IMG/VR virus record: IMGVR_UViG_3300047585_000202 | Coordinates: 1-39,191 of that record | From: a virus | Direction: 5' to 3' (one strand) | DNA: 39,191 bases | Shown here: one piece after another, positions 1 to 39,191 of the stretch | Numbering within the stretch: the stretch's first letter is position 1 | Layout of the letters: each line of letters starts with the position of its first letter | Notes under the pieces: model-generated | Databases searched by the model: none | What the model saw: the letters and a program-made list of their open reading frames with translations, nothing else | What the model was told of the DNA's origin: nothing | Made by a program: the position numbers and the translations under genes

Positions 1-114
1 AAGTTAATTTGGGACACCGCTTGGGAAGATGGAATGAAATTTGGGTATAAAGAAGGCTATGACAATGCCTATTACGACGCTACCGGAGAGACGTATAGAA
101 GGAAGGTCGCATAA
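1..114 (+). CDS. C-terminal part of a small early protein (continues from the right edge)
   Basis: The frame is open from base 1 and encodes 37 residues rich in Tyr, Gly and Asp, ending in TAA. The stop overlaps the ERF start (TAATG), so the two are translationally coupled. If the molecule is circular, the open reading frame at 39108-39191 joins this one in frame and gives a 65-residue protein with a good Shine-Dalgarno site. No family is recognised. Confidence 0.7.
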   Translation, partial: KLIWDTAWEDGMKFGYKEGYDNAYYDATGETYRRKVA

Positions 115-761
115 TGAACCAGAGTAATGAGATCAACGAACTAGCCACAGCGCTGGCCAAAGCCCAGGGTGAGATAAAATCGCCCCGAAAAGATCAGACA
201 GCAAAAGGTAAAGCGTTCTCATACGATTACGCCAGCTTGAATAGTTTTCTAAAAGCCTCGTTAGAGGTTCTCAGCAAAAACGGTCTCGCTATCGTGCAAG
301 GGATGGACGATAGCGACATTCAGCCCGGCGATGTGCTGGTCATCACGAAGCTTATTCACTCATCGGGCCAATGGATAGAAAGCCGGTTAAAACTCCATGC
401 CAATAATAATGACCCCCAGGCTATGGGAAGCGCCATCACGTATGGACGCCGTTACGCCTTGGCCGCTATGGTAGGGTTGGCTCCCGAGGAAGATGACGAT
501 GCCCAAAAGGCCACTGAAACCAAACCTACTTTGGTGCCGGACCATAATCCCACTTATTTGGCAGCGGCAACCGCTGAGCCTAAAATTTGGTACAATCGGT
601 TGCTTAAGTTACGGCAGTCCTGCTTAGGGTTGGATGAATTTACGGAAGTGACCCATGAGCGATTGGTGGATTTAAAAACTTGCACCGATATCCCCAAAAT
701 GGAAAAAGCTTATAAAATACTCTTAGAGTATTTACAGAAACAAGGAAGGATTGCCGCCTGA
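114..761 (+). CDS. erf: ERF-family single-strand annealing recombinase
   Basis: A 215-residue protein of the ERF superfamily, which anneals complementary single strands and promotes recombination or circularisation of phage DNA. The family signature is visible at residues 104-130: Gly-Ser-x-x-(S/T)-Y-x-x-R-Y followed by the Gly-Leu-x-x-Glu-Glu-Asp-Asp-Asp acidic motif. The N-terminal part (residues 5-60) has the usual helix and K-rich segment. The C-terminal 80 residues are more variable, as is normal in this family. It starts on the ATG that overlaps the upstream TAA and ends in TGATG with the next gene. It is the only clear recombination or replication gene in the window, which suggests host-dependent replication. 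The family call is firm; the exact substrate range is inferred. Confidence 0.9.
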   Translation: MNQSNEINELATALAKAQGEIKSPRKDQTAKGKAFSYDYASLNSFLKASLEVLSKNGLAIVQGMDDSDIQPGDVLVITKLIHSSGQWIESRLKLHANNNDPQAMGSAITYGRRYALAAMVGLAPEEDDDAQKATETKPTLVPDHNPTYLAAATAEPKIWYNRLLKLRQSCLGLDEFTEVTHERLVDLKTCTDIPKMEKAYKILLEYLQKQGRIAA

Positions 762-997
762 TGCAGATTACATTTGGGTCGACCTACGTGATTAAAGGGG
801 CGACTCAGCAACAAATAGATCAACTGATTCCAACCTTAACTGCACATGGGCGGTTTCCGGCTATTAAGTTCACTTGTGACCGACCGCTAAAAACAGACAC
901 AGTGCAGATTAGCGATAATTTGGATACCCCCTTTGAAAAATGGCTTGCGTTACTGGGTATTAAAAATTATGAGAAAGGATTGCCGCATGAAAAATAA
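761..997 (+). CDS. Small early protein of unknown function (78 aa)
   Basis: The ATG overlaps the ERF stop (TGATG), so it is coupled to ERF and may assist it. The N-terminal half has the beta-hairpin/helix look of a small alpha/beta protein, with a motif G-A-T-x-x-Q-I-D-x-L that resembles a short helix. No catalytic motif or membrane segment is seen. Its last bases overlap the next gene start at 987. I do not recognise the family. Confidence 0.7.
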   Translation: MQITFGSTYVIKGATQQQIDQLIPTLTAHGRFPAIKFTCDRPLKTDTVQISDNLDTPFEKWLALLGIKNYEKGLPHEK

Positions 998-1145
998 CCC
1001 AGGTTGGTTTGTGATTTTGGCCTTCCTGTCCCTCCTATTATACATCCCCATCATCGTGGCCTTTATCACCCATAATATCAGCTGGCTGCTTTTATACCCG
1101 ATTCTCATCGCAGCGGCCCAAGTGTACTTTAGTAGAAAGGAGTAA
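987..1145 (+). CDS. Small two-helix membrane protein (52 aa)
   Basis: Starts at ATG 987 after GAGAAAGGA, which is a good ribosome site; an in-frame TTG further upstream (933) is less likely. Residues 6-27 and 29-46 are strongly hydrophobic and separated by a His-Asn turn, giving a helical hairpin with a basic C-terminal tail (SRKE). Small hairpin proteins at this position can be superinfection-exclusion or holin-like factors, but nothing in the sequence decides this. Confidence 0.65.
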   Translation: MKNNPGWFVILAFLSLLLYIPIIVAFITHNISWLLLYPILIAAAQVYFSRKE

Positions 1146-1146
1146 T

Positions 1147-1371
1147 ATGAGCCTGTTTCAAGATACGTTCTGTAACTGGTGTGGGCATCGGGAAGTACTC
1201 AAGACCGTATTAAAATGCCGAAAGTGTGGGCTGCCCCATTGCTTAATCTATATTCCTAATAATCAAGAAAGGAATTCCAATGGAACAGATAGAACACCTA
1301 GTAATAACTATCACCGGATGTTTAGCAGTGTTAATGGTGCTGGGAACGGGTCTATGGATATTTGCAATTAA
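1147..1371 (+). CDS. Zinc-ribbon mini-protein (up to 74 aa)
   Basis: Begins just after the previous gene, preceded by AGAAAGGAG. Residues 9-32 contain C-x-x-C ... C-x-x-C, a compact zinc-ribbon pattern. The part after about residue 42 is low complexity (Asn/Ser/Gly) and lies over a second small gene at 1280 in another frame, so the functional part is probably only the first 40 residues. Nucleic-acid binding is a guess from the ribbon. Confidence 0.6.
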   Translation: MSLFQDTFCNWCGHREVLKTVLKCRKCGLPHCLIYIPNNQERNSNGTDRTPSNNYHRMFSSVNGAGNGSMDICN

Positions 1372-1390
1372 AAAATTAGAATTAGATTAA
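1280..1390 (+). CDS. Very small single-pass membrane protein (36 aa), overlapping the previous gene
   Basis: ATG at 1280 follows AAGAAAGGA with good spacing. The 36 residues are a short acidic N-terminus, one hydrophobic helix at about residues 7-30, and a charged tail (KKLELD). It overlaps 1147-1371 in another frame and ends directly before the convergent terminator, so it is the last gene of the rightward transcript. The start site and helix argue that it is real; function is unknown. Confidence 0.55.
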   Translation: MEQIEHLVITITGCLAVLMVLGTGLWIFAIKKLELD

Positions 1391-1394
1391 TCCA

Positions 1395-1430
1395 ATAAAA
1401 AAAAGCCCCTCTGGTTTCCCAGGGGGGCTT
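1395..1430 (-). terminator. Rho-independent terminator ending the leftward late transcript
   Basis: Arms 1403-1414 and 1419-1430 pair over 12 bases (one G-T pair) around a TTTC loop. Read leftward, the stem is followed by a run of T (the A-run at 1397-1404). It sits between the converging arms and stops the late operon; for the rightward arm the T-run is missing, so termination there would be weaker. Confidence 0.85.
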
Positions 1431-1453
1431 CAATAGTTGTACATGAGGTGACT

Positions 1454-1768
1454 CTAAGAAGATGAACTTGAATTATTACTAATAATACTGTCCAGCTCTT
1501 GGGTAGCGGCATCGCTGACGGTCCCAATGGCGTTATCTGCGGCAGTTTCCAATGGGGCGCTTAACACTGGGGGCGTAACCTTAGAGATAGCGGTATTGGC
1601 TGCCGAGACGGCCAGGGGGGTGCCAATCGCCAACAAGGCGTTTGCTAAGGTTGCCAAAATATGGCCCAACGAGGCAAACAAGACAGAGTGTTCTATCGCA
1701 CTCAAATCTTTCACAACTTCGGATTCAAACGCATCAAAGTCCGATTTTAGGGTTTCAAAAAAAGACAT
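1454..1768 (-). CDS. Small Ala/Ser-rich late protein with hydrophobic centre (104 aa)
   Basis: Last gene of the leftward operon. A strong AAGGAG lies 8 bases before ATG 1768. Residues 1-25 are acidic and amphipathic, residues 28-62 are a long weakly hydrophobic stretch (Leu/Ala rich), and the end is a Ser tail (SNNSSSSS). The shape could suit a membrane-active lysis protein or a small virion protein. It follows the lysozyme group, which favours a lysis-related role, but no family is recognised. Confidence 0.7.
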   Translation of the reverse strand: MSFFETLKSDFDAFESEVVKDLSAIEHSVLFASLGHILATLANALLAIGTPLAVSAANTAISKVTPPVLSAPLETAADNAIGTVSDAATQELDSIISNNSSSSS

Positions 1769-1769
1769 C

Positions 1770-1940
1770 TTAAACTCCTTCTATTGTAAAGACAAAGTCG
1801 GTCGGTTTGCAGTTGTTTTTGGTGGCCTCTTTATTGAGTTGGCTTCTCACAGCCCCTTGAATCATTAGGGGAAGCTGAATCGTATCTACTTGTGTGCCTA
1901 AGATTAGAGACTGTTCCGGTTTAAAAACATTCAGTTTCAT
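1770..1940 (-). CDS. Small late protein of unknown function (56 aa)
   Basis: The ATG at 1940 overlaps the stop of the upstream membrane protein (ATGA). It ends one base before the next gene start and carries the AAGGAG that serves that gene. Sequence features are a beta-rich, mildly polar protein with a single Cys and a C-terminal F-V-F-T motif. No transmembrane segment. Support comes from gapless packing in the operon. Confidence 0.6.
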   Translation of the reverse strand: MKLNVFKPEQSLILGTQVDTIQLPLMIQGAVRSQLNKEATKNNCKPTDFVFTIEGV

Positions 1941-2107
1941 TTTTGGGCAAACCTCGTATTAATTAATTCCGGGAAAAAAGCCAAAGCTATAAACAGATAA
2001 AAAACTAAATAATCAGAGTGAAGATTATATTTCTTATAAATACAGTGACAAATAATACTTAAAATAATAACGATTAAATATTTACCCAACCATTTTAAAT
2101 AATTCAT
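1937..2107 (-). CDS. Small two-helix membrane protein next to the lysozyme (56 aa), holin candidate
   Basis: The ATG at 2107 overlaps the lysozyme stop (ATGA). Residues 5-24 (Leu/Ile/Val rich) and 34-48 (Tyr/Leu/Phe/Ala) are hydrophobic, joined by a basic loop with K-K-Y. A two-helix protein coupled to an endolysin gene is a classic holin position, but holins are defined by function and several other small membrane proteins here compete for the role. Confidence 0.6.
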   Translation of the reverse strand: MNYLKWLGKYLIVIILSIICHCIYKKYNLHSDYLVFYLFIALAFFPELINTRFAQK

Positions 2108-2553
2108 GCCACTTTCTCCTGGGGTTGATTCCAGAAGGTTATTTCTTTTTCCCGGCGTTCTTTTAACCCTTCCAGTTCGTGGCCTTTGTCGTCCTTGATG
2201 TATAGAATAAGATGCTCGGGGACAAGGTTATACTGTCTTTCGTTCAGGAGTTTTAACAAGGGGGCGGTAGCAAATTGATGGATGCCCCCGTTATACACAA
2301 AATCAACCAGGGCGTCATATTGTCCTTGGGTTAAGAAAACCTTCACGAGGTTATCAACGGCATGCTCGGACGCTAATAAATCATCCCACAAAAGTTTATC
2401 GGCAATCTCCAGGGTAATAATACTCCCAGGGTAGGCATAGCGTCCCGTATGGCCATAGCCGATGGTCCATTTACCGCCCGAGTCTTGATAAGCGTGCGAG
2501 CGGAAACCTTCTTCCTTGCGGATAAAATCTTGAAGTTCTAAACTGGCCAGCAT
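2104..2553 (-). CDS. Endolysin, GH24 phage lysozyme
   Basis: A 149-residue muramidase that cleaves the MurNAc-GlcNAc bond of peptidoglycan. The catalytic triad spacing of the family is visible: Glu15, Asp24 and Thr30, within E-G-F ... Y-x-D-x-G-G-x-W-T-I-G-Y-G-H-T. The later D-x-L-V-D-F-x-Y-N-G-G segment is the usual second conserved block. There is no signal peptide or SAR helix, so export would need a holin. The ribosome site is weak. A perfect 12-base palindrome (2593-2604) lies in the gap upstream. Length is normal for the family (about 145-165). Confidence 0.92.
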   Translation of the reverse strand: MLASLELQDFIRKEEGFRSHAYQDSGGKWTIGYGHTGRYAYPGSIITLEIADKLLWDDLLASEHAVDNLVKVFLTQGQYDALVDFVYNGGIHQFATAPLLKLLNERQYNLVPEHLILYIKDDKGHELEGLKERREKEITFWNQPQEKVA

Positions 2554-2629
2554 CAGAACTGTCTCGTTTGTCTACCACATGGATAGATTAACTGAGAATT
2601 CTCACTCCCGCGTCCAGTAAATGGAGGGT

Positions 2630-3076
2630 TTACCTTTTATAAACGGCCATCAGGGACCGGTAGGCGTATAGACATTGCATCACTGTTTCCTTGAGCCGGT
2701 CGTGGTTGAGGGCTTCCAGGTGACCGGGCGAGAGATTGCTCAAGATTTGCGCCAGCATTTTACCGGTGTCGGCGGCATCGTAAAGCGGGTAGATTTGTTC
2801 GGCCAGTTCAAATATTTCGGTTACCAGGGCGTTCGCTGCCGTGTCTTTTAGGAGATGAACCGGTTTTTTTCGGCCTTGTTCCGCTTGGAGTTCGACGTTT
2901 AACTCGGCCACTTGGGTATACATTTCTTGGGATTGGTGCAGTTGATTCTGAGTGAGGGCCAATTGACTTTTAAGTTCCACAAGTTGCGTCTTGTCTTCGT
3001 GGATTTGTTTGAGAATCTCGGTTTGATTTTGAACAAGTGACGGCCATGGATCATATTTGGGTTTAAACCAAAACAT
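2630..3076 (-). CDS. Coiled-coil late protein (148 aa)
   Basis: ATG 3076 is chosen because AAGGAG sits just upstream; a longer reading would run into the upstream gene. Residues 15-65 are rich in Gln, Leu, Glu and Lys with heptad-like spacing, predicting a coiled coil. The C-terminal 80 residues look helical. It lies between fibre-like proteins and lysozyme; it may be a fibre chaperone, a spanin-like periplasmic factor or a structural piece, though no signal peptide or lipobox is seen. Confidence 0.7.
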   Translation of the reverse strand: MFWFKPKYDPWPSLVQNQTEILKQIHEDKTQLVELKSQLALTQNQLHQSQEMYTQVAELNVELQAEQGRKKPVHLLKDTAANALVTEIFELAEQIYPLYDAADTGKMLAQILSNLSPGHLEALNHDRLKETVMQCLYAYRSLMAVYKR

Positions 3077-3077
3077 T

Positions 3078-3827
3078 TCAGTCTCCTTGCTGGTTGACGG
3101 TAAAGAGGGACCATGGGTTTTTGGACAGATAGGCCGCTTCAATAGGATTGATGGCCCGGTTCCAGATGGCCACATAATAGGTAGCAACCCCAATGGTGCT
3201 ACCACCTAGTGTAACCGTAGAGGAACACGTTCCAATCGTGAGGCCGTTTGTATTGGTGCTTGAAACGCCGTCCACGTAAATATATTTATTGGCGCTCGTC
3301 AAAATCCCGATCACGATATGATCCCCGACGGTAGGGGTCACACTAGAGGCGAGTTGATACGTTGCTGCCGCTGTGTTGTTGTCCGTGTTGAAAACGTAAG
3401 TCGGTGTAGAAGTGACCTGGAGGAGCCAGCCATTATTGCTGGATTCGGAAACATACCCGTCTTGGGAAAAGATATCAGGATAACTGGCATCACTGGCCAG
3501 GGTGCTGATATTGATATAGACCGCTGTTGTAAAAGGACCCCCGAGGAAGTTTAAATCGGGTTGGTTGGCCCAGGCTGCATTGCCTGCACAGGTCAGCCCT
3601 TGATTGGTTCGGACGGTTGTTATATTGGCCTGGGTGGCTTGACGCCCTTTTACAATATCACGGGGATAGCCATTCTGACAGGGAGCTAAAAAAATCAGGC
3701 CACGGGTAATGGGATTAGCCGCATTGATTTGATATTGCAGCTGGGGATTATATTGAGCGTCTTTATATTTGGCCTGGCAGGGCAAGGATAGGGCAAGACA
3801 TACAATTAGTAGAAGTGCCTTTATCAT
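3078..3827 (-). CDS. Exported LamG/concanavalin-like tail-fibre or adhesin protein (249 aa)
   Basis: Residues 1-19 form a typical Sec signal peptide (Lys, Leu-rich core, ending C-Q-A). After it, N-P-I-T-R-G-L at about residues 38-44 is the entry motif often seen in phage LamG-like carbohydrate-binding beta-sandwiches, and the rest is Thr/Ser/Asn-rich beta sequence ending with an A-I-W-N-R-A motif that closes such folds. Likely a glycan-binding receptor or adhesin. It overlaps its neighbour by 4 bases (ATGA). A signal peptide on a presumed virion protein is odd. Confidence 0.75.
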   Translation of the reverse strand: MIKALLLIVCLALSLPCQAKYKDAQYNPQLQYQINAANPITRGLIFLAPCQNGYPRDIVKGRQATQANITTVRTNQGLTCAGNAAWANQPDLNFLGGPFTTAVYINISTLASDASYPDIFSQDGYVSESSNNGWLLQVTSTPTYVFNTDNNTAAATYQLASSVTPTVGDHIVIGILTSANKYIYVDGVSSTNTNGLTIGTCSSTVTLGGSTIGVATYYVAIWNRAINPIEAAYLSKNPWSLFTVNQQGD

Positions 3828-4606
3828 AATCCTGTCTTATAAACCCCGATATATTGGGCTGCATTGCCGGATGCATTGAGAGAAGTACCGGTATTATTCA
3901 CCACAGCGATCCCCCAATAAGGAGGCACCATGCCGCCTGCCGCTTGTGCAACCGATAAAGCAGGGCATGTATAAACCGTAGACGTCGCATTGGCGGTGAA
4001 ACTGCCCATAAGTTTGGCATTTGAAATGGTGATGGCTGCGTCGCTGGCACCGCCCCCGTCAGTGAATAAGGAATCATCCAAAGAGGTAATTAAATAAACT
4101 GAATAATAACCCGTCGCTGCGACAGAAGAGGAAGCCGTTTTAACACTGACAATGACCTGAACATCTTGATAGAGGTTTGAAGTGTTGTTAATAATGGTAG
4201 ATTGCCGTCCGCTAGCGCTCCCCAATGAGGCTAAAGTAATAGTAAAAGCCGTTTCGGAGCCATAGGCTTGAAGAATACTGGAAGCGGATTGATTTGAGGC
4301 AATAGTGACCGGAACCGAAGCGGACATCGTGGTTTGCCCAAGCGCCAGAGAAGAGCCCCCAATTTGGGTGAGGCTGATGGTCCATGGGCCAGATGCCTGG
4401 GTGACAGCGCCCAGGGTATTGGAACCGGCAGGCAACGCATTCGTGATTGAAGTGAGGGCGTTAATATTCCACGTTCCGGATTGAGTGACGCCGAGTGTGG
4501 AATTAATAACGTTGACTTGCTGGTTTCCGGATCCATCAAAATTATATGCCCAGGCAGGTGTTATGCAGAGTAGTGAGGCTAGTAATAATCCAATAAGCTT
4601 TTTCAT
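3824..4606 (-). CDS. Exported beta-rich tail-fibre-like protein (260 aa)
   Basis: Residues 1-20 are a clear signal peptide (M-K-K, Leu-rich core, ending A-W-A). The middle contains P-V-T-I-A-S-N-Q-S-A (about residues 98-107), a motif frequent in phage tail and decoration proteins, within Ser/Thr/Gly/Asn-rich beta sequence. It overlaps both neighbours by 4 bases, so the fibre genes are translationally coupled. Role in host binding is inferred from position and composition. Confidence 0.75.
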   Translation of the reverse strand: MKKLIGLLLASLLCITPAWAYNFDGSGNQQVNVINSTLGVTQSGTWNINALTSITNALPAGSNTLGAVTQASGPWTISLTQIGGSSLALGQTTMSASVPVTIASNQSASSILQAYGSETAFTITLASLGSASGRQSTIINNTSNLYQDVQVIVSVKTASSSVAATGYYSVYLITSLDDSLFTDGGGASDAAITISNAKLMGSFTANATSTVYTCPALSVAQAAGGMVPPYWGIAVVNNTGTSLNASGNAAQYIGVYKTGL

Positions 4607-4926
4607 GACAAGGTTTTCTCCACACCAAAAATAAAGTAATTCACCTTACTGGCCGCTGTAACATCGTATCCTTCAATCAAATCTGCAGCATTTAAAATAA
4701 AATTCTGCTGGAAAGAAACCCCGCTGGCCGTCACCCCCGGCGTCCAGATGAGCCGGGAAGTCCCGTCATTTAGATACAGGTTACACGTATCCGTGGTGTT
4801 ATCCGTGTTATAGAAGTAAACAGCAGTTATAAACGTGGCGGTGTTAGCCGGTACGGTATAAAGAGTTGCTTTTGAATTGGTAAGCTGGCCGCTTGCTAAT
4901 CGCTTTGGAGTGTAACCTATCGCCAC
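4603..4926 (-). CDS. Small beta-structured virion protein (107 aa)
   Basis: No signal peptide. Contains the pattern L-x-N-S-K-A-T-L-Y-T-V-P-A-N-T-A-T-F near residues 15-33 and I-T-A-V-Y-F-Y-N, which resembles the small beta-sandwich proteins that phages place in fibres or as capsid/tail decoration. Overlaps the next gene upstream by 10 bases. Function is inferred. Confidence 0.75.
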   Translation of the reverse strand: MAIGYTPKRLASGQLTNSKATLYTVPANTATFITAVYFYNTDNTTDTCNLYLNDGTSRLIWTPGVTASGVSFQQNFILNAADLIEGYDVTAASKVNYFIFGVEKTLS

Positions 4927-6077
4927 GCGCAGGCACCCGCATATAGAAGGTCAATAGGAAAATCCTGGATTTTACTATAGGTCACAGCTGCTGCTCCGAT
5001 GGTTGTTGCTCCGGTATTTGAAATGCCTACATCCCCACTCATCGCCACGCCGGTGGCAATATTGGAAGCATTGCCTACAAAAATATCCGCGCTGGGCAGC
5101 GTATTGGTCAGGATGGTGATGGGGTTTAGGGAGAATTGTGTGAACGCCAGGGGATCCGTTCCCATGGTGTTAACGGTTGCCGTTTCCACCCATGAGGTTC
5201 CCCCGTTAACCGTCCCGTTAATCACCGGAATTGCCCCCGTGTTATTGATATCGGAGGGCTGATCATAGTCCAAGGCCCGGGTTAGAATCGGGGGAAGAAT
5301 AGCGGTTTGGATCTGGGTAACATAATAGATGCCATTGAACGCACCTGATGGGCTTTGGGTATCGTTTTTAACGAGCCCACGCTGACCCACGGCGGTAAAA
5401 GTATAACCATCCCATGTGATAGCGGTATTGTTGGAACCCGTCAATGTAGCCCCTACACCGCTGACCCCATTATTGTAGGTTAGGCCGCTAGTATTAGAGG
5501 CGCTGGTGGTAGCCGCTTGGACTGCAACAGCAGGATTCACGCCCGCAATAGCGTTGGTGATAGCGGTGGTCACATAGGCGGTTGAAGCTGCCTTGGTTGT
5601 GTTGTCACTGGCGCTTTGCGTACCAACGATGGGATTTAACAACGTGGGGCCTGATGAAAAGACAACATTGGTCGTTCCGGTCGTGCCACTTACGGTGGTC
5701 CCTTGGATGGAACCAATTGAAAAAGCCCCTGTATTTGCGAGGGATAAATCCCCGCTGGCATTGACTGCTGTTGCTACCCCTGAACCATTGCCGACCCATA
5801 TTTTGGTCGAGGCCAAGCCCGGAAGCTGTCCGGTGGAGATAGCACCACCCAAACTGGAAAGTGTTAAATTTACCTGGTTTACGTCCAGGTTGAGATTTTT
5901 GTTGACGGTATCTTGCGTGAGACTCAGCTTGTTGGAGGCGACGGCCAGGTTGTAAAACTCAAGTGTACTACCGGAAAGTGTGTCGAAAAATCCATACCCA
6001 GCATTGCCTTCATTAGCCGCACCTGTGACGGTGCCCCCACCACCTCCGCCGGAGCCACCCCCAAAAATACCGCTCAT
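4917..6077 (-). CDS. Long Ser/Thr/Asn-rich tail fibre protein (386 aa)
   Basis: Starts with a Gly/Ser linker (residues 4-15), followed by repeated beta motifs such as G-x-x-S-T-x-x-I-W-V-G-N-G-S-G-V-A-T-x-V and two copies of S-G-D-x-x-x-x-N-T-G-A-x-x-I-G (near residues 107-122 and 345-361). These L-G-x-x repeats are typical of trimeric phage fibre shafts. No signal peptide, unlike several neighbours. It probably forms the shaft that carries the receptor-binding parts downstream. Confidence 0.8.
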   Translation of the reverse strand: MSGIFGGGSGGGGGGTVTGAANEGNAGYGFFDTLSGSTLEFYNLAVASNKLSLTQDTVNKNLNLDVNQVNLTLSSLGGAISTGQLPGLASTKIWVGNGSGVATAVNASGDLSLANTGAFSIGSIQGTTVSGTTGTTNVVFSSGPTLLNPIVGTQSASDNTTKAASTAYVTTAITNAIAGVNPAVAVQAATTSASNTSGLTYNNGVSGVGATLTGSNNTAITWDGYTFTAVGQRGLVKNDTQSPSGAFNGIYYVTQIQTAILPPILTRALDYDQPSDINNTGAIPVINGTVNGGTSWVETATVNTMGTDPLAFTQFSLNPITILTNTLPSADIFVGNASNIATGVAMSGDVGISNTGATTIGAAAVTYSKIQDFPIDLLYAGACAWR

Positions 6078-6382
6078 ATAGACTCGACCATCCCGGATGC
6101 GGTGACTTCGGTGGTATTCGATCCCTTGGTGATTTGCAAAGTGTTTCCGGGTGACACGATAATAGCGTCGTCATCGAGGTCCCAGATAATGCCACCATTT
6201 TCAGCAAACGGCCACGGACCCCACATGGCGACACCCCCATTGAGCACCGTTATATTATCGGCTGCGCCTAAAATGGCCGCTAACTTGCGCACGTATTGGG
6301 TGTGGGTGCTGACGGGTAATACGGTAAACGTGGTATTACTGCTATCCGAGACGTTAAACGGGACACTTGCGCGTCGGGTCAT
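6074..6382 (-). CDS. Small beta-rich structural protein (102 aa)
   Basis: Overlaps the fibre gene by 4 bases and the upstream gene by 1. Sequence is a compact beta-protein with an acidic D-L-D-D-D-A patch and L-Q-I-T-K-G near the end. No signal peptide or membrane segment. It reads as a fibre-associated or decoration-type protein; no family is recognised. Confidence 0.7.
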   Translation of the reverse strand: MTRRASVPFNVSDSSNTTFTVLPVSTHTQYVRKLAAILGAADNITVLNGGVAMWGPWPFAENGGIIWDLDDDAIIVSPGNTLQITKGSNTTEVTASGMVESI

Positions 6383-6768
6383 TACTGGTTGTCACTCGAA
6401 TAAAAGACAAAGAAACTGTAATGGTCGGCAGAGGTTGTCTTGGTAAACGTGACTGCCGCACTAACCGGGCATTGGATATAGTTGGGGTAAAACTGATCGA
6501 CCAGGTTACTATTAGCGGCGACATAAAAGAGGGGGCTTATTTGGGTAGTTCCACAGGACATATAAACACTATCGGCAGTCGCTGCCGAAATAACCCAGCC
6601 CCAGACGGTGTATTGCGTTCCTGTTACAGCACTTAAAACGGTAACGGTTGCGTTAGAGGTGTCGTTGACTTCAGCGGTTAACGTCGGAATACTGGCCCGT
6701 ATATTGGACGCTTGACTAGGACAGACTAAACTTATCGAGAGTAAAAAGGCGAATAAAAGCTTTTTCAT
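6382..6768 (-). CDS. Exported small beta-protein in the fibre cluster (128 aa)
   Basis: Residues 1-20 are a Sec signal peptide (M-K-K, Leu/Phe-rich core, ending S-Q-A). The mature part is about 108 residues of Thr/Val/Ala-rich beta sequence with two cysteines spaced about 30 apart that could form a disulphide in the periplasm. The stop overlaps the next start. It is the smallest of the four signal-peptide proteins in this operon. Confidence 0.7.
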   Translation of the reverse strand: MKKLLFAFLLSISLVCPSQASNIRASIPTLTAEVNDTSNATVTVLSAVTGTQYTVWGWVISAATADSVYMSCGTTQISPLFYVAANSNLVDQFYPNYIQCPVSAAVTFTKTTSADHYSFFVFYSSDNQ

Positions 6769-7101
6769 TTAAGCGGCGTCCTTTTGTTGGTTGATAAACT
6801 GTTCCATGAGCACGACGAGCTTAGCGATATTGGCGTCAATACGCTGCCCGGTTTGATAATCGTGCTCATCTCGTCGGTGGTCCCGTGAGTAGAGAAGCTT
6901 ATTAGAAATCATAACCACGGCAGGAAATACGACTCCGAGCCAGGAGAGGATAAGATTTCCTCCCATGTGAGGGGGTGGGTCGAATTGCGGGAGGTGGGGA
7001 TTGTCGTTCCAGAGGCACCAGGTAATTGAGATAACTGTAAACAGGAATATAAACCACCAGGTGCCGAGAAATTCGGTGATGGCGTCGGCAATGCGCTGCA
7101 T
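6769..7101 (-). CDS. DUF1003-like membrane protein (110 aa)
   Basis: Residues 12-33 and 47-66 are two membrane helices. Between and after them are the family hallmarks of DUF1003: a Gly-x-Trp-x-Phe entry, N-x-N-x-x-x-x-x-F-D-P-x-P before helix 2, M-I-S-N near its end, and then a charged R-D-x-x-R-x-x-x-D-Y tail followed by an amphipathic helix. DUF1003 proteins are usually bacterial inner-membrane proteins of unknown function. Its position between fibre genes and a second small membrane protein suggests a lysis or membrane role. Confidence 0.75.
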   Translation of the reverse strand: MQRIADAITEFLGTWWFIFLFTVISITWCLWNDNPHLPQFDPPPHMGGNLILSWLGVVFPAVVMISNKLLYSRDHRRDEHDYQTGQRIDANIAKLVVLMEQFINQQKDAA

Positions 7102-7104
7102 AAC

Positions 7105-7305
7105 TCACCCTCCATGGGCGGCATCCAGTTTTTTCTCGAGGTCGGCGGTTTGCTTGGCAATCGCGGCGTCAAAGTTGGCGTTGATTTTTTGGGTTTGGCG
7201 TTCCATCGCTTTCCACAGCGTCACGGATACCAGTAAAGATCCGGCCATCTGGGGCGTGCCTAAAAAATTAAAAAATTGGATGCCAAATGTAATGATGTTG
7301 TCCAT
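7105..7305 (-). CDS. Small holin-like protein (66 aa)
   Basis: Residues 1-31 are hydrophobic enough for one membrane helix (F-G-I-Q-F-F ... L-L-V-S-V-T-L-W). The remainder is a charged amphipathic helix rich in Lys, Asp, Ala and Gln. This short helix-plus-charged-tail shape, next to another membrane gene, fits a holin or holin partner. The ATG overlaps the stop of the gene upstream. No sequence family is recognised. Confidence 0.65.
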   Translation of the reverse strand: MDNIITFGIQFFNFLGTPQMAGSLLVSVTLWKAMERQTQKINANFDAAIAKQTADLEKKLDAAHGG

Positions 7306-8459
7306 CAGGTATATGCCTTAAACAAACACATTCCCGCTGCCCCGGCACCTGAAGTAGTTGTATTTGCGCCACTGCCTCCAGAACCAGGTGCTATTCCAGT
7401 ACCGCCTGCATTTCCATTACCACTTCCATAGCCACCACCGCCCCACAGAGAAGCACCACCAGTACCCCCTGAACTTTGACCTTGACCACCACCACCACCA
7501 CCGGTAATATTCAGTGTGCCATTACTAGCTCCTCCTCCAGCACCACCTGCATCTCCCGACGCATTGCTGCCTATTCCATAACTTCCGCCATTTCCGGTTA
7601 AGGTTGTCAGATGGGTTGCAGTAATTGTAGAGTTTGTACCCGCATTACCATTTTGTCCCGTTGAATTTTGAGAGGCTCCTCCAGCTCCCACCGTACATGT
7701 ATAACTGGTGTCTACTGTACCGCCGGTAAAATAATAATAGGCGGTCCCACCTGCGCCACCGCCTCCACCTTCATAACTATTATCTGTTAATCCGCCAGAT
7801 CCACCACCCCCCGTGACCCACATTTCAATCGAGTTGGTTCCTGTGGGAGGTGTATAGGTGTTGGTTCCAGAAGTATAAGCAGTGACCCCGAGTAACCGCC
7901 CGGAAGAGTTGACGATAGATACGGTTTGAACACCGTTATTATCCTTATATTTCAGGGTATGGGTGGTTGTGTTATACCAGGTCCAGCCTTCCCTGAAATT
8001 AGAAGCGCTCGTGGGATCAGAAGAGACAACGAGCCCTATCGGATAGAATCCTAAGGTGCTTAAACTTTCTGCCTCCCACGCGGGGGCATTTTCATCCCAG
8101 AGGAGTTGCACGGGAGAACTTGAGCCACGGTCAAAAGATAAAGAGAGGCCGCCAGTAAAAGCGGACCCGGATTGATGAGAACCATTAAGTTCCAATACTA
8201 ATTGCTGACCGCCGCCGTCTAATCCCAGACTTAAATCATTGGCCAACGTGCCGCCGGTCGCCTGCATAGCATTGATATACGTGGCCAGCGTCTGGTCGTT
8301 GTTAAAGCCGTTGCCGATGTCGGTATTAATCTGGCTGGCGTCGTTGGCGTTGCCATTGGTGTAGGTATAGGTTTGGCCGTTGACGCTGACAGTGGCATAG
8401 GAATAAATTGGCAATAAAAATTGGCATAAAATTAAAGCAAAAAACAGTAGCTTTTTCAT
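7305..8459 (-). CDS. Exported tail-fibre protein with Gly-rich C-terminal domain (384 aa)
   Basis: Residues 1-22 form a signal peptide ending Y-A. Residues 25-200 resemble a fibre shaft/head (N-D-A-S-Q-I-N-T-D repeats, W-T-W-Y-N-T-T-T-H-T-L-K-Y). From about residue 210 to the end the protein is dominated by Gly runs (G-G-G-G-S-G-G and many similar), like the Gly-rich tips of phage fibres that form polyglycine sandwiches and bind receptors. The Gly-rich tip supports adhesin identity; the signal peptide is unexpected for a virion protein. Confidence 0.8.
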   Translation of the reverse strand: MKKLLFFALILCQFLLPIYSYATVSVNGQTYTYTNGNANDASQINTDIGNGFNNDQTLATYINAMQATGGTLANDLSLGLDGGGQQLVLELNGSHQSGSAFTGGLSLSFDRGSSSPVQLLWDENAPAWEAESLSTLGFYPIGLVVSSDPTSASNFREGWTWYNTTTHTLKYKDNNGVQTVSIVNSSGRLLGVTAYTSGTNTYTPPTGTNSIEMWVTGGGGSGGLTDNSYEGGGGGAGGTAYYYFTGGTVDTSYTCTVGAGGASQNSTGQNGNAGTNSTITATHLTTLTGNGGSYGIGSNASGDAGGAGGGASNGTLNITGGGGGGQGQSSGGTGGASLWGGGGYGSGNGNAGGTGIAPGSGGSGANTTTSGAGAAGMCLFKAYT

Positions 8460-10340
8460 TTATCGAAGCTCCATGGGCTTAATGACAAAATCGAGTTCAA
8501 AGATATCCATCGGCTGATCCACGCCGGTATGGGTGAAGGTCGGCGCGATATTCCGAAACCAGCCGGTCGGGAAAAATCGCCGGGTTAAAATCGGGTTGCC
8601 CCCCCATTGATAGGTTGCCGGGTTACTGGTCCACACGCCGCCACCCCATGTATACGACCCGGTGTTTAAGGTGATGGTATTGGGCGTGCCATTGCGATCC
8701 CCGTAATCCAGGGAATAAGAAAAGGTTCCGATATATGACCCATTGCCGCGACACGTCAGGCGCGCTTCCAAGACTTGCTTGCGGGTATTGGGCGCACCAA
8801 AATCCAGATAAGGTAAGGTAAAATAAGAGTTAACCGAGGCCCCATCAAAATCGAACAGGGAGGGATGATGAACAAAGATATTCCCATTGTTGTCCCCGTG
8901 ATACCAAGTCCCATCGATATCAATCATCGAGGCCGTGATAAAGACCCCTGCGCCGTAGCGCTCCTTGTACCAGCATTGAAGCCGGTAATCAAAATGCCAG
9001 ATGACATTGGGATAGTTTTGTCCCGCTTCCGCGACCGCGAAACTGACGCGGGTATTTTTCCAGTCATGCCAGCAATGAGCCTCGTAGGCATTTGCGGTAC
9101 TGAGGGCCGTAAATTTATTACGGACCTTCTCACTGATGTACTCGTATACCATTTTTGCGGTACTGACGCCGAAATAGGAGAAATCATATTGCGCCACCCC
9201 TTGGGGCGTCAGGTAATCCATTTTGCTGCCCTGTTGGACAAATTGACGCCAACCTGCAATACCGAAATCGAAATTGACCGTCTCGTAATAATACGGGTCA
9301 GTGAGCGTGCCGGAGCCGTAGATGATACCGACACTTCTCGTTTTACCGACCATAATAAGGGGATCAATATCGGCGGGGATAAAGAAAGGGCAAATGGCGG
9401 TCATATTTTGACCGTCCCCGACATTGCAATTCACAAAGCCGCCGGTGACATTATTGGAGGTATAAATCAGGTATTGGTTAGCGACGGTGGTTTCGGCGGT
9501 TCCTGCAGAGACAATGACGGTACCGGATATGCCGCTGGAATTTTGCTGCGTGAGCGTGCACGTGCCGGGTAACGACATCGGGGCTGATCCCGACGCCACT
9601 AACGTGGTGCCGTTGATATCCTGGTATAAATCAATCGCGCCATTGGTAGCAACCGTAAAATAATATTGCACCCCTTGCCCGGCGATGGTGCCATTGGAGG
9701 TACTGACGCCTTGCAGACTCCATCCGCTCGTACGGCTGTCGCCATACACGCCATTCGCAAAATAACTGAATAGCCCGTTATACCCGGATGTAATATCCCC
9801 GGCAGTGCTGAAGTACAGCAGGTTATCCGAGGCGTCAAATAACCAAAGCCGGTTTTGGGCAAAGACCGCTTGTATTGCGCCAGTGGGTGCACCATTACCG
9901 ATGGTATTGAGATTGGTTCCATCCCAATATCGGGGAGCATTCGTGCCGTCACAGATAATGAGATAATTTTCAGCCGTGCAAAACGAGATATACGCGCCGG
10001 ATTCTACCGAACAAATCTCGGCAGGGCTGCCGTTATTGTAGTTGTAAACTTTGCTATTCGTCGCATAGATGAAATAACTGTCGCCGTTGGACTGGATAAA
10101 CCGATACAAGCCGGTAATGGGATCTGCCCCGGCATCCGTATAAAAGGTTGTAAATCCGTAGGCAACGGACAGTCCCCCTCGGTGAATCGGCATCCAGTTT
10201 TCCATATCCTGAAACTCGCATCCCACATCCGGATTTTGTGGAGAGGCAAAGCTGGCCAGGGTATTAACTTCCGAGATGGAGTTTATGCCACCGTAAAAAT
10301 TATTGAGACGGAATTGGGAGGGATTTATAGGCTTAGCCAT
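8460..10340 (-). CDS. Tail hub / DNA-stabilisation protein, P22 gp10-like
   Basis: A 626-residue late protein whose opening (N-N-F-Y-G-G-I-N) and beta-propeller-like repeats (Y-x-Y-N-N-G, R-Y-W-D-G-T-N, N-R-L-W-L-F-D) match the style of podovirus tail-hub or packaged-DNA stabilisation proteins. Residues about 200-294 are an inserted domain that also occurs in the neighbouring adaptor (see findings). The C-terminal part has aromatic-rich strands. Expected to plug the portal channel after packaging and bind fibres. Start is the ATG just after the adaptor stop; no strong ribosome site, so coupling is likely. Confidence 0.75.
   Translation of the reverse strand: MAKPINPSQFRLNNFYGGINSISEVNTLASFASPQNPDVGCEFQDMENWMPIHRGGLSVAYGFTTFYTDAGADPITGLYRFIQSNGDSYFIYATNSKVYNYNNGSPAEICSVESGAYISFCTAENYLIICDGTNAPRYWDGTNLNTIGNGAPTGAIQAVFAQNRLWLFDASDNLLYFSTAGDITSGYNGLFSYFANGVYGDSRTSGWSLQGVSTSNGTIAGQGVQYYFTVATNGAIDLYQDINGTTLVASGSAPMSLPGTCTLTQQNSSGISGTVIVSAGTAETTVANQYLIYTSNNVTGGFVNCNVGDGQNMTAICPFFIPADIDPLIMVGKTRSVGIIYGSGTLTDPYYYETVNFDFGIAGWRQFVQQGSKMDYLTPQGVAQYDFSYFGVSTAKMVYEYISEKVRNKFTALSTANAYEAHCWHDWKNTRVSFAVAEAGQNYPNVIWHFDYRLQCWYKERYGAGVFITASMIDIDGTWYHGDNNGNIFVHHPSLFDFDGASVNSYFTLPYLDFGAPNTRKQVLEARLTCRGNGSYIGTFSYSLDYGDRNGTPNTITLNTGSYTWGGGVWTSNPATYQWGGNPILTRRFFPTGWFRNIAPTFTHTGVDQPMDIFELDFVIKPMELR
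9459..9743 (-). repeat. Shared inserted domain, copy in the tail hub
   Basis: Encodes residues about 200-294 of the hub. It begins G-D-S-R-T-S and contains G-A-I-D-L-Y-Q-D-I-N-G and S-L-P-G-T-C-T-L-T. The core aligns with the adaptor copy at 10818-11135 at about 39 of 51 residues, counted by eye. Confidence 0.85.
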
Positions 10341-10343
10341 GGG

Positions 10344-11345
10344 TTAAAACGCAGCGGGCCATTGGTTAGGGAGGCCCGTGTCTTTCTTGGTGTCGGCAAC
10401 GAGTTTCTCAAGTTTTCGGGTATACAGTTCGTAGGCCGCCATCGCGTCCGGTCGTCCGACTCGTTGGGCCAGATAGGCATACACGCCTTCGCGGACGATG
10501 TCCTCGTATTTAATCGGGACAACAAGTGTGTCGGTCGTATTAACTACCTGGGGGATATCTTGGTAATAGTAGAGCGTCAGGGTATAATCCTGGTCGGGGT
10601 AGACATCCAGGTAAAGAAAATTATCAAACTTGGACCAGCGCCGGGGGGTTTGAATGGATGGGGTGCTGTAGCGGCATTTCTTCTGAAACGCCCGATAGTT
10701 GAGTTCGTGAACTTCCCCTTCATACGACAGGGATTCCCGCCGCAATCGGGTCACGTTATGCGGGTCAATTACCACGGACGCCACCGTTCCCAGATTGTAA
10801 GAATTTTGCAGGGTCGGCACAAATCGTAATGCAACTGTCCCTATCGTTTCCGCACTGCCAGACGCGACGATAACGGTGCCATACACGCCACTGCCATTTT
10901 GAGCGGTGAGGGTGCATGTGCCCGGCAAAGAAGCAGGGGCGACTCCGGAGGCAATGAGATTAATGCCGTTGATATCCTGGTAGAGGTCAATCGCGCCGCT
11001 GGTGCTGACGGTGAACCAGCAATACTGATCGTTGACGATAATATTATTTAAGGTGACTGTTTCGCCAGCATAATTTGCAGTGGCATTACTCTGGCATACC
11101 CCTGTTAATGCCCAATTGCTAGTACGTGTGTCTCCCAAGATAACCACATTCCACGGATAGGTTAATACCTGTGAGCTTTCCTCAAACCAAAACCGGCTGG
11201 CCCGGTTCACTTCTTGGAGCGTGGTGTTGAGAATATCCAGGGCGATGTTATACGGAAATTCCTGGGTGGTGCTGAAGCTCGACGGGACCTGATCCATGTT
11301 GGCCTGGCGATAGGCCGCATCGACAATCCCGATGGCAGTCGTCAT
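10344..11345 (-). CDS. Head-to-tail adaptor / tail tubular A-like protein (333 aa)
   Basis: N-terminal helices (A-Y-R-Q-A-N and A-L-D-I-L-N-T-T-L-Q-E-V-N), a beta middle and a C-terminal helical part (E-D-I-V-R-E-G-V-Y-A-Y-L-A-Q-R) resemble podovirus gatekeeper/adaptor proteins (T7 gp11 or P22 gp4 role). Residues about 71-176 are an inserted domain also found in the hub next door. It lies between capsid-associated genes and the hub, as expected. The family role is inferred mainly from fold style and gene order. Confidence 0.65.
   Translation of the reverse strand: MTTAIGIVDAAYRQANMDQVPSSFSTTQEFPYNIALDILNTTLQEVNRASRFWFEESSQVLTYPWNVVILGDTRTSNWALTGVCQSNATANYAGETVTLNNIIVNDQYCWFTVSTSGAIDLYQDINGINLIASGVAPASLPGTCTLTAQNGSGVYGTVIVASGSAETIGTVALRFVPTLQNSYNLGTVASVVIDPHNVTRLRRESLSYEGEVHELNYRAFQKKCRYSTPSIQTPRRWSKFDNFLYLDVYPDQDYTLTLYYYQDIPQVVNTTDTLVVPIKYEDIVREGVYAYLAQRVGRPDAMAAYELYTRKLEKLVADTKKDTGLPNQWPAAF
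10818..11135 (-). repeat. Shared inserted domain, copy in the adaptor
   Basis: Encodes residues about 71-176 of the adaptor. It begins G-D-T-R-T-S-N-W and contains G-A-I-D-L-Y-Q-D-I-N-G and S-L-P-G-T-C-T-L-T, matching the hub copy. The copy is longer in the middle than in the hub. Confidence 0.85.
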
Positions 11346-11623
11346 ATCGAGGAAATACCGGCGGCTTCCACGACACTATACACGGCAGCCGGGACATAGA
11401 CTTTCATATCGCACTGGATAATATACTTCCCGGTGCCTGGGATATTCACTTCAAACCAGTTACCCAGGATGCCGTTATAGTTGAAGTTAATTAAGGAATC
11501 GGCTCCTGCGCTGGCCACCTCCACCGCCTTATACCCGGAGGTGATGGAGTTGGGATCGGTGTCATCCGAGACGCCTAAAATAACGGTGACGCCGGGTGCG
11601 CCAAAATCGGTGCCGTCTACCAT
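11342..11623 (-). CDS. Small beta-rich structural protein (93 aa)
   Basis: Overlaps the adaptor start by 4 bases (ATGA). Sequence is a small beta-sandwich type (G-A-P-G-V-T-V-I-L-G-V, N-W-F-E-V-N-I-P-G-T-G-K-Y). Between the decoration-type proteins and the adaptor it could be a head-tail joining or capsid accessory protein. No family is recognised. Confidence 0.7.
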   Translation of the reverse strand: MVDGTDFGAPGVTVILGVSDDTDPNSITSGYKAVEVASAGADSLINFNYNGILGNWFEVNIPGTGKYIIQCDMKVYVPAAVYSVVEAAGISSI

Positions 11624-11626
11624 GGG

Positions 11627-11845
11627 TTAAACCTCCCGCAGTCTGTTATGACCGCCCAGATTCAACACTTCCGCCACATCGGAAGACACATACGTATCCT
11701 CGTCACAGACGACATCCAGGTCGTGGCCGTTGATATTGACGTGGAAGTATTGCTTGCGGTTACCGTGATTTAAAAAGGGTTGTTCGGTGCTGCGTCCTGC
11801 GGAAGGGACATGGACCAAAACCGCATCATGGGGATCAGTTGCCAT
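11627..11845 (-). CDS. Small late protein (72 aa)
   Basis: ATG 11845 follows an AAGGAG, so the 72-residue reading is preferred over a longer frame that crosses the upstream gene. The sequence has H-x-N-x-N-G-H-D-L-D-V-V-C-D-E-D-T-Y-V and S-D-V-A-E-V-L-N-L-G-G-H-N. It looks like a compact, acidic phage accessory protein; function unknown. Confidence 0.7.
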   Translation of the reverse strand: MATDPHDAVLVHVPSAGRSTEQPFLNHGNRKQYFHVNINGHDLDVVCDEDTYVSSDVAEVLNLGGHNRLREV

Positions 11846-11861
11846 CAGGGAGTCTCCTTGG

Positions 11862-12209
11862 TTATTTACCGATATATGCTTGGAAATGCTGGGCGATATA
11901 GCCTGGAATCTCAACCACTTTGTCGCACTCGACTTCAACATCTTCGCCAAAGGTTTCCTGAACCGGCTTGCCGTCTTTATCCAATTCCGGTTCGCCGTCG
12001 GCATTGAGCTTGGGACGGGTTCCCATAATGCGTCCGGAAACAATTTTGCGGGTCTTGCCGTTTTCTTTGCGTTGTTCCGCATCGGTGCCGCGACTGGAAA
12101 TAAACACCTGAACCAGGTCGTTTGGGTCACAATCCACCAAATCAGGCAACTTGGCCCGACTGACGCGTTCATCTTCTTCCTTGGTGGCGATATACGTTTT
12201 TTTACTCAT
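11862..12209 (-). CDS. Small charged late protein (115 aa)
   Basis: ATG 12209 follows AGGAG. The protein is very charged: K-K-T-Y-I-A-T-K-E-E-D-E-R-V at the start and D-G-E-P-E-L-D-K-D-G-K-P in the middle, ending in an aromatic helix. The frame inside 11862-12172 that gives a longer overlapping product is a shadow. It is packed between capsid and adaptor genes, suggesting a head accessory role. Confidence 0.7.
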   Translation of the reverse strand: MSKKTYIATKEEDERVSRAKLPDLVDCDPNDLVQVFISSRGTDAEQRKENGKTRKIVSGRIMGTRPKLNADGEPELDKDGKPVQETFGEDVEVECDKVVEIPGYIAQHFQAYIGK

Positions 12210-12222
12210 GGGGAAAAAACTC

Positions 12223-12609
12223 CTATTTGGCTTGTTGCATCTTGGCTAAAACATCTTGGGTGGCGTCTTTTCGTCGCATCAATTCCTCGTTGGCTAAGTC
12301 GCCATCGCGTTTGTCTTGTTTGTTTTGTTCCAGAAATTCATAGACCGCTTGCGAGACCAGGTTTTCCCCCGGTTTTAATAAATGCGGAATGCCCTGAATG
12401 GACACCAGTTTCACCGGATAATGGACTTTCATCGGACGACAGGAATAATCCGGGTAGTAATCCTCGCAATCCGCGCGGTCGATAAAGATTTTGACCATGG
12501 GCTGATTCTGGACTTTTTCCAGAAATTCCACTTCGTTCTTGTCTGCGGCCACCAGGCGCGCGGTGCCGGGGCGGTGAATGTTCTTTTTGAGAATAATCAA
12601 ACTGGACAT
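12223..12609 (-). CDS. Late protein downstream of the capsid gene (128 aa)
   Basis: ATG 12609 has GGAGG just upstream; a longer in-frame reading would pass through the terminator stem. Contains a Cys-rich loop (D-C-E-D-Y-Y-P-D-Y-S-C-R) and a helical charged C-terminus (Q-N-K-Q-D-K-R-D-G-D). Probably a head accessory protein by position; no family recognised. Confidence 0.7.
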   Translation of the reverse strand: MSSLIILKKNIHRPGTARLVAADKNEVEFLEKVQNQPMVKIFIDRADCEDYYPDYSCRPMKVHYPVKLVSIQGIPHLLKPGENLVSQAVYEFLEQNKQDKRDGDLANEELMRRKDATQDVLAKMQQAK

Positions 12610-12621
12610 GGTTCCTCCAAA

Positions 12622-12657
12622 GAAAATAGAAGGGGCTGAGATTAAATCAGCCCCTTC
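12622..12657 (-). terminator. Terminator/attenuator directly after the capsid gene
   Basis: Perfect 11-base arms 12629-12639 and 12647-12657 with a 7-base loop, followed in the leftward direction by a T-rich stretch (12622-12628). Placed just after the capsid stop, it probably keeps capsid mRNA abundant relative to downstream genes. Confidence 0.8.
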
Positions 12658-12689
12658 CAATCGAAAGGGTTAGGTATGAGGAGATGAAA

Positions 12690-13652
12690 TTAACCGATGG
12701 TCGCACCGGTTTCGATACGAACCATAAAGGCATTGTTCAGGATGATCGGGAGCTGGAATCCTTTCCAACCCACCGTACTACGTTGATCCAATGGATCATC
12801 CGCACCGGCGGACCCGAGGGGTTTAACGATCATCTGATACTTGCCCGATCCACCGATATCCACGGTTCCGTAGGCTTGTTGTCCGACGACAATTGTGCCG
12901 TAGACATTCGCGCCAGCGGAACCGGCCCCCGCAAAGATGGGGGTTAAGGTAGACTGCATCAGTTCGATGCCGTATAACGAGCCGATGGAGCCATCATAGA
13001 ATGACTTAAACATCGTTCCCGCACCGGCATACTGGAAGGCGTTCTTGACTTCGGAATCGTTGAAGATGTCATATACCACGTAAGGATGAACAAACGCGAT
13101 ATAGTTCCCCTGACCAACCTTGTCATTTTCTTCCGGACCGCTAAAACGGTGGGTTTTAGCCGCGTCCAGCGTCGATAACGCTTTACGCAACAAGGCCAAG
13201 GTAAGCGGGTTGCCAGTCCCTTGGGATGCCCGTGCGGACCCGGTAGCATACAATACCACCGTACCGGCTTGGATGACGTTGGCAATAACGGTCTCAATCG
13301 ATTCCCCCGCGTTTTGTGCGAGAGCCGGGGTGAGTTCGTTCATCAGCTTGTCGATCCCCAGTTTTTGCAGCATGTCCGAAATCTCGGAGAATGCGCCATA
13401 CTGGGCAGCGGTGCCGCTGACTTCCGTTAAAGAGATAGAGGTTTGGGTGGGGGTCGTGCCTTCCACCAACGCGGTTGAGTTGACCGCGTAGGCGTTCACA
13501 CGACGCCAGGAAACCGAGTTCCCTTGGTTATCCCCGAAGGTGGTTACCAGGGAAAATTCCATAAAGACTTGGGCTTGTCGAGCGCGATACAGCATGTCCA
13601 TTTCGTAATACTGCTTCGCCTCGATCGTGAGTGTTCCGAGTGTATCTACCAT
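12690..13652 (-). CDS. Major capsid protein, N4-gp56 family
   Basis: 320 residues. The N-terminus (L-G-T-L-T-I-E-A-K-Q-Y-Y), the mid-section (F-S-E-I-S-D-M-L-Q-K-L-G-I-D) and the later F-V-H-P-Y-V-V-Y-D-I and V-Y-G-T-I-V-V-G-Q-Q-A-Y-G match the N4-gp56 capsid family as I know it. It builds the icosahedral shell (HK97 fold). Scaffold gene upstream and terminator downstream fit a highly expressed capsid gene. An AGGAGG lies about 13 bases before ATG 13652. Confidence 0.9.
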   Translation of the reverse strand: MVDTLGTLTIEAKQYYEMDMLYRARQAQVFMEFSLVTTFGDNQGNSVSWRRVNAYAVNSTALVEGTTPTQTSISLTEVSGTAAQYGAFSEISDMLQKLGIDKLMNELTPALAQNAGESIETVIANVIQAGTVVLYATGSARASQGTGNPLTLALLRKALSTLDAAKTHRFSGPEENDKVGQGNYIAFVHPYVVYDIFNDSEVKNAFQYAGAGTMFKSFYDGSIGSLYGIELMQSTLTPIFAGAGSAGANVYGTIVVGQQAYGTVDIGGSGKYQMIVKPLGSAGADDPLDQRSTVGWKGFQLPIILNNAFMVRIETGATIG

Positions 13653-13670
13653 GAGAAATGGAGCCTCCTA

Positions 13671-14354
13671 TTATTGGAGACGCCCTTGTTTTTTCGCTTG
13701 TTGAACCTGGGCCCAGCGGTCGGGAATAATCTTCCCGTGGGCATCTGTTGCGTAAGCCAGGGCGTCTTTCATTGTCGTAATGCCTGTAGCCTGCGGTTGA
13801 CCCGTAGACTGGTTGGCAAACGGTAACGCGTTTTGTTTCACAGCGGCGTTGAGCGTTTGCGTTTGGGTGGCAGTTTGATATCCCTGGAGTTTGTCGTTAT
13901 ATTCTTTGACGGCCTGGGCGATCGTAATCTTCGGGCTGGCGGGCTCCCCGCGTCTCACTTTTTCCGCGTGAATCTGTTCCGCCCGAATGCGAATCTCGTT
14001 CTCAAAAGGCTTTAAATGCGGGTTTTGAGACTCGGCTTCGCTCACCGCTTGGTACAACTCAATTTGGTGAGAGGTACTTTGTGCGGCGGCCTGGGCGGAG
14101 AGTTGTTGTACCGATTGCGCGTAGGCGATTGGATCGGTAATCTGCGGAGGGCCAGTGGGTTGCGCGGGTTCCCCTAAAAGATACCGGCCGGCATCTTTTA
14201 GCCGTTGTTCCTGCTGGGTGTTTTGCTGTCTTAAGGCAGCCACTTCCTCGGCGGAAACAGGTGGGGCAGCGGCAGGGGCTTCCGCAGGTGCGGGCGCTGG
14301 GGCTGCCTCCGGTCCCGGAAAGAGATCGTCAAAAGACGTGTCAAGATCTGACAT
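13671..14354 (-). CDS. Scaffold / capsid assembly protein (227 aa)
   Basis: Acidic start (D-L-D-T-S-F-D-D-L-F) followed by an Ala/Pro-rich segment and then Gln/Glu/Lys-rich helices. This composition, and the position just upstream of the major capsid gene, is typical of phage scaffolds, which are removed or released during maturation. A strong AGGAG precedes ATG 14354. Confidence 0.75.
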   Translation of the reverse strand: MSDLDTSFDDLFPGPEAAPAPAPAEAPAAAPPVSAEEVAALRQQNTQQEQRLKDAGRYLLGEPAQPTGPPQITDPIAYAQSVQQLSAQAAAQSTSHQIELYQAVSEAESQNPHLKPFENEIRIRAEQIHAEKVRRGEPASPKITIAQAVKEYNDKLQGYQTATQTQTLNAAVKQNALPFANQSTGQPQATGITTMKDALAYATDAHGKIIPDRWAQVQQAKKQGRLQ

Positions 14355-14499
14355 AAAAAACTCCTATTGGGTTTTCAAATGCTTGGGTGTGTCGGGCCAA
14401 TTACCCTGCTGCCCACGGGTTGAGTGCCAAGTGTTTACCGTCTTTATGGCGAGACGAAAAAGCTTTATAATATAAACGCTATTAATTTGTTTGAGGTCC

Positions 14500-14787
14500 C
14501 TATTCTGTTACAGGAATAGGGCTTTTTATTTCTTCAGATTCTTCCTCTTCCTGCTGGGCGAGATATGCCATCGCGGCCAGTTGTTTGGCTTTCCATTCTT
14601 CATCGTTGTATTCCTTGATAAAGAGGTGGAAGTTTTGGGCTTCTTTGGCGTTTAACTCAATGAGGGCGTCGCCAAACTGGCCCACCATTTTTAAGATGGC
14701 CTCGTTTAAATCATGGCTGTCGGAAAACTCTTCAAACTTACCATACTGGTTATCGCCGATATCGGCGGCCCATCCTAAAATTCGCAT
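14500..14787 (-). CDS. Small acidic helical late protein (95 aa)
   Basis: Starts directly after the upstream stop (ATG 14787). Acidic, helical, with an E-E-E-E-S-E-E-I-K cluster and a P-I-P-V-T-E end. The final codons form a short hairpin. The 145-base gap to the scaffold gene holds no further gene I can support. Function unknown. Confidence 0.65.
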   Translation of the reverse strand: MRILGWAADIGDNQYGKFEEFSDSHDLNEAILKMVGQFGDALIELNAKEAQNFHLFIKEYNDEEWKAKQLAAMAYLAQQEEEESEEIKSPIPVTE

Positions 14788-15066
14788 TTACTCTGTCCAA
14801 TCCGTTTCTACAAATTCAACGGCTAGGGTGTGAAGATGGCGTTTAAGGTATTCGGCATATTTCATTGCACCGGTGTCTTTGGCGTATTGAAAAAAGGCTT
14901 TCTGATCAGGCAGGTCGGGGCGGTGTTGGCATTGGGTGATTTTGCGGTCCAGCAATGGGACCACCAGGGTGGCCCATAGGTTGACCCCCTCCGGGGTGGC
15001 TTTGAGGAGGAGCCACGCCGCCTTGCGTTGGTGGTACTCCGGGCTGTTGCGGGGGTGGCTGCGCAC
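14788..15066 (-). CDS. Small late protein overlapping the portal gene end (92 aa)
   Basis: About 160 bases overlap the portal C-terminus in another frame. The product reads like a genuine protein: H-x-R-x-A-A-W-L-L-L-K-A-T-P-E-G-V, a D-R-K-I-T-Q-C-Q segment and an aromatic helix A-F-F-Q-Y-A-K-D-T-G. It abuts the next gene start. Dual coding would explain the Pro/Gly/Gln-rich portal tail. Confidence 0.6.
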   Translation of the reverse strand: MRSHPRNSPEYHQRKAAWLLLKATPEGVNLWATLVVPLLDRKITQCQHRPDLPDQKAFFQYAKDTGAMKYAEYLKRHLHTLAVEFVETDWTE

Positions 15067-17029
15067 TCTGTAACTTTCTTAAATTTTCTAAGCACTCCTC
15101 TATGATCTCGTCACCATCTTTGATTCCTTGAAGACCGAAGGCTTTCACCAGAACCGGTTTAAAAACCATCATTGCTTGCGGATTAGGAAGGAAGCCGGTC
15201 ATAAACTCGGTGAGGGCGGCGCTTTGGGCTTGCTTGGATTGGGCGGGGTTGGCACCGATGAGTTCTATTTCATACTGGCCGGAATTCAATAAGCTAAAGT
15301 CCACGGTAGCAAACGGCATCTGGGGATTATTGGTGCGATACCGCAGGGGGTTTTTGTAGTTATCAGCGACGAGGTACATAAAGCGTTCGAGAATTATTTC
15401 CGCGCCCACGGAAATATGTTCGATGGTTTCCCGGTTAATGGAAATGGCGTTTTCCTGCAGGACGTTGATTTCGGTGGCGGTCTTTTTGAAGTCCATCTGA
15501 GAGGAGCCTTGGAAGGGGTCCTGGGTCCCGGCCAACAATTGCAGCTCGGCTTTTAGAATGCCAATGTAGTTGAGAATCTCTTTGATCTCGACATAATCAC
15601 CGGTGATCCAGCGGACGTCGGTTTCCGGGTTTTCGCAGGTGATGAGGCCCGCCACCAATCCCCACGCTTCAGTGGTGTCCGTGCCGTCCTTGACGATGAT
15701 ACGGTTGCCGATTCGGGCCAAACATTCAATTAAGTAATTCGTCAGGATATTGATATGGCGCTGAAGGCCCTGGATGTCTTCTATTGGTCCGGTGCCGTAG
15801 GGGGATTCCTTGTCTTCCCGATAGGTCCAATGCACCACGGGAGGCAATGCGCCTGGCGTCATGTTAGGGCGGCATTCAATGAGGATCCGTCCGCCTGCCA
15901 CCGTGACCAGCATATTCCGGAATTCTCTCGGCTGATTGGTGTTGGGGTTAATGGATTTCAGTTTGAGGTACGGGAAATAATAATGGTCCACATCGACGTT
16001 TTGCTCGTCGCCGAGAAAGATATTGGTCAGCTTGTTGAACTGGTTAAGGTACAAACCCTCGATGACTTGGGATTCATAAATCTGGGTGGAAGTCAGGCCA
16101 GCCAGTTTATCCTTGTTGAAGTAATAGGGGATGTCTTGAAGTTCGTTGACCTTTTCGACGTTGAAATAGCCCCATTGTTCACGGCCTTTTTCTTTGCCTT
16201 TCGGGTCGATATAAAAGTGGATGGGGTCCCAAACAATCAGGTCCAGCTCGGGGGGTTGCTGTTGCATGCTGGGTTCGTATTGCTGAGTCTGCATATTGAT
16301 ATCCCACGACCAGGTCACATTCTGTTTCATCGTGGGCATCGCATCGCCCTGGCCCGACCAAATCAGGTCGTCAATCCAGTTCCCGATTTTATAGGGAATC
16401 TTGGCTTGCCGGAAAACGTATTTCATTCCCTCGGTGAGGATTTCCTCAAAATCGGGATAGGTATATGGCACGATTGTAGGCGGTCCCATCGGGATCAGCG
16501 TGCCGGGAATCATCGGTGCAGGAATGACTTGTTTCGGCGGCAGGTTGGTAATCGGGTCGTCGGTTTTGGCCCGGATGCGGAAGTAATCTTCATCCGTGGG
16601 AAATAACGTCAGGCGTAAATACGCCGATAGCATTTTGTAGACTTCCCGCGACACCGGTAAAAAAATCTGCGGGCGTTGCGGGTTATTATCCCGGTCCGAA
16701 CCCGCAGCGTCGGGACGAGGGAGTAAATCTCTGGAATCAAACCACTCGCTCTTGATGTAGGCATAGCTCTTTTGCATAATGGTTTTTTTCTTTTTGGCAT
16801 GCCAAAGACAGGCGATTTTAAACTTATTGGCAATCGAGACAATTTCCCGTTGCTCGATGTCGCTGGGGACATAAATAGGTATGGTGTCGGTGGAGGGCGG
16901 TGGCGGCAGCTGGGGTTGAAAGGGATTACCCATGGGGGGTTGCATCGGGTTGGGCGGTTGTTGCGGCGGTGGCTGCATACCAAGCGGAGGACCGGGTTGC
17001 GGTCCTCCGTTGGGAGGTGGTTGAATCAT
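14906..17029 (-). CDS. Portal protein (707 aa)
   Basis: The ring through which DNA enters the head. The first 48 residues are Pro/Gln-rich, then the conserved body has the usual podoviral portal features: a charged early helix (C-L-W-H-A-K-K-K-K), R-E-V-Y-K-M-L-S-A-Y-L-R-L, Y-G-T-G-P-I-E-D-I-Q-G-L-Q and a long helix I-L-T-N-Y-L-I-E-C-L-A-R-I. The last 60 residues (Pro/Gly/Gln/His) are low complexity and share DNA with the 92-residue gene. Strong AAAGGA upstream of ATG 17029. It lies in the right place upstream of scaffold and capsid. Confidence 0.85.
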   Translation of the reverse strand: MIQPPPNGGPQPGPPLGMQPPPQQPPNPMQPPMGNPFQPQLPPPPSTDTIPIYVPSDIEQREIVSIANKFKIACLWHAKKKKTIMQKSYAYIKSEWFDSRDLLPRPDAAGSDRDNNPQRPQIFLPVSREVYKMLSAYLRLTLFPTDEDYFRIRAKTDDPITNLPPKQVIPAPMIPGTLIPMGPPTIVPYTYPDFEEILTEGMKYVFRQAKIPYKIGNWIDDLIWSGQGDAMPTMKQNVTWSWDINMQTQQYEPSMQQQPPELDLIVWDPIHFYIDPKGKEKGREQWGYFNVEKVNELQDIPYYFNKDKLAGLTSTQIYESQVIEGLYLNQFNKLTNIFLGDEQNVDVDHYYFPYLKLKSINPNTNQPREFRNMLVTVAGGRILIECRPNMTPGALPPVVHWTYREDKESPYGTGPIEDIQGLQRHINILTNYLIECLARIGNRIIVKDGTDTTEAWGLVAGLITCENPETDVRWITGDYVEIKEILNYIGILKAELQLLAGTQDPFQGSSQMDFKKTATEINVLQENAISINRETIEHISVGAEIILERFMYLVADNYKNPLRYRTNNPQMPFATVDFSLLNSGQYEIELIGANPAQSKQAQSAALTEFMTGFLPNPQAMMVFKPVLVKAFGLQGIKDGDEIIEECLENLRKLQSAQPPPQQPGVPPTQGGVAPPQSHPGGGQPMGHPGGPIAGPQNHPMPTPPRPA

Positions 17030-17042
17030 CGGAATCCTTTAT

Positions 17043-17489
17043 TTAAATTTTGGTTTGCTGTTGCTTCACCTGGGCGGCCAGGGCTTCCCATTTGGTTTGG
17101 GCGGTGTCGCGGTCACTGCTTGCAATAGCCAGTTCCGCTTTTAGGCGACCCAATTCACGGATGGCGTGATTAACCGCGCCATCAAAAATACCCTGGACTT
17201 GGGTTTGAGTCAGTAAATAAGCGGAAAGTTTACCGATTTCACTATAGAGGTGTTTGATTTCATCAGCCGGTGGTCCCACGATAGGATGTCTTTCAGAAAT
17301 AACCTGATTGCATCTATCCCGCTCCAATAAGGCCTCGGCCTTATCTTTAGCGGCTTGCAAGGCGTCTTCCTGAGCTTTTTCTGTGGCACCGCGCAATGCG
17401 TGAAGTTCTTCAGGAGATGCGCCATATGTTAAATTTAATATTTCTTGAGCACTGGGTTGTTCGGCGTTCTCATCGGTGATGGGTTCCAT
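17043..17489 (-). CDS. Helical late protein upstream of the portal (148 aa)
   Basis: ATG 17489 follows GAGGAG; a longer reading would overlap the next gene. Ala/Glu/Lys/Gln-rich with a likely coiled coil at residues 28-55 and a second at 100-145. Possibly an assembly or internal protein, by position next to the 527-residue virion-type protein. Confidence 0.7.
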   Translation of the reverse strand: MEPITDENAEQPSAQEILNLTYGASPEELHALRGATEKAQEDALQAAKDKAEALLERDRCNQVISERHPIVGPPADEIKHLYSEIGKLSAYLLTQTQVQGIFDGAVNHAIRELGRLKAELAIASSDRDTAQTKWEALAAQVKQQQTKI

Positions 17490-17541
17490 CGAAAAATCTC
17501 CTCGTTGCGTGACAAGAGAAGTATCGGCATGGGGAGGGGAA

Positions 17542-19125
17542 TTATTGAGCCGCTTTTTTAACCTGCTCTGATCCAAAGACGCCTTTAAGCACAGCTGTTT
17601 TATTATCGCCCTTCTTAAATTCGGGATCCATCTGACGACCGGCAATATTCAGGATTCGAGTCAGCGTGGTGGAGTTGAGGTATTTTAAAGCGCTGGTGGT
17701 GCCTGTTAAATTCAAAATTGCACTGGCCGCCGCTGCGGTACTTGCCAAGGCTGCGGGAATCTGACCGTGTACGAGGCTGACCCCACTTCTTGCTGTTGCA
17801 CCTACGGCAGTGCCCCCTGTGTTTTTTAAAGCGCCCCCGCGTGCCCCCAGTTGCCCCCCCAAAGGTTGCGTGTATCCAGAGGCATCAATTTCGGCATTGA
17901 TACCCATGGAACGAAAGGCTTTGCCAGATTGGATACTGATTTGATTCAACCCATGGGCTTTATCCCACGCGTGCCAGTCTTTCTTGGTTTTATCCGGGAC
18001 CGCGAAGGCCCAAACCGGGGCGGGAATATTAGAGTTGGTCCCATACAGGGTTGATTTAAGAATGGTATAAATTGTGATAGCCGCTAGAGCACTTTTATCC
18101 CCCGTTAATCCTTTATACAGTGTTTGAAAATACCACCGGGTTTCATTAATTGGATAGCGCGCCAGGCCGTATACAAAATTGGACGCCACCGAGCGATAGG
18201 CGTGGGGTTTGTCAATGGGATGAGAGTCAAAAATTAAATCCCGAGCGTCATCATGGGGGTCGCGTCCCATCGCCTTGGCCGTATGATAAATCAGATTCTT
18301 TTGGGCCGTGATTCCCCAACTAAAGGGATCTCGATTGGGGTTATCAAACTCGGCATACTGGGTTTGATAAATCCCGGCCTTTAACAGGGAAGGATCGCGT
18401 CTAAAAATTCGCATGCTCAGAAAGCCGTTGTCTTTAAGACCCGCGTCATAAATACCCTGGAAAAGCGCCTTGAGGCCTCCAGGTTGCACCGCGTAATGTG
18501 TTCCGATACGGAGCATCGCCGGACCATGTCCAATCGTCCACACAGTGTTGTACAACGCCTGGGCTTTGGTGAGTTTATTGGTGGCGTTGGTCATAAAGTC
18601 AAACCGCTTGTCTTTTTGAAGCGTGCCACCATCGGCCAACCATTCGAGCCAGCCCCGGGCATCATAAACTTTATCCTGAGTGAGTCCCAGCTTCATCAAG
18701 TCAGCTTTAGGGTTGGCGCCTTCCACCGATTTCTGAATGGCTGCCAAAAGCGTTTTGACGGGCTGTCCGACCATTTTACCGTATTGTTTGGGATCTTTGG
18801 TTTTGGCCCACGTTTCCCATTTGGCCACGACGCCTTTATAAAACTTGGGGGGGAGAGTCCTAGACGGGTAACCATACAGGCTATCGTTGAAATCATTCAG
18901 GGGATGGCCTTCGTTGGGATTTTTATCCCATGCGCTGGATCCATTCTCTTTAACCGGGCTCAGTCCAAATTCTTTAGCAAACGTATTTTCATAATGAAAC
19001 TGTTGAGTGTCATTCATTTCGTTCATGCGCTCAGCTTCGGTGAAAATATCTCCACCGGTGATTTGAGCTTTAGCCACTAAAATAGAGGCAAAGTTAGCTG
19101 GATTGCAAGGGCTGTCATCATTCAC
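17542..19125 (-). CDS. Probable internal/ejected virion protein (527 aa)
   Basis: Starts on GTG 19125, as no in-frame ATG precedes the conserved-looking N-terminus; the next in-frame Met codons are at residues 34 and 37. The sequence is largely alpha-helical with aromatic loops and a C-terminal Ala/Gly-rich stretch that could contact membrane. It sits in a run of large late proteins typical of podovirus internal/ejection proteins. It overlaps no other gene. The start region directly follows a 40-base tandem repeat. Confidence 0.65.
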   Translation of the reverse strand: MNDDSPCNPANFASILVAKAQITGGDIFTEAERMNEMNDTQQFHYENTFAKEFGLSPVKENGSSAWDKNPNEGHPLNDFNDSLYGYPSRTLPPKFYKGVVAKWETWAKTKDPKQYGKMVGQPVKTLLAAIQKSVEGANPKADLMKLGLTQDKVYDARGWLEWLADGGTLQKDKRFDFMTNATNKLTKAQALYNTVWTIGHGPAMLRIGTHYAVQPGGLKALFQGIYDAGLKDNGFLSMRIFRRDPSLLKAGIYQTQYAEFDNPNRDPFSWGITAQKNLIYHTAKAMGRDPHDDARDLIFDSHPIDKPHAYRSVASNFVYGLARYPINETRWYFQTLYKGLTGDKSALAAITIYTILKSTLYGTNSNIPAPVWAFAVPDKTKKDWHAWDKAHGLNQISIQSGKAFRSMGINAEIDASGYTQPLGGQLGARGGALKNTGGTAVGATARSGVSLVHGQIPAALASTAAAASAILNLTGTTSALKYLNSTTLTRILNIAGRQMDPEFKKGDNKTAVLKGVFGSEQVKKAAQ

Positions 19126-19129
19126 GGAT

Positions 19130-19205
19130 AGTCTTTTCCTGTGGTTTCTTTATACAGAGTGTCTATGACAGTCTTCTCCTGTGGTTTCTTTATACAGAGT
19201 GTCTA
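19130..19205. repeat. Tandem 40-base direct duplication at a gene junction
   Basis: A unit of 40 bases occurs twice in tandem (start 19130 and 19170), with one mismatch (19136 versus 19176) in the 35-36 bases shared. The copies lie at the 3' end of the 864-residue gene and just before the GTG of the 527-residue gene. As 40 is not a multiple of three, the second copy shifts the frame of the first gene's end. Confidence 0.9.
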
Positions 19206-21744
19206 AATCTTTATGGGGAAGAGATTCGAGGGTGGTTTGAATATCTTTCACCGACTTCCCTGTGGAAGCGCCGGACAGGTCCATTATCTCATGGACACCC
19301 ACGTTTTGGCCAGTTTTATATCGGGTTACTAAATCTTCTAATTTTGCTTTGAGTTCACTGGAATGTGTGCCTTCGACTTTGTACTGCTCGACGGCTTCAT
19401 CGTTCTGAACAATGACGCGCTTTCCTGTTTCCGGATCGGTTATAAACTTGTGAGGGGCGTCTTCATCGAGCACCTGGGCGCTCACTATTCGGGAACCGCT
19501 TTCAGGCTCATTGACGTGATATGTGCGGCGCTGGCCGTTTTCATTGGCTGCGTTGACAACAAGATTTCCCTTTAAATCGGGTGCAATAGAATCCACTGAT
19601 ATTTTTTTCATCCGGTAACTGGTATCCGCTGATTCCCCGCCAATCTTATTCGCTTCGGTACGACCGTCACGGGCTTTTCCTTCGGCGACAATCCGGTTTT
19701 CATTCACTTGGGATTGGCCGCCTTCGGCTTCATATTCTATGAGCAATGTCTTTTTACGTTTTGCGGCCTGGGCGGCTCCGGCTAAGATGTCTTTTTGCGT
19801 GGTTAGCGGGAGGGTTTTATTCTCCGATTGCCCTTCTTTATGAAGCTCTTCCAGGCCAGCCTGGTATCGGTCGGCTTTGTCTTTTTTGTCGTCTTTTTTA
19901 GGTGCTGATGCGCCCGGTGTGACAGTGGGTTTCTTTTCCGGGTTACGTGGCGCAAGCTTTTCCGCCTGTTTGGCTGCTGACTTGGCTTCTGCTTGACGTT
20001 CTAGAATGGCTTCGTGCCGTTCCGAAACCGCCGCGTGGAGGTCGGCTATTGTCGACAATGAATCCCGCGCCGTGATTCTTAAATCCGGTGGCGAGTTGGG
20101 ATTGTTGGCCATCTGGCTGACTTTTTGATAGATTTTCTCCAGCTGGCCTTTTTGGGTTCGCAGGGTGATTTCTTCGTTTGTGCCTTCGGTGTGCATTACT
20201 TCATTCACCCTGGCAAAGAGTTGCTTATGATATTCTCCACTGGCAGGCGTGGATTTGAGTTGCAGTTCTCGCGCCCTGACTTTGTTGAAATGGTCCGTAA
20301 TCATGCCTTTAATCACGCGCACATCAGGGGCGCTAAGCTTACTGGAGATGAAGTTATTAAACTTAGCCGCAGATTCTTTACCCTGCGCCACCATCTTTAC
20401 ACCTTCTCGCGCGAAATTCTGATAGGTTTGATTGGCATTGACGGTTCCCTGAATGACCCGTTTGCCTTCCGGCGTCTTAGGGGGATACTTGGCTTCGAGT
20501 TCCGCCTTGGTATTTTGGTGGAGTTCTCGTATATCGCCCAGGGTTTTTTGGATATGAGCTTTGAGCGTGGGAGAAGTTTGTGGATCACTTAATCCTTGGC
20601 TGGCATCTTCGTGTAGTTTTTTAAGTCCGGTTAAACGCCCTTTAAGCGTATCTTCTTCGGCGATAGACTGTTTGCCCATAATGGCTTGAGTTTTGGCCGC
20701 TACCGCTTTATTAAACTGCTGTTTTTTAAGTTCTTCCGGATCTACTTCCGGTTCGGTAGCTTCGGGAGTTGGGACCGTGGTTTCAGTTGCTTTACCTTTT
20801 AGCCATGACGGACGACCTCCCATAGCGAGGCCCATCCCTGCCCCAACGGCTCCTTGTTGCAACGCTTGTTGGCCGGCTTGTTGCCAGTTGATGGGTTTAC
20901 CGTGAACCACATTATCAATCACCGATCCAGCCGCACCTGCGCCCCCTTGGGCGACCGCCTGAAAGCCAGCGTTGACGAGACGATTTTTCATATATTTTAA
21001 ACCGACGAGATTGGCGCCTATATCGATGGGAATTTGTGAACCGGCTTGCAAGGGTGTTTCCTGACCTGCAATCACATTAGGCGCATGATAGGCAAACGGC
21101 AATCCAACGGCAGTCGTTGCCGCAGCGTTGGGAACGCCAGACCCTTTTAACGCGCCATCTGTGGCCATAAAAGTGAGGGCACCCGCTCCGATTTGGCCAA
21201 TCGTGCCAAGAGTATTAGAAATAGGGTTATTATTTACCTCATTGGGATTAATCCCCAACTGTTGGGCGCGTGCCGCCATCTGATCTTTAATATTCGAATA
21301 TTGGCCGCCGGTGGCTAACTTTGTGACGCCCTGCATCAAAAGATTCCCCCCTGGAAATCCTGATACCGCTTGGGTAGCGGCATCGCCAATCCCCGCATGC
21401 CATTTTAAGGCATTAATGGCGTCATCGCGCTTTTGATAGATTTTAGCCATCACGGCATCTTGATCTTCACCGGAGGCGTTGGCAAAGTCGGGAGACAGTT
21501 TGCTTACAAAGCTGGTTTGTTGATCCGTAGGGGCGTCCCAGAATTGGGACCCGGAATTAACGAGGGCATCGGGAATATCTTGAGGATTGGCCTGTAAGTG
21601 GGCAAACAAGGCTTGGTTTTGTGTGGCAGCATCGTCCGGTGCATTAGAAACACCAGCGACTCCCATCGGATTTTGAGGCTGTGGAGCGGGTGCTTGAGTA
21701 TCCACCATGGGCTGAGGTGCAACTCCCGAAAGAGTAGTTCCCAT
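19150..21744 (-). CDS. Large internal virion protein (864 aa)
   Basis: Long late protein: Ala/Gln/Pro-rich N-terminus, a Gly/Ala-rich region at about residues 180-320 that may be membrane-active, then a charged, helix-rich middle with many Lys/Glu/Gln (coiled coil) and a mixed C-terminus. This architecture and position fit podovirus proteins packed in the head core and ejected with DNA. The end (H-R-H-S-V) is a product of the 40-base duplication; the ancestral end would read G-K-D-Y-P. No enzymatic domain recognised. Confidence 0.7.
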   Translation of the reverse strand: MGTTLSGVAPQPMVDTQAPAPQPQNPMGVAGVSNAPDDAATQNQALFAHLQANPQDIPDALVNSGSQFWDAPTDQQTSFVSKLSPDFANASGEDQDAVMAKIYQKRDDAINALKWHAGIGDAATQAVSGFPGGNLLMQGVTKLATGGQYSNIKDQMAARAQQLGINPNEVNNNPISNTLGTIGQIGAGALTFMATDGALKGSGVPNAAATTAVGLPFAYHAPNVIAGQETPLQAGSQIPIDIGANLVGLKYMKNRLVNAGFQAVAQGGAGAAGSVIDNVVHGKPINWQQAGQQALQQGAVGAGMGLAMGGRPSWLKGKATETTVPTPEATEPEVDPEELKKQQFNKAVAAKTQAIMGKQSIAEEDTLKGRLTGLKKLHEDASQGLSDPQTSPTLKAHIQKTLGDIRELHQNTKAELEAKYPPKTPEGKRVIQGTVNANQTYQNFAREGVKMVAQGKESAAKFNNFISSKLSAPDVRVIKGMITDHFNKVRARELQLKSTPASGEYHKQLFARVNEVMHTEGTNEEITLRTQKGQLEKIYQKVSQMANNPNSPPDLRITARDSLSTIADLHAAVSERHEAILERQAEAKSAAKQAEKLAPRNPEKKPTVTPGASAPKKDDKKDKADRYQAGLEELHKEGQSENKTLPLTTQKDILAGAAQAAKRKKTLLIEYEAEGGQSQVNENRIVAEGKARDGRTEANKIGGESADTSYRMKKISVDSIAPDLKGNLVVNAANENGQRRTYHVNEPESGSRIVSAQVLDEDAPHKFITDPETGKRVIVQNDEAVEQYKVEGTHSSELKAKLEDLVTRYKTGQNVGVHEIMDLSGASTGKSVKDIQTTLESLPHKDLDTLYKETTGEDCHRHSV

Positions 21745-23549
21745 CAGTTATCCAAACCGAAAGTAGTCAAAAGACTATTCTTGCCCGATCCGGGGTTAGG
21801 GGATGTGGGTTTAGCAGGTCGTCCTAAGCCCATAACTTCTTCCTGCGCTTTTTGATGCTCATAATAGATACCGCCGTCAGCGGGGGTCGGTTCCCGTTTT
21901 TTACCGGTGGACGAATCGATTACCAGTGAGTCATTAAACTTTTTCTGGGCATTTGCACCTGCCTGTTTATCAACTCCGGCGACACCCCCATGCGCGGCCC
22001 GCATCGCCTGTTCAATTGCCGCAGACATCTTGGTGTCTCCCCGACGAATCGCCTCGGCATCGGCCATTTGAAGATCCGATTCGGTCATATTCGGGGGGTA
22101 TTTAAGCGTAGTGGTTCGGTTATACAGGTTTGCCCTGGATACTGCGTCATAGGCCTGAGCCCCTTTGAACTTGATTTCAGCTTCAGTGGATTGTGGATAA
22201 TATTTGGTTTGAATATCTTTATACTTAGCCTCCGCCTGTTGATTCTGTGCCGTGGCATTGGCTTGGTTTCCGCTAGCAATCTTTTCATATGTTCCGGCGG
22301 CCTCCGCAGCATTCGTCTGCGGTAACTGTGCTAAATTTTGTCCATATGTATTACCGGCTTGCATCGGTTCCAAGCTACTGCCCTGAGTTTCAAAGTCTTT
22401 TGCTTGTTCAGGGGTAAAACGAATACCAGCGGGAAGATTCCCCATCACGGGCGGCGTGTAGGTAGGGATTTGTGGCCCGGATGCTGTACCGGTGCTAATG
22501 GTTCCGGTTTGGTTCACACTTGGGGGGTTGCCTTGATTTTGTCCAGGTGCTCCCATGGAGCCAGCGGACGGGGCGTTGCCCACGCCGGAAACCTGTTGGT
22601 TCGGGTTGGTTTGTTGCCATTGGCCCTGTTGGCCCTGCGGAGGTTGTTGGCCATACATAGCGTTATTAGCAAAGCTGTTTTGTACCGCTGCGTTATAAGT
22701 GCCGTAATTTCTTTGGGCCAAAGCATTTGTGACAGTAGGGGCTTGGTTGGCTTGTTGGAACTGGCCATAAATCGGGTCTTGTGCAGTCAGGGCGGCATTG
22801 GCTGCGGCGTTTCTTTGTGCCAACAAGTCGTTTTGCCGTTGAATCGCGCCGAATCCCATGTTAGTCCCGGTATTCATTCCTTGTTGCGCACCGCTATATG
22901 CTCCCAACAGTGCGCCTCTAGGCCCCATCAGGGCAGCCCCCAGTAAACCTTTTCCAAGAGCGCCCAATCCGGCGCCCCCGAGCATCGCAAGATAAGGATG
23001 TTGGGCCGCAGGGTTTTGAGCGATCGCCTGGTTGTAATTATACCTATTGGCTTGGTGTTGGAGTTGGCTCATCATGGGTGCGCTGTAGTTGGCGGGAGCG
23101 GTATTGTTGTTATAATTGGCCACTGCGCCATTGGGAGTTAATGATTGGGTTTGAGGAGCGGGAGCGGTTGTGCCGGGGATATTGGGATATTGTTGTGTCC
23201 CCTTGGGGTTGATTAAGAGTGAAGAGGGGGCTGTATTATTGGGCGGTTGATAGACATAAGGGTTATTCGGTGTTGGAGGATTTTGGGGACTAAACTGCTG
23301 TTGCCCGGTCGTGCCAGCCACTTGGGGTTGCAGTTGTTGCACGTCTTGTTGCGGAGGAGGTGCGGTTTGAGATTGTATAGGCTGTGGGTCTTGATAAGAG
23401 GGAATGGTGCTCGCCGGTTGTTGATAACCCCCGTTACCCAAACTCATTCCTTGAAATGTTGGAATGGGCCCATAATTCTGTGTCGTTGTTCCCCCCTGCG
23501 CGCCGAGGCCGCCGGAGAGTCCTTGTAAGAGTGTCGCTAAACTGCTCAT
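21744..23549 (-). CDS. Gln/Pro/Asn-rich internal virion protein (601 aa)
   Basis: The first 160 residues are rich in Gln, Pro, Asn and Thr with little secondary structure. Residues 160-205 include a Gly/Leu/Ala stretch (G-G-A-G-L-G-A-L-G-K-G-L-L-G-A-A-L) that could insert into membrane. The rest is Ala/Gln/Asn-rich. Stop and start codons overlap both neighbours by one base, so translation is coupled. Probably a head-core or ejected protein. Confidence 0.7.
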   Translation of the reverse strand: MSSLATLLQGLSGGLGAQGGTTTQNYGPIPTFQGMSLGNGGYQQPASTIPSYQDPQPIQSQTAPPPQQDVQQLQPQVAGTTGQQQFSPQNPPTPNNPYVYQPPNNTAPSSLLINPKGTQQYPNIPGTTAPAPQTQSLTPNGAVANYNNNTAPANYSAPMMSQLQHQANRYNYNQAIAQNPAAQHPYLAMLGGAGLGALGKGLLGAALMGPRGALLGAYSGAQQGMNTGTNMGFGAIQRQNDLLAQRNAAANAALTAQDPIYGQFQQANQAPTVTNALAQRNYGTYNAAVQNSFANNAMYGQQPPQGQQGQWQQTNPNQQVSGVGNAPSAGSMGAPGQNQGNPPSVNQTGTISTGTASGPQIPTYTPPVMGNLPAGIRFTPEQAKDFETQGSSLEPMQAGNTYGQNLAQLPQTNAAEAAGTYEKIASGNQANATAQNQQAEAKYKDIQTKYYPQSTEAEIKFKGAQAYDAVSRANLYNRTTTLKYPPNMTESDLQMADAEAIRRGDTKMSAAIEQAMRAAHGGVAGVDKQAGANAQKKFNDSLVIDSSTGKKREPTPADGGIYYEHQKAQEEVMGLGRPAKPTSPNPGSGKNSLLTTFGLDN

Positions 23550-24277
23550 TATGGTGCCACCATTCCATAGGCACCAATTAAACCTGAACCCGAACCAGTT
23601 TGACTGTTATAAGAACCAAGGTTGCCAGGATTTAATAATGCTTGCATCATTGCCGTCTGTTGTTGGAGTTGGTCGCCGTAGGCTTGGGTTTGGTAACCTA
23701 CCAACGGATTCAAGGCTTGGGATTGGTATTGCGTACCTTGAGTGAACGGAGCGTACGTTTGTTGGAAGGCGTCATTATACGCATTTTGGTTGGCAGCCAA
23801 GGCGTTCTGGGTATTTTGGATTTGATTATTATAGATATCCAATCCTTGACTCATGGCTGTATTTTGGTTGGTAGCGCTTTGAGCGTTATAGCCCTGGGTT
23901 AAAAGGTTATTGGCTAATACCGCAGCCGATCCGCCATTGAGATTTTTGGCGTTATTATTATTATCCAATTGTGCTTGTTCTTGTTGATAATTGTATGCGG
24001 TAGGAGCTTGCAAATTCTGATAATACTGCTGGGTGTAAGGATTATTAATGGCCTGACTGATGCTGTACGGTTGGTCTAACTGTTGCGTCAGAGAGCCAAT
24101 GGCCGCCTGTTCCGATTGCATTTGCTGCGGATCGTAAGGCGACCCGGCTCCGGTTTGCGGTGCATAGGTAGAACTGGACCCATTACCGCCACCGTTTTCA
24201 ATATCGCCAAAGGGCGTGTAGATATTGGACGGGGTGGTATTCGGAGGTGTTGGATCAATGGAGCCTGAAAGTCCCAT
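23549..24277 (-). CDS. Gln/Asn-rich virion protein (242 aa)
   Basis: Residues 50-200 are dominated by Gln, Asn, Tyr and Ala (for example Q-Q-E-Q-A-Q-L-D-N-N-N-N-A-K-N-L). No signal, membrane or catalytic motif. Coupled by one-base overlaps on both sides. It forms a pair with the 601-residue protein, which has the same composition, so both may belong to one internal complex. Confidence 0.65.
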   Translation of the reverse strand: MGLSGSIDPTPPNTTPSNIYTPFGDIENGGGNGSSSTYAPQTGAGSPYDPQQMQSEQAAIGSLTQQLDQPYSISQAINNPYTQQYYQNLQAPTAYNYQQEQAQLDNNNNAKNLNGGSAAVLANNLLTQGYNAQSATNQNTAMSQGLDIYNNQIQNTQNALAANQNAYNDAFQQTYAPFTQGTQYQSQALNPLVGYQTQAYGDQLQQQTAMMQALLNPGNLGSYNSQTGSGSGLIGAYGMVAP

Positions 24278-24621
24278 TATGGATTACTCCATTCTTCTAC
24301 TCTAGGCTGTATACCTTGAAGAACTCCTTGCATTGAAGGTTGGTACATCGCTATATTATTTTTTCCTATCGGTTGAGGTTGATACCAAGTACCTGCCAAG
24401 GAATTCGCATAAACACTTTGATCAGAAAAAGTTTGATGTTCTGGTAGTTTATAAGTGTCTGGCCAATGCATGCCACCTTGTCCAGGTCCCATTTGAGAGG
24501 GGCTAATACTTGTAGTTGGGATATTCTGCGTATAGGCAGTGTAGTTATAATCCAATGGCAACCCGTAATTATTCAAGACTGGATAATTTCCAAAGGTGGA
24601 ATAAGGAGAAAGTGTTCCCAT
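24277..24621 (-). CDS. Small Pro/Tyr-rich late protein (114 aa)
   Basis: Aromatic and Pro-rich throughout, with G-P-G-Q-G-G-M-H-W near the middle. Overlaps both neighbours by one base. Composition resembles the adjacent internal proteins. Function unknown. Confidence 0.65.
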   Translation of the reverse strand: MGTLSPYSTFGNYPVLNNYGLPLDYNYTAYTQNIPTTSISPSQMGPGQGGMHWPDTYKLPEHQTFSDQSVYANSLAGTWYQPQPIGKNNIAMYQPSMQGVLQGIQPRVEEWSNP

Positions 24622-24890
24622 TATTTTTTGCCTTCTTTTTTAACAGAATTTGATTTATCTCTAGTAGCTATCGCAGCTTCCCATCCGCGATTCCATCCAT
24701 CGTGTTCGGCCTGGGTGAGCGCTTCTTCTATCAACGCGCGAACGTGCGCTTCGCCACCCTGGTGCTTCCCTTTATGGAGGGCTAAGAAAAGCTGGTCTGC
24801 TAGAAACTCCGGATCAATAGGTTTCTCTAGTTTTTGTGGGGTGACTTGGTGAGCCGTCCATGCGGCTTTAAAGGTAGTTTGAAGGTCCAT
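24621..24890 (-). CDS. Small helical late protein (89 aa)
   Basis: ATG 24890 is chosen; an in-frame TTG upstream would place the start inside the ribosome-site region (GAAAGGAT). The first part is a helix-rich region with H-K-G-K-H-Q-G-G and a Lys-rich tail. It is the first leftward gene after the rightward island; the divergent gap of 89 bases carries the 10-base palindrome AAACCGGTTT (24926-24935), a possible operator. Confidence 0.65.
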   Translation of the reverse strand: MDLQTTFKAAWTAHQVTPQKLEKPIDPEFLADQLFLALHKGKHQGGEAHVRALIEEALTQAEHDGWNRGWEAAIATRDKSNSVKKEGKK

Positions 24891-24979
24891 GGAGATCCTT
24901 TCCAAAATGGATGTACAAATTTAAGAAACCGGTTTAAAATACCGATGAGAGTTTAGATAACAGAAAGGTGGTTTAAAAA

Positions 24980-25603
24980 ATGACTTTCACAGCATTCCAC
25001 GGAAAACAAAGTGTTAAGGATTTTTATATTGCGCAACTTAAAGCTCATCAGGCTGCGGATGAAATAATCCAGGGTAAATATTGGGAAAATGGCAAAGGGT
25101 GTGCGGTCGGTTGCACGATTCACTCCAGTGATCATTTTCAATATCCAGAAAGAATTGGGTTCCCAGTCTCACTTGCAATTATTGAAGATGTTTTTTTTGA
25201 GGGTTTGTCCAATCAGGATGCTAAAAATTTCCCCCTCTTATTAACTCAAGCGGTGCCTGTAGGCTTTACAGAAGAACAATTTAAAAAAGTAAAATCTGAT
25301 TTAATGGATTTTATAGAAAAAGATATTCGGGATGCTCGGACTCTTCTGCTTTTTTGGGATTTTCTGCATGGTCTGGAGGTTCAGGATTTTCATTATACTT
25401 GGGCCCTTCGGACTCTTCGGCATGTTTGCGATACTAGGGCTCTTCTGGATTTTCGGGCTCCTCGGGATGCTTATTATAAGAAATTAAGCGACAAACTCAT
25501 AAGTTTATTTACAGAGGCCCAAAAAGAAATGGACTACCCATGCGTAACTACGGTGATGTTTCTTCCAACCGAAGAAAAACAAAAAGAATTAGTATCCGTT
25601 TAA
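24980..25603 (+). CDS. Rightward-island protein of unknown function with a repetitive insert (207 aa)
   Basis: N-terminal half contains A-F-H-G-K-Q-S-V-K, K-A-H-Q-A-A-D-E-I-I-Q-G-K-Y-W and G-K-G-C-A-V-G-C-T-x-H-S, recalling a widespread small phage/bacterial protein of unknown function (recollection, not searched). Residues about 118-165 are coded by a degenerate repetitive DNA tract (repeats of GGACTCTTC/GGGCTCTTC); after it the protein resumes normal helical sequence. In relatives I recall Ala/Ser repeats at this place, so the tract may be frame-shifted here. It has a good AAAGGTGG site. Only rightward gene in this late region, so probably an accessory insertion. Confidence 0.75.
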   Translation: MTFTAFHGKQSVKDFYIAQLKAHQAADEIIQGKYWENGKGCAVGCTIHSSDHFQYPERIGFPVSLAIIEDVFFEGLSNQDAKNFPLLLTQAVPVGFTEEQFKKVKSDLMDFIEKDIRDARTLLLFWDFLHGLEVQDFHYTWALRTLRHVCDTRALLDFRAPRDAYYKKLSDKLISLFTEAQKEMDYPCVTTVMFLPTEEKQKELVSV

Positions 25604-25719
25604 CCCAAAAAACGCATGACTGGATTAAAAGGCAACCGCGAGGATTTGTCGGTCTTATCTTAGAAACAGTGGCTCAAAAAGAAGGCCTCCTTAAGGAGGC
25701 CAATCACTTGGAGAGCTAA
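25540..25719 (+). CDS. Small Ribbon-Helix-Helix DNA-binding protein (59 aa)
   Basis: Overlaps the end of the preceding gene by 64 bases. Contains a strand with basic residues (R-R-K-T-K-R-I-S-I-R-L-T) followed by two helices (T-H-D-W-I-K and G-L-I-L-E-T-V-A-Q-K-E-G-L), the arrangement of Arc/MetJ/CopG-type repressors. Such proteins bind operators as dimers. It probably regulates its own island or a phage promoter; the 18-base palindrome near its end (25684-25701) or that at 24926-24935 are candidate sites. The ribosome site is weak, so translational coupling is likely. Confidence 0.65.
   Translation: MRNYGDVSSNRRKTKRISIRLTQKTHDWIKRQPRGFVGLILETVAQKEGLLKEANHLES
25674..25701 (-). terminator. 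Terminator for the leftward GNAT gene, inside the RHH gene
   Basis: Perfect palindrome 25684-25701 with 7-base arms around TTAA. Read leftward it is followed by a T-rich run (25675-25683 on the opposite strand), the rho-independent pattern. It ends the leftward transcript that enters from 26268 and lies within the coding sequence of the RHH gene on the other strand. Confidence 0.7.
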
Positions 25720-25731
25720 ATGGTTAGATAT

Positions 25732-26268
25732 TTAAGTCTCGACAGGCGTAGCGGGTTCTTTAAAACCCATCCGTTTTTCGGGGTGGTTTTTAAAGTATCG
25801 CCAGTCATGCCGAGAGAGCTCGTACACCTGCACGTCGACGTACTTGCCATCTACGCGGGTTTCTCGCGGAAAATAGGCACGTCGTTTAAAGCCGTATCGA
25901 AGAAGAAGCTTTTGGGCCATTTTTTGGGGTTTTAAGGTAAAGGCCTTAAGCTTGCCCACCTGGAAGTTTTTAAACCCAAAGTCCAAAACTAGGGTCGCTA
26001 AATCTTCTTTTAGGAATTGACGTAGGAAGGCCGGGCGTATAATGAGGTGCAGCGAGAGGTGAAGGTCATGGAATTGATCGTTATACCACGCGACACCGAC
26101 CGGATAATCGAACGCGTCAATGCAAAAGAGATTACCAGAGTCTATGAGTTTTTTGGCGATGCTTGCATCTATCGCGTTATAATCCGTCAAAAAAGTGGGG
26201 GCGTAATCTTCAATCAAGCCCCACACTGCTGGCCCATCGGCTTGCGTGCTTTGCCGGAAGGTCAGCAT
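25732..26268 (-). CDS. GNAT-like acetyltransferase-fold protein (178 aa)
   Basis: N-terminus M-L-T-F-R-Q-S-T-x-A-D is typical of GNAT proteins. The middle has the beta-strand/helix order with V-G-V-A-W-Y-N and a C-terminal K-A-F-T-L-K-P-x-K-M-A-Q-K-L-L-L-R-Y-G-F-K, which resembles the acetyl-CoA-binding end of the fold; the classic Q/R-x-x-G-x-G/A motif is not obvious. Similar genes occur in the late regions of some podoviruses. Substrate unknown. It starts right after the structural gene upstream. Confidence 0.6.
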   Translation of the reverse strand: MLTFRQSTQADGPAVWGLIEDYAPTFLTDYNAIDASIAKKLIDSGNLFCIDAFDYPVGVAWYNDQFHDLHLSLHLIIRPAFLRQFLKEDLATLVLDFGFKNFQVGKLKAFTLKPQKMAQKLLLRYGFKRRAYFPRETRVDGKYVDVQVYELSRHDWRYFKNHPEKRMGFKEPATPVET

Positions 26269-26790
26269 TTAACTAAGGGTGATGTAATAAACGCGCGGTT
26301 TATACAGGCGTAACACCGTAGACGTGCCGCAGTTGAATTTACAGCTCATCGTATACGCTGGGTCCGTAATCCCGAAATCGGATGCGGGGCTAGTGACGGT
26401 GATGGTAAATAACCGATCCGTCGCCAAGAACGTGCCTGTATCCACGACGGTAATACCAACCGATGACGCGGTAATGTTGGTTCCGCCACCGGTGACGGCG
26501 ACCATCGATTCACGGTACAAACTGAATATAGGCGCCGAATTTAAGTTTTGAGTTGCGATACGGACCGGCACTTCTATTTTTAATAAGTCTACGCCATACT
26601 CGGCTTGCACAATCGGCAATCCAGGGATTTCAAATTCATTGTAAAAGGTTCCGGTAGCAGCGGTCTTGCTGAGATAACTCACGCCGGAATTATTTTGAGC
26701 GGTAATCTTGGTGAACGTCCCGGTGCCGGATTGGTACATATTGGAAATAGGAACCGCAATCCGGAACTCTTTTTGGTCATCAGCTGGCAT
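26269..26790 (-). CDS. Beta-rich structural protein (173 aa)
   Basis: A strong AAAGGAG lies before ATG 26790. The sequence is Thr/Val/Ser/Gly-rich with alternating beta pattern (R-I-A-V-P-I-S-N-M-Y ... T-G-T-F-T-K-I-T-A-Q-N-N-S-G-V) and two Cys near the end. Looks like a decoration or tail protein. Ends next to the GNAT-like gene. Confidence 0.7.
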   Translation of the reverse strand: MPADDQKEFRIAVPISNMYQSGTGTFTKITAQNNSGVSYLSKTAATGTFYNEFEIPGLPIVQAEYGVDLLKIEVPVRIATQNLNSAPIFSLYRESMVAVTGGGTNITASSVGITVVDTGTFLATDRLFTITVTSPASDFGITDPAYTMSCKFNCGTSTVLRLYKPRVYYITLS

Positions 26791-26832
26791 TAGTTTTGTA
26801 CTCCTTTTTTATTTAAACAAACATGTGACGCA

Positions 26833-26855
26833 AGAAAAAACCCCTATTGGGGTTT
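26833..26855 (-). terminator. Rho-independent terminator
   Basis: Arms 26838-26844 and 26849-26855 pair over seven bases with a TATT loop and, read leftward, run into T's (26834-26840). Follows the 26882-27847 gene. Confidence 0.8.
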
Positions 26856-26881
26856 CAATCGAAGGTGGATTGTTGTGGATT

Positions 26882-27847
26882 CTAGTTAATTGATGGGCAA
26901 CTGACGCCCTCGTAGACAATCATGTCCGAGCTGCCAGCGGTGAACTTGATATGGGGATTTCGGGAAACGTGTTCCTCAATACTGCGTTTATAGGTCAACA
27001 TTGAGGGTTCGGTATATACCGTTTCCCCTTTATAATTTAGGGCTTCGACGGGTTTCAGGTAGGGATTTTCCCTGTATTCTCGTAATGCTTCTACCGTTTT
27101 ATAGCTCCCATCCATCCCAATGAGCTCTATTTCAGTATGTCCAGCCATAATGGCCACTTGAATTAGCATATCGCAGACATTGCCGCAAATAACGCCATGG
27201 TCGGGAATTCCTCGCTTTTCTGCGAAGAACCAACAAGCGGCGTGGTCACGGGGAAAATACACACATCGGTACGGATGAATTTCTAAGAATTCGTGATAAG
27301 CCACAGGGGTAAAGATTATTCCGTATTTTGGAATTTGAAGGTCTACTTGTTTTGGCTTTCGTGCATCTATATGTGCCATATAATGCACCACAAAAGGTTT
27401 TTGACCACTCCAAGAGCTATAAACGAGAGCTTTAGGATCAGGTTGATAATTGCGCATCGATGGGCCTGAACCAGAAACCACAGCCTTTAGCCCTATACCA
27501 GCGTTTTTGCGGGTATCAACTGGGGTGGCTTCCATAGATGCCCAATAATTCTTTAGGCTGTTGTAGCACCAAAGCGGCCCGTGTTGGTCGAAAGTGCGGC
27601 GTTCCATTTGGATGGCCTGCATGCCTTCCTCAATCATCACCGCAAAACCGGCTTCGTCATCTTCGTTGTTAAACGCTTCTTTTGGGGCCGCCACAAAATA
27701 ATCGTGGGCATTTGTGACCGATTCTGGGATTGCTCTGAGTTGGGATTGAAGTGGTTTGCCAGGGTTGTATTCCACGATTCCGGTAATGTTTTCACACTGA
27801 TCGATAATCTTTTCTTTATAGCCCGGCAAGGTAATATACCAGGTCAT
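26882..27847 (-). CDS. MptE-like / DUF115 domain protein (321 aa)
   Basis: Residues about 118-270 contain the DUF115 (6-hydroxymethylpterin diphosphokinase MptE-like) pattern: a Rossmann-type V-V-S-G-S-G-P-S-M near residue 126, then alternating strands and helices ending I-C-G-N-V-C-D-M-L-I-Q-V-A-I-M-A-G-H-T-E-I-E-L-I-G-M-D-G-S near residues 225-250. In bacteria this domain is found in sugar-transfer or flagellin-modifying proteins and pterin enzymes. In a phage it may modify surface glycans or virions; this is inference. Confidence 0.65.
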   Translation of the reverse strand: MTWYITLPGYKEKIIDQCENITGIVEYNPGKPLQSQLRAIPESVTNAHDYFVAAPKEAFNNEDDEAGFAVMIEEGMQAIQMERRTFDQHGPLWCYNSLKNYWASMEATPVDTRKNAGIGLKAVVSGSGPSMRNYQPDPKALVYSSWSGQKPFVVHYMAHIDARKPKQVDLQIPKYGIIFTPVAYHEFLEIHPYRCVYFPRDHAACWFFAEKRGIPDHGVICGNVCDMLIQVAIMAGHTEIELIGMDGSYKTVEALREYRENPYLKPVEALNYKGETVYTEPSMLTYKRSIEEHVSRNPHIKFTAGSSDMIVYEGVSCPSIN

Positions 27848-27999
27848 CCGCTCACCGCCTTAATGAGAAACAATCCTAATTCCCGATTGTCTTTATAAGT
27901 CGTGGCATTTAAATCAATGGGGATAGACGTGCCATCTTTCGCATAAAGGTTATTATGCTCGTCAATCAACCAAGGTCGTTTGTATGCTGGTAATTGCAT
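27844..27999 (-). CDS. Small late protein of unknown function (51 aa)
   Basis: Ends ATGA-coupled to the DUF115 gene. Starts at ATG 27999. Basic-aromatic N-terminus (A-Y-K-R-P-W-L-I-D-E-H-N-N-L-Y-A-K-D-G-T), mixed C-terminus. No ribosome site upstream, so translation may depend on coupling. A 22-codon frame lies just before it (27966-28034) and could be a leader. Confidence 0.55.
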   Translation of the reverse strand: MQLPAYKRPWLIDEHNNLYAKDGTSIPIDLNATTYKDNRELGLFLIKAVSG

Positions 28000-28030
28000 A
28001 CCTTCAGGGTATCGCCCAATGGGGTGATGG

Positions 28031-28255
28031 TCATCCGTTGTTCGGTTGAAACGGCCTTAATACCAACCGGCTTCGTCGTCGGGTTTCCCATTTATTGCGT
28101 TCTTTAGGACTCATAAAGTCGTCATATTCGCGATGGGGATGCGGGCGGCTGTTGGCGTGATACTTCTGGGCTTCCTGGGCTTCTTCCAATGTGTCGTAGG
28201 TTCCCAACACAATCGGGCGTTTTTCCCAAGGGGGACAGACGATGAGGTCAATCAC
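28031..28255 (-). CDS. Small late protein (74 aa)
   Basis: Starts on GTG 28255, overlapping the upstream gene end. Features: I-V-L-G-T-Y-D-T-L-E-E-A-Q-E-A-Q-K-Y-H-A followed by a strongly basic R-R-R-S-R-L-V-L-R-P tail, suggesting nucleic-acid contact. Function unknown. Confidence 0.65.
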   Translation of the reverse strand: MIDLIVCPPWEKRPIVLGTYDTLEEAQEAQKYHANSRPHPHREYDDFMSPKERNKWETRRRSRLVLRPFQPNNG

Positions 28256-28361
28256 GTAATAATGATACCCACAGCACTATAAATCCTATCATTAAACAGC
28301 CGCCGACAACAAAAAATGTTAAATGAAGTCCAAAAAACCAAATCAACCAATTTTCAATCAT
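28248..28361 (-). CDS. Very small membrane protein (37 aa)
   Basis: ATG overlaps the upstream stop (TAATG); the end overlaps the next start. One long hydrophobic segment (residues 5-34) with Trp, Phe, Leu and Val, no charged residues inside. Single-pass protein; role unknown. Confidence 0.6.
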   Translation of the reverse strand: MIENWLIWFFGLHLTFFVVGGCLMIGFIVLWVSLLRD

Positions 28362-28693
28362 TACCAGCCATTCGCCTCTATTTCGACTGCTTCTAGGGGT
28401 TTAAATGCTGGGATATCCGGATCATTGGCAGCTAGCCAAATTAAGGCAAACAGGGCAATTCGTGTCATCTGTCTTTCATACTCTTGTGGGGACGGTTCTT
28501 TTATCTGTCCCAACACTTTAATCATCGCTAAAAGCAAATCCCACGATAGATTACGAGCCGCTTCCAACCTTTGAGTTGCTAATTTATAGGCCACCACCGA
28601 ATCGATACAATTACGAGCGCGCGCTTCACCTGGATGACCTTCTTGGTAAAGTGGCAATAAAGTTTGGGCTAGCTCTAACGCCGTTTGATTCAT
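28361..28693 (-). CDS. Small helical late protein (110 aa)
   Basis: Fully helical look with A-L-E-L-A-Q-T-L-L-P-L-Y-Q-E-G and an L-F-A-L-I-W-L-A-A-N-D-P patch. Overlaps its neighbours by one base on both sides. No motif that identifies it. Confidence 0.7.
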   Translation of the reverse strand: MNQTALELAQTLLPLYQEGHPGEARARNCIDSVVAYKLATQRLEAARNLSWDLLLAMIKVLGQIKEPSPQEYERQMTRIALFALIWLAANDPDIPAFKPLEAVEIEANGW

Positions 28694-29037
28694 TAATTCG
28701 GTTCCGGATTATTGGCCGTGTCTTGAACGATTTGTGTCTGCGCTATCAACGCCAGCTTAAGGCCGATGTCCATAAAAATCTTAGAAGGGAAAATGAGGCT
28801 GTAGGCAGGTGGCATCGGGTTGCCTTTGACGTCCACGGGTGGATAGGCTTGCGTCCAGATTTCCATCCCGACGGCTTGGCCATTCTCGCTGAAGTGATCG
28901 ATAATCCCGGAGACGATTTCGCCGCTAAACTTTTCTCGCCGTGCGTCTAAGGTCGCTTCGATATGCTTCTGGGTGTCGGTCCGCTTCCGGCAGTCGTAAC
29001 ACACGCAGTCGTGGGCGTAGGGATGAGGCGCGGTCAT
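28693..29037 (-). CDS. Small late protein with a Cys motif (114 aa)
   Basis: N-terminal H-D-C-V-C-Y-D-C-R-K-R (C-x-C-x-x-C) could bind a metal; the rest is mixed alpha/beta with helices around residues 28-50 and 85-105. One-base overlaps on both sides. Function unknown. Confidence 0.7.
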   Translation of the reverse strand: MTAPHPYAHDCVCYDCRKRTDTQKHIEATLDARREKFSGEIVSGIIDHFSENGQAVGMEIWTQAYPPVDVKGNPMPPAYSLIFPSKIFMDIGLKLALIAQTQIVQDTANNPEPN

Positions 29038-29306
29038 CAGCCGTGTAACCTAAAAACTTCCGGGTCCGTGGGAAAAGAGATATCGAGCTTCATTTGGCTA
29101 TCTAAAGTATTCTCATAAGTTGGGATGCCTTGGTTACAGGCGGGACACAAGGGATCGTGGTGACGAATAATTTCAAACGAATCCGGCACCCAGTCTGGTA
29201 AGTCAAACCAGAAACCGTAGATTTGAGCATGGGGCCTATAACACTCTGGTTTGCTGTCATCTTTGTCGCCATGAATAGCCCATTTAATACCAATTGTTTT
29301 GGCCAT
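29037..29306 (-). CDS. Small late protein upstream of TerL-distal genes (89 aa)
   Basis: Contains C-P-A-C, a likely metal-binding or structural Cys pair, and W-F-D-L-P-D-W-V-P-D. Follows the terminase gene by 12 bases. Unknown function. Confidence 0.65.
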   Translation of the reverse strand: MAKTIGIKWAIHGDKDDSKPECYRPHAQIYGFWFDLPDWVPDSFEIIRHHDPLCPACNQGIPTYENTLDSQMKLDISFPTDPEVFRLHG

Positions 29307-29317
29307 TTGAACCTCGT

Positions 29318-30778
29318 TTACCGTCCGGGTTGAAAGGGAACCTGTACCAATTTTGACTTAGCCCGGCGCTCCGGCACCTCGTCCAACTGGATGGGATCGT
29401 AGCGTTCGACGAGATAGGAGGCAGCAACCCAGGGATCGCGAAGGAACTTCAGTTTGGGATTGGCTTCGATTTGCTTATCCGTTGGAAGCTTAATCATTGT
29501 GCTGCCCGGCTTATACATCAGGTTTTCACAACAGTGAATCAACCATTTGCACTTGGGGTCTACCTTGACGCGACGCACGCCATCAGCGTTGCAAATCATC
29601 GCATTCCATGCGGCTATCCGGCTTTCAACCAGCGGGTTGCAGCTGCGAATATCGCGTTCGAAATTGGTGATGCCATTACGCCTCATCGCATTCTCTAATA
29701 GTTTATAATACGTGGTCTGAGCCACGTTCGAGGCCACATCAATGCGCCTGGCGATTCGGTTGTTTCCTGAGGCATCCCCGGTGATAATGATTCCAGCCTT
29801 GTGGTTTCCGTATCGTTCGGCGAAGATATCGACACAATCATCGATACAGGTATTCTCCACCACGATTTCATCAAAGAAGTGGTATTCACGGACACCATTG
29901 ACCACCAAGACATGGGCAATTTCCCAGGCCATAGGGTCGACGTTGAAATCACAACTGAGATAAATCCGGCGTTCCGGTATATATTGAATGTCTTGAACGT
30001 TGGAGGAACTCCAACCCTTGCACACACGGCCCGAGTTGTAGTCGCCGTCTTCTCCTAGAACATTCATTCGATAATACTCCGGGTCAAACTTGGTGCGCAT
30101 ATTGAGCATGTAGGCCGCGTCCAGGTGGACGTTTTGCGTAGTCGGGGCAATAATCTTGCGGTAGTTAATACGAACCTGCTGGGCATCGACGGTTTCTTCA
30201 AGCAGACCCGCGCCTCGAAGTTTGCCTTCGGACAGATGCGGAGGACCAAAGTATTCGTGCATCCAACCCTTATTGGGGGGCGGGTTGCTCGTGCCAAAGA
30301 GGCGCTTGCGAGGCATTTTCTTATGACGAAGCCGAGACATCAGCATCGTGAATGAGGCCTCATCGCTTTCCGACATCTCTTCAAAATGAACCCAGCCCAG
30401 GTTGAGGGACTTCAGCTTGCCCGGTTTGTCCAGGCCACGAAACAGGATTTCGGAATTGCCCCACTTAGGAAACAGAAGCTTTTTTTTGGACGACTGCCAG
30501 ATGTAGTCTCGGCCTTCGTACCAATCCCGGTCATCGAAGATTTCAAAGTATTCGGCCAAGGTCGCGTCGCGAATCAAGGGCCACGTCATGCCGGCCACGA
30601 GGCCGCGAACGCCTTGGTATTTTTCGGCGAGCATCAACCCGAGTTCGACGCCGCCCTTAGTTTTACCGGAGCCAAAGCCGCCTTGATACAGGCAAATATC
30701 CATATCCACATCGCGCCTTGGCATATCAATCATTTGCCGCTGCCCTGGGAGGAGGGAGACGACGACTTCGTCAATCAT
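29318..30778 (-). CDS. terL: Terminase large subunit (packaging ATPase-nuclease)
   Basis: 486 residues. Walker A G-G-F-G-S-G-K-T at residues 33-40; Walker B around residues 127-134 (L-G-W-V-H-F-E-E); coupling motif T-S-N-P-P at about 163-167. The nuclease half has the acidic S-C-D-F-N-V-D at about 275-281 and G-D-A-S-G at about 334-338. It pumps DNA into the procapsid and cuts it. Starts after a small gene and TerS, all leftward. Confidence 0.95.
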   Translation of the reverse strand: MIDEVVVSLLPGQRQMIDMPRRDVDMDICLYQGGFGSGKTKGGVELGLMLAEKYQGVRGLVAGMTWPLIRDATLAEYFEIFDDRDWYEGRDYIWQSSKKKLLFPKWGNSEILFRGLDKPGKLKSLNLGWVHFEEMSESDEASFTMLMSRLRHKKMPRKRLFGTSNPPPNKGWMHEYFGPPHLSEGKLRGAGLLEETVDAQQVRINYRKIIAPTTQNVHLDAAYMLNMRTKFDPEYYRMNVLGEDGDYNSGRVCKGWSSSNVQDIQYIPERRIYLSCDFNVDPMAWEIAHVLVVNGVREYHFFDEIVVENTCIDDCVDIFAERYGNHKAGIIITGDASGNNRIARRIDVASNVAQTTYYKLLENAMRRNGITNFERDIRSCNPLVESRIAAWNAMICNADGVRRVKVDPKCKWLIHCCENLMYKPGSTMIKLPTDKQIEANPKLKFLRDPWVAASYLVERYDPIQLDEVPERRAKSKLVQVPFQPGR

Positions 30779-30968
30779 GGGTATAATAAAAATCGAATTC
30801 TGGCTTATATTTCTCCATTATTAAATCGTAAGTTTGACAGCGCCATTCTTGTATAAGTACAAGATGGGCTTCTGCCACCTGCTCTGGAGTCGGTTTATCT
30901 TGGTACTCAAAATATTTGCCAAAAAGGTCGCCATCGATATTGGCTTTATAACCAACTTTAAATGCCAT
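30771..30968 (-). CDS. Small protein between terminase subunits (65 aa)
   Basis: ATG 30968 lies inside the end of the small terminase gene, and the end overlaps the TerL start by 8 bases, so it is coupled to both. Charged and aromatic (D-G-D-L-F-G-K-Y-F-E-Y-Q-D-K). No family; perhaps a packaging accessory. Confidence 0.6.
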   Translation of the reverse strand: MAFKVGYKANIDGDLFGKYFEYQDKPTPEQVAEAHLVLIQEWRCQTYDLIMEKYKPEFDFYYTHD

Positions 30969-31398
30969 CGTCCTCTATTCCTAAGTATTTCGTGCTCTTG
31001 GGAGCCGCTACACTGTCATCTACCTTGGTTTGCATCCGTTGAACCAGCAACTTTGTGGCGTTATTCAAGCTCGCAATGCAGGCATTGCCCACTTTCTCAG
31101 TGAGAAACGCCTCAGCCACCAGTGGGTCCTTAAGCTTCTCGGCCATCAGGTCCACCAGAACCAGGTTGACGGCCACCGCCTTATCCACCCACTGCGTGAG
31201 TTGGTCCAGGTGCTCCGTGACTATTTTTTTTTCTAGAATGACTCCGACTGACTCCTTTTTGCTACCCCATTTGTTCTTAAAAGCCTTGTTACTAATGGCT
31301 TTTGGGGTTAAGGAGTCATAATCTTTTGAAATAGAAAAAGGAGTCTCACCGGAAATATACCGGGCTTTTATTTTTGCCCAGTCGGCGGAATTTAGCAT
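30958..31398 (-). CDS. terS: Terminase small subunit (146 aa)
   Basis: N-terminal helix-turn-helix-like segment (W-A-K-I-K-A-R-Y-I-S-G ... I-S-N-K-A-F-K-N-K-W) followed by a long helical region typical of TerS oligomerisation domains. Position directly before TerL supports the call. It recognises the packaging site; the inverted repeats upstream are candidate targets. Confidence 0.8.
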   Translation of the reverse strand: MLNSADWAKIKARYISGETPFSISKDYDSLTPKAISNKAFKNKWGSKKESVGVILEKKIVTEHLDQLTQWVDKAVAVNLVLVDLMAEKLKDPLVAEAFLTEKVGNACIASLNNATKLLVQRMQTKVDDSVAAPKSTKYLGIEDDGI

Positions 31399-31506
31399 AC
31401 ATTTTGCTGAAAGCCTTTGTTAATTCAAACAGAGGGAAAACCAATAAGACTGTGTTTTTGAAAGATGGGCCTGGGCAAACCCAGGGGGATTAATCGCCAA
31501 AAATTT

Positions 31507-31540
31507 AAATTCAAACACTTGAATCCAAGTGTTTGAATTT
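31507..31540. promoter_or_regulatory. Perfect 15-base inverted repeat
   Basis: Arms 31507-31521 and 31526-31540 are exact reverse complements with a 4-base spacer (AATC). It lies in the 242-base gap between TerS and the gene at 31641. Leftward reading is followed by an AT-rich stretch with T's, so it may end the transcript from 32361; it may also be a packaging or operator site. Confidence 0.75.
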
Positions 31541-31583
31541 TGAGGAATTTTATCTAAAAGCCTTTGCCGGTCTGAATAAGACA

Positions 31584-31620
31584 GCATTATCGATAACCCC
31601 TTATAAGGTTAGGATAATGC
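31584..31620. promoter_or_regulatory. Second inverted-repeat element
   Basis: GCATTATC (31584-31591) and GATAATGC (31613-31620) pair, enclosing AACC...GGTT and the palindrome CCTTATAAGG (31599-31608). Not followed by a T run, so it is less terminator-like and more like a protein- or terminase-binding site. Confidence 0.6.
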
Positions 31621-31640
31621 CATGCGAAAGAACCAGCGTC

Positions 31641-31958
31641 CTAAATACGGACGAAGTTTTGCTTCCAGACTTCGGAATCTTCTACGGTATAACCACTCCG
31701 AGGCTGGTAATCGCCAATGACCAAGAAGTTCTTCAGAGTCACTTTGGTATGGCCTTCAAAGAAATTGCGCAGCTCGTCTTTAAGCTTTTTTAGCTCATTG
31801 CGAAGCGCCGCTTGCGTGGCTGTGAATTCTTCAAGGGTGAGCATCCGGGTAATTTTGGATTCCAACGCGGAAATTTGCGTTTCAGTAAGTTCGAGTGGAT
31901 TTTCGTTGGAGAGGGTGGAAAGTTGCGTGGGTTTCTTTTTTGTAGTCGGTTTTGTCAT
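31641..31958 (-). CDS. Coiled-coil small protein (105 aa)
   Basis: Lys/Thr-rich start (K-P-T-T-K-K-K-P), then a long heptad-like helix at about residues 25-66 and a basic aromatic end. First 25 codons overlap the end of the upstream gene by 77 bases in another frame. Leftward, right before the inverted repeats. Function unknown. Confidence 0.6.
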   Translation of the reverse strand: MTKPTTKKKPTQLSTLSNENPLELTETQISALESKITRMLTLEEFTATQAALRNELKKLKDELRNFFEGHTKVTLKNFLVIGDYQPRSGYTVEDSEVWKQNFVRI

Positions 31959-32361
31959 GTGGTTTGATCTCCTCGTCGATAAATAATAGGTGATGTAACG
32001 GTTTGTAAAGGCGAGTTATTCGCAAAAGAATCCGGTCAAAATTCTGAGCGGTATCGCCACAAATTAAATTCGTGTAATCACTCGCCGTAGTGCGCATCGG
32101 AGAAACGCCAGGCTCCGCATTTCTCCATAGGCCTAGGTCATCTGTAAGTTCAATCAAGCGAGGGACTCTATTATCAAGGAAAATAGTTTCCTTCAGTAAG
32201 AAAGATGTTTTGCAGCCTGATTTTCCACCGCATTTAAACTTATAAAGCAGGATACACGCCACAGTTGCCCCTGCAACTCTGCGTTTAGGAGAGGTTTTCA
32301 CAAAGCGTTTTGCTTCCGGCCTCGTAACCACCCTTTGACAGTCAGGACACGAATATTGCAT
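31882..32361 (-). CDS. Zinc-ribbon regulatory-type protein (159 aa)
   Basis: C-P-D-C at residues 5-8 and C-G-G-K-S-G-C at about 44-50 suggest a zinc-binding fold; the region between is basic (R-P-E-A-K-R-F-V-K-T-S-P-K-R-R-V). First gene of the leftward transcript from the promoter at 32477-32505, with a roughly 110-base structured leader. Possible late-gene transcription activator, by position only. Confidence 0.6.
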   Translation of the reverse strand: MQYSCPDCQRVVTRPEAKRFVKTSPKRRVAGATVACILLYKFKCGGKSGCKTSFLLKETIFLDNRVPRLIELTDDLGLWRNAEPGVSPMRTTASDYTNLICGDTAQNFDRILLRITRLYKPLHHLLFIDEEIKPHDKTDYKKETHATFHPLQRKSTRTY

Positions 32362-32472
32362 AGTATCCCCTCAATGCAGCGGCGTCCTTGAATAGATAGA
32401 ACAGGCCAGTTTCCCAGTGGGGGCGGCGTTACCGCCTTACCGCTACAATACTGCGCGGCGAACCTGTTCTAT
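32362..32472 (-). promoter_or_regulatory. Structured 5' leader of the 159-residue gene
   Basis: Arms 32396-32405 and 32463-32472 pair over ten bases; inside are GGCGG/CCGCC (32422-32426 with 32432-32436) and a CCC-AGT-GGG hairpin (32413-32421). The predicted start of the leftward RNA falls at the outer stem. GC-rich pairing within AT-rich DNA suggests a functional RNA element (leader, attenuator or small RNA). No Rfam family is recognised. Confidence 0.5.
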
Positions 32473-32476
32473 TTGC

Positions 32477-32505
32477 ACTATAACAAGTGTTTTTTAAAAT
32501 TTAAA
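32477..32505 (-). promoter_or_regulatory. Leftward sigma70-like promoter
   Basis: TTTAAA (-35, 32500-32505) and TATAGT (-10, 32477-32482), 17 bases apart on the lower strand. It would start the RNA at about 32470, the edge of the structured leader. Confidence 0.5.
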
Positions 32506-32526
32506 GAGGTTTTTAAAATTTTCCAC

Positions 32527-32561
32527 AAAAAAAAGGCCTACCCGAAGATAGACCTTTTTTT
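32527..32561. terminator. Bidirectional terminator
   Basis: Stem built from A-run plus GGCCTA (32535-32540) and TAGACC plus T-run (32549-32561), with one internal mismatch and an 8-base loop. Flanking A- and T-runs allow termination in both directions, insulating the leftward promoter. Confidence 0.75.
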
Positions 32562-32865
32562 CGAGTTTTCCTTTTTTGAAAGTTAGCCTAGGATTGGATT
32601 ATCACGGCCAATCGAAGGGGCTGTTTCGAGAAAGGAGCTCTGCTTTGAAACCAAAATAATAATCCCAGACACAGTGTACCGCCTCCCTGCCTAAGGTGCA
32701 AGGGGGATTATTATCTGGCTTTTAAAAACGGGTGTCAAGCGCAGGTATATTTTTTGTTGCGCATTTTTTTGGGTAAAATAGGGCGTAAAGCCAAGCCCTG
32801 CTAAAAAAAAATTTTTTTGCCTATTGCTCAATAAAACTTCATGTGATAGTTTTATATGCATACCG

Positions 32866-32896
32866 TAATAAAAACCCACCGACGGATCGGTGGGTT
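32866..32896 (-). terminator. Leftward terminator with no protein gene upstream
   Basis: Arms 32873-32882 and 32887-32896 pair perfectly over ten bases with a 4-base loop; leftward it is followed by TTTATTA. No leftward protein gene lies between it and 33189, so it may end a small RNA. Confidence 0.7.
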
Positions 32897-33060
32897 AAAC
32901 AAAACAAAAATATTTTATTATGGTGTCATTCTACCACAAAACCCCGCCGGTGGGGCAAGTGATAGCGTGTAAATTTATGTAAAAGTGCCGGGCCCGCGCT
33001 CGGTGGCCACGCTCTGGAATGGTCCTGGCGTCGCCGTGGTCGATTTTTCGCAAAAAACCC

Positions 33061-33159
33061 TCTCGCGAGATCGATTTCACGATTTCACGATTACTGTATG
33101 TACCTGATCAGCGATCTAGCGATCTTGGATCTGTCCTCTCACATACCATAGGGGTGATC
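33061..33159. promoter_or_regulatory. Tandem 8-mers and GATC cluster
   Basis: Contains the palindrome TCTCGCGAGA (33061-33070), two tandem CGATTTCA units (33072-33087), two tandem AGCGATCT units (33110-33125) and GATC sites at 33069, 33106, 33113, 33121, 33128 and 33156. Lies just before the first rightward gene. Confidence 0.7.
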
Positions 33160-33189
33160 GCGAGTTAATTTGAAAGGAAAAACCCTGAA

Positions 33190-33681
33190 ATGCCCGTCAA
33201 AGACAAGATGTTACCAAAGCGCCTAGACTTAGACCAAAGCAGGCAAGACCAATCCGTGGTTAATAATGACGATTTGTTTCTGGAGGCCCAGACACAGCTT
33301 AAAGTAAAAGGCTCTGTACTGTACAACATGTGTGCTTGCTCTTCGGTGGGTCGTGCAAGGGTAGTCCTGGCCTTTGTGGTTGCTTTGTATATTCGAAAAT
33401 ACTTTGAAGTGGACAGAAAGACCGGCAAGTTTGATCCTGATGAAAAACGGATGCAAGCTCGGGCTGTGTTTATGTTTATGAGCATGATTGAGCCGAAAGA
33501 TAAGCAGGGAAATCCCACTGGGAAGCATCGACCAATGTATTTAGGCTCCCTAGTGCGTTGGAAGGCAGAAAAATATTTTTATTTATGGTATCCCGAATAT
33601 AAAAAAGTGTTAGAAGCGGGTGGTACTCGTACTGAAATCCCTTACCCCTATAACCCTGAATTAGCGAGATGGGACAAATAG
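33190..33681 (+). CDS. First early gene, unknown function (163 aa)
   Basis: AAAGGA precedes ATG 33190. Basic and aromatic: a polar N-terminus, a hydrophobic stretch near residues 57-68 (V-V-L-A-F-V-V-A-L-Y-I), and an aromatic C-terminal W-K-A-E-K-Y-F-Y-L-W-Y-P-E-Y-K-K. As the gene nearest the control region it could be an origin- or host-interacting early protein. No family recognised. Confidence 0.7.
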   Translation: MPVKDKMLPKRLDLDQSRQDQSVVNNDDLFLEAQTQLKVKGSVLYNMCACSSVGRARVVLAFVVALYIRKYFEVDRKTGKFDPDEKRMQARAVFMFMSMIEPKDKQGNPTGKHRPMYLGSLVRWKAEKYFYLWYPEYKKVLEAGGTRTEIPYPYNPELARWDK

Positions 33682-33693
33682 AAAGGTTATCAG

Positions 33694-33882
33694 ATGACCC
33701 CTGAAGACGAATACTTTAGGAAAAAACAAATGATGGACTACTGGACTTATTATAATCGCCCCCTGACCCCCGAGGAACGTCTGTTTGCTTGCCTGGATGC
33801 GCTGGCTGATCCCGGTGCGGATATGACATCCCCCCAGTACGAAGCGTGGCGGCTTCTTTGGGACTTAAAAAACGCTGCCTAG
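33694..33882 (+). CDS. Small early protein (62 aa)
   Basis: Acidic/aromatic start (E-D-E-Y-F-R-K-K-Q-M-M-D-Y-W-T-Y-Y) and helical end. GAAAGG upstream. No family. Confidence 0.65.
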   Translation: MTPEDEYFRKKQMMDYWTYYNRPLTPEERLFACLDALADPGADMTSPQYEAWRLLWDLKNAA

Positions 33883-33894
33883 AAAGGAAACAAG

Positions 33895-34131
33895 ATGCTA
33901 TTCCTTATTCACCCCGTCTTAGATCTTATTACTGACCCCAGGGAAACCACCGTAACGATGAAAACAGCCATTATAGATATTTATACTGACCTGGCCAACG
34001 CAGTCCACCCTGAAGGTTGCCGATCTCGGGATGGGAAGTATCGTTGCAACTGTTGGATCCGCAGCTGCAAGGAAAGCCTGGATGAAAAAATGGACGCCCT
34101 CCAAGAAATCCTAGAAAGAGTTGCCGTATGA
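33895..34131 (+). CDS. Small Cys-containing early protein (78 aa)
   Basis: GAAAGGA precedes the ATG at 33895; an internal Met at residue 22 is an alternative start. Residues 42-58 have C-R-S-R-D-G-K-Y-R-C-N-C-W-I-R-S-C, a possible metal site, followed by an acidic helix. Overlaps the next gene by 4 bases. Confidence 0.65.
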   Translation: MLFLIHPVLDLITDPRETTVTMKTAIIDIYTDLANAVHPEGCRSRDGKYRCNCWIRSCKESLDEKMDALQEILERVAV

Positions 34132-34421
34132 ATGCCTTCCAACAAGTATCTCTTCACCCCTTCATTCACACACGTCCCCTTAACGAGGAACTGGCCGAAT
34201 TAAGAGAGGATAATACCCAACTGAAATCTCATTTGATGATTAAGGACCATAAGCTCCGAATATTAGCCGAGCAACTCAAAATCCGGGGCCATGAGAATGG
34301 TTGCAGTATTTGGATGAAACAGTTACCTCGGTATAAAACAACCAAGCGTATTAACCAGGAAGCAATTTGTAACTGTAGCTATACCAAGGCAGACGCTGCT
34401 TTGAAGGAATTGGAATGTTAA
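34128..34421 (+). CDS. Coiled-coil early protein (97 aa)
   Basis: Overlaps the upstream gene (ATGA) and the methyltransferase start. Residues 18-52 form a heptad-like helix (L-N-E-E-L-A-E-L-R-E-D-N-T-Q-L); the C-terminal half has Cys at C-N-C. Function unknown; stable coupling to the methyltransferase suggests a partner. Confidence 0.65.
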   Translation: MNAFQQVSLHPFIHTRPLNEELAELREDNTQLKSHLMIKDHKLRILAEQLKIRGHENGCSIWMKQLPRYKTTKRINQEAICNCSYTKADAALKELEC

Positions 34422-35140
34422 ATGGGTTGGATTTATTTAGCGGAATCGGAGGACTTACCTTGGCCTTGGAGCCCTGGGTGTTGCCACGAGCCTACTGTGA
34501 AATTGACCGATACGCTCAAGCAGTGTTACTCTCTCGGCAATTTAATCAAGAATTGCCAACCGCCCCAATCTGGGATGATGTGCGAACATTATCAAGTAGA
34601 CTTATACCCTGGCCAATCGATATCATCACAGGTGGGTTCCCATGCCAGGATATCAGCACTTGCGGCCCTAAAAAAGGGTTGGAAGGAAAGCGAAGCGGAC
34701 TATTTTGGCAGATCATACGCCTCACTGGCGATCTTTTACCGTCTTTCGTCTTCCTGGAGAACGTGCCAGCAATCACTTCTTACGGAGGACCCGAAGTGGT
34801 CGGGGCCTTTACCTCGTTGGGGTATGAGTGTCGCTGGTGTACTTTATCCAATGCCTCGATTGGAGGAGGCCATATTCGAGAGAGGTGGTTTATATTGGCC
34901 CACCTTGACAGCACGGGATTACCGAAATTCGAAGGGATCCTCGAGAGGGAAAACTTCCGGAAAAGATCTAATCGCCTACCTAAGCCATTGCCACCAGAAA
35001 AACTCGATCCGACTCAAGCCGTCCTGGACAGAACAATACCTCGGTTTCCCCATCGGACACACCGAATTAGATGCCTGGGTAATTCCGTGGTTCCGCTCCA
35101 GGCTCGGACGGCGTTTAAAATCCTTGGAGGTATAAATTAA
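34415..35140 (+). CDS. dcm: DNA (cytosine-5) methyltransferase (241 aa)
   Basis: All key motifs are visible: motif I D-L-F-S-G-I-G-G (residues 6-13), E29 of motif II, D-D-V-R-T-L (54-59), catalytic G-G-F-P-C-Q-D (73-79, Cys77), E-N-V (115-117), H-I-R-E-R-W-F-I-L-A (153-162), and a short target region before motif X, L-G-N-S-V-V-P (221-227). It methylates C5 of cytosine in a sequence that cannot be deduced here; protection against host restriction is the usual role. AAGGA precedes ATG 34415. Almost its whole length is also read in a second frame (34422-35135). Confidence 0.93.
   Translation: MLNGLDLFSGIGGLTLALEPWVLPRAYCEIDRYAQAVLLSRQFNQELPTAPIWDDVRTLSSRLIPWPIDIITGGFPCQDISTCGPKKGLEGKRSGLFWQIIRLTGDLLPSFVFLENVPAITSYGGPEVVGAFTSLGYECRWCTLSNASIGGGHIRERWFILAHLDSTGLPKFEGILERENFRKRSNRLPKPLPPEKLDPTQAVLDRTIPRFPHRTHRIRCLGNSVVPLQARTAFKILGGIN
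34422..35135 (+). CDS. Second long ORF overprinted on the methyltransferase (237 aa)
   Basis: Open over 237 codons in the +1 frame relative to the methyltransferase. It reads like a real, recurrent phage protein: M-G-W-I-Y-L-A-E-S-E-D, S-W-R-T-C-Q-Q-S-L-L (residues 111-120), P-R-W-G-M, L-Y-W-P-T-L-T-A-R-D-Y (157-167) and L-G-F-P-I-G-H-T-E-L (207-216). I recall this pattern in proteins next to or fused with phage methyltransferases; this is memory, not a search. D-D-V-R-T-L of the MTase lies over S-G-M-M-C-E-H here, and motif VIII over E-R-G-G-L-Y-W-P. A ribosome site is shared with 34415, about 14 bases away, so translation may be weak. Confidence 0.6.
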   Translation: MGWIYLAESEDLPWPWSPGCCHEPTVKLTDTLKQCYSLGNLIKNCQPPQSGMMCEHYQVDLYPGQSISSQVGSHARISALAALKKGWKESEADYFGRSYASLAIFYRLSSSWRTCQQSLLTEDPKWSGPLPRWGMSVAGVLYPMPRLEEAIFERGGLYWPTLTARDYRNSKGSSRGKTSGKDLIAYLSHCHQKNSIRLKPSWTEQYLGFPIGHTELDAWVIPWFRSRLGRRLKSLEV

Positions 35141-35178
35141 TGTTTCTCTCACACCAACCACTCTATTCTCGATGCTCG

Positions 35179-35223
35179 CCCAGGGGGTCTTACCCTCAGT
35201 ATAGCCCCTTGGGTTTCTTTTTT
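35179..35223 (+). terminator. Terminator after the methyltransferase
   Basis: CCCAGGGGG (35179-35187) pairs with CCCCTTGGG (35205-35213), leaving a roughly 17-base loop, then TTTCTTTTTT. A rightward rho-independent-like signal, though the long loop makes it weak. Confidence 0.6.
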
Positions 35224-35237
35224 GAAGGCAGGGTGTG

Positions 35238-35486
35238 ATGGAAAGAATTTTAAAAGGAGAACCTCTTCAGAGAATCCCTGGACGCCCAGATCGGCATTAT
35301 ACCCAATGTCGTCATTGTAAAGCCTGGATTGAAGATAAGGTTCAAATATGGGGTGAAAGCGCTCACTATTTAGGTTCTGCCAAACACAGCCCTTTTCAGT
35401 GTCTTATAAGGATTTTAAAGGGTAAGAAGGAGGAAAGGATCCACCAACTGACCGCACATGACTGCGGGGAAGGAGTGAAACTTTGA
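35238..35486 (+). CDS. Small Cys-containing early protein (82 aa)
   Basis: ATG 35238 (a GTG three bases earlier is possible). C-R-H-C at residues 24-27 plus later single Cys; basic and His-rich. Likely a small metal-binding protein of unknown role. Overlaps the next gene (TGATG). Confidence 0.65.
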   Translation: MERILKGEPLQRIPGRPDRHYTQCRHCKAWIEDKVQIWGESAHYLGSAKHSPFQCLIRILKGKKEERIHQLTAHDCGEGVKL

Positions 35487-35677
35487 TGGAAACAGAGATG
35501 CAGCCTAAATGCTTTGGCAGGATTGATTTTAGTAAGGAGATATGTGTAAAAAAGTGTATTTGTAATTTCTATTGCAGTATAAAATTCCAAAAATTGTTAG
35601 AGGACCCTAAAAATATTAAGAAATTTGGTTTAAAAACATTTACTCTTCAAGAACTCAGACAAATGAAACTTACTTAA
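35486..35677 (+). CDS. Small Cys-rich early protein (63 aa)
   Basis: ATG 35486 overlaps the preceding TGA; GGAAGGAG upstream. Five Cys in the first 30 residues (C-F-G-R-I-D-F-S-K-E-I-C-V-K-K-C-I-C-N-F-Y-C). Suggests a metal or disulphide knot; unknown function. Confidence 0.65.
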   Translation: METEMQPKCFGRIDFSKEICVKKCICNFYCSIKFQKLLEDPKNIKKFGLKTFTLQELRQMKLT

Positions 35678-35765
35678 AAAACAGAACCCCTTGCGGGGCC
35701 TGCGCCTGACAGTCGAAACCATCAGGGGTGTACATTTATTTTGACACATTTAAGAAGGTTGTGAA

Positions 35766-35903
35766 ATGGAATTTTGGATTGCTGGTTTTTTTGTAACTTG
35801 GTTATTTGGGCTAACAATAGCCATTATTTGGATAGCTAAAACATCATTTGAGGCAATATGCTTTATTCTTGAGTATCTTACAACGCTTGAAACTCGCTCA
35901 TAG
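35766..35903 (+). CDS. Small membrane protein (45 aa)
   Basis: GAAGGTTG precedes ATG 35766. Residues 3-24 form a Trp/Phe/Ile/Leu-rich membrane helix; the C-terminal half is mixed and ends E-T-R-S. No family recognised. The 88-base gap before it contains only a short GC hairpin (35689-35700). Confidence 0.6.
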   Translation: MEFWIAGFFVTWLFGLTIAIIWIAKTSFEAICFILEYLTTLETRS

Positions 35904-36140
35904 TGCCATTATTACTATTTATGTAGTAAAATCAGCCATCCTTTATAGGATTAAACCCTTATCTAGTGTCATTTGTGCAATTTGTGCATAACATCTATTC
36001 ATATATAATTACAAATAAATCTCAAAAGGCTTGCAATTAGAGTCTATTCGTCTATAATGGATGGTACAAAGAGGGGTTGTTTTACTAAAGCCCTGTGATA
36101 GCAAGCGTTTCGGCGCTTAACATATGAAAGGACAGAAATT
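35904..36140 (+). promoter_or_regulatory. Promoter region before the recombinase genes
   Basis: A good sigma70-like promoter: TTGCAA (36031-36036) and TATAAT (36053-36058), 16 bases apart. Upstream are tandem ATTTGTGCA units (35971-35988), a possible operator or recombination half-site. No gene is supported in this 237-base stretch. Confidence 0.65.
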
Positions 36141-36254
36141 ATGGAAACTGAATGCCAACATCCTCCCGCTCGTTATTTTGTTTGGTTTGTTAAAGATGTT
36201 ACCTGTGTTGCTTGCTGTGATTGTGGGGAGGTGCTCCTTGGAGGTGCAGAATAA
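36141..36254 (+). CDS. Zinc-ribbon-like mini-protein (37 aa)
   Basis: AAAGGA lies before ATG 36141. C-x-x-H near the start and C-V-A-C-C-D-C near residue 25 suggest a tiny zinc-binding unit. First gene after the 36031 promoter, immediately before the recombinase. Confidence 0.6.
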   Translation: METECQHPPARYFVWFVKDVTCVACCDCGEVLLGGAE

Positions 36255-36260
36255 AGTTGA

Positions 36261-36947
36261 ATGCGCCTCCTAGGCTATACCCGTGTCTCGACCGAGGGGC
36301 AGGCTGAAAACACCAGCCTGGAAGAACAGAAGCGTAAAATCAATGGCTACTGTGATTTACATGGACCTAAGCTGGTTAAAGTGTATACCGATATTGAATC
36401 TGGCTACTCTATGTCTAAAAGACCGCAATTTCAACGTGCTAAAGAGGCGCTTATTGAGCGTAAAGTGGACGGTATCATTGCGATTAAACTAGATAGGATT
36501 GCCCGAAACACCTTTGATTTGCTGGATTTCCACCGGAATTATTTAGAGCCTAATAGGAAGGTCCTGGTGCTGATTGATACCGACCTGGACACTTCTACCC
36601 CCACAGGTAAAATGATGCTCACTCAGCTCTCGTCATTCGCCGAATTTGAGCGTGATCAGATACGGGAAAGAACCCAAGGTGGAAGAAAGGCAAAAGCATC
36701 CAAAGGAGGTTATGCTTATGGCTCCCCGCCGTATGGCTGGGAAAGTATTAACAAAGTCCTGGTTCCGGTTCCCCACCAGCAACACATCATCCAACTCCTG
36801 CGACGCCACCGCCGAAGTGGCAAGAGTCATACCGAGCTGGCCGACTGGTTGAATGACATGGGAGAGAAAACCAAGCGCGGGAAGTGGTGGAATGCTAGCC
36901 AGGTTCAGCGGGTTTTGGAGCGGAAGGCAGCGGCATCCAGTGGGTAG
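36261..36947 (+). CDS. Small serine recombinase / resolvase (228 aa)
   Basis: N-terminal resolvase domain: L-G-Y-T-R-V-S-T-E-G-Q with nucleophile Ser10, D-x-x-S-G residues, L-D-R-I-A-R-N near residue 77, and E-F-E-R-D-Q-I-R-E-R-T near 128. Then a short Recombinase-like domain (G-S-P-P-Y-G-W, D-W-L-N-D-M-G). Smaller than large serine integrases (usually 450+), it may act as integrase or as a resolvase/invertase. The end overlaps the convergent gene at 36895 by 53 bases. Confidence 0.9.
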   Translation: MRLLGYTRVSTEGQAENTSLEEQKRKINGYCDLHGPKLVKVYTDIESGYSMSKRPQFQRAKEALIERKVDGIIAIKLDRIARNTFDLLDFHRNYLEPNRKVLVLIDTDLDTSTPTGKMMLTQLSSFAEFERDQIRERTQGGRKAKASKGGYAYGSPPYGWESINKVLVPVPHQQHIIQLLRRHRRSGKSHTELADWLNDMGEKTKRGKWWNASQVQRVLERKAAASSG

Positions 36948-37128
36948 GCCCATCATATACTTCTTCCCACCTACTTCTTCTCCATCTATGTTCTTTTCTG
37001 TTTTTACTCTGTAAACCAAATGGAAACCATCCCGCTATCTCTATGGAATCACCATAAACCCGCTCAAAGTACAAAAGAATTAGCGAGCCGTCTTTGGGAG
37101 CAGTTTCAATAGGTTGCCAGTCAGTCAT
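36895..37128 (-). CDS. DUF551-like protein (77 aa)
   Basis: ATG 37128 has GGAGGTGA upstream. The signature W-Q-P-I-E-T-A-P-K-D-G at the start and P-T-H-W-M-P-L-P at the end match DUF551, small phage-associated proteins of unknown function. Overlaps the recombinase end by 53 bases. Confidence 0.8.
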   Translation of the reverse strand: MTDWQPIETAPKDGSLILLYFERVYGDSIEIAGWFPFGLQSKNRKEHRWRRSRWEEVYDGPTHWMPLPSAPKPAEPG

Positions 37129-37453
37129 CGCCAATCACCTCCGCCATTGTTCCCTTTTGCATCGCCTCAAAGATTTCCATGTGACGCGCCAGGGCCTCTT
37201 CCTTGGTAGAAAAGCGTTCCTGGTAGTCATTGTAAGGGCCACCAAAGATCATCAATTCATACAGAATCGGCACACAGCCAACAAAGGGGGTGTAATTCAA
37301 AGCCAGGAACACGGTAGAAATCAGCACATCGCTGGCAAATCTATCTTGCCGGACAATCCGATCTTGGTCATGGGCTTCAAACCACTTCGCCCAGGTCAGA
37401 ATATCATCCACCGGAACCGGCTTACCGCCTTGTAAGATATAGTAATTAGACAT
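37121..37453 (-). CDS. Conserved phage protein of unknown function (110 aa)
   Basis: Opening Y-Y-I-L-Q-G-G-K-P-V-P, then L-T-W-A-K-W-F-E, S-T-V-F-L-A-L-N-Y, and F-G-G-P-Y-N-D-Y-Q-E-R-F-S-T are features of a widely seen phage/prophage hypothetical protein (recollection). Overlaps DUF551-like gene by 8 bases and is leftward with the repressor group. Confidence 0.7.
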   Translation of the reverse strand: MSNYYILQGGKPVPVDDILTWAKWFEAHDQDRIVRQDRFASDVLISTVFLALNYTPFVGCVPILYELMIFGGPYNDYQERFSTKEEALARHMEIFEAMQKGTMAEVIGDD

Positions 37454-37497
37454 AAGAATCTCCTAAATAAAACGGTGGCCGCGCCTGCTATTCTCAA

Positions 37498-37547
37498 ATT
37501 ACAGAGGGCCACCCACGGTGGTAATCACTCACCGTGCATTCTGTAAT
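37498..37547. promoter_or_regulatory. Nested inverted repeat at the end of the 76-residue gene
   Basis: ATTACAGA/TCTGTAAT (37498-37505 with 37540-37547) encloses CACGGTG/CACCGTG (37514-37520 with 37530-37536). No T-run follows in either direction, so a regulatory or processing structure is more likely than a terminator. Confidence 0.5.
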
Positions 37548-37759
37548 GGCCGCCCAGTACCACCCTGGGTTGTGATATAAACTTGGATGGTTTTAGTGCC
37601 AAGGGGAACAGGGTAAGTTTTTAGTTCGATTACCTCCGGGTGATGCATGGCATGGTACCAAAAGCCAGGGTCATAAACCCACAGCGTTTCCCCGATAAAC
37701 AGTCCTATGAAGGCACCTACGATAACTATAATGAGGGTATACCCACTAAAATAGCTCAC
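37529..37759 (-). CDS. Small membrane-anchored protein (76 aa)
   Basis: Residues 6-28 (Y-T-L-I-I-V-I-V-G-A-F-I-G-L-F-I-G) form one helix; the rest is polar. Its start overlaps the repressor stop (ATGA). Next to a repressor, it may be an immunity or exclusion protein; this is inference. Confidence 0.65.
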   Translation of the reverse strand: MSYFSGYTLIIVIVGAFIGLFIGETLWVYDPGFWYHAMHHPEVIELKTYPVPLGTKTIQVYITTQGGTGRPLQNAR

Positions 37760-38085
37760 TTTTTATCCCTCTTTCCTTTCTTACGCTCCGTCAGAGTTTT
37801 TTGGACCGCCTTAATGGCATCATCAGGCGTCATAAAGGGAAGCGCGTTTCGATGGCTGATTTCCGGGCCGTAATCATCGACCAGCTTCCATTCAATCATC
37901 GTCCGCAGGGAGGGCATTCCTTCCACGGCGGCCAACTTTTTAATCGTGACGGGACCGACCTTGGCCGTACCGGCAACCGTCATGCTGAGCATCGAATCCG
38001 CCACACCTGAAAGCTTGGCCAACCGATATTTGCTCATGCCAATCGATTCGAGATAGGCCCCTAATTCTCTTCCAAAATTCGTCAT
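37756..38085 (-). CDS. XRE-family helix-turn-helix repressor (109 aa)
   Basis: Residues around 3-58 form the HTH: L-G-A-Y-L-E-S-I-G-M-S-K-Y-R-L-A-K-L-S-G-V-A, like lambda Cro/CI-type domains. C-terminal half is basic. ATG 38085 is preferred; an earlier ATG at 38100 would place the start inside the promoter leader. Probable lysogeny repressor, as it faces a divergent promoter. Confidence 0.8.
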   Translation of the reverse strand: MTNFGRELGAYLESIGMSKYRLAKLSGVADSMLSMTVAGTAKVGPVTIKKLAAVEGMPSLRTMIEWKLVDDYGPEISHRNALPFMTPDDAIKAVQKTLTERKKGKRDKK

Positions 38086-38130
38086 ACTTCTATTATACAT
38101 AAGGTTCTGTTTTATTGAACTATGTAAAGA

Positions 38131-38158
38131 ATTATAAAGCTATAAAATTAATAGTTAA
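38131..38158 (-). promoter_or_regulatory. Repressor promoter
   Basis: TTAACT (-35, 38153-38158) and TATAAT (-10, 38131-38136), 16 bases apart on the lower strand; start of RNA near 38124. Nearby 6-base inverted repeat AACTAT/ATAGTT may be an operator. Confidence 0.6.
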
Positions 38159-38164
38159 AAAGTG

Positions 38165-38194
38165 TTGACATAATCCAAAAAGCATGACTATCAT
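38165..38194 (+). promoter_or_regulatory. Rightward early promoter
   Basis: TTGACA (38165-38170) and TATCAT (38189-38194), 18 bases apart. It is back-to-back with the repressor promoter, forming a probable genetic switch. Confidence 0.7.
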
Positions 38195-38205
38195 GTAACT
38201 ACAGC

Positions 38206-38250
38206 CCCAGAAAAGTTTAAGACCCGGCGCCAACCAGGTCTTAAAAGGGG
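38206..38250 (+). promoter_or_regulatory. 5'-leader hairpin of the early transcript
   Basis: TTTAAGACC (38216-38224) pairs with GGTCTTAAA (38237-38245); CCCC (38206-38209) and GGGG (38247-38250) extend it. It lies just after the predicted RNA start, so it may stabilise or regulate the early mRNA. Confidence 0.5.
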
Positions 38251-38283
38251 AAAGATAATAGCTTCAGAAAGGTGTATATCGTT

Positions 38284-38376
38284 ATGGAAATTCTCACACA
38301 CTTGGGTGAAAACGTCTACTGGTTTTTTGCTTTGTGCGGGGTCTGTACTGCCACCGTGCTGATTTATATCGCGTAA
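38284..38376 (+). CDS. Very small membrane protein (30 aa)
   Basis: AAAGGTG precedes ATG 38284. One hydrophobic segment (residues 12-29, W-F-F-A-L-C-G-V-C-T-A-T-V-L-I-Y-I-A). First gene after the early promoter; function unknown. Overlapping leftward reading at 38191-38394 is not convincing. Confidence 0.55.
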   Translation: MEILTHLGENVYWFFALCGVCTATVLIYIA

Positions 38377-38401
38377 GTTTATCTCTCTCGACATATTCCC
38401 C

Positions 38402-38437
38402 GGGAGGGGTGCCTATCCCATCCCTCCCATTTCTTTT
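38402..38437 (+). terminator. Early terminator/attenuator
   Basis: GGGAGGG (38402-38408) pairs with CCCTCCC (38422-38428), followed by ATTTCTTTT. Lies between the 30-residue gene and the next, so it may be an antitermination-type control point. Confidence 0.65.
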
Positions 38438-38461
38438 AAAGCATTTAGAAAGGATTTGACT

Positions 38462-38746
38462 ATGAATGCCATTTTAAAACCTAATTTTCCTCAGATGAGC
38501 CCCTTAAATTATGCGGTGAAATGTCCACATTGCAATGGAGATGGTTTTGAAGCGAGATTCGACTTTGAAACCGGAAGAGATGATGAATGGGCCTGTTATT
38601 TGTGCCAAGGCACCACCACGATAACACTGATTGCTCGGCAAAATTATATCCAAGAGCAACGACGGACAGAGCCAGTTCAGTTTACGGGAATTCCTTTTGC
38701 TCAAGAGGAATGGAAAGCCATAGAGGATTATGTATGTCCTTTTTAA
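38462..38746 (+). CDS. Zinc-finger-like early protein (94 aa)
   Basis: AAAGGA precedes ATG 38462. Two zinc knuckle pairs (C-P-H-C-N-G-D-G and C-Y-L-C-Q-G) resemble the DnaJ-type central zinc motif in miniature; nucleic-acid or protein binding is plausible. Overlaps the next gene by 13 bases. Confidence 0.7.
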   Translation: MNAILKPNFPQMSPLNYAVKCPHCNGDGFEARFDFETGRDDEWACYLCQGTTTITLIARQNYIQEQRRTEPVQFTGIPFAQEEWKAIEDYVCPF

Positions 38747-38940
38747 GGCGTAGAAAATCGGACGAGAAGCGGCGGCAAGAAATATATAAGCGATGGCCGA
38801 GTTTTGACCCCGCCTGGCAGAAAGCCCACCCGGAAGAACACGCCAAGCTTCAGGACGCTTGCGCCAAAGGGTATTACTATTTTCCACCTAGTTTAGAGAA
38901 ACCAAAAGGAGAAAACGATGTATTACAAAACGCCCTTTGA
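38734..38940 (+). CDS. Small basic early protein (68 aa)
   Basis: ATG 38734, inside the end of the previous gene; the longer frame in this region begins before a plausible site. Very basic start (R-R-R-K-S-D-E-K-R-R-Q) and helical remainder. Overlaps the next gene by 23 bases. Confidence 0.6.
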   Translation: MSFLRRRKSDEKRRQEIYKRWPSFDPAWQKAHPEEHAKLQDACAKGYYYFPPSLEKPKGENDVLQNAL

Positions 38941-39103
38941 TTACACCTGTGATACCCGATGCCGGGAATGCGCGGCTCCTCTCTGGACGGTACGGGATGG
39001 CGAAAAAGCCATTCAACGCCAGATGTGTGATTCTTGCGCCTGGGCGATTATTTCCGAGCAGAGAAGTGATATCCGTAGTTACAATGCCAGCAAAGGGAGA
39101 TAA
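38918..39103 (+). CDS. Cys-rich small early protein (61 aa)
   Basis: AAAGGAG before ATG 38918. C-D-T-R-C-R-E-C and C-D-S-C form a zinc-ribbon-like arrangement over residues 11-40. Function unknown. Confidence 0.65.
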   Translation: MYYKTPFDYTCDTRCRECAAPLWTVRDGEKAIQRQMCDSCAWAIISEQRSDIRSYNASKGR

Positions 39104-39107
39104 GTCC

Positions 39108-39191
39108 ATGAATATAGCCGAGTTAGACATGAAGATCCTAGAGTGTTGCCAAGGTATCCCGGAAGCGAAGGGCTTGCTTCTGGAACTTGAG
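39108..39191 (+). CDS. N-terminal part of a small early protein (continues at base 1)
   Basis: AAGGGAG before ATG 39108; 28 codons to the window end, still open. Acidic helical sequence (L-D-M-K-I-L-E-C-C-Q-G-I-P-E-A-K-G-L). If the DNA is circular it continues in frame into 1-114, giving 65 residues. Confidence 0.7.
   Translation, partial: MNIAELDMKILECCQGIPEAKGLLLELE

Follow-up and report, generated by a model that had tools for sequence, protein, structure and literature searches.

Virion fibres are commonly assumed to remain in the cytoplasm until lysis. In the viral DNA analysed here (the whole stretch of 39,191 bases, in the following called the window), a phage fibre is cleanly preceded by a signal peptide and lines up behind it with signal-free relatives. 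This raises the question whether fibre-like proteins of this phage are exported and, if so, what they would do outside the cytoplasm.

Gene content of the fibre cluster

The window carries a podovirus-like gene set with a capsid of the phrog_1357 family, a portal, a terminase and a lysozyme-type endolysin. A minus-strand cluster running from 10340 to 2104 comprises a virion structural gene, four signal-bearing genes and three signal-free small or fibre-like genes, and also includes two putative membrane genes and the endolysin. As an earlier note on this DNA had it, the signal-free fibre gene 4917-6077 does sit among the four signal-bearing genes. The features of the cluster are listed below; signal peptides are those predicted by our caller, and handles such as L002 denote other viral loci.

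8460..10340, minus strand: virion structural protein, directly upstream of 7305-8459; anchors the synteny with L002 and L005
7305..8459, minus strand: tail-fibre-like protein of 384 aa with signal peptide and Gly-rich C-terminal tip; mature N-terminus homologous to a signal-free fibre of relatives
8394..8459, minus strand: signal peptide coding part of 7305-8459 (22 aa, caller); missing in L002:8766 and L005:14714
7105..7305, minus strand: putative lysis protein of 66 aa with one hydrophobic segment; role inferred
6769..7101, minus strand: DUF1003 membrane protein, candidate holin-like lysis gene, a role suggested by its position and its hydrophobic segments
6382..6768, minus strand: small signal-bearing protein of 128 aa, probably a paralogue of 6074-6382
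6709..6768, minus strand: signal peptide coding part of 6382-6768 (20 aa, caller)
6074..6382, minus strand: likely paralogue of 6382-6768, signal-free; residue 1 aligned with mature residue 1 of 6382-6768
4917..6077, minus strand: fibre-like protein of 386 aa, signal-free (phrog_8745 tail fibre)
4603..4926, minus strand: small protein of the fibre cluster, signal-free (caller)
3824..4606, minus strand: signal-bearing fibre-repeat protein of 260 aa with the LGQxTM....PVxIAS repeat; its C-terminal domain is also found in the signal-bearing L127:2964-3509
4547..4606, minus strand: signal peptide coding part of 3824-4606 (20 aa, caller)
3078..3827, minus strand: LamG/concanavalin-like protein of 249 aa with signal peptide (Laminin_G_3)
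3771..3827, minus strand: signal peptide coding part of 3078-3827 (19 aa, caller)
2104..2553, minus strand: lysozyme-type endolysin at the cluster end

No spanin was recognised near 6769-7305, where the DUF1003 and 66-aa proteins stand between signal-bearing fibre genes. The two adjacent virion proteins 10344-11345 (residues 69-201) and 8460-10340 (residues 198-316) have a stretch of about 120-130 residues in common, which is about 53% identical and absent in both L002 orthologues, so that it is apparently a single domain that went in at two places. A capsid search of genome contigs returned Bacillales prophages only, at 33-36% identity; these were not accepted as the host. A Gram-negative host would fit the lysozyme-type endolysin and the short signals of 19-22 aa.

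Signal peptides of the four proteins

Signal peptides were called with a rule-based caller that looks at n-region charge, a hydrophobic core free of charges, the presence of small -3 and -1 residues and the lack of a later membrane segment. It was calibrated on 164 annotated genes from four stretches of E. coli K-12, a calibration that may not fit the host of the window phage. With lipoproteins tallied separately and the exported labels being our own, 22 of 24 genes labelled exported were called; of the others, about 136, it took 2, namely CarB and TolA, the latter with a signal anchor. In the lambda control the caller took Lom, Rz (an anchor) and Bor (a lipoprotein) and none of the tail fibre genes; Rz and TolA illustrate that some signal anchors are called as well.

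In the window, 4 of 51 genes were called, namely 3078-3827, 3824-4606, 6382-6768 and 7305-8459. The predicted cleavage sites are MIKALLLIVCLALSLPCQA|KYKD for 3078-3827, MKKLIGLLLASLLCITPAWA|YNFD for 3824-4606, MKKLLFAFLLSISLVCPSQA|SNIR for 6382-6768 and MKKLLFFALILCQFLLPIYSYA|TVSV for 7305-8459. All four have the positive n-region, uncharged hydrophobic core and small -3 and -1 residues of a Sec type I signal. Shuffling the whole proteins left 0 to 0.85% of the sequences called, and shuffling the first 34 residues 1.6 to 6.2%. Calls fell on 4 of the 10 fibre-region genes vs 0 of the other 41 (Fisher p = 0.0008, for a region that was picked because of the finding). Each ATG of the four genes overlaps or abuts the upstream stop codon at a distance of 0-4 bases, so the signal-coding ends are no artefact of choosing a long start. 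The earlier note's claim that these proteins begin with signal peptides is therefore confirmed, with the open reading frames in place and four calls by a calibrated caller, and the sequences strongly imply that cleavable Sec type I signals front four fibre- or lectin-like proteins.

A lipoprotein reading (type II signal, as in Llp and Cor) was rejected because the caller found no lipobox in the four signals; each contains a Cys, preceded by P, L, V or L and not by G, A or S. No anchor was recognisable in the four proteins. Without their signals, most of the signal-bearing proteins have an even number of Cys, though not convincingly so, and disulphide enrichment among them was set aside as suggestive and too weak.

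Fibre-like bodies and signal-free relatives

The bodies of the four proteins had been described as fibre- or adhesin-like. In 3078-3827, Laminin_G_3 is found above the cut-off (29.0 vs 27.6 bits, E 1.3e-6), 7305-8459 matches Gly_rich_2 (E 4.7e-12) and the tail family phrog_863 (E 3.6e-28), and 3824-4606 carries a phage-fibre repeat. For 6382-6768 there is no Pfam or significant PHROG match, and its fibre label rests on the weakly similar neighbour 6074-6382 (30 residues). A motif search found no LamG relatives among the local open reading frames, and searches of viral contigs with 6382-6768 and with 8460-10340 found no relatives. Structure predictions were uninformative, with a mean pLDDT of 30 for 3078-3827 (single sequence) and 42 for 3824-4606 (two sequences).

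Two relatives of the window, L002 and L005 (major capsid proteins 63% and 43% identical, respectively), have a fibre gene directly after their orthologue of 8460-10340, and the N-terminus of this fibre aligns with 7305-8459 over about 47-52 residues, a match that 0 of 2000 shuffles reached for either relative. Residue 1 of both fibres lines up with the residue at which 7305-8459, cleaved as predicted, would begin. The two reading frames are closed by stops 2 and 6 codons ahead of the fibre starts, so no signal was missed there. Both homology and synteny thus connect 7305-8459 to the tail fibres of tailed phages. Like it, the ordinary podovirus tail fibres of L002 and L005 stand after the virion structural gene and have the same N-terminal stretch; unlike it, they are without a signal peptide. 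The comparison strongly implies that at least 7305-8459 is homologous to, and placed as, a signal-free virion fibre. As L005 is the more distant relative, a gain of the signal in the lineage of the window would be a simpler reading than its loss in two lineages.

A similar register is seen within the cluster, where a 30-residue alignment, equalled by 0 of 2000 shuffles, joins the signal-bearing 6382-6768 to the signal-free 6074-6382, with the cleavage site in register with residue 1 of the latter. The two are likely a pair of paralogues, and the signals seem to be modules added to proteins of phage type.

Signal-bearing fibre-like proteins in other phages

The LGQxTM....PVxIAS repeat of 3824-4606 is common to other phage fibre-like proteins. 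Searching viral contigs for it as a DNA pattern returned at least 120 stretches, which is no census. Among the matches listed, 7 of 110 repeat ORFs with an intact 5' end were called, in 6 contigs and with one (L186) doubtful, vs about 17 of 1057 other genes of the same contigs, which is about fourfold (p = 0.005). The repeat ORF of L180 is called solely from an upstream GTG start, and that of L192 is signal-like by eye. The signal-bearing L127:2964-3509 shares the C-terminal domain of 3824-4606 at 40% identity. The repeat is also present in the huge-phage relative LR756511, without signals.

Signal-bearing fibre-like genes occur as pairs in L127, L131, L142 and L180, the pair in L127 with frame-shifted or small ORFs in between. 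L002 has two adjacent signal-bearing genes, and L003 has two adjacent called genes and a third one recognised by eye. Because the caller takes some signal anchors, the claim that such genes stand side by side rests on these six loci; L183 (second call some genes away) and the doubtful L186 were not counted. In several of the six, terminase, portal or tape-measure genes are found nearby. The earlier note had proposed a search for homologous signal-bearing fibre genes in related phages; signal-bearing fibre genes were found in several unrelated viral contigs, often two of them adjacent. The signal-bearing 10224-11765 of L002 and the signal-free L005:17672-18421 have an 85-residue stretch in common, which we read as a shared domain and not as proof of orthology. 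Shortly after the signal-bearing fibre clusters, L002:11793-12356 and L003:11072-11620 encode a small protein like a YiiX-type cysteine peptidase (by eye; no Pfam match for L002:11793-12356).

Among 50,697 phage records there was no significant match for three of the four window proteins, and the fourth matched a metagenomic huge-phage assembly only. This class of sequences may therefore be under-represented among isolates.

Cellular proteins, too, have LamG and Gly-rich domains (Pfam). The presence of such domains in the window proteins, and the lack of a phage relative of 3078-3827 among the phage records searched, would agree with host adhesin genes having been captured whole, including their signals. 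We consider such a capture very unlikely, given that 7305-8459 is syntenic with and N-terminally homologous to phage fibres, 6382-6768 pairs with its phage neighbour 6074-6382 and the repeat of 3824-4606 is found mainly in signal-free phage proteins.

There is equally little to recommend the reading that the hydrophobic N-termini are unused for export and the four proteins are ordinary virion fibres. It could draw on the virion-fibre N-terminal stretch that 7305-8459 retains immediately past its cleavage site, but four canonical signals stand in one cluster with none elsewhere in the window, signal-bearing fibres recur in unrelated phages, and cleavage falls in exact register with signal-free homologues. 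A canonical signal alone is no proof of processing, nor of export of all molecules of a protein. Real export of the four proteins is nevertheless, in our judgement, highly probable.

Comparison with known exported phage proteins

Phage proteins outside the cytoplasm have precedents in PblB, T5 Llp and lambda Lom, and by analogy a series of signal-bearing fibres would be a variant on a known kind of system. We found no report of such a series of tail fibres in the open-access literature, hence limited evidence.

For pneumococcal PblB a signal peptide has been predicted (PMC4508584). The release of PblA and PblB of S. mitis needs holin and lysis and is followed by binding to other cells (PMC4508584, PMC7606975, PMC5241397). 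Likened by function and from these papers, PblA and PblB (Streptococcus mitis SM1, S. pneumoniae) resemble the window proteins in being tail-related, outside the cell and surface-binding, but their hosts are Gram-positive and they form no series of short signal-bearing fibres. Lambda Lom is signal-bearing, encoded among tail fibre genes and called by the same caller; unlike the window proteins it is an outer-membrane beta-barrel and not a fibre, and the lambda fibres themselves are without signal.

Bacillales phages with a related capsid encode, like the window, a signal-bearing protein between tail and lysis genes, about 6 kb past the capsid gene (L011, L022, L023, L024, L040 and others). Their hosts are Gram-positive, and the proteins of the scanned loci resemble a stalk domain (Cu_amine_oxidN1, Copper amine oxidase N-terminal-like) and are not fibre-like. 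Signal-bearing proteins of other types are trypsin-like in L012 and a GDSL lipase in L051.

The superinfection-exclusion lipoprotein Llp of T5, exported to the envelope, influences receptor use and reduces the loss of phage on cell fragments (PMC9586334). Like the window proteins, whose export is predicted, it is phage-encoded and exported. Llp acts from the periplasm and closes FhuA (PMC9586334), and receptor binding comes naturally to fibre or lectin tips, so that the four proteins might bind an envelope receptor from inside before lysis and block it or hinder superinfection. We regard this as unlikely. The exclusion proteins known to work in this way are small lipoproteins, and Llp is a type II-signal lipoprotein bound to its receptor from the periplasm, whereas the window proteins are larger and non-lipidated, carry type I signals and have bodies like those of fibres or lectins; four such proteins would also be unusual.

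Expression and the lysogen question

A moron has its own promoter and terminator and stands apart from the late operon. The four genes have start-to-stop distances of 0-4 bases and no such separation. A consensus scan found promoter-like sites at chance level, with no excess, and none on the minus strand of 3078-8460. The gene order within the tail and lysis cluster argues for late expression and against independently expressed conversion genes, and the four genes, translationally coupled within that cluster, probably share the late expression of its tail and lysis genes.

This bears on the idea that they are adhesin-like accessory genes shown on lysogens, where they would alter adhesion or the surface, comparable to streptococcal platelet-binding tail proteins. 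The serine recombinase (36261-36947) and a helix-turn-helix gene hint that the phage may be temperate, and PblB, a tail-related phage adhesin reported to have a predicted signal peptide, promotes adhesion of S. pneumoniae (PMC4508584). However, the genes run into or directly join the tail and putative lysis genes, leaving no room for a promoter, the minus strand of 3078-8460 has no promoter-like site, and the four proteins have no lipobox or recognisable anchor. We consider the idea quite unlikely. The match of the serine recombinase is CcrB-like, a hint of a temperate phage.

Among the roles that the earlier note had offered, an altered lysogen surface is thus disfavoured; the proteins may mask receptors, coat cells, block other phages or aid release. 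Its suggestion of export is well supported by type I signals, by cleavage that restores residue 1 of signal-free homologues and by recurrence in unrelated phages.

A possible role for exported fibres

Our best reading, which we hold to be moderately probable, is that a second set of fibres and lectins is exported late by Sec to the periplasm and freed at lysis. The genes would be transcribed late, together with the tail and lysis genes, and the products would cross the inner membrane via Sec, lose their signal and fold in the periplasm. When the cell bursts, the exported fibres would be freed with the virions and could bind receptors or glycans without being part of the assembly line in the cytoplasm. 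They might either dock late on released particles or stay free and occupy receptors on debris and neighbouring cells. The signal-free fibres 4917-6077 and 6074-6382 would serve ordinary cytoplasmic assembly.

Given export, late docking and free masking of receptors or debris are each possible to the same degree, somewhat short of an even chance, and the data do not separate the two. Late docking stays possible because 7305-8459 keeps the virion-fibre N-terminal stretch of its relatives right after the cleavage site. Cytoplasmic assembly of virions, the premise of the earlier note, does not exclude that exported fibres dock at or after lysis. P22 tailspikes attach to heads in vitro, a physical precedent for such docking. 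It is rather unlikely, though conceivable from the sequences, that export is a deliberate step of virion completion, in which part of the fibre set matures in the periplasm and joins the virions only at or after lysis.

If export is real, such phages would split their fibres into an assembled and an exported set, and the role of receptor-binding proteins outside the particle would become directly testable.

Follow-up and report, generated by a model that had tools for sequence, protein, structure and literature searches.

Two open reading frames on the + strand share about 710 bases of the window (the whole stretch of 39,191 nucleotides analyzed here, positions 1 to 39,191 of IMG/VR virus record IMGVR_UViG_3300047585_000202), raising the question of whether both frames encode proteins and, if so, what the second protein contributes. 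One frame, alpha, carries motifs of a C5 cytosine methyltransferase, and the other, beta, lies in the +1 frame relative to it (Table 1). As judged by sequence analysis of homologous loci, both frames are conserved and under joint selection, the methyltransferase motifs are split between them and the beta start is conserved. We consider it very probable that the product of the locus is a C5 cytosine DNA methyltransferase of two different subunits, a heterodimer that would be translated from two frames of the same DNA.

Table 1. Features of the alpha/beta locus, in window coordinates.
Feature	Position	Strand	Basis
Alpha, 241 aa: probable C5 cytosine methyltransferase subunit with motifs I-VIII and X but lacking IX	34415..35140	+	PF00145, phrog_363, profile-profile match
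Beta: 237 aa, +1 frame relative to alpha, predicted small-domain/motif IX protein	34422..35135	+	phrog_1008, +1 frame in homologous loci, selection tests
Shine-Dalgarno-like GAAGGAA	34403..34409	+	Read from sequence; spacing ~5 nt to the alpha ATG and ~12 nt to the beta ATG
Double start ATGTTAAATG: alpha ATG 34415, beta ATG 34422	34415..34424	+	Sequence; beta start codon conserved in family
Alpha motif I (DLFSGIGG)	34430..34453	+	Alpha-family alignment
Alpha motif IV (GFPCQ, catalytic Cys)	34634..34648	+	Alpha-family alignment; F-P-C invariant
Beta motif SWRTCQ	34752..34769	+	Third-position constraint, z up to 13.9 (partly ascertained, as one scan searched with a pattern that included some of the motif)
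Alpha motif VI (ENV), overlaps beta SWRTCQ	34757..34765	+	Alpha-family alignment
Beta PRWG (residues 131-134), conserved PxxG motif	34812..34823	+	Third-base constraint; in no search pattern
Alpha motif VIII region (HIRERW)	34871..34888	+	Alpha-family alignment
Beta motif WPTLTARDY (family motif W/L-PTPTA-D)	34896..34922	+	z up to 12.6
Beta motif IX-like segment LKPSWTEQYLGFPIGHTEL	35013..35069	+	hhalign to motif IX of single-chain C5 methyltransferases, P=0.032; z up to 20
Alpha motif X (LGNSVVPLQA), alpha frame, directly after beta motif IX	35075..35104	+	Alpha-family alignment, profile-profile match

Analysis of alpha revealed an incomplete enzyme. The preliminary description had taken this frame for a complete methyltransferase, but motif IX is absent and the match to PF00145 in Pfam (E=1.4e-32) covers profile positions 2-169 of 324 only. 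Alpha also matched phrog_363 (E=3.7e-49), and motif I, PCQ, ENV and motif X, which are invariant columns in the alpha-family alignment, are present in that order. A single-chain enzyme has motif IX and the recognition domain between motifs VIII and X, a spacing that in alpha amounts to only ~42 codons. Beta, whose patterns the preliminary description linked to phage proteins associated with methyltransferases, matched phrog_1008, annotated 'DNA methyltransferase' (E=1.1e-6, with relatives down to 7e-27). No model in Pfam or NCBIfam matched beta, and single-sequence and profile searches of the PDB with the beta sequence gave no meaningful match. AlphaFold2 models of full-length beta and of beta residues 60-237 (built with 54 and 117 homologs) reached pLDDT values of 59 and 65 and pTM values of 0.24 and 0.28; PDB fold searches with these low-confidence models found no match, and no confident fold is predicted for beta alone.

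Homologs of beta were found in the same relative frame in a broad range of viral, bacterial and archaeal loci, the observation that had been named as support for a translated second frame. A tblastn search of phages with beta returned four records, and in the three unrelated phages examined among them, Microcystis phage Mwe-JY08, Salmonella phage S9-5 and Stenotrophomonas phage SOVA965, the beta match overlapped a C5 methyltransferase ORF in its +1 frame. With a better-placed family member as query, 98 phage records and seven plasmids were matched, the plasmids including those of Leptospira, Acinetobacter, Nostoc and an archaeon. Four sets of loci were compiled (80 viral loci selected by beta, nine found by the window alpha alone, 80 selected by the alpha alignment, and 80 bacterial or archaeal loci selected by beta), and four profiles, one each for alpha I-VIII, alpha X, beta SWRT-PTPTA and beta motif IX, served to score their frames. 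The beta blocks were in the +1 frame and motif X in frame 0 for 79 of 84 methyltransferase hits in the beta-selected viral set, all nine loci found by alpha alone, 72 of 81 hits in the viral set selected by the alpha alignment, and 78 of 81 hits in bacterial and archaeal genomes, a set found by beta whose frame statistics are consequently ascertained. The 9/9 and 72/81 sets were chosen without beta and are less biased, but the alpha query itself came from the family. Overall, of ~240 viral, bacterial and archaeal loci, nearly all had the +1 arrangement. Among 200 sampled Pseudomonadota genomes, 22 qualified by E-value, of which ~15 were convincing on inspection.

Comparison of these loci with synonymous-codon shuffles of alpha addressed whether the second frame only mirrors the conserved methyltransferase protein as a passive shadow, or is open by chance. 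The +1 frame of the window contains one stop, the terminal one, compared to a mean of 9.1 in shuffles, and 0 of 500 shuffles were as open; the earlier claim that both frames are open over about 710 bases was thus confirmed, and the openness exceeds chance. Across 92 alphas, 248 stops were found in the +1 frame where 620 were expected, with the other frames near expectation, and from alpha codon 96 on the depletion was stronger still, with 38 observed compared to 311 expected in alpha-selected viral loci and 43 compared to 228 in genome loci. In contrast, stop avoidance was absent from 14 single-chain methyltransferases used as a control (163 stops in the +1 frame, 168 expected), and stops in the +2 frame were near expectation. 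Similarity to the beta family is partly a shadow, in that shuffled alphas still scored about 60 bits against a beta profile whose training set excluded the window and its close relatives (60.7±11.9, maximum 107.8), but the window beta scored 179.6 bits, and 13 held-out loci scored 159-218 bits, compared to shuffled means of 61-92 and at most 138.5.

Third bases of alpha codons pointed in the same direction. Relative to the codon usage of each locus, they deviated with |z|>4 in 47% of 224 columns, compared to 0% in a simulated null, and the deviation peaked at beta motifs, including ones in no search pattern. For example, the alpha third base at the glycine of the PxxG motif was G in 89 of 91 cases (expected 16; z=20), and that at the proline was C in 88 of 92 (expected 25). 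The three patterns singled out from the window alone, SWRTCQ, WPTLTARDY and LGFPIGHTEL, proved to be conserved family motifs. The stop and third-base tests refute the shadow explanation, to which, together with chance, we assign next to no probability.

Selection on the two frames varied along the gene. Position 3 to position 1 differences, counted in 42 disjoint close pairs, had a ratio of 2.97 for alpha codons 1-90, 1.36 from codon 96 to motif VIII, 0.68 between motifs VIII and X, and 1.45 in motif X. Because alpha position 1 is the wobble base of beta, the DNA between motifs VIII and X appears to evolve mainly as a beta gene. A gradient of this kind, flattened by saturation, was also seen for the window compared to its nearest relatives (46-62% identity; ratios 1.57, 1.33, 0.96 and 1.01). 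Alpha codons 1-90 showed weak signs of beta selection only, with little selection of its own on the first ~90 residues of beta. The third-base and pair tests both detected reduced synonymous variation in the methyltransferase frame, which the preliminary description had named as support. The two refuting conditions set there for sequence data, missing homologs and normal synonymous variation, did not hold. With its excess openness, constrained synonymous sites in the first frame and conserved relative frame, the locus has the sequence characteristics of an overlapping gene pair.

The location of this selection also bears on whether a programmed +1 frameshift could fuse alpha I-VIII to the TRD-IX part of beta as one chain. 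Although the frame geometry permits a shift after motif VIII, beta is selected upstream of any such shift, over alpha VI-VIII, as seen from the pair ratio and the PxxG glycine in that region; the fused product would be without motif X; and beta start codons are themselves under selection. We therefore rejected a programmed frameshift, which appears very unlikely.

Profile-profile alignment with single-chain methyltransferases suggested what beta contributes. The alpha family covers only template columns 22-196 (motifs I-VIII) and 349-375 (motif X), and the best match of beta, short at 22 columns (P=0.032), was to template columns 325-346, corresponding to motif IX, and lands in the gap left by alpha. 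The aligned consensus sequences are gLNPxWVEWLMGFPIGWT for beta and RxLTPREcARLqGFPDxxx for the single-chain enzymes. In 15 genomes, single-chain full-length PF00145 proteins occurred without beta and short forms (Pfam ~1-170) with beta in the +1 frame. These results argue against an independent role for beta, such as anti-restriction or regulation, as a separate protein overprinted on a complete methyltransferase, since alpha has no motif IX in its chain, beta has a motif-IX-like segment, and beta accompanied only short methyltransferases in the genomes sampled. The SWRT-to-PTPTA half of beta does look overprinted, having no recognized homology to single-chain methyltransferases and overlapping alpha VI-VIII, but overall we consider a separate protein improbable. 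Most likely, as far as these alignments indicate, beta is the second part of one enzyme rather than a new function overprinted on a methyltransferase. Of the overprinting origin proposed earlier, a separate family arising over a complete methyltransferase is improbable, beta supplying the motif-IX-like segment; strict overprinting may still apply to the N-terminal half of beta and to the alpha VIII-X linker.

Variants of the arrangement are consistent with two parts of one enzyme. In loci L035 and L180 and in Mycobacterium phage Firecracker gp6/gp5 (L005, 1101-2046), where the overlap is only 209 bases, motifs IX and X are both in the beta frame; motif X following motif IX in that frame (gp5 in Firecracker) is natural for a split methyltransferase and argues further against a separate protein. 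Conversely, Gordonia phage Neville gp75 (L008, 1293-2153) has motifs IX and X in the alpha frame, and its +1 frame retains SWKT, TWPRMG and LFPTPRSADA without motif IX; gp75 is judged to carry the overlap in rearranged form. Motifs IX and X can apparently occupy either frame, as expected of parts of one enzyme.

Other loci departed from the common arrangement in different ways. An in-frame stop interrupts alpha in L083 (3231-3233) and L276 (~1612-1614), and the frame changes within the gene in L087 and L246; these interruptions may reflect decay, assembly errors or recoding. L091 (5001-5966), L097 and L099 contain repeated WPTPxA.D modules in the beta variable region, with alpha lengthening in step, as if recognition modules had been duplicated.

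Analysis of the start region suggested how both products could be initiated. The +1 frame was open from the codon overlapping the codon at the alpha start (usually its second) in 148 of 226 loci, and 120 of these had ATG or GTG exactly there (typically ATGAATG), compared to only 5 of the 78 loci in which the +1 frame was not open. The Asn codon at the double start was AAT rather than AAC by 108:2, in contrast to a background of 4488:5522. By these counts the beta ATG just after the alpha start is itself selected. The window fits this rule, with alpha ATG 34415, beta ATG 34422 and, between them, the stop (TAA, 34419-34421) of an upstream ORF (34128-34421), and conservation of the double start thus supports the full-length 237-residue reading of beta. 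The shared, distant ribosome site that had been a source of doubt is real: the beta ATG lies 7 nt downstream of that of alpha, and its spacing of ~12 nt from the Shine-Dalgarno-like site is longer than usual. Two-frame initiation from neighbouring start codons has a demonstrated precedent in E. coli (PMC9841429).

In other loci an in-frame stop close upstream requires an internal beta start, some of which have a good Shine-Dalgarno sequence. Purely internal starts, with a Shine-Dalgarno sequence and start ~22, 31 or 45 codons before SWRT, were rejected as a general explanation, being true for part of the family only: enrichment of these sites was modest (z of 4.8, 3.8 and 1.4), and most loci use the ATG beside the alpha start.

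We propose that alpha would form the catalytic large domain, comprising motifs I-VIII and X with SAM binding, the PCQ cysteine and ENV, and that beta would provide the missing part of the small domain, including motif IX, and very probably also the region for target recognition, located between PTPTA and motif IX. One ribosome site with neighbouring start codons would yield the two proteins from one message, and alpha and beta together would methylate the DNA of the phage itself; a plausible role is that of an orphan enzyme shielding this DNA from host restriction. Translation of both frames, complex formation, methylation, its target and the biological role are what we infer from the conserved features described above.

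A precedent for such a division exists in M.EcoHK31I, with an alpha of 309 aa and a beta of 176 aa encoded in another frame inside alpha, and M.EaeI is similar. This kind of arrangement has reportedly been known since the 1995 paper on M.EcoHK31I. The larger M.EcoHK31I polypeptide contains motifs I-VIII and X and the smaller motif IX (PMC3404938), the same split as in the window, which resembles this YGGCCR enzyme in motif arrangement. Unlike the window locus as we interpret it, M.EcoHK31I belongs to a restriction-modification system, and its predicted recognition domain was assigned to alpha; in the window, where alpha has only ~42 codons between motifs VIII and X, the recognition domain is better sought in the variable region of beta. 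In M.AquI (CYCGRG), catalytic motifs I-VIII are on one polypeptide and motif IX on another (PMC3404938), but motif X accompanies IX on the small subunit, whereas the window has X in the alpha frame and IX in the beta frame; L035, L180 and Firecracker gp6/gp5 look AquI-like and the window does not. In Mycobacterium phage ShiLan, a second frame within methylase gene gp65 is an out-of-frame HNH homing endonuclease insertion (PMC11855218), which is in another methylase and, in contrast to beta, is not a methyltransferase subunit. A second ShiLan methylase gene, gp70 (L261, 6350-6839), distinct from gp65, is of the overlapping alpha/beta type. PHROGs lists phrog_1008 (beta) and phrog_363 (alpha) as two families, both 'DNA methyltransferase', with their shared DNA unmentioned. 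In the literature searched, no earlier account of the overlap in phages was found; the breadth, dual start and selection evidence appear to be new and the kind of arrangement already known.

Taken together, the comparisons make it likely, although with less assurance than the two-subunit reading of the window itself, that this dual-coding gene is ancient and very widespread, occurring in phages, bacteria and archaea alike. In this view two frames hold the large and the small domain of one enzyme, the two starts usually lie a few nucleotides apart, motifs IX and X switch frames by lineage, and beta goes mostly unannotated in the records inspected. To our knowledge, long same-strand overlaps with both products constrained are rare among cellular genes. 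Here, such an overlap can be studied across hundreds of sequences from three kinds of host, with products that are probably parts of one enzyme, and the double start, ATGAATG in many relatives, offers a model, open to testing, of how one ribosome site could serve initiation in two frames. Beta was missing from most annotations inspected, and the bacterial and plasmid records inspected had just one of the two frames annotated as a gene; many 'DNA cytosine methyltransferase' entries may therefore be half enzymes, inactive if cloned alone, and methylome assignments based on alpha alone could be wrong. In Stenotrophomonas phage SOVA965 (L003, 2685-3410 and 2887-3387), the gene annotated 'DNA-cytosine methyltransferase' is the beta frame, and the catalytic alpha ORF is unannotated.

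Finally, the window also encodes, at 36261-36947 (+), a serine recombinase (PF00239; phrog_95 positions 88-312 of 651) that ends early within the Recombinase domain, perhaps a temperate-phage integrase that has been truncated or frameshifted.
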